Virus record (IMG/VR): IMGVR_UViG_3300028393_000109
Coordinates: 1-44,817 of that record
DNA length: 44,817 bases
DNA from: a virus
Direction: 5' to 3' (one strand)
Shown: positions 1 through 44,817 of the stretch, piece after piece
Layout of the letters: every line of letters begins with the position of its first letter
How positions within the stretch are numbered: the first letter of the stretch is position 1
Notes under the pieces: generated by a model
Told to the model about the DNA's origin: nothing
Database searches by the model: none
What the model saw: only the letters and a program-made list of their open reading frames with translations
Translations under genes and position numbers: made by a program

Positions 1-662
1 TCGCTAATTACTCCTGTGTCACTTATTCTTACCCCGTAAATTATATTTTTATAGGTCACTTTATAGTATAGATCACCTCCAGTAATTGGATCCGCTATAT
101 TATTAGACGCATATACTATAGTTCCATTGATTAAGTGATTCGATACTATATTTGGTATGTACACATTAAATGATGACTCTATTAATGAGCAATCAATATC
201 GCATCCTGTTGGAGTTTCGGATCCTGAACTACATAATGAAGATTGAACAAGACCTGTTGATATATTACAACTTGTAGACTCTCCGTATTCAGCATAAAAA
301 TATCCAGTGTTTGGACTATACACAGATGCGTTTTTAACACATAAGTTATAATCAATTAAATCAATAACTCTAACATGACCTTGTTGATATTCAGGATCGC
401 TAGGGAAGCTTAATGTATGATCATAACCCCAGCAATCAGTAAATTTAATACTAAATGCTTGACCTGTTTTTACATCAACTAATACTAATTGCTTACAATC
501 TATACATGCAGTGCACTCTATATTATTAAGTAGCAATCCTGATAACTGCTCTCTATATCCTGACTCGAACTTATAAAATCCGTCTGGAGCCTTTACAGTT
601 AGTAACTCGTCTGTATAAACTGCTGTTGCAGTTGAGAATGATGGTGAATCTATATAATACAT
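1..662 (-). CDS. Partial virion-associated protein, C-terminus outside the window
   Basis: An open frame starts at an ATG at 660-662 and runs without a stop to the window edge, giving about 220 residues. It begins MYYIDSPSFSTATAVYTDEL. It is rich in Thr, Ser, Tyr and Asn and has several Cys pairs (CTACIDC, CDIDC). It lies 10 bases downstream of the nozzle gene in the same direction, so it is probably the next tail or virion gene. I recognise no domain. The leader is AT-rich with no Shine-Dalgarno, as elsewhere here. Confidence 0.8.
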   Translation of the reverse strand, partial: MYYIDSPSFSTATAVYTDELLTVKAPDGFYKFESGYREQLSGLLLNNIECTACIDCKQLVLVDVKTGQAFSIKFTDCWGYDHTLSFPSDPEYQQGHVRVIDLIDYNLCVKNASVYSPNTGYFYAEYGESTSCNISTGLVQSSLCSSGSETPTGCDIDCSLIESSFNVYIPNIVSNHLINGTIVYASNNIADPITGGDLYYKVTYKNIIYGVRISDTGVIS

Positions 663-672
663 ATTATTTTAT

Positions 673-3600
673 TTAACAGTTACAGCAAACATCTGTTGCA
701 CTTACATCGCTATAACAAAGACTGATTGAACTTGAATTTCTATAATCCCATATTAAGTAAACATAAGGATAACCTAATGGATTTGAATATGTGAAATCTA
801 CATTGTACATACCTGTACTAGGATTTAATACTGGTGTAACTATAGTAGAACTATTTATTATATCATTTATCTGAGCTTCAGTATATAATGTATCTGTTAT
901 TAAATATCTAAATTTATTATCATTAAATACATAAGTATCTCCAGATAATTTACTTGAATACATTCTTAAGTCTGAGCCATCTACTGGGAACGCACCGTTT
1001 GATGACATACCTGTTTGCGAAGTAAATAATGATATACCATCTGACTCCATAACTATATTATCCGTCAATGTAGGAGACGTAAATGAGTTAAGAGTCCAAT
1101 TATATGAGTTGTGAATAGTTTGATTAACGTATGAATGATTATTAATAACTATTCTAGTAACTGTAACCTCAAAATTATCAGGGCAGTTAGAGGTAAATGA
1201 ATAAGTTGCATCCACAGGTGTTATAGTAACATGTGCGATTGAAGGGAATGCATTATCTTTATAAAAATAAACACTACCTGATTCATTTATTCTTGTATCT
1301 ATAACCCTACTTGATCCATAATCAACTGTTAATCCAGCATACCCCTTAGAGAAATCATAATCAAAAACTACATTTCCTATTGTGTTTCCTAAATCTACAT
1401 CAAACTCAACCTTATCGTTAGCGTCTATTTGAGAGAATATTAATCCACAAGGTTGGTCAGTTTGAGTTACTATTACTGGTCTTTCATTACTAGATAAAAC
1501 AAACTCATCCATATATGGATCATAAGCCATAAGTTTTTGAGTTGTAAAAGAGTTTTTAAACAAATCTCTAAACCATACCTTCATGTTTATATCAGATAGA
1601 ACATCTAGTTGATCGTTAGTGTAAGAACTACCTGTTAGCTTAAGAATAGATGATCTCTTAGCATCTGTCCAAACCATCTCTGATCCCCATGTTGCAAAGC
1701 TTTCTGGATTATGACTTATTCCAAAATTCTCAATCCTAGCTATCTGCGTACCTAAAACCTCTGGTATAGATGTAATTGCACCTCCAGCAGCAGCATCAGA
1801 TAATAAGTTCTTGCCTTGTAAAACATAAGATATCTTATCCTCTTGAAGAGTTAAAATATCAGTCGCTCTTGCGTACAATACCTGTATTGGCCCAAACGAC
1901 TTTTGCAAGTCCTTATAGTTAGCTAATCCAAGATTAAACTCGTTTAACTTGTTTATATTGCTCTCAGCATTGTATACTCCACTATAGGTAATAGATGCGT
2001 ATCTAAGTGTTTGCTTATATTCTTGTTGTGAAACTGCATTTACTCTGCTTCCTAAATACATAGGAGCACCTGTCAATGAGTCATCTATCTTATAACTCTC
2101 AACGCCATTTCCAAAAGTAAAACAGTTAAAGAAACCTAAATTACAAACTGCTGGATCTGTTGTGGTTTGGTTGTGTGGTACATTAATACCTCCTTCAGTA
2201 TTCGGGAATGAACTTCCTTGATGTAAACCGTTTATAATTTGGAAATTCTCGCTTCCTTCATAGAACTTTTCTCCATCTGCATCATTCGGCTCTGTCTCAA
2301 AAACTATAATATTATTAGGTTCTTGAATTTCAACTGTAATACTTGATCCCGATGAGTGACCACCAGCAGCAGGCGTTCCAGATCCAAGACCTATATAAAA
2401 CTCACCATTGTCTCCATGAAAGAACTGAATCTGATTAGTCTTATCAATAGAGATTAATTGTAAAGCGGAAGTATAGTTTATATAAGGTATATACGTATCT
2501 ACAGGATTATTAAATATTGTATGCATGTGAAAGGCATCGTCATCAGTTCCATCATATATTCCACTTGTAAGATCTATCTGATCTCCAATAACATACTCGT
2601 GTAAATTATAATAATCGTTTGAAGCTACAAATGTCTTATCATATAAATATATCCTTCCTCCTCCTGTATGGCCAGAACCAGCTCTTTCGCAAAATAAACG
2701 TATCCTTACTCTACTTCCAGCCTTTATAGGTATTGCTTTATATACACCTACTGTTGATGTTTCTGTATATAAGTTACATATACTAACTCTAGGTACCTGG
2801 GAAAATATATTGTTAGGAGCTGTATATAAAAAATCCCCTATTCTTTGAATAAATGTAGCTTGATCATATAGTGCGTAAAAACTAGAGGGTTTAATCTTCA
2901 TATAAGATCCTTCTGGACTTGTACCACTTCCTAAGTCACCATACAACTTATACTTAAGACCTAAAACCTTGGCCTTTACTAAACTTGTTAGAGGTCCGTT
3001 ACTATCTGTCTTAACTATAATTAAATCGTTCTCTTTTACCTTGCTTCTATTATCTCCTTCTAAGTAAAACCAAATAGCTGCGTTTGAAGGATCTGGATAA
3101 TAAAGATTAGTATATATTGTTTGATAATCTGTCTTAGAAGGTTTTATAACCCACTTATATCTAGTAGCCCAATAAGGAGGGTGTGTACCAGCTGGAATAG
3201 AAGCTCTTAAAAAGTTCTTTGTAATAGATTTTGACTCTGGTATAAATAAAGTATTTGTATTACAAACAAGTGCTGTAGTACTTCTATTATATTCATCCAT
3301 ATACACAATACCTACCTCATAATCTCTATTACTATGTAGACTCCTTTTATTTCCAGCCTTATTAAAAGAGGCTAGAGTATAAACATTCTCAAGATACTCA
3401 TAAGCTAGTAATGATGGATCGGATATGTTTCTATATACTACTGCTGGAATTTGTATTTTAATTATATTTGTTCCTGGAGTAACTGGCTCTATTACAAATC
3501 CTTCACCTAAATTATTTACACCGCTACTATATTTTTCCCATCCAGATTTAGCTAACATTGAACAGTTAAAGTAATCCGTAACAGAGAAACCATCATTACA

Positions 3601-5004
3601 ATGAGACATACCTAACGGTGGGTTAGATGTGATAAGTTTTCTAAATTGATCACTTGAAGCTAAATCTGCAACGTTTAGATAATCTTGCTGAAGATTAAAT
3701 AATAATGTATAACTAAAATTATTTAATGGAGCTGAAGCATCTTCATAACCACCACCCTGAAATGATACATGTTGTAGGTTAAAATTTATTAATAATGAGC
3801 TTCCTTGTTTCAATAAAGGATTAGATCCAAAATCTATAGAATATAATGTGTGGTCTATATTTATAGTTGATCCACTTATATTATATGGTGCATTTATTGA
3901 TGTTGTTAATAAGTTCTTATAATCTATATTTTCAGATATTAAATCTAAATTGTATTTTATAGCTATAGGCTTATCATTATCATCATGTATGTTATAACCA
4001 TCAATATAATTTCCATACATTATCCTATTACCCATTGTTGTTTGGGATTTAGCTATATGTGGAACATTATCGTATAGTCTTAATAGTTCACTCTCTGGAA
4101 GAGTTGTATATATTTTTTTATTGTCAAAAAGTATGCTTTGAGTAGAGTTATTACCCCATCCCTGTTCATTTTTTATGTACTTCTCTACTATGTTAACTAT
4201 ATTTCCATCTGAAAATTTAAAACATAAATCAATACCAATAACATTAGAGTCTCCAGTATTAAACGTTACGTTGGCAGCGTTAAATATATTCTCCATTCCA
4301 GAATTATCATATGTAGAATAGTTTAATTTAAACTGCCCTGGCTCAAAAGCAACATCTGTAAACTGAGATAATGCACTATACTCGTTATCCTTATACTTGT
4401 ATCTGTACGCGAATGAAATAAAAACATTCTCTATAAAGTTCTCTCCTCCAGATATACTAACCATCTGAACTTTAGGAGCCTCTAGTGGAGGAGCTACAAT
4501 TACATTAACATCTTCAACAGTTATTATATCAACACCAGATACTGGAGGATAATAAGTTCTAGCTATATTTATCTTTCTTGGAGGGTTTAAATTATCAGTC
4601 CAAAATAAATATTTATCAATAAGATTTATACCAGTTATAAGATAATCACTATTAAAATTTAATACAGTAGTAGATATAACATGGTATAATAAAAGAGATG
4701 TTTCAGTATTATAAGAAACAATCATGTCAACTACTCCAGGATCTGTTACAAACCAAAATATAGTTTCTCTGTCTCCAGATTCATAAGCACCTATACATAA
4801 TGCATTAGTACTTAATAGATTACCTTCATATCTTAGCTGAGCTAAAAGTATATTTCCTTTAGTATTTTCTATTACTCCTACGCTATTATCTTCAGTAGAA
4901 CCTAATCTTATATTCATGGCATCGATATACTCTCCCTCAGGAAGTAATCTTTTGTCATAAGACTTATTCATTCTACCTTTTACAAAACTTACTCTTGAAT
5001 CCAT
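673..5004 (-). CDS. Large tail nozzle / stabilisation protein, crAss-like type
   Basis: A 1443-residue protein. The N-terminus (VKGRMNKSYDKRLLPEGEY, then DAMNIRLGS and VIENTKGN) resembles the large tail stabilisation or muzzle proteins of crAss-like phages, functional relatives of P22 gp10 and T7 gp12. Those form the distal tail tube that gates DNA exit. The body is beta-rich with many aromatic and Ser/Thr/Asn residues, as expected of a beta-propeller tail protein. It follows two connector genes with gaps of 3 bases. The C-terminus ends in a Cys cluster (CCNC). The exact family is inferred from N-terminal pattern, size and position; another large tail hub protein is the main alternative. Confidence 0.75.
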   Translation of the reverse strand: MDSRVSFVKGRMNKSYDKRLLPEGEYIDAMNIRLGSTEDNSVGVIENTKGNILLAQLRYEGNLLSTNALCIGAYESGDRETIFWFVTDPGVVDMIVSYNTETSLLLYHVISTTVLNFNSDYLITGINLIDKYLFWTDNLNPPRKINIARTYYPPVSGVDIITVEDVNVIVAPPLEAPKVQMVSISGGENFIENVFISFAYRYKYKDNEYSALSQFTDVAFEPGQFKLNYSTYDNSGMENIFNAANVTFNTGDSNVIGIDLCFKFSDGNIVNIVEKYIKNEQGWGNNSTQSILFDNKKIYTTLPESELLRLYDNVPHIAKSQTTMGNRIMYGNYIDGYNIHDDNDKPIAIKYNLDLISENIDYKNLLTTSINAPYNISGSTINIDHTLYSIDFGSNPLLKQGSSLLINFNLQHVSFQGGGYEDASAPLNNFSYTLLFNLQQDYLNVADLASSDQFRKLITSNPPLGMSHCNDGFSVTDYFNCSMLAKSGWEKYSSGVNNLGEGFVIEPVTPGTNIIKIQIPAVVYRNISDPSLLAYEYLENVYTLASFNKAGNKRSLHSNRDYEVGIVYMDEYNRSTTALVCNTNTLFIPESKSITKNFLRASIPAGTHPPYWATRYKWVIKPSKTDYQTIYTNLYYPDPSNAAIWFYLEGDNRSKVKENDLIIVKTDSNGPLTSLVKAKVLGLKYKLYGDLGSGTSPEGSYMKIKPSSFYALYDQATFIQRIGDFLYTAPNNIFSQVPRVSICNLYTETSTVGVYKAIPIKAGSRVRIRLFCERAGSGHTGGGRIYLYDKTFVASNDYYNLHEYVIGDQIDLTSGIYDGTDDDAFHMHTIFNNPVDTYIPYINYTSALQLISIDKTNQIQFFHGDNGEFYIGLGSGTPAAGGHSSGSSITVEIQEPNNIIVFETEPNDADGEKFYEGSENFQIINGLHQGSSFPNTEGGINVPHNQTTTDPAVCNLGFFNCFTFGNGVESYKIDDSLTGAPMYLGSRVNAVSQQEYKQTLRYASITYSGVYNAESNINKLNEFNLGLANYKDLQKSFGPIQVLYARATDILTLQEDKISYVLQGKNLLSDAAAGGAITSIPEVLGTQIARIENFGISHNPESFATWGSEMVWTDAKRSSILKLTGSSYTNDQLDVLSDINMKVWFRDLFKNSFTTQKLMAYDPYMDEFVLSSNERPVIVTQTDQPCGLIFSQIDANDKVEFDVDLGNTIGNVVFDYDFSKGYAGLTVDYGSSRVIDTRINESGSVYFYKDNAFPSIAHVTITPVDATYSFTSNCPDNFEVTVTRIVINNHSYVNQTIHNSYNWTLNSFTSPTLTDNIVMESDGISLFTSQTGMSSNGAFPVDGSDLRMYSSKLSGDTYVFNDNKFRYLITDTLYTEAQINDIINSSTIVTPVLNPSTGMYNVDFTYSNPLGYPYVYLIWDYRNSSSISLCYSDVSATDVCCNC

Positions 5005-5007
5005 AAA

Positions 5008-5925
5008 TTACTTAATCATTTTGTCTTTACCTCTCAAGTTCATTAATAATCTTCCTGGATGTAAGTTACTAAGTCTTATTTTCGCGTTTCTTAATAATGC
5101 AGTCTTTTCTTTTTTGGCTCTAGCAACAACATATTCTTGCACTCCAAGCTTATTGTTTAGTATGGCCCATTTAATATAAGAATAAAGAAACTCTTCTGCA
5201 AGTTTGTTTATCTTTACATCTGCATCGTTTCCTCCCTCCATACCATCAGATATGTATTCTAATATACATAACTCTCCAGCCATTGTAGAACTGAAATTAA
5301 TCACTCCTGAGGCCTTATCTATCTTGTAGGTAGGGTTTACATTAGCTGTCTCTGTATTAAGCCCGTATCGCTTTCCTATTGGGTATTGGAAGTACCATAT
5401 ATTATCTAAGTTCCAACCTTCTTTTCCAGCGTATAAACCAGAACCTAAATAAATACTTGTTCCTTGTTTAAATATTCTATCATAGTCCAACATAGACATT
5501 CCTTCCAGAACATTTCCTTCTTGATCGAATAAAACATTACAATCGTTATCTTGAAGATATGAGTTACTGCTAAGTGCTTGAATGTTCTCTGATAATGGTC
5601 TAAGTACACCATCCATGTATAGTGACATTCTTACATAATTAACATAGTCTGGAGGTAGAATGAATTTAAGATCATCACACACACTTATTTCAAGAACTTT
5701 AATTTCTTTTAAAGCATCATAATTAATCTCTTGTATTCCACGCTTTGCATGAAACAATACATTATACTTCTCTACATTATTAATTAACTTATCATTACCA
5801 ACATACATAAGTATGAAGTTATTAACTACATCATTTAATGAAACGTATTGGTAAGAACCCCAGTTCTCATCATTTGGAACTACATCACTATTGTTATAGT
5901 ATTGGTAGCCAGTTAAATATGCCAT
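5008..5925 (-). CDS. Head-tail connector / ring protein
   Basis: A 305-residue protein between another connector candidate and the nozzle gene, 3 bases from each. The middle is beta-rich. The C-terminus is helical and basic (VARAKKEKTALLRNAKIRLS, then LHPGRLLMNLRGKDK), a pattern of crAss-like ring or adaptor proteins that stack under the portal. It has no signal peptide or membrane segment. The role is inferred mainly from position; T7 gp11-like or P22 gp4-like adaptors are the functional analogues. Confidence 0.65.
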   Translation of the reverse strand: MAYLTGYQYYNNSDVVPNDENWGSYQYVSLNDVVNNFILMYVGNDKLINNVEKYNVLFHAKRGIQEINYDALKEIKVLEISVCDDLKFILPPDYVNYVRMSLYMDGVLRPLSENIQALSSNSYLQDNDCNVLFDQEGNVLEGMSMLDYDRIFKQGTSIYLGSGLYAGKEGWNLDNIWYFQYPIGKRYGLNTETANVNPTYKIDKASGVINFSSTMAGELCILEYISDGMEGGNDADVKINKLAEEFLYSYIKWAILNNKLGVQEYVVARAKKEKTALLRNAKIRLSNLHPGRLLMNLRGKDKMIK

Positions 5926-5928
5926 ATC

Positions 5929-6621
5929 TTATCCTTCTAATTGTTGTTCTTTAGCTTCTAATCCAGCACCAAGGTTAACAACCTCAGGCTCTCTAATAGA
6001 CATTCCAGCGTATTCAAGTATTTTATTTACCAATGATGGTTCGTCTTGGTAAGGTAACTCGAAATCTTGATAATCTAAAGCAGACTGATCAAACACTGGC
6101 TCACCAGCTGTAATATTTACATAGGTCCACTTTGGATCCTTAGGAAGTCTTAAATACTGAGATGATACTCCAGTTATAATAGTGGTAGGGTAAACTGTAA
6201 TAGTTTGTCCATTAAGTACGTAAGCTGGGTTGTATATATTTGGAGCTGTTAGATTTGACTGTAAAAGATAAAGAACCTTTTCTCCAGATACCTTACCAAC
6301 CTCTTTGTTATTATATCTAACCGTGTTCAAGTAATAATAATCAGACGGCATTGAGAAGTCAGAGTTAGTTAAATGAGTTAAATTCGCTATAGTAGAGAAC
6401 TTATCTATTATAAGGTCTAATTTCTTAACTATGTCTGCATAACCACTATTAGATGCTCTTGCATTTTGCTTGGTAATCCATAGGTTATATTTGAAAATAT
6501 AATCCTCAAACAAATCAAGTTGTGCTTGTTTGGCATAAAGATTAAAATCCTCAGGTGTAATATACCCGAAGTTATTTTTGTTAGCAACAGCCATTACGGT
6601 GCTTCTCACTGAATTTATCAT
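5929..6621 (-). CDS. Connector / ring protein, first gene of the tail block
   Basis: A 230-residue protein with a helical N-terminus (YITPEDFNLYAKQAQLDLFE) and a beta-rich centre. This matches the small adaptor proteins that bind the portal ring in podoviruses. It is the first gene after the head block and the plus-strand insertion at 6717-6917. A minus-strand -7 box (TATCTTTG, 6637-6644) lies 16 bases upstream of its ATG, so it can start a transcript covering the connectors and nozzle. Function is inferred from size and gene order. Confidence 0.6.
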   Translation of the reverse strand: MINSVRSTVMAVANKNNFGYITPEDFNLYAKQAQLDLFEDYIFKYNLWITKQNARASNSGYADIVKKLDLIIDKFSTIANLTHLTNSDFSMPSDYYYLNTVRYNNKEVGKVSGEKVLYLLQSNLTAPNIYNPAYVLNGQTITVYPTTIITGVSSQYLRLPKDPKWTYVNITAGEPVFDQSALDYQDFELPYQDEPSLVNKILEYAGMSIREPEVVNLGAGLEAKEQQLEG

Positions 6622-6636
6622 CTACAAAACTTTTTA

Positions 6637-6644
6637 CAAAGATA
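6637..6644 (-). promoter_or_regulatory. -7 box for the connector-nozzle block
   Basis: On the minus strand this reads TATCTTTG, a full match to the Bacteroidota -7 element TAnnTTTG, 16 bases before the ATG at 6621. No convincing TTTG -33 element is visible at the usual distance. Confidence 0.5.
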
Positions 6645-6690
6645 ACAAAAAAAAAGCACTCCGATTTACGTGATGTATTGTTTTAAATAT

Positions 6691-6698
6691 TATATTTG
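6691..6698 (+). promoter_or_regulatory. -7 box of the plus-strand moron-like gene
   Basis: TATATTTG, a full match to TAnnTTTG, 18 bases before the ATG at 6717. The -33 region is weak. It gives the lone plus-strand gene its own start. Confidence 0.55.
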
Positions 6699-6716
6699 TC
6701 AAAATAAAATTATATT

Positions 6717-6917
6717 ATGAAAATTGATTTTTATTGGAATGGAAGTTTTGTTGGTGTGGAGTACAGTATTATGATAGATGATGATGAAATTTTTTTAGGT
6801 GAATATGGTTTATCAGAAAACGAAGCAAAATTAAAGTCAATTAATATACTTAAGAATAATTTTAATATTGATTACGAATTAAACGATATATGGTTTAAGT
6901 TTGGAGGAAAACTTTAA
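6717..6917 (+). CDS. Moron-like small acidic protein on the opposite strand
   Basis: A 66-residue protein (MKIDFYWNGSFVGVEYSIMI) with Asp/Glu runs and a compact alpha/beta look; family not recognised. It lies alone on the plus strand inside the late minus-strand operon. It has its own -7 box upstream and a strong hairpin terminator 9 bases after the stop. This promoter-gene-terminator unit is the classic layout of a moron. The function is unknown; no membrane segment is visible. Confidence 0.7.
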   Translation: MKIDFYWNGSFVGVEYSIMIDDDEIFLGEYGLSENEAKLKSINILKNNFNIDYELNDIWFKFGGKL

Positions 6918-6926
6918 AATAAAAAA

Positions 6927-6944
6927 GGGAGCTAATTAGCTCCC
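6927..6944. terminator. Bidirectional palindromic terminator
   Basis: GGGAGCTAATTAGCTCCC is a perfect 18-base palindrome with an A-run before it and a T-rich stretch after it. It sits between the convergent ends of the plus-strand gene (6917) and the minus-strand gene (6952), so it can stop both transcripts. Confidence 0.8.
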
Positions 6945-6951
6945 TTGTTAT

Positions 6952-7698
6952 TTACATCTTGTTCTCAAGTAATCTTAAGACCTCAAGACCTTCATCACTT
7001 TGCATAAATGATGATACTATGTAGATATAATTCTCTCCATAAGGAACTGTTAATAGTTTCTTTTTGTTCTGTGGAAGATTAAAGTAAACGTCTTTGTTTT
7101 TATTTTTCATTACAAGTAAACCTGAATCGAAGAATTTAACACACTTGTTCTGTAACTCAAGCATTGGATCGTTAAGCATCTCTAAGAAGCTTGAAGGGTG
7201 ATTCTTGGCATAAACTAATACATCACGCTTTAACTCTACTGTAGTCATCTTATCAATCTTAGCTCCAAGTAAAACACGAGCGACTGACTCAAGCATTTCT
7301 AATGGTAAATCTCTTGCTGCAATCTGAGCATCTAATGAATAATTTAAAATATCCATATCGCTAAAAGCATCCTTCTCAGTATTAACCTCTTCAAAAGTTG
7401 ATCCGTACTCTGGATGAATTTCCAAGAATTTCTGTAATACTGGGTTTGTTCTAGGTACATGTAGTGCACCATCTATAAACGTAATAGGTTCTAAGATAGC
7501 GTTACCATCCTGCTCATCTTCGAAAGGAGTCTGTTGGTTTCTTGCATATCTCAAAGCTCTGTTTTGTTTTTTATCCTCATCAAAATAGTATAGAGGAGAT
7601 CTGTTTGAATTGCGTGAAGCAATCATGTAGCTAAGAGGAGCTACTCCGTTTTTTAAAATGTAAGTCTTGTCCACTAATGGAGATTCTGTTTTTTTCAT
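6952..7698 (-). CDS. Unrecognised virion-region protein after the capsid gene
   Basis: A 248-residue, mostly helical, charged protein. The N-terminus is MKKTESPLVDKTYILKNGVA; the middle contains FIDGALHVPRTNPVLQKFLE. It lies directly downstream of the major capsid gene, separated from it by a strong hairpin. That position suggests a head-completion, decoration or internal virion protein, but no domain is recognised. The leader before ATG (ATATCAAATG) resembles those of scaffold and groEL. Confidence 0.55.
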   Translation of the reverse strand: MKKTESPLVDKTYILKNGVAPLSYMIASRNSNRSPLYYFDEDKKQNRALRYARNQQTPFEDEQDGNAILEPITFIDGALHVPRTNPVLQKFLEIHPEYGSTFEEVNTEKDAFSDMDILNYSLDAQIAARDLPLEMLESVARVLLGAKIDKMTTVELKRDVLVYAKNHPSSFLEMLNDPMLELQNKCVKFFDSGLLVMKNKNKDVYFNLPQNKKKLLTVPYGENYIYIVSSFMQSDEGLEVLRLLENKM

Positions 7699-7726
7699 TT
7701 GATATAATTTTAATTTATTAAAAATA

Positions 7727-7754
7727 GACAGAGGGACATCGATGTCCCTCTGTC
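7727..7754 (-). terminator. Strong hairpin terminator after the capsid gene
   Basis: A perfect 28-base palindrome whose arm is GACAGAGGGACATC (14 pairs, no fixed loop). On the minus strand it is followed by TATTTTTAAT. It lies 16 bases after the capsid stop codon. It can end or thin transcription after the capsid gene, and can also protect the 3' end of a very abundant mRNA. Confidence 0.8.
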
Positions 7755-7770
7755 ATATTATTGTTTATTC

Positions 7771-9186
7771 TTATCCTTTAAATAAGAAGAAGTTATTAGC
7801 ACCTAATGTACATAACGCTCTTTCAGACAAGAAGTGAACCTCCATTGCATCTAAAGAAGATGTTACAGCACCACCAGCAGATCCAGTGATCCATGTTTTG
7901 TAACGTCTGTCTTCAGTTTCAGAAGCACGGTATCTTACGTGTAAGAATGGTCGTTTAGCATTTTTACCTAAAACTTGGTCGTAAACTGTAGTAGATCCAG
8001 CTGGAACTAATACTCCGTTTACAGCACCTCCAACAACACCACCTCTTAAAGCAGCATCGTTTAAGTATTTCCAGTCTGTTTTGTAGAAATCGTAACCTCT
8101 ACGGAAACCTGTAAATCCTAAGTTCAAAGCCATTTGCTCATCGTTATCAAATAAACCATAAGATGTACCACCAGCTCCATAAGAGTTTTGATGAGCCAAC
8201 ATGTCATTGATGTCGTTAGAGAACTGACGGTTCAAGAAGATAGCATTTTCTTCGATAGCTCCTTGTTTGTCTAAACGTTGGATGATAGTATCAAAGTCAC
8301 CTAAAGTGCTTGGGTTACCACCTGACCATACGTTACCTCTTTTGTTTACTACATAGAATAAACCTTCAGTACCTTTAGCATTAGCAATAGCTCCAGATCC
8401 AGCCTCAGCAGGAACTCCTTCAACCATAGCCATCTCTAAGTAATCCTCAAATCTCAAACGAGTTTCGTGCTCAGACTTGATATACCATAAGTAACCAGTT
8501 GCTCTATTTTCAGTAGTAACTTCAACCCATCCGATTTGTGCCATATCTGATCCAGATACTGCATATTTATCTTTGATGATGATTGGAGAGTTTTCGAAGA
8601 TCTCATCAGAAGCCTCTAATGATTCAACCATACCTTCAGTTCCTTTTTTAAATTCAGAACCGTAAACAAATGCAGTAATAGTAGCTCCTGATCCAGCGTT
8701 ACCAAACATTTGACCAGCAGCCTCGTAATAAGATACATGGAAAGTACCAGCAACATAATCAACTTCAGTAATAATACCTTTGTTAGAATTAGCAGCAGTT
8801 TGATTAGATGATAAGAAAACTGTCTGACCTACTCTGAAAGCAATACCAGTTGTAGAGGTAGTGGCAGGATTTAATGTATCATGTACTGTGATAATAGCAG
8901 TACCGTCTCCAACAATAGCGGAAGATGAACAGTTAACATATTTAGTGTGTAAACGTCCTTGTTCTGCCCATTTGATAAGGTCAGAGTTAGACGGCATTTC
9001 AGCTCCAACGATTCTTAAGAAAGAAGCGATAGAACGATTTCCGTAACGTTCAAACTCTTTCTCATAAGTATCTGGAAGATACTGATTCAAGAAGTTGAAG
9101 TTAGTGATGTAATTTGATGCTAAGGTTTTCTTCTCAGCACTTGGTTGTAATTCGAACCCAGGGGTTGATAAAACTGATCCAGCCAT
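7771..9186 (-). CDS. Major capsid protein (predicted, HK97-fold expected)
   Basis: A 471-residue protein right after a scaffold-like gene and portal in a TerL-portal-scaffold-capsid order, which fixes its role better than its sequence does. The length fits the ~470-500 residues of crAss-like capsid proteins. The sequence is rich in Gly, Ala, Ser and Thr and has GNRSIASFLRIVGAEMPSNS near the N-terminus. Base composition is visibly more GC-rich than in neighbours, as expected for a highly translated gene. The leader is an A-rich run (AAAACAAAAACAAAATG), a strong start context in Flavobacteria. A large hairpin follows the stop. Confidence 0.8.
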   Translation of the reverse strand: MAGSVLSTPGFELQPSAEKKTLASNYITNFNFLNQYLPDTYEKEFERYGNRSIASFLRIVGAEMPSNSDLIKWAEQGRLHTKYVNCSSSAIVGDGTAIITVHDTLNPATTSTTGIAFRVGQTVFLSSNQTAANSNKGIITEVDYVAGTFHVSYYEAAGQMFGNAGSGATITAFVYGSEFKKGTEGMVESLEASDEIFENSPIIIKDKYAVSGSDMAQIGWVEVTTENRATGYLWYIKSEHETRLRFEDYLEMAMVEGVPAEAGSGAIANAKGTEGLFYVVNKRGNVWSGGNPSTLGDFDTIIQRLDKQGAIEENAIFLNRQFSNDINDMLAHQNSYGAGGTSYGLFDNDEQMALNLGFTGFRRGYDFYKTDWKYLNDAALRGGVVGGAVNGVLVPAGSTTVYDQVLGKNAKRPFLHVRYRASETEDRRYKTWITGSAGGAVTSSLDAMEVHFLSERALCTLGANNFFLFKG

Positions 9187-9204
9187 TTTGTTTTTGTTTT
9201 AAAA

Positions 9205-10281
9205 TTATTTTCTACTTTTGATTCTTAGTCCTCGACCAGCATCATCGTTTAATGACTTAACTTGGAACCCAGAGTTAGTGATAGGAGAAGGAGAATTTCT
9301 CACTTCCATATCAATGTTTTTAATGTTTCGAGCACTATCTAATAATGCGTCTGACTTCCCTTGTTCATAGAAGTGTCTTGCTAACTTATCTGGATTCATA
9401 GCCGCTGTCAAAGCACGATGGTAACCAACTGCATCCTTAATCAATCCATTCTCATCTAAAAACTTAGATATGAAGTTATTAACATTAGACTGTGCTGATT
9501 TAATCTCGTTAACATCTCCCACTGAAAACTTTGATCTTTTATCTCCTAGATCGAACTCAAAACCTTTGAACTCATCAGAGAATATTTCATTTGTTTTCTT
9601 TTGGAAGTACTCAGATTTACTAGCAGCTTCTTGTTGGTACGTTTGTGATTCTTGAACGTATTTCTTGTAGGCATCGTATGTTTCTTTTTCTTCGTCTGAA
9701 ACTAAACCACCCCTTGACTCAAGAGGAGCTTTATATTGTTCTTTCAAATCATTGAAATATTTCTTTGCCTTAGCAAGTTCTTTTTTCTTAGCGATTTCTT
9801 TTTTCTTGATAACCTTTTCGTCATCAAAATCTTCATCATAACCGAACTTTTCTTCAAGAGTATATGCGATATCATCGTCATCTAAATCCTCTTCGGTCTG
9901 TTTGTAATACTCAGCTAATAATTTATCAGGATCGGTATCTTCATAATTCTTGTTAAGCTTAACAAAATCATCTATACCTCTACCTGTTTCCTTCTTAAAT
10001 TTAAAGAAGGCAGAAACATCTTCTGGTAACTCTTCTTGAGCATTTCTTTCTGCTACAAGATCGTCAATAGAATTTATCTCTTTGTTATATCTATTCTTAA
10101 TATATGAAAGAACATCATCATCATTTAATTTAGGAGATTCTACAATTACCTCTTCTTGTTGTAAAGGTTCTTGATGAATTGCCTCTTGTTGAGCTTCGTG
10201 CTTATCCAAAAGCTCTTGCTCGATTTGTTGAACTGACTTTTCTTCTCCAGCTCCCAAATCTCTTACAGTAAAATTTTCCAT
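9205..10281 (-). CDS. Capsid scaffolding protein (predicted)
   Basis: A 358-residue, very charged and almost wholly helical protein. The N-terminal third has many Glu and Gln (KHEAQQEAIHQEPLQQEEVI). Around residue 130 there is an acidic stretch (EEDLDDDDIAYTLEEKFGYD) followed by a Lys-rich coiled coil (KKKEIAKKKELAKAKK). It sits between portal and capsid genes, the usual scaffold position, and ends in a basic tail (RGLRIKSRK) typical of capsid-binding scaffold C-termini. The leader carries short tandem TTTAATTTA repeats before AAATTAAATCAAATG. Confidence 0.75.
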   Translation of the reverse strand: MENFTVRDLGAGEEKSVQQIEQELLDKHEAQQEAIHQEPLQQEEVIVESPKLNDDDVLSYIKNRYNKEINSIDDLVAERNAQEELPEDVSAFFKFKKETGRGIDDFVKLNKNYEDTDPDKLLAEYYKQTEEDLDDDDIAYTLEEKFGYDEDFDDEKVIKKKEIAKKKELAKAKKYFNDLKEQYKAPLESRGGLVSDEEKETYDAYKKYVQESQTYQQEAASKSEYFQKKTNEIFSDEFKGFEFDLGDKRSKFSVGDVNEIKSAQSNVNNFISKFLDENGLIKDAVGYHRALTAAMNPDKLARHFYEQGKSDALLDSARNIKNIDMEVRNSPSPITNSGFQVKSLNDDAGRGLRIKSRK

Positions 10282-10344
10282 TTGATTTAATTTATTTAAT
10301 TTATTTAATTTTATGCCAACCTAATGCCATAATTATTATTTTTG

Positions 10345-10352
10345 CAAAGTTA
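10345..10352 (-). promoter_or_regulatory. -7 box before the scaffold gene
   Basis: On the minus strand this reads TAACTTTG, matching TAnnTTTG. It lies in the gap between portal and scaffold genes, about 63 bases upstream of the scaffold ATG. The -33 element is not clear. Confidence 0.45.
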
Positions 10353-10369
10353 TTAATTAATTTTATATA

Positions 10370-12805
10370 TTATCGAGGTGAGAACTCAGCCAAATCAAAA
10401 CCATCAAGCGAATCTTCTTCAGATTCAAAATCAACTGGAGGCAAATTATTCTTACGCTGCTCAATCAATTTAGACTGTTGTGTATTCTGAAGCGTTACTC
10501 TTTTATCTTTTGCTTGTTCTTTAAGATTATCCTTCATATCCATGTTCTTAGTATCCACACCTTTAAGCTGCATATTCATTTGGAACTCAACCTCCATAAG
10601 GTGATACTTAAGCTCAGCCTCTTGTTTCATTTTTTCTATGTCAAACTGAGTCTCTGCTTGTTTAACTTGCATCTTAGCTTGTGCCTCTGCTTGTATATTC
10701 TGCATAGCTGTCTGTGCTGCCATCTGTTGAGATTGCATTTGCATCTGACCTTGAGCTTGTTGTTTCTGTTGCTCGTATGCTTGAGTCTCGTCTTGTTTCT
10801 TTTTCTTCTTAAGTTTAAGTAATTGATTAGCTAACTTAAGATTCTTAATCTCTCTAATGTCAATAGCATCTTCTAATCCAATAGAATCTCTCTGAAGTGC
10901 CATTTGAATATTAGCTTCAAGCTGTGCTTTCTCAGCCTCGTCTGGAGACATCTCTATAAATATACCAAAGTCATAGATATATAAATCCTTAATATCATCT
11001 AATATAGATACGTTGTATTTACCTATCTGGTTAGCGAACTGCTCTTTAAAGTCTGAATATTCTAATACGTCAGCTACCCTTAATGATATAGCTTCAGATA
11101 ATGTTCTAGTCAAATATAAACTAGCATCTAGTATATGTCTTGTAGCTGTGTTTGAGTTAGCTGCTGCAAGCTTCTGTACTCCAACCAAACTATTTGGATC
11201 TGGCATGCTACCATCACGAGCCTCATTAAGACCTGTTACGTCTCTAATCATGCTCATATAATGGTTATACGTGCCAACTAAAGCACTTATTTTACCTTGT
11301 CCGTTGTTTGAGTTAAGCTCTGTGATTGGAACCCTTGCATTATTAAATTCTCCGTCTTGAGTATAGGACCTACCTATAACAGATCCAGTCTGGAAGTACA
11401 ATCTAAGTGCGTCCTCTGGATTATATGCTTGACCATTACCCAAATCAACCTCGTTAAGTCCATCAGCATCAATAAACACCCCATCTGGCACCATCTTAGC
11501 AAGTACCTGTTGAAGTTTAAGATGTGTAATCTGAATAAGATCGGCAAATGTTGTCATTCTACGAACTAACGACTCCACCTTTCCTTTATACATTCTAGGT
11601 GCAACTGCTATATAGTTTGGCATAGCGTACTGAGATGCAGACTTAGGTCGTACCATGTTCTTAGACATTTCCCATTTAAGTACATAATTCGTACCCATAA
11701 CCATAACACCTTCGTACCAAACATCAATACGTTTCTCTACCATCTCGAATCTTCCTTCCTCCATCATCTCTTGAGGTGGATTGAAAGTATCTTCCTTAGG
11801 TATCATCTTAACTACTCCGTTATCATTTATTTTTTTCTTATAAACAATCTTCTTAGTAGTCTTGTAATTATAGTATAATAATGTAGCAGAGTCTCTATTG
11901 AATAAACTATTATTATAGTATTGTGAGGCATTATAATAATTATACCATGACTGACTGTGTAGAGAAATTTCTTCAAGTTGATCTATTGTTAAAGAAGGAT
12001 CTATTTTTAAAAGCTCAGTAATAGGGACAGTTTTAATCTCTCCCCAATAAAAACAATCTTTAAAGTATGGATCCTCAGTATAAGAATAAACTATACTAGC
12101 TGGATCAACATAATCAATTTTAATTCCATGCCCTGGTAGAAATTGATGCCTTACAATTCCTACTCCAATAGTAGTAATATCGTAATCAACTCTTTTTCTA
12201 ATATCCATATATTTATTAGAATCCAGAACAGTGTTAATAGCTTCTTCTTCAGCTATCTCTACAGCTGGCTTATAGTTAAGCTGCATATATAGGTTAAGCT
12301 CTTCATCTGTTTCTGGTAAATCATCTGGGTTAGTATTAAAAGCATTAATTCCAAATTGATCTTTAATCTGACTTAGTAATGGTTTAGCAACCATATCAGT
12401 CTCTATCATGTCCTGATATTTATTTCTCTTAGCAGCAGACATAGCGTCTTGTGCGTATGCCTTAACATGAAATAATCTATCAGACATTCCGTTAACTACA
12501 ATATCTACAAACTTAGGTATGATAGGTACTGGAGTCCAGTCTAAATTCAAGTAAGATAAATCACCATCAACAGCAAGTTCATTCTTATACTTTTGTACAG
12601 ACTGTTCACCTCTAGCGTATAATCTTAATCTATGATAATCTGTCCATTGATCATAAAATCTTGAACGTTGCCCATCCTTTCTAAACCACTCATATTGAAT
12701 GCTTTGCCCAATCTTTAGACCAAACTCTTTTGTTTCTTTCTCAGAGTCAGGAACATACTGAGTAGGAAACGGTATGTTTTTAATATCTATATCTACTTTT
12801 ACCAT
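10370..12805 (-). CDS. Portal protein, crAss-like size
   Basis: An 811-residue protein immediately downstream of TerL. Portal rings form the DNA entry vertex of the head and dock the terminase and the tail connectors. The N-terminal and middle parts have the mixed alpha/beta wing and stem look (VPIIPKFVDIVVNGMSDRLF; VRRMTTFADLIQITHLKLQQ). The C-terminal ~170 residues form a long Gln/Lys/Met-rich coiled coil (QQKQQAQGQMQMQSQQMAAQ), like the extended barrels of crAss-like and P22-type portals. It starts one base after the TerL stop. A -7 box inside the TerL 3' end may give it extra transcription. Confidence 0.88.
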   Translation of the reverse strand: MVKVDIDIKNIPFPTQYVPDSEKETKEFGLKIGQSIQYEWFRKDGQRSRFYDQWTDYHRLRLYARGEQSVQKYKNELAVDGDLSYLNLDWTPVPIIPKFVDIVVNGMSDRLFHVKAYAQDAMSAAKRNKYQDMIETDMVAKPLLSQIKDQFGINAFNTNPDDLPETDEELNLYMQLNYKPAVEIAEEEAINTVLDSNKYMDIRKRVDYDITTIGVGIVRHQFLPGHGIKIDYVDPASIVYSYTEDPYFKDCFYWGEIKTVPITELLKIDPSLTIDQLEEISLHSQSWYNYYNASQYYNNSLFNRDSATLLYYNYKTTKKIVYKKKINDNGVVKMIPKEDTFNPPQEMMEEGRFEMVEKRIDVWYEGVMVMGTNYVLKWEMSKNMVRPKSASQYAMPNYIAVAPRMYKGKVESLVRRMTTFADLIQITHLKLQQVLAKMVPDGVFIDADGLNEVDLGNGQAYNPEDALRLYFQTGSVIGRSYTQDGEFNNARVPITELNSNNGQGKISALVGTYNHYMSMIRDVTGLNEARDGSMPDPNSLVGVQKLAAANSNTATRHILDASLYLTRTLSEAISLRVADVLEYSDFKEQFANQIGKYNVSILDDIKDLYIYDFGIFIEMSPDEAEKAQLEANIQMALQRDSIGLEDAIDIREIKNLKLANQLLKLKKKKKQDETQAYEQQKQQAQGQMQMQSQQMAAQTAMQNIQAEAQAKMQVKQAETQFDIEKMKQEAELKYHLMEVEFQMNMQLKGVDTKNMDMKDNLKEQAKDKRVTLQNTQQSKLIEQRKNNLPPVDFESEEDSLDGFDLAEFSPR

Positions 12806-15094
12806 CTAATTTAATATCTCGCTAAATGATCCTTTATTATTATATCTTGCAAAGGTAATGCTTATTTTCGATTCTTTTTTAGAAGCAATGTACATGTGCT
12901 TTTGATTAGCCATTATAGCTAGACCAGAACTGATAGCAGCATCAAATTTAGTTCTATTATTTATATCAAATTTAGCCCAATCCTCTAATGTTCTTGAGAA
13001 ATACATAGATCCCATCTCGTCAGGATCTCTGTAGGTACCCTCTAAATCTAGGCCTACATGCTTCTCTATAAATGTTTCAATAGCAGATGCGTGAGCTTGC
13101 TTTATATCCTCAGATGAGTTAGGTATTCCTCCAAGCTCTCTCTCTGTCTTAGATAAATTAACAAAGTGTTTATCTGGTCTATTCATAGAAAACCCTCTGT
13201 ATCCTCTGTTCTTAAAGTGATATAGTAGTCTTTGTTTATTGTTCTCAATAAGAACTGGCATACCGTAAAACACACAAGCCATTAGTATCTCCTCAAAGAA
13301 TATCTCTGCTGTTTGTGGTCTTGCTACATATTCAAGGAAGAATTGATTGCTTGGTGCATCATCCATATTAAACTTAGTCATTCCATGCAAGGATCCATTT
13401 GATCCTCTATTACCAACGGTACCAGATATGTCGTATGGATCACATCCAAACGAACCAATGTGTTCATTACCTGGATACTTCATTCCGTTCTTCTTAATTA
13501 CATTATTGGTTATGTTTTTATTAGGTATCCAAGAAACAAGAAACCTACCCCTAACGTCTGGAGTCCATATCACCTCAGTATCTAACTTACCATCTCTCCA
13601 ATGGAAAGATCCTCGAGTAAGAACCCTATCCTTTATAAGCGAATCGTTGTAATCAATCTGATGATATATCTTTGTCAAGTTAAATAAAGACGACTTAGAC
13701 TCATCTCTAAATGCATGACCTTCTGTTCTAGGAAACTGACGATAGAACTCATTAAGAGCATCTGGATCGCTTTTAAGTGAACTCACCTCATTATTCCAGT
13801 AATCGATAGCACCAATCTTTATAAGTCTATTATCAACACCCATTACTGGACTATCTGGAGTAGTAAAAACTGGATGACCATATCTATCGATATAACCCTC
13901 AAAATTCCACTCCATAGGTATAAATAATGAGTACATCCCAGACTTAGTCTGTCCGTTATTATTTCTATTAGAAGGGAGTGAGTCTTCGTAAAGTTTCTTG
14001 AAGTTATCCCCTCCCTTTTCTAATGCGTTTGATGTTGATCCCATCATACACTTTCCAATGATTCTACTACCTAAACGAAGACATGTCTTTGTTACTCGCC
14101 AGTTATTTAAGATGTTATCAGGCTTAGTCCACTTACCGCTCTCATCATGTATTAAAAGCTTAAGTTTCTCACCATCATAGGAGTTATCCGCTGTATTCTT
14201 CCAGTCAATAGACGTATCAAGACCTTCTATATTTGAACTATCACTTTCGAACATGTTCTTCTTAGTGATCTTAGATGCTGGTACTCTATAGGCAAGCTCT
14301 GTCTTAGGCTTATCCATACCGTCCATAATCGGCTTAAAAAAGAACGGATAATTACTAGATATAGGGACAACCTTATCTGTAAACATAGTCTTAGCATCTG
14401 CTCCAGTCTTGGATAGTATACCAATCCTTGCATCTTTTGCAAGAGTAGCTACGTTTACTGATTCTCCTGATCCCATAAATGAGAACCCAGAACGTCTGAT
14501 CTTTAGGTATATCATTCCAAAACATCTATCGTCAGACTTACATGCTTCCCAATAAATAAAAAATAATCTGTTTGCTTCTCGAAAGTCAGGATGACCAACG
14601 TCAATCTTGGTCCACTGTAGGTACATGTAGTGAGATCCAGTGATGTATGTAGGTACTCCGTTATTCATAAAGAACATACCCTCATCTCTCCTATTAAACT
14701 CTCCTTCTATATAGTCAACCCATTTAGATTTAAAGTCTTTAGGAGCTCCATGCCATGTAAAAATAGTTTTTATATTACTAAGCTCCTTAGGATATTCAGC
14801 AGCTTCCCAGTATTGATTTTCTTTTTTTTCGTCCCTTTTATAAACATTTTTTGGGACGGATGGAAGTGCTATATTAATTCCATTTATATTGTATACCTCT
14901 CCGATGGTTCCATCTCTAGATATAACAATCATGTCATATTTTTCATCATAACCATAAGCCCAACTCTTAGCTCTGTTCTTATTAGATAGAACACTTGTTG
15001 GGATATAATTAGATACTACTTGATGAAGTTTACTTTGATTTTCCTTCTGCAAACCCTCGTATTGTAGGCTCTTTAGGCTTTTCCGTTTCTCCAT
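12806..15094 (-). CDS. terL: Terminase large subunit
   Basis: A 762-residue packaging motor ATPase-nuclease that pumps DNA into the prohead through the portal. Visible motifs: atypical Walker A around residues 199-206 (IRRSGFSF) with GSGES after it; Walker B LLIHDES at 313-319 with the catalytic Glu; coupling motif MMGSTSN at 350-356. The RNase H-like nuclease has candidate metal ligands D552 (CDPYD), E617 (VLIENN) and D718 (TKFDAAIS). The chosen ATG overlaps the upstream small gene by 65 bases, in another frame; the next Met is residue 55, too late for a full N-terminus. Confidence 0.93.
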   Translation of the reverse strand: MEKRKSLKSLQYEGLQKENQSKLHQVVSNYIPTSVLSNKNRAKSWAYGYDEKYDMIVISRDGTIGEVYNINGINIALPSVPKNVYKRDEKKENQYWEAAEYPKELSNIKTIFTWHGAPKDFKSKWVDYIEGEFNRRDEGMFFMNNGVPTYITGSHYMYLQWTKIDVGHPDFREANRLFFIYWEACKSDDRCFGMIYLKIRRSGFSFMGSGESVNVATLAKDARIGILSKTGADAKTMFTDKVVPISSNYPFFFKPIMDGMDKPKTELAYRVPASKITKKNMFESDSSNIEGLDTSIDWKNTADNSYDGEKLKLLIHDESGKWTKPDNILNNWRVTKTCLRLGSRIIGKCMMGSTSNALEKGGDNFKKLYEDSLPSNRNNNGQTKSGMYSLFIPMEWNFEGYIDRYGHPVFTTPDSPVMGVDNRLIKIGAIDYWNNEVSSLKSDPDALNEFYRQFPRTEGHAFRDESKSSLFNLTKIYHQIDYNDSLIKDRVLTRGSFHWRDGKLDTEVIWTPDVRGRFLVSWIPNKNITNNVIKKNGMKYPGNEHIGSFGCDPYDISGTVGNRGSNGSLHGMTKFNMDDAPSNQFFLEYVARPQTAEIFFEEILMACVFYGMPVLIENNKQRLLYHFKNRGYRGFSMNRPDKHFVNLSKTERELGGIPNSSEDIKQAHASAIETFIEKHVGLDLEGTYRDPDEMGSMYFSRTLEDWAKFDINNRTKFDAAISSGLAIMANQKHMYIASKKESKISITFARYNNKGSFSEILN
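12850..12857 (-). promoter_or_regulatory. -7 box inside the terL 3' end
   Basis: On the minus strand this reads TACCTTTG (match to TAnnTTTG), 44 bases upstream of the portal ATG and inside the last codons of terL. It could boost portal and head transcription. No good -33 box is seen. Confidence 0.4.
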
Positions 15095-15296
15095 CTAACA
15101 TTGATTTTTCTTGTTCTATTCTATTAAGTATAGTGAAAGCATCTTCTATTGCCATCCTTTTTGAGGCGGCTGCATTTTTTAATTTATCTGAAGATAAATC
15201 TTCTTCTCCTCCTGTTATTATAATATCTTCCGCTACCTTTATAAGTTCCTCAACGGCTTTATAGCCAGCAGCAATAATTCTTAGTTTTAATTCCAT
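15030..15296 (-). CDS. Small helical protein before terL, small-terminase candidate
   Basis: An 88-residue helical, charged protein (MELKLRIIAAGYKAVEELIK), with a predicted coiled-coil middle and Lys/Glu-rich tail. Its 3' end overlaps the terL start by 65 bases and its own start overlaps the GroES-like gene by 10 bases. Small terminase subunits often occupy this place and are short, helical and poorly conserved, so that is the leading guess. No HTH is evident, and it could be an unrelated packaging or virion protein. Confidence 0.6.
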   Translation of the reverse strand: MELKLRIIAAGYKAVEELIKVAEDIIITGGEEDLSSDKLKNAAASKRMAIEDAFTILNRIEQEKSMLDGETEKPKEPTIRGFAEGKSK

Positions 15297-15853
15297 TTTA
15301 CCGTTATGTTATTTGTAAACATTCTATATAGTTTCTCTCCATCTATAGTAAATGGATATTCACTATCTGGCTCAAATGAAACCTCATCACCTACGTTTAA
15401 ACCTAAATCTAATAGCTCTTTATTTATATACTTTATAGTACCTACTAATGGTTCTTCAGTTCCAGGTTTTAGGATATATGATTCTTTTTTTTCGGATGGT
15501 TTTATAAAGCAATACTTAGAGTGTGCGTTCCATTTATTATCATGCTTGTAAAGAAAGAACTGATCGTTTTCTATAAAGAATAGGTCATCTTTAAAAAAAG
15601 AGAATCCACTCTTTTCTCTTCCTTTCATATCATAGTATATCTTAAATACATTATGATGAACTAAAAGGATATCTCCAGAGACAATATCTCCAGAGTATCC
15701 TAAAGGTGTTTCTATTACTTCTGCGAATCTATTAGAAGCAGTATGATCCTCTTGAGAAGTACTTGTTATAAAGTCAACATCTCCGAGTTTTTTTATATTA
15801 TCATACCTTCTTCCATTTACAGGTCTAACTATAAAGTAGAATGGTGATTTCAT
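15287..15853 (-). CDS. Tandem GroES-like (Cpn10-fold) protein
   Basis: A 188-residue protein in which I see two copies of the co-chaperonin pattern. Repeat 1 is roughly residues 5-103: FYFIVRPVN, then NRFAEVIETP, then IVSGDILLVHHN. Repeat 2 is roughly 113-186: KYCFIKPSEKKE, then PLVGTIKYINKE, then GLNVGDEVSF, then GEKLYRMFTNNI. The order matches GroES: first strand with a basic-hydrophobic start, G.V..VG, VGD.V.F, then a final strand. It lies between the fibre block and terL, away from the separate groES at 24224-24481. It may bind the phage chaperonin or use the fold structurally. The match is by eye. Confidence 0.65.
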   Translation of the reverse strand: MKSPFYFIVRPVNGRRYDNIKKLGDVDFITSTSQEDHTASNRFAEVIETPLGYSGDIVSGDILLVHHNVFKIYYDMKGREKSGFSFFKDDLFFIENDQFFLYKHDNKWNAHSKYCFIKPSEKKESYILKPGTEEPLVGTIKYINKELLDLGLNVGDEVSFEPDSEYPFTIDGEKLYRMFTNNITVKWN

Positions 15854-16081
15854 TTAAAAATTTATATTATATTCAATAGATGTTGGCATGTTAGAATTAA
15901 ACTCTTTCCATAAAAGGATTTCATTGTTTTTTTCTATCCATATCTTCAAGCTTTGATGTTCTCCATCGAACTGTATAAGATGTATGATATATGTCTTATC
16001 TAATACAGGCTGCCCTACAATATAATGCATAGCATCATTTTTATAGTCTTGACCTATAGAGATTTTTCTAATATCAATCAT
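15854..16081 (-). CDS. Small protein of unknown function
   Basis: A 75-residue beta-rich protein (MIDIRKISIGQDYKNDAMHY). Its start overlaps the stop of the coiled-coil gene by 4 bases (ATGA) and its stop abuts the next ATG, so it is translationally coupled within the cluster. No domain is recognised. Confidence 0.65.
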   Translation of the reverse strand: MIDIRKISIGQDYKNDAMHYIVGQPVLDKTYIIHLIQFDGEHQSLKIWIEKNNEILLWKEFNSNMPTSIEYNINF

Positions 16082-16314
16082 TTTATTTCTCCAGATTCTA
16101 GGTTGATGGTAACATCTCCATACTTTTCAGTCAACGCTTTTTCTGCATCAGCAAAATCAGATGATAACTTCTCAAGTTCGGAGAATACAATAGTCTTTTT
16201 ATTTTCTAGGTTTCTTATAGCGATTTCAATATCTGCTATACTATTTTTAAGAGAGTTGAAGTTTTTATTTAATTCTCTTAAGTTTTCTAATTCTTCTGTT
16301 TCTAATATTTTCAT
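16078..16314 (-). CDS. Small coiled-coil protein
   Basis: A 78-residue protein. Residues 1-60 form one long heptad-rich coiled coil (RELNKNFNSLKNSIADIEIA), followed by a conserved-looking end LTEKYGDVTINLESGEI. Small proteins of this design are common beside fibre genes in Bacteroidota phages. The start has the leader AAATTAAATCAAATG and a -7 box just upstream, so it heads a transcript of five genes up to terL and beyond. Confidence 0.7.
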   Translation of the reverse strand: MKILETEELENLRELNKNFNSLKNSIADIEIAIRNLENKKTIVFSELEKLSSDFADAEKALTEKYGDVTINLESGEIK

Positions 16315-16330
16315 TTGATTTAATTTTTTA

Positions 16331-16338
16331 CAAAGATA
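16331..16338 (-). promoter_or_regulatory. -7 box for the GroES-like-terL transcript
   Basis: On the minus strand this reads TATCTTTG (TAnnTTTG match), 17 bases before the ATG at 16314. The -33 region is AT-rich and not clear. Confidence 0.5.
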
Positions 16339-16350
16339 ATATTTATTTTA

Positions 16351-16503
16351 TTATATTTTCAAATCTTGTATTTCTTTGTAAATCCTTAATAGTTCAGCTT
16401 GTTTTTCTGCTAAAATTTCTTCTGTTGTTTGTTCTTCAACTTCTATAAATTCAACTCTTACAAGTCCATTATCATCGTAAATTTCGTTTCTTATTGTTTT
16501 CAT
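16351..16503 (-). CDS. 50-residue fibre-associated small protein
   Basis: This frame runs from ATG at 16501-16503 to TAA at 16351-16353. It gives MKTIRNEIYDDNGLVRVEFI, followed by an EVEEQTTEEILAEKQAELLR helix. A short beta N-terminus with a Glu-rich coiled coil directly downstream of a tail fibre gene is a frequent arrangement in phages and suggests a fibre chaperone or cap. It starts 3 bases after the fibre stop. Confidence 0.65.
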   Translation of the reverse strand: MKTIRNEIYDDNGLVRVEFIEVEEQTTEEILAEKQAELLRIYKEIQDLKI

Positions 16504-16506
16504 ATA

Positions 16507-19500
16507 TTAAAATGTTATACCAACATAAGGAATTATTGTAGTATTTAAGCTTGCTCCTGTCAATGTAGTTGGAGCAGAACCAAAAGTTTGATTTGACGCA
16601 TAAGAACTATAAGGATTTGTTCCAGTAGTTGAAATTGAAATTGGTAATAATTGAGCTATATTATATGCATAATAAGTTGGAGTTGATGAACTATGTATTC
16701 CAATCCAATAAGTTGTTCCAGCAACAAATGAAAATGCAGTTGTAGCGGTTTTAGTACCAATTGTTGAGCAATCTAAATTTGTGCTTTCATAAAGTTTAGT
16801 AGTAGGAACTCCGCTTACATCTGAATAAATTAAAATTCTTGCATTTGCAGATAATAATAATGTTGATACATAAGTAAATAAGCTAGAACAAGTAAAAGAA
16901 ACATTAGGTATATAAGGAATTAAATAAATTCTATTAGAAACTCCAATTGTAGTAGTCAATCCAGCTCCATTTATACTTAATGATGTGCTTTGACCACTAG
17001 ATAAAGTTTTTAATGTATGAACTCCTAAAAGTCTGTTGTTAAATGAGCTCCAATCTGTTGAACTCAATGCTCCTCTATTTGTTGCACTTGCTGTAGGTAG
17101 ATTAAACTTATGGTCTGTCCCACTATCTACTATTGCAAAGTCTGTACCTGTGGTTCCTGTGGTTAATGTTTGAACTGCCCCTGTTAGTGAATTGATAGCT
17201 GTTAATCCTGTACCAGCCATAATACCACTCTGTTGTGTAACTGTTAATATAACAGATGGAATTATAGGATGTGCAAATGGAGAAGTTTGAGCAGCTTCAT
17301 ATAACAATCTAACATGAGTATCTGGTGTACTCCACATTAATTGATAATAATCTCCTCCAACAGTATTTAATACATAGTTCCAAGTAGCTATTATTTGTGA
17401 AGCAGTTGCACCTCCTGCTAAAACTATTTTACCTCCACTTCCAGGTACATCTACTCCATTTTTTCTTAACCATATATCAACAGAGTCAGTACCACTGTTT
17501 GTTCTATCAAATTGTGCTGAAAACTGAATATTATAAACTCCTGTATTAGCAATAGTGATTCTAGTTAAATTACTACCATCACTTACTATTGTTACTCCAT
17601 TACTTAAATCAGTAATACCTAACTTCATTGCGTAAGGAGTATTTATTGCAGCAGCTGTTTGAATAGTGTTATCTTCAAATGCACCATAATATCCAGTTGG
17701 TGTAGCAGCTGGTTGAGCAGCCCATTTTAAACCTGTAGCTGTAGTACTATCTGCTACTAACATTTGAGTATCTAATCCTACTGGAAGTCTTGTATTTGTT
17801 GAGTTATATGTAAATATATCTCCTTTAGTTGTAAGAGGAGATGTAAATGTAGGTATAGTCCAACTTCTATCTGCTGTAAGATCATAACCAACACCATTAA
17901 TAGTTAATGTTCTTGCGTTTGTTACTGGTGTATATCCTAAAGCTGTAGTAACTTGACTACTGGTTATGCCTGTAAGGTATGTATTAGTATCTAAAGCAAA
18001 TGTTCCAGCAGCGGTCATTTTTACAAATGGTGTTCCAGTGGTCCATGTTGGGTAGTTTAATGCTCCCCATGTTCCAACAGTAGGTATAGTAGGGAAAGTT
18101 GCTAAAGAAAGATCTCCTCTAAAATATTGTGATGTAGTTCCAGTAGTAATCGCATTTTGTTTGGCATTCCAAGTAGCAGCACTAGCTATTCTTGAATCTG
18201 CTAATGTTCCAGTCCATCCTAGCGTTAATGATACACCTTGAAGCAATGCTGTGCTTGGAGTACCTCCTAAAGTAAGAGTTACATTTGTATCATTTGTTTT
18301 TGTTAAAGCTGCTGGTGTAAATGATGGTATATCAGAAGTAGTAGCAATAGTATAAGTTCCTGCTGTTTTATTGGGGAACTCTAAAGTTATATCATTTGTT
18401 AATAAATCTGTTTTTAAAGTCCCTTTATTAATACGTAGTTTTTCCCATGTTAATTCAGATTGATTTGATCCATTAAAAAACGATAAGGATTGAGTATCTA
18501 AATTTACGTTGGAAATTGGTGAGTTTAACGTTAATAGCCCAGGGTATAAATAGCTTTGATACCCATTCAAAACATCTGAAGTAAAAATACTCCCATCACT
18601 GCGTAATCCAATATTATATCCATAATTGTCATCATTACTATACATTTCATAAGTTAGTCCAACATACGGTGTATAGTAAAATAGTTGATAATTGTAGGGA
18701 GTACCATCATTGGTAGACCATTCAAAATCATACGAATCTAAATAACCTTGAGTATCAACGCTTGTTAGTATTATAGCTGTTGTGGTTGTGTTACCTACAT
18801 CTGTTACCTGCTGTAGTGTAGGTATAACCCCTACATCTTCTGTAGTAGCTATTATATACTCACCAGTTGGTTTATTTGGAAACTGAAGAGTTATATTGTT
18901 ATTTAGTTTTGTAACCTTTAATTTACCACTTCTTGGTAAATTATTTTGTATTTCTATAAAACCAGATCCAGCACCATCAGTAGCGTCTAATGTTATACCA
19001 CCAGTATAGTTACTGTTTGCAGTATCTTGTGAATATAAATTAAACGTACTCTCATAGCCACCTATGAACTTACTTAATGTATTTAAAGATGCATTAATAC
19101 CAAAACCATATCCAGCGTAGTAAGAGCTATAGTCCTCATCAATATCACTTGATAAGGTTCCAAACAAACCTAAATCTTCAAGCGTGTTCTGAACTGTATA
19201 GTTTGTATACTTTCCAGGATAACTATTTAAAACAATATTATTAGTAGTAGCATTACCTAAATCAGTTACTTGTTGTAGGTTTTGAGGCATACCAGAAACA
19301 ATACTTGACCAGTTATATAATGTTCCGTTGAGATTTAAGGTATCTAGATCTATCGTTAAATTATGAGAAGCATTTCCATTATCAACAAGTCTTATAGTTG
19401 GATAAGAGTTGTTATTTAGATATAGTGTTCTATTGTTTGAAAAGTTTGTTGACTGAATATCAGCATGACCTAAACCTCCATAGTTATATATACCGTTACC

Positions 19501-20133
19501 ATTATTAACAACATCTTGCAATGTGCTTGCTGATGGCGGTATATCTTGAGCCGTTATAAATGGATGAACACCATCCTCACCGTCGTTCGTTAGGTCTGAT
19601 GTTTTTGTAGGAATCTGGTCATACTTATCCAGTACAAGAGATATGATATAGTCATTATCTTCTTTAATGAATCCATTACCATCTATAAATGTAAGGCTAA
19701 CATTAAAAAAGTTTGGCTCTGGAAGGTATACCTCAACACCAGTTATTTTATATAATCCAAACAAGTTAGTATTGCTTCCCTTAGATATGACAACCTTAGA
19801 TCCGTTAAGGAAGTTTATATACTCACTAACAATATTTCCTTTAAGGCTAGTATTACTAAGCAAGAATGTGCTTATATCAGAGAAGTTTACTTGTGGACCT
19901 ATCTCTGTTATAAATGATATCGTACCAGGTCTTCTAGTCTCTAAAGGATCAAGAGTCTGGTATGTGTATCCTAAAGAATTTCCAGAATTTATTACCTGAT
20001 TATGATTGAAATAATCAGCAACATTATCTGGACTAAAATTCTTTGTCGCATTATAGTTCTGTGCGTCGGATCCTATCCATCTATCATTACCCTTGACATT
20101 AGTATCAAGACTATATATACTTATTTTTGTCAT
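16507..20133 (-). CDS. Large tail fibre / receptor-binding protein
   Basis: A 1208-residue protein. The N-terminus MTKISIYSLDTNVKGNDRWI, then GSDAQNYNATKNF, is shared in pattern with the 305-residue fibre at 22808-23725 and probably attaches both to the tail. The shaft is modular: LQQVTDLGNATTNNIVL and LQQVTDVGNTTTTAIIL units, and ATTEDVG/ATTSDIP linkers. A long Thr/Ser/Gly-rich region and a beta C-terminus (FVAGTTYWIGIHSSS) that looks like a sugar-binding jelly roll follow. This protein likely sets host range. The N-terminus overlaps the u-spanin gene by 23 bases. Confidence 0.8.
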   Translation of the reverse strand: MTKISIYSLDTNVKGNDRWIGSDAQNYNATKNFSPDNVADYFNHNQVINSGNSLGYTYQTLDPLETRRPGTISFITEIGPQVNFSDISTFLLSNTSLKGNIVSEYINFLNGSKVVISKGSNTNLFGLYKITGVEVYLPEPNFFNVSLTFIDGNGFIKEDNDYIISLVLDKYDQIPTKTSDLTNDGEDGVHPFITAQDIPPSASTLQDVVNNGNGIYNYGGLGHADIQSTNFSNNRTLYLNNNSYPTIRLVDNGNASHNLTIDLDTLNLNGTLYNWSSIVSGMPQNLQQVTDLGNATTNNIVLNSYPGKYTNYTVQNTLEDLGLFGTLSSDIDEDYSSYYAGYGFGINASLNTLSKFIGGYESTFNLYSQDTANSNYTGGITLDATDGAGSGFIEIQNNLPRSGKLKVTKLNNNITLQFPNKPTGEYIIATTEDVGVIPTLQQVTDVGNTTTTAIILTSVDTQGYLDSYDFEWSTNDGTPYNYQLFYYTPYVGLTYEMYSNDDNYGYNIGLRSDGSIFTSDVLNGYQSYLYPGLLTLNSPISNVNLDTQSLSFFNGSNQSELTWEKLRINKGTLKTDLLTNDITLEFPNKTAGTYTIATTSDIPSFTPAALTKTNDTNVTLTLGGTPSTALLQGVSLTLGWTGTLADSRIASAATWNAKQNAITTGTTSQYFRGDLSLATFPTIPTVGTWGALNYPTWTTGTPFVKMTAAGTFALDTNTYLTGITSSQVTTALGYTPVTNARTLTINGVGYDLTADRSWTIPTFTSPLTTKGDIFTYNSTNTRLPVGLDTQMLVADSTTATGLKWAAQPAATPTGYYGAFEDNTIQTAAAINTPYAMKLGITDLSNGVTIVSDGSNLTRITIANTGVYNIQFSAQFDRTNSGTDSVDIWLRKNGVDVPGSGGKIVLAGGATASQIIATWNYVLNTVGGDYYQLMWSTPDTHVRLLYEAAQTSPFAHPIIPSVILTVTQQSGIMAGTGLTAINSLTGAVQTLTTGTTGTDFAIVDSGTDHKFNLPTASATNRGALSSTDWSSFNNRLLGVHTLKTLSSGQSTSLSINGAGLTTTIGVSNRIYLIPYIPNVSFTCSSLFTYVSTLLLSANARILIYSDVSGVPTTKLYESTNLDCSTIGTKTATTAFSFVAGTTYWIGIHSSSTPTYYAYNIAQLLPISISTTGTNPYSSYASNQTFGSAPTTLTGASLNTTIIPYVGITF

Positions 20134-20593
20134 ATACTCTGTATGCTGTATAGCATGCTGCGATTAATAATAATATCCACCAATAAGATAATATACTTTC
20201 TTTTTTGTCTGTATCCTTCTGAGCAACCTCTATCTGAGTTTGAGACTGAGTCTTGTCAGTCGTTACGACTGCGTTATGTCGTTTTTCAGACACTTTCTCT
20301 GTTGTTTGAGTACTTATGTTGTTCTTATGTTTTTTGATCCTTAAAACAGCGTTTTTAAATACTTTATTATCGTACATAAAAGGTTTTGTTGTGTCTATAG
20401 GAGTTATCTCAATTTCAGAGGTTGTAGACGTATCTATAATCCTTGTATTTGAGTCTGTGTTTATAGCTATAGATGAAGTATCTATAGTCTTTGTTTCTGT
20501 TAATTGTTTAATGTCTTCTGTGATATGACTCTTTTGAACCTTTCTAGATCCACAAGAAACAATTAATAATGATAATAGTATATATTTATTCAT
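20111..20593 (-). CDS. Unimolecular spanin (u-spanin) candidate
   Basis: With the second Met as start (20591-20593) the protein has 160 residues. It shows an N-terminal lipoprotein signal with Cys at about residue 14 (MNKYILLSLLIVSCGSRK), and a Ser/Thr/Lys-rich periplasmic middle. A C-terminal membrane segment (YWWILLLIAACYTAYRVY) is followed by a short basic tail. A lipid anchor in the outer membrane plus a C-terminal inner-membrane helix is the defining layout of u-spanins such as T1 gp11. These join the two membranes in the last lysis step. It overlaps the endolysin end by 8 bases. The upstream Met at 20608 would hide the signal, so I reject it. Confidence 0.8.
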   Translation of the reverse strand: MNKYILLSLLIVSCGSRKVQKSHITEDIKQLTETKTIDTSSIAINTDSNTRIIDTSTTSEIEITPIDTTKPFMYDNKVFKNAVLRIKKHKNNISTQTTEKVSEKRHNAVVTTDKTQSQTQIEVAQKDTDKKESILSYWWILLLIAACYTAYRVYDKNKYI

Positions 20594-21104
20594 GAAATTT
20601 AAAATCATTAAGTCTATTTAACCACCCCTTTATAAATTTTGATTGGCTTGGATTATTTTTTACAATATCATTTAAAAATTTAACCCTAGCATTAAACAAA
20701 CTTGTGAATAATTCTTTTTGATTTGCTTGATTAAGATGACTAAGTGTTATCGCTCCGACCTTACCATCATCTTCTAATCCTAACAATCTTTGAGGTATTA
20801 CAACACCCCATTTGCCAGATCCCCAAACCCAATCAACCAATATTTCCGCTATAGATTGATTGTTTATCTTGTCTGCCTGCCATATATCCCAGTATTTTTT
20901 CAGAACAAACTTAAAATCATCTCTGTTTAGAAGTTTTATATCTGCATCGTCTATATGACCATCATGGTTTTTATCATATCCAACCTGCTTCCAGGTAGAT
21001 ATTGTAACCCCCATGTTAGTAGATCCACCCTTGTCTGTTGGATCATTAACATAACCACCTTCCCACTTAGCTATTATTGGTGCCAACAATTTTATATCTG
21101 CCAT
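20586..21104 (-). CDS. Endolysin, GH108 family with C-terminal PG-binding-3 domain
   Basis: A 172-residue murein hydrolase that cuts cell-wall glycan at the end of infection. The N-terminal GH108 motif is KWEGGYVNDPTDKGGSTNMG with the expected catalytic Glu at residue 15. An Asp-rich loop (DKNHDGHIDDADI) looks able to bind calcium. The second half (VDWVWGSGKWGVVIPQRLLG) matches the PG-binding-3 domain that normally follows GH108. There is no signal peptide, so it should need the holin. It lies between holin and u-spanin, overlapping both. Confidence 0.92.
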   Translation of the reverse strand: MADIKLLAPIIAKWEGGYVNDPTDKGGSTNMGVTISTWKQVGYDKNHDGHIDDADIKLLNRDDFKFVLKKYWDIWQADKINNQSIAEILVDWVWGSGKWGVVIPQRLLGLEDDGKVGAITLSHLNQANQKELFTSLFNARVKFLNDIVKNNPSQSKFIKGWLNRLNDFKFHE

Positions 21105-21298
21105 TATTTTTTAAATATTTTTTCAAATGCAGTAGCGGTTAAAGCCGTTCCTGCCAATGCGGTTACTGCTTGTATTAGTATGTCCGTGTGAAATATAAAC
21201 ATGGCTACTATTAATGATATACTACTAATGATCCCTATAAATCTTTTAGAACTATCAGGGCTTTCAGAGTTTAATAATGACTTGAAATAATTAATCAT
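21104..21298 (-). CDS. Holin-like protein with two membrane segments
   Basis: A 64-residue protein with two hydrophobic helices (FIGIISSISLIVAMFIF and ILIQAVTALAGTALTATAF) and a basic end (EKIFKK). Its stop overlaps the endolysin start by one base (TAATG). Size, topology and position fit a class II-like holin. An additional 53-residue membrane protein lies just upstream, so which one makes the lethal hole is not settled. Confidence 0.75.
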   Translation of the reverse strand: MINYFKSLLNSESPDSSKRFIGIISSISLIVAMFIFHTDILIQAVTALAGTALTATAFEKIFKK

Positions 21299-21452
21299 CC
21301 TTACCGTTTTTTCTATCTATTAGTTTCCAAACAGTATATATTATCGATACTATTAAAAGTACAAATCTTAAAAATGTTTCACCTTGTGATGAAAGTGATA
21401 AGAAAAAAGCTGAAGAGTTTAATAAATATAATCTCAAATCGTTATGTGTCAT
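21291..21452 (-). CDS. Small membrane protein of the lysis cassette
   Basis: The frame from ATG at 21450-21452 to TAA at 21291-21293 gives 53 residues: MTHNDLRLYLLNSSAFFLSL, then a membrane segment FVLLIVSIIYTVWKLI and a basic tail. It overlaps the holin-like start by 8 bases and abuts the virion gene upstream by one base. It may be a second holin, an antiholin or an accessory lysis protein. Confidence 0.6.
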   Translation of the reverse strand: MTHNDLRLYLLNSSAFFLSLSSQGETFLRFVLLIVSIIYTVWKLIDRKNGKDD

Positions 21453-21453
21453 A

Positions 21454-21930
21454 TTACCAAAGAGCAATTAAATATGATATTGCAGTTTCTGACTCAAGAA
21501 CTCTTAATGCTTGAACTGGAAGTATCATGCTAGCATTTTGATCTCCAGCAGCAGAAAACGTAACAATGTCTCCGCCAACAGTTAATATTTGTAAATTACC
21601 AAATTGATTACCTGGAATATAAATAGAAAACCCTTCGTTAGGTGTTGGCACGTATAATGTATATGGAAAACCTCCTGCGGATGTCAAATCAGAAGACAAG
21701 ACTAATGTATGTTGATCTATAAAACCAGTCACAGTAGCTAAAGTATTATCACATATAATCGTGTTTCCAATTAAGTTGGTAGTAAATACATTGTTGTTAT
21801 CTACTAATAGGTTTGCAGCTGATGCACTTGACACTCCTGATAGACCTGCATTAGCAGGGTTTGGCATATTAACAGTATCGCTTTGAATAATTGGAGTGGC
21901 TCTACCGTAATGCGTTTTTAAATATTGCAT
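21454..21930 (-). CDS. Virion-region beta-rich protein
   Basis: A 158-residue protein (MQYLKTHYGRATPIIQSDTV), Ala/Asn/Thr-rich and beta-rich. It includes GFSIYIPGNQFGNLQILTVG and resembles small head-decoration or tail structural proteins. It has no membrane segment. It lies between the small virion-protein cluster and the lysis genes and is read in the same direction. Function is inferred from context only. Confidence 0.6.
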   Translation of the reverse strand: MQYLKTHYGRATPIIQSDTVNMPNPANAGLSGVSSASAANLLVDNNNVFTTNLIGNTIICDNTLATVTGFIDQHTLVLSSDLTSAGGFPYTLYVPTPNEGFSIYIPGNQFGNLQILTVGGDIVTFSAAGDQNASMILPVQALRVLESETAISYLIALW

Positions 21931-21934
21931 GTTT

Positions 21935-22090
21935 TTATAATATTTTGTTTATTAATAAATTTGGATTATTCAAAGCTTCTTTTCTTTTAGAACATCCACA
22001 GTCTTTTCCTGTTTTTTTAGCAACATAATCAACAGCAGCTTTAATTCCTGTAGCCTTAGTTACGCTCTCAATTCTATCTCCTAGTTTCAT
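21935..22090 (-). CDS. 51-residue protein with CxC motif
   Basis: The frame runs from ATG at 22088-22090 to TAA at 21935-21937: MKLGDRIESVTKATGIKAAV, then DCGCSKRKEALNNPNL. The CGC-SKRKEALN segment recurs in small proteins of Bacteroidota phages and could bind metal or contact DNA. Its ATG overlaps the preceding stop (TAATG), so it is coupled to the next three genes. Confidence 0.65.
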   Translation of the reverse strand: MKLGDRIESVTKATGIKAAVDYVAKKTGKDCGCSKRKEALNNPNLLINKIL

Positions 22091-22269
22091 TATTTTCTTT
22101 TTTTAGCAATCAACATTTTAACGTTAGATACAGCTCTTTCTTTAGCCATCTCTTTAGGGCTCTCAGATGATTCTTTACCAGTCTTAGTCTCCATAGATAG
22201 GTGTTTGTTCATTATGGTTGATTTAGTTTTTAAACCACCACCAGACATTACGGTCATAAAGTTTTTCAT
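22090..22269 (-). CDS. 59-residue basic small virion-type protein
   Basis: The frame from ATG 22267-22269 to TAA 22090-22092 begins MKNFMTVMSGGGLKTKSTIM and ends in a Lys/Arg-rich helix (NVKMLIAKKRK). It is joined to its neighbours on both sides by one-base TAATG overlaps. Family not recognised. The basic charge and place among similar tiny proteins suggest packaging with DNA in the head. Confidence 0.6.
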   Translation of the reverse strand: MKNFMTVMSGGGLKTKSTIMNKHLSMETKTGKESSESPKEMAKERAVSNVKMLIAKKRK

Positions 22270-22436
22270 TATTTCTTTACTACTTTTTTAAGGTTAGGAT
22301 TAGCTTTCTTTGCAGCAGGTGATGCAGATCTTGCTCCAGCAGCTAATATAGCTGACGCGTTCTTCATTGGTACTCCTTGTTTCTTTGAGATAGCTACAGC
22401 AGCAGCCTTGAACCCCATTCCTTTTTTTTCTTTCAT
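22269..22436 (-). CDS. 55-residue Ala/Lys-rich histone-tail-like protein
   Basis: The frame from ATG 22434-22436 to TAA 22269-22271 begins MKEKKGMGFKAAAVAISKKQ and ends PAAKKANPNLKKVVKK. The high Ala, Lys and Pro content resembles histone tails and internal DNA-condensing virion proteins. It is the first of three genes chained by TAATG overlaps. A 49-base gap separates it from the gene before. Confidence 0.6.
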   Translation of the reverse strand: MKEKKGMGFKAAAVAISKKQGVPMKNASAILAAGARSASPAAKKANPNLKKVVKK

Positions 22437-22485
22437 TTTGTTTTAGTTTTATGTTTAATTTAATATTTTTAAACCTTTACTCAAA

Positions 22486-22632
22486 TTATCTAAAGCCCAT
22501 AATGGCTGTAAATTTGTATAATGGTTTAATCTTATTACCAGGGTGTTCATCTTTATAACTAGCAACTCCCTTTGCATTTAATCCACCCTTAGCATCCTTA
22601 CCTTCTTTTCTTGTCCAAGCAGCTGTCTTCAT
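22486..22632 (-). CDS. DUF6321-like small protein
   Basis: The frame runs from ATG 22630-22632 to TAA 22486-22488, 48 residues: MKTAAWTRKEGKDAKGGLNA, then KGVASYKDEHPGNKIKP. The AWTRKEGK..KGGLNAKG pattern is that of DUF6321 proteins, widespread in large phages and of unknown role. Start and upstream stop share ATGA. Confidence 0.7.
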   Translation of the reverse strand: MKTAAWTRKEGKDAKGGLNAKGVASYKDEHPGNKIKPLYKFTAIMGFR

Positions 22633-22805
22633 TTCTTTACGTTTCCTTTAAGGTAAGACATTTTACCATTCATGGATGACTTTCCTTCGTACTTCTTAGC
22701 GTTAGAAAGTGCGATTGCAATTGCTTGCTTCTGAGGCTTGCCAGACTTAATCTCTGTCTTAATATTCTCAGATATAACCTTCTTGGAACTTCCTTTTTTT
22801 AACAT
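22629..22805 (-). CDS. DUF6496-like small basic protein
   Basis: A 58-residue protein beginning MLKKGSSKKVISENIKTEIK. KSGKPQKQAIAIALSNAKK matches the core of DUF6496-type phage proteins. The Met at 22803-22805 is chosen because longer starts run into the fibre gene, which stops at 22808. It is coupled to the next gene by ATGA. Confidence 0.7.
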   Translation of the reverse strand: MLKKGSSKKVISENIKTEIKSGKPQKQAIAIALSNAKKYEGKSSMNGKMSYLKGNVKK

Positions 22806-22807
22806 AA

Positions 22808-23725
22808 TTATAGCCTTACAGCCCCTATTGAGTTTGTTGTTTGATCGTGGTATAAGTATGTGCAATTTGTAGAACCTCCGTTAGCTATGGTTATAGCAGT
22901 AGAAGCAGTAGCATAATCTAAATATGAAGGCATTGTATCATTTGAAAATATTGTTGCTCCTGATATTCCATTCCCAGAACCTGCACTGTTTCCAAAAGCA
23001 TTAATATTATCTCCCGCGTTACCTTGAGCCGAAAATACCCCAAATGCATTAATGTTATTCCCTGTATTGTTTTTTGCTGTTTCTGTTCCAAAAGCATTTA
23101 TATTATACCCAGTGTTACTTTGAACAGATTTTGATCCTAAAGCATTTACACTTTCGCCAGTATTGTAAGAAGCAGACTGTAATCCAAATGCATTAACACT
23201 ACTTCCAGTGTTGTTTATTCCTGCATTATTTCCAAAAGCATTAACATTTGTACCAGTGCTACCCTCTCCAGCACCTGTCCCTTGAAAGTTATTTCCATCA
23301 ACTAAATCGTGACCATTATCCAATACTTGTTGTAATGTAGTAGTTTCTACTAATGCAATATGACCATTAGTGTCAGGAAAAATATATGTCCTGCTATCCG
23401 TGTTAGCTGTCGCATCTAACGTAACATCAAAATTATCTTTCTTAAATGACATGTATCCAGTAGCACTCGATGCTATAAGTACTTTTTGATTAGGCGAAGC
23501 AGCTCCTCTTATCTCAAGTCTATTATTATCAAGAGTCATCTCTCCATATCCGTACAGTGTAGGATCGTAAATCTTAAGCTTAGTAACACTTGTCTCAAGA
23601 CCAATAGCGAACATGTCTTGTATCATGAAATTCTTAGTAGCATCTGAATGGTGTATATCAGTTCCAATCAATATATCATCACCTTGTGGAGAAGATATCG
23701 AAGGGTAAACACTTATTTTTGTCAT
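22808..23725 (-). CDS. Tail fibre with hep/hag-like repeats
   Basis: A 305-residue protein. The N-terminus (MTKISVYPSISSPQGDDILI) matches the start of the 1208-residue fibre, so both probably use the same anchor. TLQQVLDNGHD also mirrors that protein. From about residue 155 to 250 a near-perfect ~17-residue repeat occurs about five times, with core NTGxxVNAFGxxSA. This resembles the left-handed beta-roll of YadA-head/hep-hag adhesins and would form a trimeric knob or shaft. A short C-terminal domain follows. It is read from the divergent promoter at 23718-23758. Confidence 0.75.
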   Translation of the reverse strand: MTKISVYPSISSPQGDDILIGTDIHHSDATKNFMIQDMFAIGLETSVTKLKIYDPTLYGYGEMTLDNNRLEIRGAASPNQKVLIASSATGYMSFKKDNFDVTLDATANTDSRTYIFPDTNGHIALVETTTLQQVLDNGHDLVDGNNFQGTGAGEGSTGTNVNAFGNNAGINNTGSSVNAFGLQSASYNTGESVNALGSKSVQSNTGYNINAFGTETAKNNTGNNINAFGVFSAQGNAGDNINAFGNSAGSGNGISGATIFSNDTMPSYLDYATASTAITIANGGSTNCTYLYHDQTTNSIGAVRL

Positions 23726-23758
23726 CTTAGTTTTCTTTTATTTATCTTTGCAAAGATA
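23718..23758. promoter_or_regulatory. Divergent promoters with fused -7 boxes
   Basis: A perfect 18-base palindrome at 23742-23759 consists of TATCTTTG (plus strand, 23743-23750) joined to CAAAGATA, which is TATCTTTG on the minus strand (23751-23758). For the plus-strand start, TTTG at 23718-23721 lies 21 bases upstream, a full Bacteroidota promoter. The minus-strand -33 is weaker (TTG about 22 bases away). The promoters drive the winged-helix-like gene (plus) and the fibre gene (minus). Confidence 0.75.
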
Positions 23759-23772
23759 ATAATTAAATTTAT

Positions 23773-24258
23773 ATGAAAATCAAGAAGATTATAACTAAAA
23801 CCTACTATCGTAGAACACCTGAACATGACTGGCTGAAATATTTCAGAGTTGTTCGGTTCTGGGTTCGTGAAACCTACGGTATAAAATACGCAGAGCTTGA
23901 GATGCTACTATTCCTTTACGGAGAGAACCTATTCACTAGACGAGACTTTGACGATTATCAGAAAATAATGGGATGGAACATAGAGAGATTCAATGGACTT
24001 GTAACAGATGGATGGGTTATAAAATGGAGAGAACGTCATGCCAGAACCGAGTCAGATCTTTACACACTATCATTCAAGGCAAAACGTATAATGAACGCGT
24101 TCTACAAGAAGCTTAGCGGAGATGATGTAATATCAGAGAACCCTAACAAGAACCCTATATTCAAAAAAAATACCTCTACACAGTATAAATCGTATAGAGG
24201 CATGATTATTAAAATGAATGATGCTATAAGACAACGACAACGTCACGTTCAAGAATGA
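23773..24258 (+). CDS. Predicted winged-helix DNA-binding protein (MarR-like)
   Basis: A 161-residue basic protein. Residues 38-118 read like a winged helix: a helix AELEMLLFLYGENLFTRRDF, a recognition-helix region (WNIERFNGLVTDGWVIKWRE), then a wing with DLYTLSFKAKRIMNAFYKKL. The C-terminus is Lys/Arg-rich. It is the only plus-strand gene between 7 and 28 kb other than the moron-like one, divergent from a fibre gene over a palindromic promoter. Its 3' end overlaps groES antisense by 35 bases. A late-gene regulator that binds its own promoter is plausible. The MarR link is by eye and not certain. Confidence 0.6.
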   Translation: MKIKKIITKTYYRRTPEHDWLKYFRVVRFWVRETYGIKYAELEMLLFLYGENLFTRRDFDDYQKIMGWNIERFNGLVTDGWVIKWRERHARTESDLYTLSFKAKRIMNAFYKKLSGDDVISENPNKNPIFKKNTSTQYKSYRGMIIKMNDAIRQRQRHVQE

Positions 24259-24481
24259 TCGTGACGAGTCTGTCCTCTATTAAAACACTATATCCAGACC
24301 TTTTGTCATAGTATATAACGTCCCCATCATTTATAACAGATACATCTGTTCCAACCTTTATAACGGTTGCTTTCTTATAACGCATATCATCTGCGTCTGT
24401 ACCTGACAGCATCAATCCAGATGCTGTCTTCAGTTGCTCCTCTATCGGATCTACTAGAATATATTTTGCGATTGGTTTCAT
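24224..24481 (-). CDS. groES: Phage co-chaperonin GroES (Cpn10)
   Basis: An 85-residue protein slightly shorter than bacterial GroES (about 95). It has the first strand (KYILVDPIEEQLKTASGLML), a mobile loop ending around GTDADDMRY, then KATVIKVGTD, INDGDVIYYDKRSGYSVLIE and a final strand LVTIILERDVVVV. It caps the GroEL chamber. It is the third gene after groEL, 2 bases past the 60-codon ORF, so order is groEL-orf-groES, the reverse of most bacteria. The mobile loop lacks the usual IVL signature in a clear form; GLML may replace it. Confidence 0.9.
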   Translation of the reverse strand: MKPIAKYILVDPIEEQLKTASGLMLSGTDADDMRYKKATVIKVGTDVSVINDGDVIYYDKRSGYSVLIEDRLVTIILERDVVVVL

Positions 24482-24483
24482 AT

Positions 24484-24666
24484 CTAATTGTTTTCAAATT
24501 GTTCTTTAACAAAATCTAATAAACCCCCCATGGTTTCAAAAACATAAGGAATTGGAGTTGCTTGACCATTATAATTCCATTCTCTTAAATATACTTGATA
24601 GCCATTTCTAGCCTTTTCTATTATAACTTTATTTATGTCTACTTCTATTACATTTATTTTTCCCAT
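24484..24666 (-). CDS. 60-residue protein between groEL and groES
   Basis: MGKINVIEVDINKVIIEKAR, then NGYQVYLREW and YVFETMGGLLDFVKEQFENN. An alpha/beta mini-protein with an acidic end. Its ATG shares one base with the groEL stop (TAATG) and its stop is 2 bases before groES, so all three should be made together. No known family; an adaptor or regulator of the phage chaperonin is a reasonable guess from position. Confidence 0.65.
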   Translation of the reverse strand: MGKINVIEVDINKVIIEKARNGYQVYLREWNYNGQATPIPYVFETMGGLLDFVKEQFENN

Positions 24667-26270
24667 TATGCTCTTGCTATTGTTATAATTGCGTTTGTAC
24701 TTAAAATAGTTGTGGCAACACTCACCGCGTTCTTTAACGCGTTATTGGTAACCTTAAGCGGATCAATGATCCCCATCTTGAACATGTCACCATACACCTC
24801 GTGCTTAACGTCATAACCATGGTTACCACCCTCAGCCAATGCCATTATCTCGAATCCATCCTTACCAGCATTAGTTATGATCTGCAATAATGGAGTCTCA
24901 ATAGCTCTTGACATTATCTGGCGTGCAACATACTCATTGTTACTAAGCATATCAAACGTCTCGTCTGTTTGTGCACTTATCTTATCTGCGATATTGAACA
25001 GAGCCAAACCACCACCTGGCAGAATGCCCTCCTCTAGTGCAGATCTTACAGCACACACAGCATCATCAACTCTATCGTATCTCTCCTTCTGCTCAATGTC
25101 TGAGTTACCACCAACATATATAACACCAACACCACCAGTTAAGGACGCGATACGCTCCTTTACAGCCTCTCTCTCGGACTTTCTCTTGGAAAGGTTATGT
25201 TGCACCCACAGCTGCTCAACTCGCTCCTTAATTTCGTCGTTTGCAATCTCTGATCTAACTATAACGGTCTTATCTCTATCCACAATGATCCTATCCGCCT
25301 TACCAAGGTGCTCCATCTTGATTAGACTCAAGTCATCTCCAGTCTGCTCGCTGAAGTACTTCGCCCCAACAGCCAATGCAATATCAGCCATAAGCTCCTG
25401 TTGCTTGTACCCAAACTGTGGTGGCATGATGTTACAAAGCTTAAGATTGTTCTGTGCCACATTCGCTGCAAGCGTGTTAACCACATTGCTCGTGCATGGC
25501 CCAATGATCAAAAGCTTCTTATTATCATTAATGATAGGCTTCAAAATATTCTCAATCGATAGTATGTTGCTTATCTCCTGGTCTGTGACCAAGACATACA
25601 CATCATCCATGATGCACTCGTCCTTCTTAAAGTCATTAACGAACAGCTTGCTCGTGTATCCTCTAGCTATCTTTATCCCGTTGGTCACCTCAGAGTATGT
25701 GTCAGCAGTTTGTGAGTTCTCTATCGTAACAATACCATCCCTTCCGACCTTCTGGTACGCGTCAGCGATAATCCTTCCAAGCTCTTTGTCGTTATTAGCA
25801 GATATAGCAGCAACATCTCTCAAGGTGTTTCCTTTTACCTTACGACTCATTCTCTTAAGGTCAGCAAGCACCTCATCAGTTACAAGGTTCATATATCGAA
25901 TAACCTCAGTAACGTTATGTCTCTCTGTTAGAAGCTCCATACCGATCCTAACAATAGCCTCTGTCAAGACAATAGCAGTGGTCGTACCATCTCCAGCACT
26001 CGATGCTGTACGATCAGCAGCCTCCTTCATCATCTTAACCGCTAGGTTCTCAACTGGGTTGACTAGGTCAATGCTCTTAGCAACCGTTACACCATCCTTA
26101 GTAACCGTGATTCCATGTGTGTGGTTCCTTGACTCTATAAGAACAGTGTTTCCTCTTGGTCCCAACGTGCTCTTAACAGCCTTTGCAATGGTAGTGATAC
26201 CATTTATTAATAGCTCACGACCTTCTTGGTCGAAGACTAACTCCTTAGGGGAGTACATGTAGTTTTCCAT
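24666..26270 (-). CDS. groEL: Phage chaperonin GroEL (Cpn60)
   Basis: A 534-residue group I chaperonin aligning end to end with E. coli GroEL. ATP site: TLGPRGNTV (35-43), KDGVTVAKSI (58-67), AGDGTTTAIVL (92-102), hydrolytic Asp in RVDDAV (D403), and GILPGGG (415-421). The equatorial and intermediate domains are well kept. The apical substrate helices are changed: SNVVNTLAANVAQNN (261-275) replaces the hydrophobic groove of host GroEL. The Gly-Gly-Met tail is missing; the protein ends ITIARA. G+C looks higher than in neighbours. It likely folds phage virion proteins. Confidence 0.97.
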   Translation of the reverse strand: MENYMYSPKELVFDQEGRELLINGITTIAKAVKSTLGPRGNTVLIESRNHTHGITVTKDGVTVAKSIDLVNPVENLAVKMMKEAADRTASSAGDGTTTAIVLTEAIVRIGMELLTERHNVTEVIRYMNLVTDEVLADLKRMSRKVKGNTLRDVAAISANNDKELGRIIADAYQKVGRDGIVTIENSQTADTYSEVTNGIKIARGYTSKLFVNDFKKDECIMDDVYVLVTDQEISNILSIENILKPIINDNKKLLIIGPCTSNVVNTLAANVAQNNLKLCNIMPPQFGYKQQELMADIALAVGAKYFSEQTGDDLSLIKMEHLGKADRIIVDRDKTVIVRSEIANDEIKERVEQLWVQHNLSKRKSEREAVKERIASLTGGVGVIYVGGNSDIEQKERYDRVDDAVCAVRSALEEGILPGGGLALFNIADKISAQTDETFDMLSNNEYVARQIMSRAIETPLLQIITNAGKDGFEIMALAEGGNHGYDVKHEVYGDMFKMGIIDPLKVTNNALKNAVSVATTILSTNAIITIARA

Positions 26271-26294
26271 TTGATTTGATTAATTTATTATTGG

Positions 26295-26302
26295 CAAATG
26301 TA
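26295..26302 (-). promoter_or_regulatory. -7 box of the groEL operon
   Basis: On the minus strand this reads TACATTTG (TAnnTTTG match), 24 bases before the groEL ATG. The -33 region is AT-rich and without a clear TTTG. Confidence 0.5.
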
Positions 26303-26383
26303 ATACATTTTTACCAATGTTTTATTTTTTTTTGAACTCCTCAATAATTGGTATGAATGCCAAAACAATAATAACAATAACAG

Positions 26384-26515
26384 CTACCAAGCTATGTGAA
26401 GTTTAAAGATAAAGAAGTAGATATTGATTTCATTATAATCAAACATCTTATCTCTATTAAAAAAGTTAAATCCAAACATACAATACTGAGGTGACATCTC
26501 TAATTCTATTTCCAT
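26384..26515 (-). CDS. 43-residue aromatic-rich small protein
   Basis: The frame from ATG 26513-26515 to TAG 26384-26386 gives MEIELEMSPQYCMFGFNFFN, then YNEINIYFFIFKLHIAW. It is very rich in Phe, Ile and Tyr, like several tiny Bacteroidota phage proteins that may associate with the membrane. It is the first gene after control module A, in the direction that module reads. An overlapping ATG-less frame (26322-26389) encodes a membrane-like peptide and may be a second product or chance. Confidence 0.45.
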   Translation of the reverse strand: MEIELEMSPQYCMFGFNFFNRDKMFDYNEINIYFFIFKLHIAW

Positions 26516-26529
26516 ATCTTTTTTAGTTA

Positions 26530-26718
26530 GTGTCGTTATGACGAAAAAAAGTCCCATATTCTACTATATATATATTTATTATTTTATATATTTTTTTTTA
26601 TGTAAAAATAGGAAAAAAAACGTCGCAGCGACACTAAACCTTGTTAGCCCCTATCAATCCTCAGAAAAGTCCATGACAAACTTTTTTAAAATCGACACCG
26701 CTGCGACGATAATCGTCG
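26530..26718 (-). promoter_or_regulatory. Control module A, inverted copy of module B
   Basis: Read on the minus strand, the order of parts is: dyad 1 CGACGATTATCGTCG (26704-26718), half-site GTGTCG, TTTGTCAT (26674-26681), dyad 2 GTGTCGCTGCGACG (26621-26634), a TTTTTACATAAAAAA tract, TATATATATAGTAGAATATG, and dyad 3 TCGTCATAACGACAC (26530-26544). The same parts in the same order and spacing make module B on the plus strand. It points leftward to the 43-codon ORF and groEL. The dyads look like operators for one DNA-binding protein. No TAnnTTTG box is present, so the start may use TATAGT or an activator. Confidence 0.75.
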
Positions 26719-26730
26719 TAAAAACGCGTT

Positions 26731-26904
26731 TTAGAACATTTTCTTAATTTGCTCTGCTCTTAAAATGGTGTTTACCTTCTCGTTGATATGAATTTCTTTT
26801 TTCATTCTAGAGATTTTCTTGATCAAATTCTCACCATCAGGTTGATAATTTAACAGTCTTCCATCCTTAACTTTTAACCCATTCAAATCTTTTTTCTTTT
26901 CCAT
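26731..26904 (-). CDS. 57-residue basic helical protein
   Basis: The frame from ATG 26902-26904 to TAA 26731-26733 begins MEKKKDLNGLKVKDGRLLNY and contains ENLIKKISRMKKEIHINEKV. It is Lys-rich and helical and lies directly upstream of module A in the same direction, with a TAnnTTTG box before it. That makes it a candidate small DNA-binding protein acting at the modules, but no HTH is clear. Confidence 0.6.
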   Translation of the reverse strand: MEKKKDLNGLKVKDGRLLNYQPDGENLIKKISRMKKEIHINEKVNTILRAEQIKKMF

Positions 26905-26923
26905 AGCTATATTTTATTTTCTG

Positions 26924-26931
26924 CAAAGGTA
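26924..26931 (-). promoter_or_regulatory. -7 box of the 57-codon gene
   Basis: On the minus strand this reads TACCTTTG (TAnnTTTG match), 19 bases before the ATG at 26904. The -33 element is unclear. Confidence 0.5.
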
Positions 26932-27073
26932 ATAAATATATTAGATATGTAGAGTGTTGGGGTTATAGGGCGATTCTGCGAGACGGGGCTCCAAAAGAAA
27001 ACGACTTCAAATCAGCTACGGGGGGTACAAAATCGTTCATTTCCTCTAGTTTTTTTGGCTTTTCGGGAGCCTA

Positions 27074-27339
27074 GCTATGGCGTGGCTAGGTCGGTGTCTG
27101 TGTGAACGCGTGTGCTATGGCTATGGCTTGGTGCTATGGCTTGGCCGTGCCCACTACTATGCTATGCAATGTACTATGCTATGGCGAGAGAGAGACTAAC
27201 AAACGTTAGTTAGTATTGCGATGTGCGGTACTATGCGATGCAAGGTAGTTGGTATAAACCTTGAGTGACTGACCGAGCCGTCAGTACTATGTATAACAAA
27301 GTAATTGGTATAATATAACAGACAGTATAATACTATGCA
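27074..27339. repeat. Cluster of GCTATGG / ACTATGC short repeats
   Basis: GCTATGG or GCTATGC occurs about seven times between 27074 and 27184, including a tandem GCTATGGCTTGG pair around 27120-27144. ACTATG continues at about 27155, 27173, 27230, 27286 and 27333. TTGGTATAA or TTGGCATAA occurs at 27249, 27305 and 27351. The density in one small region suggests iterons or protein-binding sites. Confidence 0.5.
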
Positions 27340-27375
27340 CGCATACTAAATTGGCATAAACTAACAATCGTTAGT
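27195..27375. repeat. Two copies of palindrome ACTAAC-N4-GTTAGT
   Basis: ACTAACAAACGTTAGT at 27195-27210 and ACTAACAATCGTTAGT at 27360-27375 are two perfect 6+6 inverted repeats differing at one spacer base, 165 bases apart. They look like binding sites for a dimeric protein and bracket most of the ACTATG repeats. Confidence 0.55.
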
Positions 27376-27470
27376 AAAAAACCTCGCGAGAGCCTATCCC
27401 CACTGGATTTTCAACAAACTCTAAGGATTGGTATCTAAGTACGACAGAGACATAAAAGTGTCTTAAATCG

Positions 27471-27680
27471 CTTTAAAATGCGTTTTATAGGTATATAGTA
27501 TATTCGACAACTATAGACACAAACAATGATAGACAAAACCTATCAAGCAATAGATTTATCGCAGAAGCAAAGCCTTATGTTTACTGGCGTTTTGCGTTTA
27601 AGCAACGAACTCGAAGGAGGTGATATATTATATCGTCTTAGAATATAATCGTGGTGGAAATGGCTTTAAAATGCGTTTTA
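27471..27680. repeat. 17-bp direct repeat CTTTAAAATGCGTTTTA
   Basis: The identical 17-mer occurs at 27471-27487 and 27664-27680; a looser version (TAAAAACGCGTTTTAGA) lies at 26719-26735. The core AAAATGCGTTTT is nearly palindromic. The two exact copies flank the 40-codon frame at 27526-27648 and may be regulatory sites. Confidence 0.5.
27526..27648 (+). CDS. Possible 40-residue protein in the control region
   Basis: ATG at 27526 to TAA at 27646-27648 gives MIDKTYQAIDLSQKQSLMFT, then GVLRLSNELEGGDILYRLRI. Composition is normal for a soluble peptide, but no promoter or leader is obvious. It contains AAGGAGGTGAT (27614-27624), a long match to the 16S anti-Shine-Dalgarno region, with no start codon after it. 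Could be chance. Confidence 0.3.
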   Translation: MIDKTYQAIDLSQKQSLMFTGVLRLSNELEGGDILYRLRI

Positions 27681-27859
27681 GGAGTATTCAAGGGCTGTGA
27701 CGGGGGATAACACTCCCCAACATTCTTATAACCTTATAATCTTCCCGAATATTAAACAATCGTTTAACTTCTTTATATATAGGAGTAAGCATATATTATT
27801 ACAAAGTCAATAAGGTAGTAACTGCTAAGTCCAGTGAAATGTTAAAGTTTTGTTAAAAA

Positions 27860-27891
27860 TTTGCACAGGTCAAATAGCCGTCGTATGTTTG
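27860..27891 (+). promoter_or_regulatory. Promoter P1, full Bacteroidota consensus
   Basis: TTTG at 27860-27863, 20 bases, then TATGTTTG at 27884-27891. This matches the TTTG-N19..21-TAnnTTTG consensus exactly. Transcription should start near 27897 and run into the structured RNA. Confidence 0.85.
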
Positions 27892-27897
27892 TACTGT

Positions 27898-28068
27898 CAA
27901 AATGAGACAACGTTCTTTGAAATACTAGTTGTAGAATAAATCAAACAGGTTAGGTTTGGAAACATTAAAGAAACCCACTCGGAAACGGATAAGGTCACAT
28001 AAAGGAAGAGGGCGTTAATGATAACAATAACTTATGGAAGATTAAAATTGACAACTAGTATTTTCTTT
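27898..28068 (+). ncRNA. Structured RNA closed by a 13-bp helix
   Basis: Right after P1, AAATACTAGTTGT (27920-27932) pairs perfectly with ACAACTAGTATTT (28051-28063), enclosing about 118 bases. Inside are GGTTT/AAACC (27953 on), a possible CTC/GAG helix, and GTTA/TAAC hairpins, so a multi-branch fold is likely. The 3' arm runs into TTTCTTT. No start codon has a frame worth calling. It ends where the upstream repeat of P2 begins, which fits a discrete RNA of ~170 nt. No match to a known RNA family is claimed. Confidence 0.65.
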
Positions 28069-28094
28069 AGCAAATGTTAAAGTTTTGTTAAAGT

Positions 28095-28126
28095 TTTGGT
28101 AGATTGAAAAAAGCAACATACATTTG
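28095..28126 (+). promoter_or_regulatory. Promoter P2, full Bacteroidota consensus
   Basis: TTTG at 28095-28098, 20 bases, then TACATTTG at 28119-28126. Expected start near 28132. The transcript carries the hairpin at 28205-28247, the hammerhead ribozyme, and the genes from 28311 on. Confidence 0.85.
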
Positions 28127-28204
28127 CTTCATCAAAATACATAGTCAGGCAGACGTGTTTAAAAACATTAGTTTGCGGGTTTCAGGTCGGAAGGCTTGGC
28201 TCAG

Positions 28205-28247
28205 GTTAACAGAACGATTGTGACGTGCTTACAATTCTTTTGTTAAC
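28205..28247 (+). ncRNA. Long hairpin directly upstream of the hammerhead
   Basis: GTTAACAGAA (28205-28214) pairs with TTCTTTTGTTAAC (ending at 28247, small bulge). The inner GATTGT pairs with ACAATT around the loop GACGTGCTT. It ends 3 bases before the first hammerhead helix and could stabilise the 5' cleavage product or stack on the ribozyme. Confidence 0.6.
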
Positions 28248-28250
28248 GAC

Positions 28251-28303
28251 AGTGTCCATGAGTGTGTTACTCATGCTGATGAGTCGCAGAACGACGAAAC
28301 ACT
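28251..28303 (+). ncRNA. Type III hammerhead ribozyme
   Basis: All core parts are present in order. Stem III 5' strand AGUGU (28251-28255) is followed by cleavage-site C17 (28256). Stem I is CAUGAGU/ACUCAUG (28257-28263 and 28269-28275) with loop GUGUU. Core CUGAUGA is at 28276-28282. Stem II is GUCG/CGAC (28283-28286 and 28292-28295) with loop CAGAA. Core GAAA is at 28296-28299, then CACU (28300-28303) closes stem III with the A15.1-U16.1 pair. The site is GUC, cut between 28256 and 28257. Stem III is open, so type III. Cleavage would split the P2 transcript into a ~125-nt leader and an mRNA with a 5'-OH end 54 bases before the next ATG. Confidence 0.92.
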
Positions 28304-28310
28304 TTATATC

Positions 28311-28421
28311 ATGAAACGAAACGAAATTCAAGGTGGCTGTATATTGGCCACCTTCCTGCTTATAGCAGTAATAGTACTAAGCCAATTATTAACTCTTATA
28401 GATTATATCTTTGGAAATTAG
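28311..28421 (+). CDS. 36-residue membrane protein behind the hammerhead
   Basis: MKRNEIQGGCILATFLLIAV, then IVLSQLLTLIDYIFGN. One membrane segment with a positively charged N-terminus. The ATG is 7 bases after the ribozyme. Codons 7-15 form an 8-bp hairpin (AAGGTGGC/GCCACCTT, 28330-28354), unusual for coding sequence and possibly controlling translation or RNA decay. Function unknown. Confidence 0.55.
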   Translation: MKRNEIQGGCILATFLLIAVIVLSQLLTLIDYIFGN

Positions 28422-28461
28422 AACCTACACACAGACAAGTTACACAAGAGTAACACGTACC

Positions 28462-28566
28462 ATGTACACGGCAAAGGTGCAGGGCACCACCTACCATGCG
28501 GATAGCATAGAGAGACTAAACGATTACATTACTAACCATGTCGAACCGACACAAAACACATTTTAA
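28462..28566 (+). CDS. 34-residue small protein
   Basis: MYTAKVQGTTYHADSIERLN, then DYITNHVEPTQNTF. A beta-alpha mini-protein; the ADSIERLNDYI part resembles short phage proteins seen next to similar early genes. Its stop is 2 bases before the next ATG, so coupling is likely. Confidence 0.5.
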   Translation: MYTAKVQGTTYHADSIERLNDYITNHVEPTQNTF

Positions 28567-28568
28567 TT

Positions 28569-28904
28569 ATGAGAACACTAACAATCAACATCGGGTTAAA
28601 TAATAACCCATACACGGCAGAGCAGGTAATAGATAGAATGGCGAGTGATTCAAGCTATCGTTTGATGGCTTATCAAATAGTCAGTTCAGAGTACGAAGGT
28701 CATCCTGAGGAAACGTTTGTAGGTTTGTTTGAGTACAAGTATAACAGAGACTCAAAGATACTATCCGACTTTGAAAATCTTGCCTCAGTAATGACTCAGG
28801 AGTGCATTGCAGTAAGTACTGAGTCAATGGACGTGCTTGCATATAACCAAAGCCACAAGGGTACGCGAAACAAATTTAATAACCAATACTTTAAAACAAT
28901 ATGA
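28569..28904 (+). CDS. Conserved-type early protein, function unknown
   Basis: A 111-residue protein (MRTLTINIGLNNNPYTAEQV) with alternating strands and helices; SMDVLAYNQSHKG near the C-terminus. Similar proteins occur at the head of early operons in Bacteroidota phages; no function is known to me. The leader CGACACAAAACA, then TTTTAATTATG, nearly repeats the leader of the gene at 29345. It overlaps the next gene by ATGA. Confidence 0.7.
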   Translation: MRTLTINIGLNNNPYTAEQVIDRMASDSSYRLMAYQIVSSEYEGHPEETFVGLFEYKYNRDSKILSDFENLASVMTQECIAVSTESMDVLAYNQSHKGTRNKFNNQYFKTI

Positions 28905-29140
28905 GACCATTAACACAAAAAAGTTTCTACGGCAAAGCTAGTATAGAGACAGAGAATAATATATCTTTATTAAAAAGCTATGATACTATAGTGGCGAAAT
29001 ACGACCATTTGAATAACAAAATGGAAGTTTTTGGTTTGTATTCGAATACAACTATGAGACACATAAATTCATTTCTTAATCATTTTGGTTTTGATACTTG
29101 TAGTAAGAAAGAACTAGAAGAGTACTATTTAAGCATTTAG
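28901..29140 (+). CDS. DUF8033-like small protein
   Basis: A 79-residue protein. LLKSYDTIVAKYDH, then FGLYSNTTMRHINSFLNHFG and SKKELEEYY, fit the DUF8033 pattern (IVA.Y, YS.TT.RHINEFL) of small phage and plasmid proteins with no known role. The stop adjoins module B directly. The family assignment is from memory of the motif. Confidence 0.7.
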   Translation: MRPLTQKSFYGKASIETENNISLLKSYDTIVAKYDHLNNKMEVFGLYSNTTMRHINSFLNHFGFDTCSKKELEEYYLSI

Positions 29141-29330
29141 TGTCGATAATCGTCGTAGCCGTGTCGTTTTTTAAAAAGTTTGTCATAGTTTAAACCTTTA
29201 GGTTTCAACTAGTTAAACAGATTAGTGTCGTTACGACGATTTTTCTTCTACTTTTACGTAAAAAAAAATAATAATAAATAAAGAATATATATATAATAGA
29301 ATATGACACAAAAAAACGTCATGTCGACAC
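29140..29330 (+). promoter_or_regulatory. Control module B, inverted copy of module A
   Basis: Parts on the plus strand: dyad 1 TGTCGATAATCGTCG (29141-29155), half-site GTGTCG (29161-29166), TTTGTCAT (29179-29186), AAACCTTTAGGTTT, dyad 2 GTGTCGTTACGACGA (29225-29239), a CTTTTACGTAAAAAA tract, TATATATATAATAGAATATG, and dyad 3 ACGTCATGTCGACAC (29316-29330). Length and order equal module A. It points to the rightward early operon at 29345. TATAAT is present but no TAnnTTTG, so transcription may need a phage factor or be repressed at the dyads. Confidence 0.75.
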
Positions 29331-29344
29331 AAAACAATTTAATT

Positions 29345-29728
29345 ATGACTATAGCAGAAGCAAAACAATTATTAAGAAGCGAAGGATATTTCGTGGATAA
29401 CCTTTGGCACGTGAGCGACGTGCAGAACAATTTCGAGTGTACGGAAGAAGAAGCACAGGACGTATTGGACGGTGCATTAAACAATGAAGCTACAATGGAG
29501 CGGATTTGGTTTGCTATTAATTATCACGCACAAGAAAATGGATTGAATAGAAAAGAAACATTTTCAATTGGTGAGAGTGTCGAAGTACCCGACCCGAATG
29601 ATAGTGATATTCATAATCATAGTTTTGTTGGTGTGATTGTAGGTTTTCGTGATAGTGGCAATGCAGTTGTTGAGGACGGAGACGGTGATTTTTTCGAGAT
29701 TGAAGTAGAACGTTTAAAACTAATATAA
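29345..29728 (+). CDS. First early-operon protein, with C-terminal SH3-like region
   Basis: A 127-residue acidic protein. The start at 29345 (MTIAEAKQLLRSEGYFVDNL) is chosen because the upstream Met codons at 29303 and 29321 fall inside operator dyad 3 and its flank. The N-terminal helical part (ECTEEEAQDVLDGAL) resembles a short motif common in phage early proteins. The C-terminus (SIGESVEVPDP, then GVIVGFRDSGNAVVEDGDGD) looks like a small beta barrel. Function unknown. Confidence 0.75.
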   Translation: MTIAEAKQLLRSEGYFVDNLWHVSDVQNNFECTEEEAQDVLDGALNNEATMERIWFAINYHAQENGLNRKETFSIGESVEVPDPNDSDIHNHSFVGVIVGFRDSGNAVVEDGDGDFFEIEVERLKLI

Positions 29729-29797
29729 AATAGTATGAGAGTAATCATCACACGAGCACATTAACCTAGTAGCAACAAACGAAAATCTTAACACACT

Positions 29798-30046
29798 ATG
29801 AAAAACTTAACAATTAACCTAGAGACGTACCTATTGAATTGGTATTGCGAACTTCCTGCAGAGGCCTTGAATGAGATTCATTTTGGCCAAGTAGACTATA
29901 AGGGCATCTTCGGACACGACTCGCGTCTTATCAAGGACGAACTACAAGATGAGTGGCATAACAACTTCGACCTAGAGGACAAGATAGCTTACCACGATGA
30001 CCTTTATGATAAATATTACGAATACACTAAAAACATAAAACTATAA
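29798..30046 (+). CDS. 82-residue acidic protein
   Basis: MKNLTINLETYLLNWYCELP, followed by many Asp, Glu and Tyr residues. Predicted helical, soluble and acidic; not recognised. Small acidic early proteins sometimes mimic DNA, but nothing specific supports that here. The stop overlaps the next ATG (TAATG). Confidence 0.65.
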   Translation: MKNLTINLETYLLNWYCELPAEALNEIHFGQVDYKGIFGHDSRLIKDELQDEWHNNFDLEDKIAYHDDLYDKYYEYTKNIKL

Positions 30047-30171
30047 TGAAACGAACAGAACAGATTGTACAGATAACACTAACAACATTATTCCTATTTG
30101 GGTTTGCTATGTTAGTGATTGGAATGATAACAAACACACCTAACCATTTAAGCTTTGGAATTTATGACTAG
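30046..30171 (+). CDS. 41-residue single-span membrane protein
   Basis: MKRTEQIVQITLTTLFLFGF, then AMLVIGMITNTPNHLSFGIYD. One clear membrane helix with a basic N-terminal start. Coupled by TAATG to the gene before and overlapping the next by 8 bases. Role unknown. Confidence 0.55.
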   Translation: MKRTEQIVQITLTTLFLFGFAMLVIGMITNTPNHLSFGIYD

Positions 30172-30352
30172 ATTAAAAAACACTATAGCAGTTATAATAA
30201 TAATTTGTACTGCCTTACTATCGGTTATCTTTGTTAACCTTCATAGAGTAAAAATGATTGTATTGCTACTGCTAGTAGTTACAACAATGGAAAGCTGTGG
30301 CTCAGCATGTAGCAGACAGCACAGGTATTGGAACACACACAGATGCGTATAA
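30164..30352 (+). CDS. 62-residue membrane protein with Cys-rich end
   Basis: Starts at Met 30164 (MTRLKNTIAVIIIICTALLS). Two hydrophobic stretches are followed by SCGSACSRQHRYWNTHRCV, with three Cys and aromatic/basic residues. This CGxxC..YW..HRCV ending looks conserved-type and may bind metal or form disulfides outside the membrane. MTTMESC is a weak lipobox alternative. Confidence 0.6.
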   Translation: MTRLKNTIAVIIIICTALLSVIFVNLHRVKMIVLLLLVVTTMESCGSACSRQHRYWNTHRCV

Positions 30353-30370
30353 ACTTTAACTAAATAATAT

Positions 30371-30910
30371 ATGAGAACATTTAATATTACAGAAGATCAG
30401 ATTTTACAATTAATTGAAAACTCGAAAAACGAGTCAAACCAACTTATATTGGCAGACTTAAAGAATTGGTTTCCTAAACAACTAGAGACACACAGATGGT
30501 ATGTAGTAAGAAATCCATCGCTTAATGATGCTATTGTTTTTTTACAAGAAGAAGGAATGAAGTACACGTTTGGATTTAATCATCACGGAGAGTGGACGGA
30601 GGTATATAACAACGAGAACCTGTACAGAATGTATAGTAATGACATTGTAAGGCTAGCTACAGATGATGAGTTAGAGAAGCTTCTAATGTCTGAGGCTGTA
30701 AGACGTGGGGTTTGGAACAAACCTATTACTTCCGTGTCGGGTAAAAAGTTGTATAGAGATTGTGAGTTCTCGGAGGTTTACGATTATTCAAGAGACGTAC
30801 TTTGGTCGAAATACGGAAAAGTTTACAAATGTGGCGTTTGGGCAACCCCAATACTAGAGGATACCATAGAGGACAGGCTGAGTAGAATTGAAAAACATCT
30901 AGGACTATGA
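30371..30910 (+). CDS. 179-residue early protein of unknown function
   Basis: MRTFNITEDQILQLIENSKN, then LADLKNWFPKQLETHRWYVV, GFNHHGEWTEVY and a helical EKLLMSEAVRRGVW. The C-terminus is coiled coil (DRLSRIEKHLGL). This architecture recurs in early regions of Bacteroidota phages and prophages and has no assigned function. Overlaps the next gene by ATGA. Confidence 0.7.
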   Translation: MRTFNITEDQILQLIENSKNESNQLILADLKNWFPKQLETHRWYVVRNPSLNDAIVFLQEEGMKYTFGFNHHGEWTEVYNNENLYRMYSNDIVRLATDDELEKLLMSEAVRRGVWNKPITSVSGKKLYRDCEFSEVYDYSRDVLWSKYGKVYKCGVWATPILEDTIEDRLSRIEKHLGL

Positions 30911-31092
30911 GACCAAGAACTAAAAAGGTATGCATCCAAGCAGAGGTGATGCGTATGCAGAGACATGCTAGGATATTCGGTATCATAGCGAGAGACAGAC
31001 AAGAACAAAACGGCTTGAGTTGGGTGCAATCCAAGTCAGAGCTTAAGAGAGAGCTAACACTTAAAAACTTAGTACTATGCATGACGATTTAG
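30907..31092 (+). CDS. 61-residue very basic protein
   Basis: MRPRTKKVCIQAEVMRMQRH, rich in Arg, Lys and Gln, helical. Coupled to the gene before by ATGA and overlapping the next by 16 bases. Possible nucleic-acid binder from charge alone. Confidence 0.5.
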   Translation: MRPRTKKVCIQAEVMRMQRHARIFGIIARDRQEQNGLSWVQSKSELKRELTLKNLVLCMTI

Positions 31093-31211
31093 AGCTAGTA
31101 ATTACCTTTATGGAGGTGATGCATCCTGACAATACATTTATTATTAACATACTTAAGCGAGTACATGAAGAGATTAACGCTAATGCTTTACAGCCGTCAG
31201 ATAGGAGATAA
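31077..31211 (+). CDS. 44-residue acidic small protein
   Basis: MHDDLELVITFMEVMHPDNT, then INILKRVHEEINANALQPSDRR. A helical pair by appearance. It overlaps both neighbours (16 and 47 bases), consistent with the tightly packed operon. Not recognised. Confidence 0.45.
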   Translation: MHDDLELVITFMEVMHPDNTFIINILKRVHEEINANALQPSDRR

Positions 31212-31422
31212 GTCTTTCACACTATATAACGGCACCAATATGTTCTTTGTGCCAAGATTCAAGCATCTTATGTTGGGACACGGCCTTATAGATATATGGT
31301 TCCCTAAAGACTATTACGATACTAACAATGAGGCATTAGAGATGATGTCATTTAACACTAACTTATACATAAAACGATTATACGATGGAGAAGAAAGCAA
31401 CAAGAGAGATGCTCCGCTTTGA
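31165..31422 (+). CDS. 85-residue protein of unknown function
   Basis: MKRLTLMLYSRQIGDKSFTL, then FFVPRFKHLMLGHGLIDIWF. A mixed alpha/beta protein. It starts inside the preceding gene in another frame. A later start at Met 31171 or the residue-7 Met would shorten the overlap only slightly. Not recognised. Confidence 0.5.
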   Translation: MKRLTLMLYSRQIGDKSFTLYNGTNMFFVPRFKHLMLGHGLIDIWFPKDYYDTNNEALEMMSFNTNLYIKRLYDGEESNKRDAPL

Positions 31423-31519
31423 GAAGTGGATGCTAAAGAGAGTAAAAACAATACACTACGCGGACAATGAGAGAATGTCCGAGGCATACAGACGTGTGTA
31501 TAATAATGCACTAACATAA
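31385..31519 (+). CDS. 44-residue basic helical protein
   Basis: MEKKATREMLRFEKWMLKRV, then KTIHYADNERMSEAYRRVYN. Arg/Lys-rich helical peptide, coupled to the next gene by TAATG and overlapping the previous one by 38 bases. Function unknown. Confidence 0.5.
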   Translation: MEKKATREMLRFEKWMLKRVKTIHYADNERMSEAYRRVYNNALT

Positions 31520-31677
31520 TGAGAAGGTATTTAATAGAGTACTACGCGGAGCATAACGACGAGTGCGTAGACTTAGAGACGATAGTAGAGGCTGACTCAA
31601 TAGCTGAGGCATTGCTTATATTTGACAAGCAGTACAAACGTATAACATCAATAACAGAATTGCCTTATGGAGAATAG
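31519..31677 (+). CDS. 52-residue acidic protein
   Basis: MRRYLIEYYAEHNDECVDLE, then TIVEADSIAEALLIFDKQYK. The beta-alpha-beta pattern (EADSIAEALLIFDK) resembles the many small phage proteins with a strand, an A.S..EA helix and a strand. Overlaps the next gene by 11 bases. Confidence 0.6.
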   Translation: MRRYLIEYYAEHNDECVDLETIVEADSIAEALLIFDKQYKRITSITELPYGE

Positions 31678-31930
31678 TATACCAACAGCAGTAGAATGGT
31701 TAGCAAATGAACTTTATGAAAAGTTTGAAATGAAAGGAGATGGTATTTTATATGATGAAATACTTAATCAAGCCAAAGAAATAGAGAAGAAGCAACTATT
31801 CTTATCTTCTAATACTTCTGCAAAAGAAGCATATAAAGCAGGACAAACATCAATGTATTGTGGCTGTTATGAATATGATGGATGTACTACTTATGAAGAA
31901 TGGTTGTATAATCAATATAAAAACAAATAA
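31667..31930 (+). CDS. TAVEWL-type small protein, copy 1
   Basis: An 87-residue helical protein. PTAVEWLANELYEK and EILNQAKEIEKKQ match a common family of small Bacteroidota phage proteins; the gene at 32824 carries the same TAVEWL start and an EALEIEK helix. The C-terminus has a short CGCYEYDGC motif. No function is known to me. Confidence 0.7.
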   Translation: MENSIPTAVEWLANELYEKFEMKGDGILYDEILNQAKEIEKKQLFLSSNTSAKEAYKAGQTSMYCGCYEYDGCTTYEEWLYNQYKNK

Positions 31931-31934
31931 GATT

Positions 31935-32123
31935 ATGAAAATAATAGTAAAAAGAAACGAGCAACAACCAGAAATTACAATTGATTTAAAAGACGTTATT
32001 TTTTCTTATGCAATTAGAAATTCTTTTATATTAGCATTAGAAATTGAAGGATTTACACAAGATTCAATATCAGAAATTTTTAATACAAATTTTGATAAAA
32101 TTGAATGTAAAGAAACAAATTAA
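31935..32123 (+). CDS. 62-residue protein of unknown function
   Basis: Starts at Met 31935 (MKIIVKRNEQQPEITIDLKD), 4 bases after the previous stop. The longer upstream frame would overlap the preceding gene by 71 bases and is rejected. One strand pair, then a helix SYAIRNSFILALEIEGF. Not recognised. Confidence 0.6.
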   Translation: MKIIVKRNEQQPEITIDLKDVIFSYAIRNSFILALEIEGFTQDSISEIFNTNFDKIECKETN

Positions 32124-32134
32124 AAAGAAATAAG

Positions 32135-32335
32135 ATGAACATAGCAAATGAAATACTATGGGATATGTTTCAAAGGAGTAATTGTACACAAACAGAGTTT
32201 TGTATAAGACTTGGCTATAGAACACACACTCCTAATATGTCTCAATGGCTCTCAGGAAATACAGACTTATCTTTGAACTTATTAAAGAAGTTCTGTGATA
32301 CATTAAACTTTACATTAAAAATAGAATTGTTATGA
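32135..32335 (+). CDS. Small XRE/Cro-like helix-turn-helix protein, copy 1
   Basis: A 66-residue protein. QRSNCTQTEFCIRLGY, then NMSQWLSGNTDLSLNLLKKF, reads as the four-helix HTH of Cro/CI-type proteins, with the recognition helix near PNMSQWLSG. A near-identical copy lies at 42237-42437. It ends FTLKIELL and overlaps the next gene by ATGA. It likely binds DNA as a dimer; candidate partner for the dyads in modules A and B. Confidence 0.75.
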   Translation: MNIANEILWDMFQRSNCTQTEFCIRLGYRTHTPNMSQWLSGNTDLSLNLLKKFCDTLNFTLKIELL

Positions 32336-32586
32336 CATTAAAAGAAAAGTTTTTACCATTTGTAGATTGGATGGACTTACAAGATGATTGTACTGATAGA
32401 AATTGGGCATTAAGAAATGCTAATGCATGTGAACAAATAGCAGATGAATTTGCTATTGAATTTACAGAGTGGAAAGATAAATTTATAAGTGAGGTAGGTG
32501 ATTGGAAGCAAGATGGTGTTTATTTAAAAAATAGCTATACTACAAAAGAACTATTAGAACTTTATAAAAAAGAGAAAGGATTATGA
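32332..32586 (+). CDS. Partner of XRE copy 1, EIADEFAI-type protein
   Basis: An 84-residue helical protein (MTLKEKFLPFVDWMDLQDDC). ACEQIADEFAIEFTEW and LLELYKKEKGL are shared with the 84-residue protein at 42434 and partly with the 63-residue one at 41281. It always follows the XRE gene with an ATGA overlap, so the two act as a unit. Function unknown. Confidence 0.7.
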   Translation: MTLKEKFLPFVDWMDLQDDCTDRNWALRNANACEQIADEFAIEFTEWKDKFISEVGDWKQDGVYLKNSYTTKELLELYKKEKGL

Positions 32587-32822
32587 AATATAGAATTGTT
32601 ATTAAAACAGAAGTGAGTGGTAAAAAATGTTACTATGTTCAAAAGAAATTTTTATTCTTTTTTTGGATATATCTTGCTGAAATAAGAGATATGTCAATGA
32701 GTTTACATAATGTTGGTTTTTCTACTTTAAATGAAGCTGAAGAATATATGCAATATCATATAGATGATGACAACAAAGAGCAACAAAGTAAAATTATAAA
32801 ACGAGAAATATATAAAAAATAA
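32583..32822 (+). CDS. 79-residue protein of unknown function
   Basis: MKYRIVIKTEVSGKKCYYVQ, then KKFLFFFWIYLAEI and a charged helix EEYMQYHIDDDNKEQQSKII. The pattern (strand, YYVQKK, aromatic strand, helix EAEEYM) occurs in small Flavobacterium-type phage proteins. Coupled by ATGA to the gene before. Confidence 0.65.
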   Translation: MKYRIVIKTEVSGKKCYYVQKKFLFFFWIYLAEIRDMSMSLHNVGFSTLNEAEEYMQYHIDDDNKEQQSKIIKREIYKK

Positions 32823-32823
32823 A

Positions 32824-33024
32824 ATGACAGCAGTAGAATGGTTGGTAGATAAGATACTTGTAGAGAATGAGGTATACACTGACAGCGAAGGAGAATGGAT
32901 TGATGAGCCAAGAATTGAGTATATAAACGCTTACAAGTCACACGTCGACTTATCGCAGTATGTTGCAGAGGCATTAGAGATAGAGAAAACATATAAACAC
33001 CAATCAAATAAAGAATCCTTGTAA
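32824..33024 (+). CDS. TAVEWL-type small protein, copy 2
   Basis: A 66-residue protein (MTAVEWLVDKILVENEVYTD). It shares the TAVEWL N-terminus and the VAEALEIEKTY helix with the family of 31667-31930, but is shorter. An ATG-less frame across the stop (about 32990-33104) reads KRYNVGRNNGRITADIGWWM and may be a decayed extension. Function unknown. Confidence 0.65.
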   Translation: MTAVEWLVDKILVENEVYTDSEGEWIDEPRIEYINAYKSHVDLSQYVAEALEIEKTYKHQSNKESL

Positions 33025-33159
33025 ACGCTACAATGTAGGTCGCAATAATGGTCGTATCACTGCTGATATTGGTTGGTGGATGTTATTCATAAGTCAGTAA
33101 ATTATTGTATGCGTGACTTTTGCCGTGGAGAGTAACGGCTTAATTTTAAATTTAACAAT

Positions 33160-33561
33160 ATGAGAAATATATGGAACGAGGCACAGAATGATGTGTTGAG
33201 TACACGGCTTGCTACAAATGAGTCAGTATCGTACATCCGAAAGGGTATAAAGATTGAGAACAAGAACGAACATATAAAGATATACAACACAAAGTTCGCT
33301 AACGACTTCTACAAGGAGTTGACAAAAGAGCAGTACGAGTTGTTTTTACTTCGTGGTTGGAGAGTTGGGTGCTACACGATGGCCATAAGTAATTACAGGA
33401 GGTCATTAGAGAGGCTATCCAAGAAGATAATTACAGAGATCAACACTAGGAAGAACGGAAGGCATTATCAAGCCTTAAAAGAGACTAGAAACGATTTGAT
33501 GAACAGATTTACAGAAACACTTAAATTATTACAAATAGAAAACAATGGAAAACGTATTTAA
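33160..33561 (+). CDS. 133-residue basic protein before the annealing protein
   Basis: MRNIWNEAQNDVLSTRLATN, then GWRVGCYTMAISNYRRSLER and a helical basic C-terminus (NTRKNGRHYQALKETRNDLM). It overlaps the DUF1071 gene by 17 bases, so it belongs to the recombination operon. No domain recognised. The 135 bases before it hold a small hairpin (GCCGT/ACGGC, 33121 on) but no consensus promoter. Confidence 0.7.
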   Translation: MRNIWNEAQNDVLSTRLATNESVSYIRKGIKIENKNEHIKIYNTKFANDFYKELTKEQYELFLLRGWRVGCYTMAISNYRRSLERLSKKIITEINTRKNGRHYQALKETRNDLMNRFTETLKLLQIENNGKRI

Positions 33562-34123
33562 AAGATTATCAGAGGTTGACGTAAAGTCAAAGATTGTAAA
33601 GAAAGGTAACCAAGACTACCTAAGCTGGAGTAACGCATGGTCAATGCTAAAGCAGAACTATCCGACAGCACAGAGAATTGTGTACGAGGATAGCCTAACA
33701 GGTCTTAACTATTTCACTGACCACAAGACAGCATATGTAAAGGTGGGCGTTATAGTTGATGGCATAGAGCATATCGACTACCTTCCAATTATGAGCTACA
33801 ATAACAAGTCAATTAAGATTGAGGACATTACCTCGTTTGAGGTTACTAAAACCATACAAAGGTCTATGACTAAGGCTATTGCGATGCACGGGTTGGGGCT
33901 TTCTCTTTGGCATGGAAGTGATCTAATCGACACGGTGAAGTCAGCCAAAACCCCTACTTCAAAGATAGATTTGGCTGTGAATGATTCCAATTGGGCTGGC
34001 GTTGTTGCATATGTTACAGCCAACAAAACAAAGCTAGACCTAGCATCTATCGTTAAGAACCTAAGCATTAAGTATAACCTATCAACAAGTGTTAAGAAAA
34101 GCCTTGGTGACCTATTAAAGTAA
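33545..34123 (+). CDS. Single-strand annealing protein, Sak3 / DUF1071
   Basis: A 192-residue recombinase that anneals complementary single strands. DUF1071 hallmarks: DYLSWSNAWSMLKQNYP (24-40), HKTAYVKVGVIVDGIEH (60-76), LPIMSYNNKSI (80-90), and VTKTIQRSMTKAIAMHGLGL (100-119). The C-terminal ~60 residues form a helical extension. It works with the PD-(D/E)XK exonuclease at 35486. AP2-like and HNH genes now lie between the two. It overlaps the gene before and lies 4 bases before the next one. Confidence 0.88.
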   Translation: MENVFKRLSEVDVKSKIVKKGNQDYLSWSNAWSMLKQNYPTAQRIVYEDSLTGLNYFTDHKTAYVKVGVIVDGIEHIDYLPIMSYNNKSIKIEDITSFEVTKTIQRSMTKAIAMHGLGLSLWHGSDLIDTVKSAKTPTSKIDLAVNDSNWAGVVAYVTANKTKLDLASIVKNLSIKYNLSTSVKKSLGDLLK

Positions 34124-34127
34124 AGAC

Positions 34128-34385
34128 ATGAAACAACTAGATAAAGATTTTTATTTAACCCCTGATAGTTATTCGGGGGTTGTACTGAATAAGACTTGTC
34201 ATAAGACAAAGAAGAACGGAGAGGTGATTGAGTTCATCGACAAGTGGTACTATCCAAACTATGTGTTTGCCTTGCAGAAGTATGCCAAGCTAAAACAAGA
34301 ACAGATAGGCGAACTAGATGAGATGTTAAAGGTGTATGAACAGACATTAAACGTAATTAAGAGCTATGCCACAAATACAATATAA
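34128..34385 (+). CDS. 85-residue protein in the recombination operon
   Basis: MKQLDKDFYLTPDSYSGVVL, then NKWYYPNYVFALQKYAKLKQ-like helices ending in a coiled coil (ELDEMLKVYEQTLNVIKSYA). The IDKWYYPNYVFALQKY part resembles small proteins beside annealing proteins in other phages. Function unknown. Overlaps the next gene by 20 bases. Confidence 0.65.
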   Translation: MKQLDKDFYLTPDSYSGVVLNKTCHKTKKNGEVIEFIDKWYYPNYVFALQKYAKLKQEQIGELDEMLKVYEQTLNVIKSYATNTI

Positions 34386-34584
34386 GCACAAGGGAAGGAG
34401 CGAAAGATACCAGCATGTGTATCTTTGCTCCCATAACGGGTACGAAATGTTTCGTATGAGGATACAGATAGACAACAAGAAGTACATCAAGGACTACCAC
34501 ACGGAACGCGAAGCGGCCTTGGCCGTAGACCATCTATTAATTAAACATAGGCTAGAACCTAAAAACATACTAAAAAGATTATGA
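34366..34584 (+). CDS. AP2-like DNA-binding protein
   Basis: A 72-residue basic protein. ERYQHVYLCSHNGYEMFRMR, then IQIDNKKYIKDYHTEREAAL and AVDHLLIKH follow the AP2/ERF layout: three strands and an EAA.A.D helix. In phages such domains occur alone or attached to HNH endonucleases. An HNH gene lies 119 bases downstream, so this may be a separated DNA-targeting partner. Confidence 0.65.
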   Translation: MPQIQYKHKGRSERYQHVYLCSHNGYEMFRMRIQIDNKKYIKDYHTEREAALAVDHLLIKHRLEPKNILKRL

Positions 34585-34593
34585 TTTTTTTTG

Positions 34594-34601
34594 TATATTT
34601 G
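34594..34601 (+). promoter_or_regulatory. -7 box before the HNH leader
   Basis: TATATTTG matches TAnnTTTG; the -33 region (around 34570) is weak. The start would lie just before the hairpin arm at 34607. Confidence 0.5.
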
Positions 34602-34606
34602 CAGGA

Positions 34607-34676
34607 GTAATGAAGTGAGACGCATTACAGTCTAAAACATTAAACAATCCTGTCAAGGAGGCACGTCTCACATTAC
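34607..34676 (+). ncRNA. Long hairpin leader of the HNH gene
   Basis: GTAAT (34607-34611) and GTGAGACG (34615-34622) pair with CGTCTCAC (34664-34671) and ATTAC (34672-34676), with a 3-base bulge; the loop is about 41 bases. The loop 3' side contains AAGGAGG, but the HNH start is 28 bases beyond the stem. The leader is part of, or borders, an inserted HNH unit. Confidence 0.6.
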
Positions 34677-34703
34677 TGCCGAATTGATGGGATTTTGTTT
34701 TAT

Positions 34704-35489
34704 ATGAAAGTTTGTACAAAGTGTAAGGTAGAGAAAGAATTAACTGAATTTAATAAAGGTAATGAACCTAAAACAGGACTTCAGTATAAATGTAAAAAAT
34801 GTTTAAAAGATTATAGAAACGAAAACAAAAATATTATTTCAGAAAAACAAAAGATATATCGTATTAAAAATAAAGATGAAATAAGTAAAAATCAAAAAGA
34901 ATATAGAGCAAAAAATACAGATAAAATAAAAGAAAATAAAAAAATATATACTCTAAAAAATAGAGATATTTTAAATAAAAAAAAGAAAGAATACTATTAC
35001 AATAATACAGATAGAATAAAAGAGTACGGTCTATCATATCGAGATAAAAATAATGAAATAATAAAGCAAAAACAAAAAGATTATTATTTAAAGAATAAAG
35101 AAAAAATTATACTTAATACAAAGAATTACGCTTTAAAAAATAAAGAAAAAAGGAATAAAAATCAGGCAAAAAGAAAATTAATTGATCCTTTATTTAAATT
35201 AAAATGCAACACATATAATTTAATTTATATTTCAATAAAAAAACAAGGTTATTCTAAAAAATCTAAAACATACCAAATCCTTGGATGCACATTTGAAGAA
35301 TTTAAACTTCATTTAGAAAACCAATTTACAGAAGGAATGTCTTGGGAAAATCAAGGTGAATGGCATTTAGACCATATATACCCTGTATCTTTAGCTAAAA
35401 ACGAAGATGAATTAATTAAATTAAACCATTATACAAACTTTCAACCACTTTGGGCGATAGATAACATTAAAAAATCAAATAAAATATGA
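34704..35489 (+). CDS. HNH endonuclease with N-terminal zinc motif
   Basis: A 261-residue protein starting MKVCTKCKVEKELTEFNK; the two CxxC pairs (CTKC, CKKC) should bind zinc. The middle is a degenerate ~13-residue Lys/Asn/Tyr repeat (KNKDEISKNQKEYRAKN), probably a basic DNA-binding rod. The HNH core is WHLDHIYPVSLAKNEDEL, then LNHYTNFQPLWAIDNIKKSN. It is strikingly A-rich compared with its neighbours. Its stop overlaps the exonuclease start. It resembles free-standing homing endonucleases inserted between genes. Confidence 0.88.
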   Translation: MKVCTKCKVEKELTEFNKGNEPKTGLQYKCKKCLKDYRNENKNIISEKQKIYRIKNKDEISKNQKEYRAKNTDKIKENKKIYTLKNRDILNKKKKEYYYNNTDRIKEYGLSYRDKNNEIIKQKQKDYYLKNKEKIILNTKNYALKNKEKRNKNQAKRKLIDPLFKLKCNTYNLIYISIKKQGYSKKSKTYQILGCTFEEFKLHLENQFTEGMSWENQGEWHLDHIYPVSLAKNEDELIKLNHYTNFQPLWAIDNIKKSNKI

Positions 35490-36217
35490 AAAATACAATT
35501 GAAGAATTAAGAAAAGACGAATCTTATTATGGTGATTTCGGTAATAAATTTCTATCTAATAGTGCTGTAGGTGTATTATTGTCAAACCCAAAAATGTTTG
35601 GAATTAAACAAACTCCTACAGTCCCTATGCTTAGAGGAAGTTATTTTCACACGGCTATTTTAGAACCTCATAAACTAATAGATTTTGAAGTTGTTGAGGC
35701 TTCTACAAGATCTACGAATATCTACAAAGATGCGGTTTCTAAGAGCGGTAAGGATATATTATTGCTAAAGAATGAGGTAGATGATGTCGAGGAAATGGTT
35801 AAAACTATAAAATCTAATTTTCATTTTTACGAGAATATATATAGAAATGGTAACATATACGAAGAGCCAGCTATTGGTGAGTTATTCGGTTTACCATTTA
35901 AAGGTAAGGCAGATATAGTTACAGATGAAATTTTAATTGATATTAAAACCACGTCTAGCATTAAAGATTTCAAATGGTCAGCTAAGAAATATAATTATGA
36001 TAGTCAATGTTATATTTACCAACACTTGTTTGACAAACCATTGGTTTTTTATGTAATAGATAGTACCACTAAAGAATTAGGAGTGTTTGAACCTTCAGAG
36101 GACTTCGTTATGGGAGGTAAGAATAAGGTCGAGCAAGCGTGTGAGGTGTACAATAAGTTCTTCGGTAAAAATAAAACTGAAGAAATAAACAATTATTTTG
36201 TACAAGATACACTTTAA
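35486..36217 (+). CDS. PD-(D/E)XK exonuclease (RecE/Cas4/YqaJ-like)
   Basis: A 243-residue nuclease. Motifs: RGSYFHTAILEP (H55), EEPAIGELFGLPFKGKADIV (E127, D143), LIDIKTT (D152, K154) and YDSQCYIYQHLF (Q174, Y178), the order of phage 5'-3' exonucleases related to RecE/exonuclease VIII. It makes the single-stranded ends used by the DUF1071 annealing protein. Its ATG overlaps the HNH stop by 4 bases, so HNH insertion has kept the frame intact. A promoter lies just before and over its stop. Confidence 0.85.
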   Translation: MKNTIEELRKDESYYGDFGNKFLSNSAVGVLLSNPKMFGIKQTPTVPMLRGSYFHTAILEPHKLIDFEVVEASTRSTNIYKDAVSKSGKDILLLKNEVDDVEEMVKTIKSNFHFYENIYRNGNIYEEPAIGELFGLPFKGKADIVTDEILIDIKTTSSIKDFKWSAKKYNYDSQCYIYQHLFDKPLVFYVIDSTTKELGVFEPSEDFVMGGKNKVEQACEVYNKFFGKNKTEEINNYFVQDTL

Positions 36218-36230
36218 TTTATTATATTTG
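36197..36230 (+). promoter_or_regulatory. Promoter of the SSB-like gene
   Basis: TTTG at 36197-36200, 22 bases, then TATATTTG at 36223-36230 (TAnnTTTG match; spacing one base above the usual range). It overlaps the exonuclease stop and would start a ~245-base leader. Confidence 0.65.
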
Positions 36231-36235
36231 CGAAG

Positions 36236-36460
36236 ATAATTCCAATGCTCGCTGTTAGGTGATGTATAAAAACGAAAAAGGGTTAATAGTAGTATTCACA
36301 AACCAGTAACCCTGAAAGACCAAGGTTGGAATAAGTCAAGTGTAGTTCAGTTAGTTAGAACATTAGGAAGTAATTAACCCTGAAGGTCGTGGGAGCATTA
36401 CCCACCACTTGACCAACACAACTACTGATCAGTGACCTCACACGAGGAGTAATTATTAAC
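36236..36460 (+). ncRNA. Structured leader RNA with exclusive pairings
   Basis: P1 GTCAAGTG (36335-36342) pairs with CACTTGAC (36406-36413). Inside it are P2 GTTC/GAAC (36345-36348, 36358-36361) and P3 GTGGG/CCCAC (36389-36393, 36401-36405), P3 directly next to P1. Upstream, GGGTTAAT (36280-36287) can pair either with TAACCC (36307-36312) or, more fully, with ATTAACCC (36373-36380) inside the junction. ACTGATCAGT and CCTC/GAGG hairpins follow. A riboswitch-like or protein-sensing leader controlling the SSB-like gene is possible; no known family is claimed. Confidence 0.6.
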
Positions 36461-36479
36461 AATTAAAATTAAATGTATT

Positions 36480-36743
36480 ATGGACAAAATTTTTGCAGAT
36501 GGATTTATCTTTAAAAGAAGCGAGAAAGCACCTGACTTCGTGGTGGGAAACATTAGTATTAAGGTGGAGGATGCATCGGCATTTTTAAGAAAGCACGACA
36601 AGAACGGATGGGTGAATTTGCAGGTAAAAACTTCGAAAGAAGGCAAGCACTACATGGAGCTTGATACTTTTGAACCAAAGCAACAAGGACAGCCTCAGGC
36701 ACCTACTAAACAAGAAGAGGTACAAGACGGACTTCCATTCTAA
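36480..36743 (+). CDS. Single-stranded DNA-binding protein, SSB-like
   Basis: An 87-residue protein. MDKIFADGFIFKRSEKAPDF and SIKVEDASAFLRKHDKNGWV are typical of short phage OB-fold single-strand binders in Bacteroidota phages. The C-terminus (EEVQDGLPF) mimics the acidic DDxPF tip with which SSBs recruit partners. It has a private promoter, a long structured leader and a strong terminator, so it is a separate unit. It covers single strands made by the nearby helicase and exonuclease. Confidence 0.8.
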   Translation: MDKIFADGFIFKRSEKAPDFVVGNISIKVEDASAFLRKHDKNGWVNLQVKTSKEGKHYMELDTFEPKQQGQPQAPTKQEEVQDGLPF

Positions 36744-36751
36744 AATTAACC

Positions 36752-36776
36752 AAGCCCCTTTCACGAGGGGCTTTTT
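36752..36776 (+). terminator. Intrinsic terminator of the SSB-like gene
   Basis: AAGCCCCT/AGGGGCTT (8 pairs, loop TTCACG) followed by TTT, 8 bases after the SSB-like stop. Textbook rho-independent form. Confidence 0.9.
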
Positions 36777-36790
36777 AAACCTTAAGAATT

Positions 36791-37030
36791 ATGAAGACAA
36801 TAACAATAGACTTAACAAAATTTCTTTACTATTTACTACCTATAGTAATAATATATATATTTATATTTAAAAGAATATATAAGGTTCATAAAGAAACATG
36901 GAATAAATATGAAGATTATTTTTTTGAATTTGTTTTTCTTATATCAACTTTATTTACAATTATAGCAAGCGGCATATACTTCGTTATACTACATTTATTA
37001 TTAGACTTTAATTACACAATTAAATTATGA
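36791..37030 (+). CDS. 79-residue protein with two membrane segments
   Basis: MKTITIDLTKFLYYLLPIVI, a charged stretch KVHKETWNKYEDYF, then FVFLISTLFTIIASGIYFVI. Two helices with a cytoplasmic-type loop. It follows the terminator by 14 bases, so it needs its own or read-through transcription. Function unknown; membrane early proteins can exclude other phages, but nothing shows that here. Overlaps the next gene by ATGA. Confidence 0.6.
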   Translation: MKTITIDLTKFLYYLLPIVIIYIFIFKRIYKVHKETWNKYEDYFFEFVFLISTLFTIIASGIYFVILHLLLDFNYTIKL

Positions 37031-37353
37031 GTGGAGGAGCATTTGAGTACACGCAATACAACATCACGATGATCGCTGATGAGATTGAAAAAGAGATAGA
37101 ACGCAATGGTCGTGCTAAAACAAGAGAAGAACTAAAGAATGAAGGCTGGAGAAATGACGAGTGGTATGAGAAATACCCAGAAGATCTAAACTGGTACAAG
37201 CATCCAGACGAAATCATTGAGAAGTTTAAGGAAGGTGTTGAGATACTAAGGAAAGCCTATGTATATGCTCAACGAATTGATTGGCTACTATCTGGTGATG
37301 ATGGAGAAGAAACATTTATTGAACGATTAAAACAAGATCTAAGTAAGTTATGA
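37027..37353 (+). CDS. SGGAFEY-type protein, 108 residues
   Basis: MSGGAFEYTQYNITMIADEI, then EEIERNG-type helices and VYAQRIDWLLSGDDGEETFI. The MSGGAFEY start and RIDWLLSGDDGEE end mark a family seen often in Bacteroidota phages, with no known function. Helical and acidic. Overlaps the next small gene by ATGA. Confidence 0.75.
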   Translation: MSGGAFEYTQYNITMIADEIEKEIERNGRAKTREELKNEGWRNDEWYEKYPEDLNWYKHPDEIIEKFKEGVEILRKAYVYAQRIDWLLSGDDGEETFIERLKQDLSKL

Positions 37354-37445
37354 AACAATATAAAAAAGAAAGAATAATGATAGAGATAAGTGCTTGGACA
37401 ATTTTTATCTCACTAATAATAACAATAATATATGCTATAGTATGA
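37350..37445 (+). CDS. 31-residue membrane peptide
   Basis: MKQYKKERIMIEISAWTIFI, then SLIITIIYAIV. Basic N-terminus and one membrane segment. It shares ATGA overlaps with both neighbours, which supports translation. Confidence 0.5.
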   Translation: MKQYKKERIMIEISAWTIFISLIITIIYAIV

Positions 37446-37771
37446 ACCTAAACGACATGCAGAGAATCTCTGAGAGGTACCAAAAAATTAAGGAGGCTCA
37501 AGACGATATAGACGACATGAATAAGATAGCTGAGTATATGCTTGACAATCAAGTAGGTGCTTGGGTATCTGTGGATATTGAACTTGAGACAGAGAAGGAA
37601 AATCTTAGCAACTGGGTGTCAACAATGACTAGTTTTGCATACGCAATAAAAGAACCTAACACTATAGGATTCTCTGTAAAGATGCCAGACACAATAGTGC
37701 TGGAAGCTATAGGAATACTTCTAAGAAACAAACAACAACGTATTAAACAACTGATACAAGATGGAAATTGA
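37442..37771 (+). CDS. 109-residue helical protein
   Basis: Start at 37442 (MNLNDMQRISERYQKIKEAQ), overlapping the membrane peptide by ATGA. The longer upstream frame is rejected because it would overlap that peptide fully. An N-terminal coiled coil, a beta middle (GAWVSVDIELE) and a C-terminal helix LRNKQQRIKQLIQDGN. Function unknown; overlaps the ABC-GNAT gene by 11 bases. Confidence 0.65.
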   Translation: MNLNDMQRISERYQKIKEAQDDIDDMNKIAEYMLDNQVGAWVSVDIELETEKENLSNWVSTMTSFAYAIKEPNTIGFSVKMPDTIVLEAIGILLRNKQQRIKQLIQDGN

Positions 37772-38885
37772 ATTAAAATCTAAGATTATAAATGATAAGT
37801 ACACTGAGTATGTGTATGAAGCATTTGATATTCAGAACAAAGAAGAAACTTGTGTTTCTGTGTCTATGAATTTAGGTGAAGCAAAAAACTTTGATTGGAA
37901 TATTGGAGTTATTCTAGGTGGATCTGGAAGTGGAAAAACTACTATACTTAAAAAATGTGGTGAACTAAAACAACCTAAATTTGATCAAGATAAACCATTA
38001 ATAAGCAACTTTGATTGGCTAGATCCAAAAGATGCTACGTTGGTACTTACATCAATGGGTTTATCATCTGTTCCTACTTGGTTAAGACCATTTCATACAC
38101 TAAGTAATGGGGAACAATATAGAGCCATATTAGCATATTTGGTTTCATCAGCTAAGGATGGAGAAGTTATTTTAATTGATGAGTATACCTCTGTAGTAGA
38201 TAGAGATGTGGCAAAGGCTATGAGTTTTGCATTGCAGAAATATATTCGTAGAGAAAATAAAAGAATTATAGTTTCATCTTGTCATTATGATATATTAGAA
38301 TGGTTAATGCCAGATTGGACATGTTCACCACAAAAGGGAGGCACACTCGAAAGGTGTGACTATCGAAGGCGACCAGAAATCTCATTACAAGTTAGTAGAG
38401 TCGAGGTTGAAACTTGGGACTTCTTCAAAAAACATCATTATCTAACGGAAGATGTGAATAAAAGTTGTAAGTTTTTATTGTTTGAATGGAATGATAAGCC
38501 AGTTGGTATAGTAGCTATAATTAATCAGCCAAGAAAGGGTTGCCAAAATGGATTTGCTTTAAGTAGAACTGTTATATTACCAGATTTTCAAGGAATGGGA
38601 TTAGGGGTTAAATTATCTGAGTTTGCATGTGCTATTATAAAGAATCAAGGTGGACTATGCTTTACAAAAACAATTAATCCAGCACTAGGTATTTATAGAA
38701 ATAAAAGTAAATTTTGGAGAGGAACGGCAATGAATAATAAGATAAGACACAAATCAAGTAGTTCATCTGATACATCAGCAAGAAATAGATTAGAAAGAGC
38801 ATCTTACTGCCACGAATATATTGGAGATAGCATAAGTGGTTATGAAGAATTATTATTACCAATAAACGAAATGAGAAACAAATGA
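37761..38885 (+). CDS. ABC-type ATPase fused to a GNAT acetyltransferase domain
   Basis: A 374-residue soluble protein. ABC ATPase part: Walker A GGSGSGKT (53-60), signature LSNGEQ (114-119), Walker B VILIDE (136-141) and H-loop His (SSCH, residue 175). From about 208, a GNAT fold: LLFEWNDKPVGIVAIINQP, then SRTVILPDFQGMGLGVKLSE with the acyl-CoA loop QGMGLG (277-282). This order matches the COG2401-type ABC ATPase-acetyltransferase fusions. There are no membrane segments, so it is not a transporter. Placement before the primase-helicase hints at a DNA-related role, perhaps Mom-like base modification; that is inference. Confidence 0.82.
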   Translation: MEIELKSKIINDKYTEYVYEAFDIQNKEETCVSVSMNLGEAKNFDWNIGVILGGSGSGKTTILKKCGELKQPKFDQDKPLISNFDWLDPKDATLVLTSMGLSSVPTWLRPFHTLSNGEQYRAILAYLVSSAKDGEVILIDEYTSVVDRDVAKAMSFALQKYIRRENKRIIVSSCHYDILEWLMPDWTCSPQKGGTLERCDYRRRPEISLQVSRVEVETWDFFKKHHYLTEDVNKSCKFLLFEWNDKPVGIVAIINQPRKGCQNGFALSRTVILPDFQGMGLGVKLSEFACAIIKNQGGLCFTKTINPALGIYRNKSKFWRGTAMNNKIRHKSSSSSDTSARNRLERASYCHEYIGDSISGYEELLLPINEMRNK

Positions 38886-41281
38886 TAACAATATTTAAGA
38901 ATATCAGAGACACATCAACACCATTCTATAGACATATAGATGTGGTGCTTAACAGAATACAGACTGGATCTAGCAAGGAAATCGTTGAACGCATCCAGCA
39001 GGAGCAGGATAAGTCTTCTCGTAACGAGATCAAGAAGGAACTTCCTGCTATCTGTTTCTCTGGAACATTCACCAAGAGAGCCGATAACGCTATCGCTGAG
39101 CATAGTGGTATTATATGTCTAGACTTTGATGGATACCCAAGCAAGAAGGCAATGCTAGATCAGAAGAAAAATCTATCTAATGATCAGTATGTTTACTCTG
39201 TATTCGTATCTCCATCTGGCGATGGGCTAAAGGTTCTTGTGAAGGTTCCAGCTGATATAGAGAACCATGTTAACTACTTCAACTCACTACAGAACCATTT
39301 CAATTCTGAGTACTTCGATAAGACATCTAAGAACATATCAAGGGTTTGCTACGAGTCTTATGATAAGAACATATACATCAACAATGACTCAGTGATCTGG
39401 GATACCATTGACAAGACTGAGTACAAGGAGATGGACAGAGCCACATCGGTTCCTACAATACCAATCACAAATGAGAACAAGATCGTTGACATACTAATGT
39501 CTTGGTGGACAAAGCGTTACGGACTCATTGATGGTGAGCGTAACCACAACGTGTACATACTTGCTGCTGCGTTTAATGATTATGGAATTAATAAATCACT
39601 GGCAGAATATATCATGGGGCAGTTCGAGTCTATAGACTTCCCATTATTAGAGATTAAGACAACCATAAATTCGGCATACAGCCATACCCATAAGTTCGGA
39701 ACAAAGTACTATGAGGATAATGGTCGTATGTCACAGCTCAGGCAAAAGGTAAAGTCGGGATCGACAGCCAAGCAGCTTAAGAACGAAATGTCTGACATAG
39801 ACGAGTCGATCATTGACTCGGTCCTAGAGCAGGTCGATAGCGATGTGAAACGGTTCTGGACCAAGAGTGATAAGGGAGCGATCAATATAGTTCACTATCT
39901 GTTCAAGGAGTTCCTTGAGGATAATGGGTTCTATAAGTTCTACCCAGAGAACACCAAGACTTTTGTGTTTGTTAAGGTTACAAACAACCTTATTGACAAC
40001 ACATCGGAGGGAGAGATTAAAGATTTTGTGCTTAAGTACCTTGAAAACACTGAGGATCTGTCTGTTTATAATTATTTTGCAGATAAAACACGTTTTTTCA
40101 AAGAAGATTTCCTATCTTTGCTTTCGTCAGTTGATATTTACTTCGTTGAGGACGATGCGAATACGGCCTACCTTTACTATAATAACTGTGCTGTGATGGT
40201 TACAAAAGATAGTGTTAACATTATTGACTATATCGATCTAGGTGGTTACATCTGGAAGGATCAGGTCGTGGATAGAGACTTTGCAGTATGTGATGTTATG
40301 GATTGTGACTTCTCAGTATTTATATCAAATGTATCAGGTGATGATCCTCAGAGGGTTAAGTCGATGCAGAGCACCATAGGTTTTCTTATGCATGGGTACA
40401 AGAAACCATCCTACTGCCCAGCGATAATTCTTAATGATGAGGTTATATCAGATAACCCAGAGGGTGGGACTGGCAAGGGGCTGTTTGTTAACGCTATTAG
40501 TAAAATAAAAAGAGCAGTAACAATAGATGGTAAGGCATTTACTTTTGATAAACAGTTTAATTATTCTGATGTAAACGTAGGTACTCAAGTACTTTGCTTT
40601 GATGACGTAAAGAAACACTTTGACTTCGAGAGGTTATTCAGTGTTATTACAGAAGGTATAACAACAGAGAAAAAGAACAAGGACGCTATTAAATTACCTT
40701 TTAATCGTTCTCCAAAGATTGTTATTACAACCAACTATGCTATCAAGGGTAAGGGTAACTCATTCGAGAGACGTAAGTGGGAGCTGGAGTTTAAGCAGTT
40801 CTATAGCAAGGAGTTCACTCCTGAAATAGAGTTTGGATATATGCTATTCAATGACTGGGATGAGGAGGAGTGGTGTAAGTTTGACAACTACATGATCAAC
40901 AACCTTAAGGCTTACCTAAGCACTGGACTTGTTAAGAGTGAGTTTGTTAACCTTAAGATCCGTAAGCTATCTGCTGAGACATGCCATGAGTTTATCGAGT
41001 GGTGTGGTATGATAGATGGAGTACCTCATAATGACAAGCTAAGAAATGGTGAGCTTATATACAAGCAAGACCTATATATTGACTTTATTCAAGACAATCC
41101 AGACTTTGCTCCAAAGGCTAAGATGACAATAAGTAGGACCATATTCTACAAGTGGCTTATAGCTTTTGGATTATATAAGACTGGTGTAACACCTCTTGAG
41201 GGTAGAGATAACAACGGCAGATGGATCAAGTTCATCGAGAAGGACGGGGAGACACATAATAATAACGAAATGCTATTCTAA
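38882..41281 (+). CDS. Replicative primase-helicase (VirE-N/BT4734-like + SF3 helicase)
   Basis: A 799-residue protein. The N-terminal BT4734-like primase-type domain shows LDFDGY (D81, D83), SPSGDGLKVLVKV (110-122) and DKTSKNISRVCYES (146-159). A linker (~200-470) is followed by an SF3/D5-like helicase: Walker A NPEGGTGKG (525-533), Walker B VLCFDD (570-575), sensor KIVITTN (612-618) and RRKWELEF. It should prime and unwind phage DNA. It overlaps neighbours on both sides (ATGA and 1 base). Its G+C looks higher than in adjacent small genes. Confidence 0.88.
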   Translation: MITIFKNIRDTSTPFYRHIDVVLNRIQTGSSKEIVERIQQEQDKSSRNEIKKELPAICFSGTFTKRADNAIAEHSGIICLDFDGYPSKKAMLDQKKNLSNDQYVYSVFVSPSGDGLKVLVKVPADIENHVNYFNSLQNHFNSEYFDKTSKNISRVCYESYDKNIYINNDSVIWDTIDKTEYKEMDRATSVPTIPITNENKIVDILMSWWTKRYGLIDGERNHNVYILAAAFNDYGINKSLAEYIMGQFESIDFPLLEIKTTINSAYSHTHKFGTKYYEDNGRMSQLRQKVKSGSTAKQLKNEMSDIDESIIDSVLEQVDSDVKRFWTKSDKGAINIVHYLFKEFLEDNGFYKFYPENTKTFVFVKVTNNLIDNTSEGEIKDFVLKYLENTEDLSVYNYFADKTRFFKEDFLSLLSSVDIYFVEDDANTAYLYYNNCAVMVTKDSVNIIDYIDLGGYIWKDQVVDRDFAVCDVMDCDFSVFISNVSGDDPQRVKSMQSTIGFLMHGYKKPSYCPAIILNDEVISDNPEGGTGKGLFVNAISKIKRAVTIDGKAFTFDKQFNYSDVNVGTQVLCFDDVKKHFDFERLFSVITEGITTEKKNKDAIKLPFNRSPKIVITTNYAIKGKGNSFERRKWELEFKQFYSKEFTPEIEFGYMLFNDWDEEEWCKFDNYMINNLKAYLSTGLVKSEFVNLKIRKLSAETCHEFIEWCGMIDGVPHNDKLRNGELIYKQDLYIDFIQDNPDFAPKAKMTISRTIFYKWLIAFGLYKTGVTPLEGRDNNGRWIKFIEKDGETHNNNEMLF

Positions 41282-41472
41282 TGATACGAGAGAGACTAAT
41301 GGATATAAACCAAGAGACTTGGAACTCCGATAAGATTGATCTGCAAGAACAGTTTGTGAGAGAGTTTTCTATAGGATTTGGAGAATATTTAGATACCTTG
41401 ACAACTGAAGATATGGGAACTTTATCAATTAAAGAACTATTAAAAATCTACGAGAATGGAGATAGGGAATAA
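41281..41472 (+). CDS. 63-residue protein, distant relative of the 84-residue family
   Basis: MIRERLMDINQETWNSDKID, then REFSIGFGEYLDTL and LSIKELLKIYENGDRE. FSIGFGEYLDTL and ELLKIYENG parallel FAIGFADWLETL and QLLEIYKKEKG of the gene at 42434. It shares one base with the helicase stop (TAATG). Function unknown. Confidence 0.65.
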   Translation: MIRERLMDINQETWNSDKIDLQEQFVREFSIGFGEYLDTLTTEDMGTLSIKELLKIYENGDRE

Positions 41473-41749
41473 GATTGTATGTATCGATGCTAGCAAGCAA
41501 CCACACACTGCTGAGGAGCTTAATAACGACATGCCAAACTGGGTGGTCAAGGGTAGGATCTATACCATAAGAGATATAGTTGATTCTGACTTTGTTGTTG
41601 GGGTTAGACTTGAGGAGCTGCACAATCCCTCTAGATACTTCAAGCTTATTGATAGGAGCATGGAGGGGTGCTTCGCCACTTGGAGGTTTAGGAAACAAGA
41701 ACAGACGACTAAAGAAGTAGAGAGCTATGAGTACAGTGGACAACTTTAG
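41456..41749 (+). CDS. 97-residue beta-rich protein
   Basis: MEIGNKIVCIDASKQPHTAE, then VKGRIYTIRDIVDSD, VVGVRLEELHNP and GCFATWRFRK. The layout suggests a small SH3-like barrel; the same motifs recur in Bacteroidota phage proteins of unknown function. It overlaps both neighbours (17 and 23 bases). Confidence 0.7.
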   Translation: MEIGNKIVCIDASKQPHTAEELNNDMPNWVVKGRIYTIRDIVDSDFVVGVRLEELHNPSRYFKLIDRSMEGCFATWRFRKQEQTTKEVESYEYSGQL

Positions 41750-41978
41750 ATGGTGCATCGAGAATGACTGGCAGGTATACCTTAAGCCCTATGGTAGCGG
41801 AGCATATATCGCCATACGCAAGGGAGGTATATCCTCATTGGGTAAGGACTATCATTACGATAGATTGACTGGTATAGAGTACTACTCTAAGGAGAATGTA
41901 GGAACAATTTACTACAAGAACATACAGAAGGCAATGGATGTATTGCCAAAGGTTTATAAATACTTAAAAGATAAATAA
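41727..41978 (+). CDS. 83-residue basic protein
   Basis: MSTVDNFRWCIENDWQVYLK, then GAYIAIRKGGISSLGKDYHY and a helical end KAMDVLPKVYKYLKDK. Small alpha/beta protein, not recognised. One base lies between its stop and the next ATG. Confidence 0.6.
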   Translation: MSTVDNFRWCIENDWQVYLKPYGSGAYIAIRKGGISSLGKDYHYDRLTGIEYYSKENVGTIYYKNIQKAMDVLPKVYKYLKDK

Positions 41979-41979
41979 A

Positions 41980-42240
41980 ATGATAATAGTAGACGAAATT
42001 TACGAGTATGATTATGATGTACAAGATGGCGTACACACACTAAGGTATTCCAACAATGGTGGATGGACCAACCCTAAAGGAATTGCTATGAAGGTGGTTG
42101 ATGATGGTAATGGATTAGTAATTAAGTTTAATGAGAAGGGCAGGATTGACTATGGTGAGGCAGAGCAGTTACTTATTCTGCTTAAAATGATTAACAAGGA
42201 TACAAAGTACGAGGTGGTAACTAAAAAGGAGATGTTATGA
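41980..42240 (+). CDS. 86-residue beta-rich protein
   Basis: MIIVDEIYEYDYDVQDGVHT, then NNGGWTNPKGIAMKVVDDGN and FNEKGRIDYGEAEQLLILLK. Resembles small immune- or regulator-like beta proteins but no family is clear. It precedes XRE copy 2 with an ATGA overlap. Confidence 0.6.
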   Translation: MIIVDEIYEYDYDVQDGVHTLRYSNNGGWTNPKGIAMKVVDDGNGLVIKFNEKGRIDYGEAEQLLILLKMINKDTKYEVVTKKEML

Positions 42241-42437
42241 ACATAGCAAATGAAATACTATGGGATATATTTCAAAGGAGTAATTGTACACAAAAAGAGT
42301 TTTTTATAAGACTTGGTTATAATGGACACACACCTAATATGTCTCAATGGCTAAAGGGAAATATGGACTTATCACTAGATAAGCTTAAAGAGATATGTGA
42401 TAAACTAAACTTTACATTAAAAATAGAATTGTTATGA
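42237..42437 (+). CDS. Small XRE/Cro-like helix-turn-helix protein, copy 2
   Basis: A 66-residue protein, mostly identical to the one at 32135-32335 and the same length. Changes cluster around the recognition segment: LGYRTHTPNMSQWLSGNTDL becomes LGYNGHTPNMSQWLKGNMDL, so its DNA site may differ. It overlaps both neighbours by ATGA. It may act with copy 1 on the paired control modules or on its own operon. Confidence 0.75.
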   Translation: MNIANEILWDIFQRSNCTQKEFFIRLGYNGHTPNMSQWLKGNMDLSLDKLKEICDKLNFTLKIELL

Positions 42438-42688
42438 AATTAAAAGAAAAGTTTGCTGAAACAATTTTAGTACCACTTTCAATTCTAGGATTTTATATTG
42501 ACTGGGATAAAGTAGAAAAATGTGAAGAAATAGCAGATGAATTTGCTATTGGGTTTGCCGATTGGTTAGAAACATTACCACCAAGTAGAAAAGTATCCAT
42601 GTGGTCCAAAAATGGTGAACTTAAAGGTTTATTCACAATGGATAATGAACAATTATTAGAAATCTATAAAAAAGAGAAAGGATTATGA
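42434..42688 (+). CDS. Partner of XRE copy 2, EIADEFAI-type protein
   Basis: An 84-residue helical protein (MKLKEKFAETILVPLSILGF). It keeps CEEIADEFAIGFADWL and LLEIYKKEKGL of the copy at 32332-32586, while the middle has diverged strongly. Length is exactly conserved. Function unknown. Confidence 0.7.
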   Translation: MKLKEKFAETILVPLSILGFYIDWDKVEKCEEIADEFAIGFADWLETLPPSRKVSMWSKNGELKGLFTMDNEQLLEIYKKEKGL

Positions 42689-42933
42689 AAGCAAAACTAA
42701 TATTTGATACAACAGACTCTGACGATAGGCAAGAGTTTTTGAGATGCACTAAATCACTCGATATGGCATTAGCAATATGGGACATATTAAAATTAAGAAA
42801 AAAACTTGATGATAGGTTTGAGATGATTACAGATGATACATTAAATGTTTTTGATGGAATAGAATCATTCGCTGAAGGTATATCTGATATACTTGAAGAC
42901 TACAATATTAATATAGATGAGTTAGTATCATGA
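42685..42933 (+). CDS. 82-residue acidic protein
   Basis: MKAKLIFDTTDSDDRQEFLR, then CTKSLDMALAIWDILKLRKK and an acidic C-terminus. The DxDDR.E.LRC.KSLDMALA.W pattern recurs in Bacteroidota phages with no function known. Coupled by ATGA on both sides. Confidence 0.7.
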   Translation: MKAKLIFDTTDSDDRQEFLRCTKSLDMALAIWDILKLRKKLDDRFEMITDDTLNVFDGIESFAEGISDILEDYNINIDELVS

Positions 42934-43025
42934 GATATTTAATAGAACTATTCAATAGGTTATTTAAACCTAAGAAAAAGAAGAGAAGAAGGAATAAATA
43001 CAAACTTAGATACAGAAGCAAATGA
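42930..43025 (+). CDS. 31-residue Lys/Arg-rich peptide
   Basis: MRYLIELFNRLFKPKKKKRR, then RNKYKLRYRSK. A short amphipathic helix plus a strongly basic tail; ATGA overlaps at both ends support translation. Could bind nucleic acid or membranes. Confidence 0.5.
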   Translation: MRYLIELFNRLFKPKKKKRRRNKYKLRYRSK

Positions 43026-43108
43026 TAGAAAACACAGTTATATTTATAGTAGGCATATTGATAGGATACGCCTTAGGACCAGGAATAGTAAAAACATTTA
43101 AGAAATGA
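43022..43108 (+). CDS. 28-residue membrane peptide
   Basis: MIENTVIFIVGILIGYALGP, then GIVKTFKK. One membrane segment with a GxxxG-like face and basic end. Coupled by ATGA to both neighbours. Confidence 0.5.
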   Translation: MIENTVIFIVGILIGYALGPGIVKTFKK

Positions 43109-43197
43109 AGTATATAATATTAATAGCATTATATGAATTACTAAGAGAGAAGTTAATATGGTTATGGTATTATTTAATTAAAAAAGGACAAGGATGA
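43105..43197 (+). CDS. 30-residue aromatic amphipathic peptide
   Basis: MKYIILIALYELLREKLIWL, then WYYLIKKGQG. Hydrophobic with Trp/Tyr; may lie on or in the membrane. ATGA overlaps at both ends. Third in a row of micro-genes. Confidence 0.45.
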   Translation: MKYIILIALYELLREKLIWLWYYLIKKGQG

Positions 43198-43805
43198 AAA
43201 ATAAAATAAAATATTTCATTAAAGGGTTTGATTACCTTAGAGCATACAACTCTCCATTTAAACCATTGAAGTTAAAGTGGTATTGTGGTAAGATAGCATT
43301 AGGTACTCCATACTTCTTTCCTAGAAAATGGATTAAGGGTACACCTAAATTAATTCACGAAGCAGTTTTAAAATATATAGAGAAAGAGAAAGGATATAAT
43401 GAACTTAATCCTAATTATTCAAGAACTATAAAATCTTATGATGAACTCTATGAGCAAAAGAAAAGTTATTTATATGCAGTTCCTAAGAAGATAGGTTTTG
43501 ACTTTGTATCGTTAGGTTGGAAGACCAAGTATGATAACTATAGATTTGAATGGAGTCCAATGATTAGTTTTGTATTCTTTAAATGGCAGATAGCTATTGT
43601 GTTTGAAGCTCCACACCTAGACCATTATTGGGAGAGCTGGTTGTATTACACAAGAGAGACGGATAAATCCATCACTACAGCAGAAAGAATAGCTCAATGT
43701 AGGAAAGAAGCATCACAGACTTGGACCACTCATCATTCAGATGGTACAAAAGAAACTATAGATTATTACGATTTAATTTTAAAAGATAAATGGAAACTAC
43801 TATAA
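43194..43805 (+). CDS. 203-residue conserved-type phage protein
   Basis: MKNKIKYFIKGFDYLRAYNS, then KWYCGKIALGTPYFFPRKWI, SLGWKTKYDNYRFEWSPMIS and DHYWESWLYYTRETDKSITT. Aromatic-rich alpha/beta protein. Versions of it occur in many Bacteroidota phages; function unknown. A central gap (residues 60-90) looks variable. It overlaps the next gene by 16 bases. Confidence 0.75.
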   Translation: MKNKIKYFIKGFDYLRAYNSPFKPLKLKWYCGKIALGTPYFFPRKWIKGTPKLIHEAVLKYIEKEKGYNELNPNYSRTIKSYDELYEQKKSYLYAVPKKIGFDFVSLGWKTKYDNYRFEWSPMISFVFFKWQIAIVFEAPHLDHYWESWLYYTRETDKSITTAERIAQCRKEASQTWTTHHSDGTKETIDYYDLILKDKWKLL

Positions 43806-43981
43806 AGTTATATGAAAAAATGTTATTCTGTTATCAAGGAATAATTGATGAATATACTGCCAAACAATGTACGCTAATAGCAATAGATGAAGTTATTAAA
43901 GCATTAGAAGAACACCAATGGCAAAACAGACACACGATTGAGGATTATAAACAAATGAAATTAGATGTAGAGAAACTATGA
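43790..43981 (+). CDS. 63-residue helical protein
   Basis: METTIKLYEKMLFCYQGIID, then ALEEHQWQNRHTIEDYKQMK. All-helical, small, soluble. The IAIDEVIKALEEH helix resembles other short early proteins. Overlaps the next gene by ATGA. Confidence 0.65.
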   Translation: METTIKLYEKMLFCYQGIIDEYTAKQCTLIAIDEVIKALEEHQWQNRHTIEDYKQMKLDVEKL

Positions 43982-44394
43982 AAACATATAAAAACAGATA
44001 TGGTGATGTATTTACATTCACTAAAGACGAGAACCACGACATACTATGGGAAGGAAACTTTGAGTATTGTAGAGTAGGTTATCCAAACGACTATACTCTA
44101 GCTTACAAGACTTACCTAGACGATCATGCAGATAGTAATATATCTTTAGAAGAGTTCAAAGTATTGGTTCATGAGTATAAGGATGACGACTATACCTCAC
44201 TAGCGAAGCTATACTCTCCATTAGTTAAGTCTTTAGATAACGAGATAGATATGGCAGATCCATCGGGAGGTCCCTACATATCAAGGGGAATGGCTCTTGA
44301 TTCTTTTGGATTTAAAGGATATGTAGTTAAGGACTTTAAAAAGATTGACACTGGGTATAAAATTATAACTGATAAAGATGAATCCAATACATAA
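43978..44394 (+). CDS. 138-residue acidic protein
   Basis: MKTYKNRYGDVFTFTKDENH, then DILWEGNFEYCRVGYPNDYT, and DPSGGPYISRGMALDSFGFK near the end. An alpha/beta protein found in similar places in Bacteroidota phages and plasmids; no function known to me. Overlaps the zinc-ribbon gene by 17 bases. Confidence 0.7.
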   Translation: MKTYKNRYGDVFTFTKDENHDILWEGNFEYCRVGYPNDYTLAYKTYLDDHADSNISLEEFKVLVHEYKDDDYTSLAKLYSPLVKSLDNEIDMADPSGGPYISRGMALDSFGFKGYVVKDFKKIDTGYKIITDKDESNT

Positions 44395-44686
44395 GTTTAA
44401 TAATGGTAGAGGAGCTATGCTCTGCAATGGATGTAGAACTATAATATCTACAGGTCCTAAGACTGAAGAGTTATTTTGTAATAAGTGTAAGCAAATAGAA
44501 AACATTATAGATATGATGAGATCTGATGAACAACTTGGATTGTACGATGATAAAACAAAGTGCTACTGCGGTCACACCACCTATTGTGAATGTGGACCTG
44601 ATACTGTAATTGATGATTTAATTGATGTTGTAAATAGACAAGGAGAAATATCTGAAGGTGCTGAACCAATTTTAATAACCGAATAA
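44378..44686 (+). CDS. 102-residue zinc-ribbon protein
   Basis: MNPIHKFNNGRGAMLCNGCR, then LFCNKCKQIE: two CxxC knuckles spaced as a zinc ribbon, followed by a second Cys cluster (KCYCGHTTYCECGP). The tail is acidic. Zinc ribbons of this size often bind nucleic acid or RNA polymerase, but no target is evident. A neighbour with the DPSGGPYISRGM motif precedes it. Confidence 0.7.
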   Translation: MNPIHKFNNGRGAMLCNGCRTIISTGPKTEELFCNKCKQIENIIDMMRSDEQLGLYDDKTKCYCGHTTYCECGPDTVIDDLIDVVNRQGEISEGAEPILITE

Positions 44687-44690
44687 ATAT

Positions 44691-44817
44691 ATGAGTTTAA
44701 TTGAAGCGTTGAAAAGACAAAATGATATTCAAGTTAATTTAAGTAAAACTAATTTAAAAAAATCTGAATATCTTATATGGACAGAAAATGGAGGTTCTAA
44801 TATATTTATAGATGATG
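44691..44817 (+). CDS. Partial small protein cut by the window end
   Basis: ATG at 44691, 4 bases after the previous stop; 42 codons remain open to the edge: MSLIEALKRQNDIQVNLSKT. Composition fits another small early protein. Too short to classify. Confidence 0.55.
   Translation, partial: MSLIEALKRQNDIQVNLSKTNLKKSEYLIWTENGGSNIFIDD

Follow-up and report, generated by a model that had tools for sequence, protein, structure and literature searches.

A type III hammerhead ribozyme motif behind a conserved leader RNA at the head of the early genes of an Elemovirus-like phage

The window analysed here is a stretch of 44,817 nucleotides that makes up the whole of the IMG/VR virus record IMGVR_UViG_3300028393_000109; contig 3300010158_000078 is the same virus (99.99-100%). 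The window proteins include GroEL and structural proteins, and the primase is 62% identical to that of an uncultured podovirus and 43% identical, over 35% of its length, to those of Flavobacterium Elemovirus phages. The virus is therefore regarded as an Elemovirus-like podovirus of Bacteroidota. A prophage or host genome was considered and rejected, given that the sequence is a virus record and that the leader seed described below has no match in GTDB genomes. No nucleotide relatives of the region 27500-29200 were found among deposited phages. The window also contains two internal duplication pairs, 32118-32588 / 42219-42690 and the inverted pair 26555-26715 / 29144-29305, with 74-77% identity across both.

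Between the left-going structural genes and the right-going early genes lies a control region, in which a hammerhead motif heads the right-going early operon. The pattern scan found two tandem promoters of the Bacteroidota type here, both on the plus strand. Promoter 1 (TTTG-N20-TATGTTTG, 27860-27891) is absent from the preliminary description of this DNA. Promoter 2, for which that description had claimed a full consensus at 28095-28126, is indeed a full match (TTTG at 28095-28098, 20 nt, TACATTTG at 28119-28126), and transcription is inferred to start near 28132. A repeat search showed that each promoter is preceded by a copy of the 27-bp plus-strand repeat AAATGTTAAAGTTTTGTTAAA, located at 27837-27863 and 28072-28098 (93% identity). 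The first early gene is an ORF (28311-28421, plus strand) for a 36-aa peptide with a single membrane span, MKRNEIQGG...IFGN, which has no Pfam match. The next larger early gene (28569-28904, plus strand) belongs to phrog_11722, is of unknown function and is conserved in relatives.

Inspection of the sequence between promoter 2 and the first early gene reveals a complete type III hammerhead ribozyme at 28251-28303 on the plus strand. Stem III is formed by AGUGU (28251-28255) and ACACU (28299-28303), 5 bp; stem I by CAUGAGU (28257-28263) and ACUCAUG (28269-28275), 7 bp with the loop GUGUU; and stem II by GUCG (28283-28286) and CGAC (28292-28295), 4 bp with the loop CAGAA. The core consists of H17 (C28256), CUGAUGA (28276-28282) and GAA (28296-28298). 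In other words, three helices surround CUGANGA...GAA with U16.1, H17 and A15.1 in place, as required of a hammerhead, and stem III is open-ended while stems I and II are capped by hairpin loops, as required of type III. The preliminary description was thus correct in reporting every core base and all three helices, in the type III assignment and the sense orientation, and in the gap of 7 nt between the motif and the ATG at 28311. From established hammerhead chemistry the cleavage site is predicted 3' of C17, i.e. at 28256/28257 on the plus strand, a position inferred by aligning the core bases. We note that the identity of 28251-28303 as a hammerhead ribozyme is close to certain; cleavage and function are inferred.

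The frequency of such motifs was estimated with a hammerhead descriptor, which finds 28251-28303 as the single site in the window. In 20 Mb of first-order Markov sequence simulated with the dinucleotides of the window, a single looser site turned up and none that was equally strict, i.e. with at least five pairs in stem III, seven in stem I and four in stem II; the chance expectation for the motif is near zero. An Rfam scan of the window at gathering thresholds gave no match. The preliminary description had proposed a search with the Rfam type III model, and a permissive scan does place RF00008 (Hammerhead_3) over the site with 27.6 bits (E 5.9e-4), but with the stem III register shifted and below the gathering cut-off of 48.5. 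This cut-off is the bar that curators set for automatic listing and not a structural criterion. The motif shares with RF00008 the helix order, all core nucleotides, the GUC cleavage triplet and the hairpin loops on stems I and II; it differs in its sub-gathering score and in loops and stem lengths that depart from the Rfam consensus. The Elemovirus homologue aligns to RF00008 in register and scores 36.3 bits (E 1.7e-6), also less than 48.5. Since Rfam at the gathering threshold reported none of the hammerheads of seven related loci, hammerheads are probably under-counted in phage genomes.

Three independent routes were used to gather relatives (loci with L numbers), namely a hammerhead DNA pattern, the primase and the leader sequence, and each of the resulting sets contains type III hammerheads where the early region starts. 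In the alignment of 21 related type III hammerheads (A4) the core is kept and 96.7% of the pair cells (17 pairs) are standard pairs, as compared to 71% in shuffles and 28-44% when one partner is slid. Double, i.e. compensatory, changes are found in 13 of the 17 pairs, and amount to 95 cells versus 31 in shuffles and 2 to 15 with the partner slid. The preliminary description had held that relatives lacking conserved core bases or stem pairs would refute the motif; this check was run and was passed. The comparative data show strong selection on the core and the stems. The core was not used in scanning the primase and leader collections, yet the descriptor demands it, and therefore the strongest independent evidence is the pairing together with the fixed position. 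The IMG/VR pattern matches (n=98) mostly fold as type I with stem I open (84 sites); these served for position statistics only and were otherwise not counted as support for the type III family. In the cultured Flavobacterium Elemovirus phages a hammerhead lies on the early strand (L192, 28913-28967) and is separated by 14 nt from the first early gene downstream; this copy is identical in 68 records and unannotated.

The U-G of loop I and the A residues of loop II are conserved in A4; the contact between the two loops was itself not modelled. In the full transcript the hammerhead can fold together with all three of the leader hairpins described below. Constraining the transcript to the hammerhead fold costs 1.3 kcal/mol relative to the minimum, and the mean stem III probability is 0.37, both without tertiary contacts. 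A strong thermodynamic preference for the ribozyme is thus not evident.

The segment between the inferred start and the predicted cut (28133-28256, plus strand) was identified as a leader RNA, family A, by folding, covariation and covariance-model matches, its 3' end being set by the predicted hammerhead cleavage site. The length of about 125 nt given in the preliminary description is arithmetically correct for a start at the site inferred from the promoter. Folded alone, the leader has z = -4.3, and window 28141-28326 aligns with L104 at 73%. A 20-base exact pattern taken from this aligned segment yielded eight further contigs; because of this seed, part of the invariance of hairpin 1 follows from the way the members were collected. 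The nine leaders align without gaps and fold as three hairpins, for which RNAalifold predicts 37 pairs; none of these is broken, and double changes occur in 17. For the full 41-pair structure (alignment A2) 97.0% of the cells are paired, as compared to 82.5% when shuffled and 41-46% when slid; 18 of the 41 pairs show double changes, and no shuffle matches the covariation score. All three hairpins lie on the plus strand: hairpin 1 (28149-28176) has 11 bp with a 2-nt bulge, 3 double-change pairs and 100% of its cells paired, hairpin 2 (28177-28202) has a GNRA tetraloop and 5 double-change pairs, and hairpin 3 (28205-28247) has 18 bp with one mismatch and 10 double-change pairs. Upstream, the TATGTTTG motif directly precedes the leader in L183 and L185, and 5 of 8 relatives have a TAnnTTTG promoter 12 to 44 nt ahead of the leader; transcription therefore probably begins with the leader.

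The covariance model of leader A (R1) also finds L197, as well as L021, L054 and L060, loci that had been picked solely by the hammerhead pattern. The latter three show hairpins 1 and 2 clearly and lack hairpin 3; the leader of L091 resembles them by eye. A match upstream of the L008 hammerhead was looked for and rejected. The window leader has no Rfam match at gathering thresholds or up to E = 10 (4227 models), and the homologues in L183-L190 and L197 have no credible one. Judged by its covariation, the stretch from the promoter to the predicted cut is a conserved leader RNA of three hairpins, and it is absent from Rfam. The cultured elemo phages, L107 and L162 have a different conserved leader (B), behind which a type III hammerhead likewise stands; the possibility that leader B is a variant of leader A was rejected, as R1 does not detect it in elemo.

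Leader A is followed by a type III hammerhead in ten cases: the window, L183, L185/L104, L186, L187, L188, L021, L054, L060 and L091. L183, L185/L104, L186, L187 and L188 were picked solely by the leader pattern, yet the hammerhead follows the leader; in L021, L054 and L060 the leader match is directly upstream of the ribozyme. In three others (L189, L190, L197) the hammerhead is replaced by a tRNA-like element, that is, a 7-bp acceptor-like stem stacked directly on a T-arm-like hairpin. This element lies about 70 nt further on from the leader in L197, and in L190 an intrinsic terminator stands directly behind the leader, ahead of the element. ARAGORN called none of the tRNA-like elements a tRNA. 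An acceptor stem with a T-arm is a minimal RNase P substrate, and because of this the tRNA-like elements are inferred to cut the transcript too. Most modules behind the leader precede a similar (AC)UAAC...AUG segment.

Two further structures at such positions deserve mention. In L184 a three-way junction (2575-2614, GCCGTT/AACGGC) takes the place of the hammerhead behind leader A; its identity is unresolved and it has no Rfam match. A similar junction, GCCCTAG/CTAGGGC followed by ACTAAC, is found at 779-824 of L105, at the early-operon head of a close relative without a hammerhead. A generic search for P1-hairpin-CTAAC modules was abandoned because it showed no excess (145 versus 173 in the Markov control), and therefore only a stricter version with a T-arm is reported, which gave 65 matches, mostly ordinary tRNAs, versus 5.6 in the control. 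Short tRNA-like elements (7-bp acceptor-like stem and T-arm with 10-36 nt between) were seen 17-41 nt before start codons in L037 (1884-1943), L059 (minus strand, 12070-12130), L132 (2068-2133), L142 (2522-2585), L150 (2080-2120), L189 (2610-2659), L190 (minus strand, 2355-2395) and L197 (6200-6248). They are usually followed by CTAAC, and some share a phage with hammerheads. L189 also contains a tRNA with a doubtful anticodon (8288-8396) followed directly by a DUF805b RNA motif (33.2 bits).

A hammerhead placed between a folded leader and the first early gene, in combination with a different processing-type element at that place in relatives, points to the release of a small RNA and the formation of mRNA 5' ends. 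We consider it fairly probable that self-cleavage by the hammerhead separates a functional leader RNA from the early mRNA, where both cleavage and the separate life of the leader are inferred. The early promoter of the phage would give a transcript beginning with the structured leader of about 125 nt, and the type III hammerhead directly behind it would fold and cut after C28256. The cut would free the leader as a small RNA of its own, terminated by a stable hairpin and a 2',3'-cyclic phosphate; the early mRNA would be left with a 5'-OH end and begin with the stem I and II hairpins of the ribozyme, its start codon 54 nt from the cut. The likeliest candidates for the role of the free leader are a regulatory small RNA and an antitermination-type element. 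The preliminary description had offered two roles for self-cleavage, a change in mRNA stability and the freeing of a functional RNA. The second has now gained comparative support, the leader being a conserved, covarying RNA, but catalysis remains inferred, as does any effect on mRNA stability or translation. Whether the leaders form an undescribed family of early RNAs whose 3' ends are generated by cutting modules that can replace one another (the type III hammerhead, the tRNA-like element and possibly a further ribozyme with a three-way junction), with such modules also punctuating early operons into short self-processed mRNAs, is in our judgement evenly balanced.

Hammerheads are not restricted to the operon head. 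In the primase-selected loci 32 of 33 are in sense, with up to four per phage and types I and III mixed. Over all loci, 18 of 26 type III and 58 of 97 type I sites end at most 40 nt from the next ATG ORF, as compared to 12.8% of random positions, and only 3 of 123 hammerheads lie inside an ORF of at least 100 codons; these statistics are based on simple ORF calls. In four type I hammerheads (L104 870-921, L162 593-642 and 905-955, L177 979-1032) stem I contains the stop codon of the upstream gene, as GGUUAA or GAUUAA followed by CUGAYGA, and cleavage would therefore fall exactly between two genes. L019 has an array of eight type I hammerheads within 5.6 kb (1336-6896), most about 35 nt or less from a start codon. 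In L011, L129, L145, L150, L154 and L156 a strong hairpin upstream of the type III hammerhead abuts the 5' strand of stem III, and would shield the upstream RNA at its 3' end once cleavage has occurred. L107 encodes a tmRNA (8283-8645, tag DNAQIEANMNKVFSLLREEVGVAA) that adjoins a tRNA.

Hammerheads of every type lie immediately ahead of start codons in many phages, including at gene junctions that involve no leader RNA, which suggests another explanation, namely that it is the mRNA side that matters: with its 5'-OH end covered by the hairpins of stems I and II, the mRNA would resist 5'-end-dependent decay, and the strand before the start codon would be freed, the leader being discarded or merely a folding aid. 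By its sequence the body of a type III ribozyme would stay on the mRNA, and the two types are exchanged in front of the same small gene MKQFIKRNEGEIYFTITV..., which is preceded by type I in L104 and by type III in L107. We regard this explanation as rather unlikely but worth keeping in mind; it leaves unexplained both the conservation of the leader with its 18 compensating pairs and the terminator behind the leader in L190.

It is less likely still that the leader is a sensing or antitermination element with the ribozyme as its output, where AGUGU would pair either with the 5' end of the leader (P0) or with ACACU of stem III, so that the state of the leader would control cleavage. Fold predictions for L183 and L187 have the former stem III strand base-paired after cleavage with the conserved 5' end of the leader (GCAGUA with UACUGU or UAUUGU), and a pairing of ACAU with GUGU is predicted in the window, but the P0 geometry varies between phages and GCAGUA is kept in L184 and L189, where the hammerhead is absent. 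According to the fold predictions, re-pairing of the stem III strand in L183 and L187 could drive release of the leader; the geometry is insufficiently conserved to claim this. Finally, an inactive relic or chance match is hardly tenable: the score is below the Rfam gathering threshold and competing folds exist, the minimum being 1.3 kcal/mol better than the ribozyme fold, but the covariation across 21 relatives, the near-zero chance expectation and the conserved position speak against it.

Early leader RNAs with an antitermination function are known, such as put of phage HK022, which is likewise a structured RNA directly behind an early phage promoter; to our knowledge no hammerhead is associated with put. 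The role of hammerheads in bacteria and phages was called an open question in a 2017 review (PMC6155905). Perreault et al. 2011 (PMC3088659) describe hammerheads near phage genes, often clustered, including one 13 nt before a helicase start in HF1/HF2, and propose the cutting of long phage transcripts into mRNAs the length of an operon or a gene. Phage hammerheads and polycistronic processing, as a proposal, were thus known before; the contexts given are other phages or prophages (A. tumefaciens, Azorhizobium, C. scindens, haloviruses) and, unlike in the window, the parts consulted mention no conserved, structured leader RNA ahead of the ribozyme. The open-access literature searched gave no account of the leader RNA, of the Elemovirus hammerheads or of tRNA-like elements in the place of the hammerhead. 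Both the leader RNA and the set of cutting modules that can be exchanged behind it appear to be new. The proposed role of the hammerhead can be tested in cultured phages, namely Elemovirus on Flavobacterium sp. BAL314, of which 68 sequenced records carry the unannotated element.
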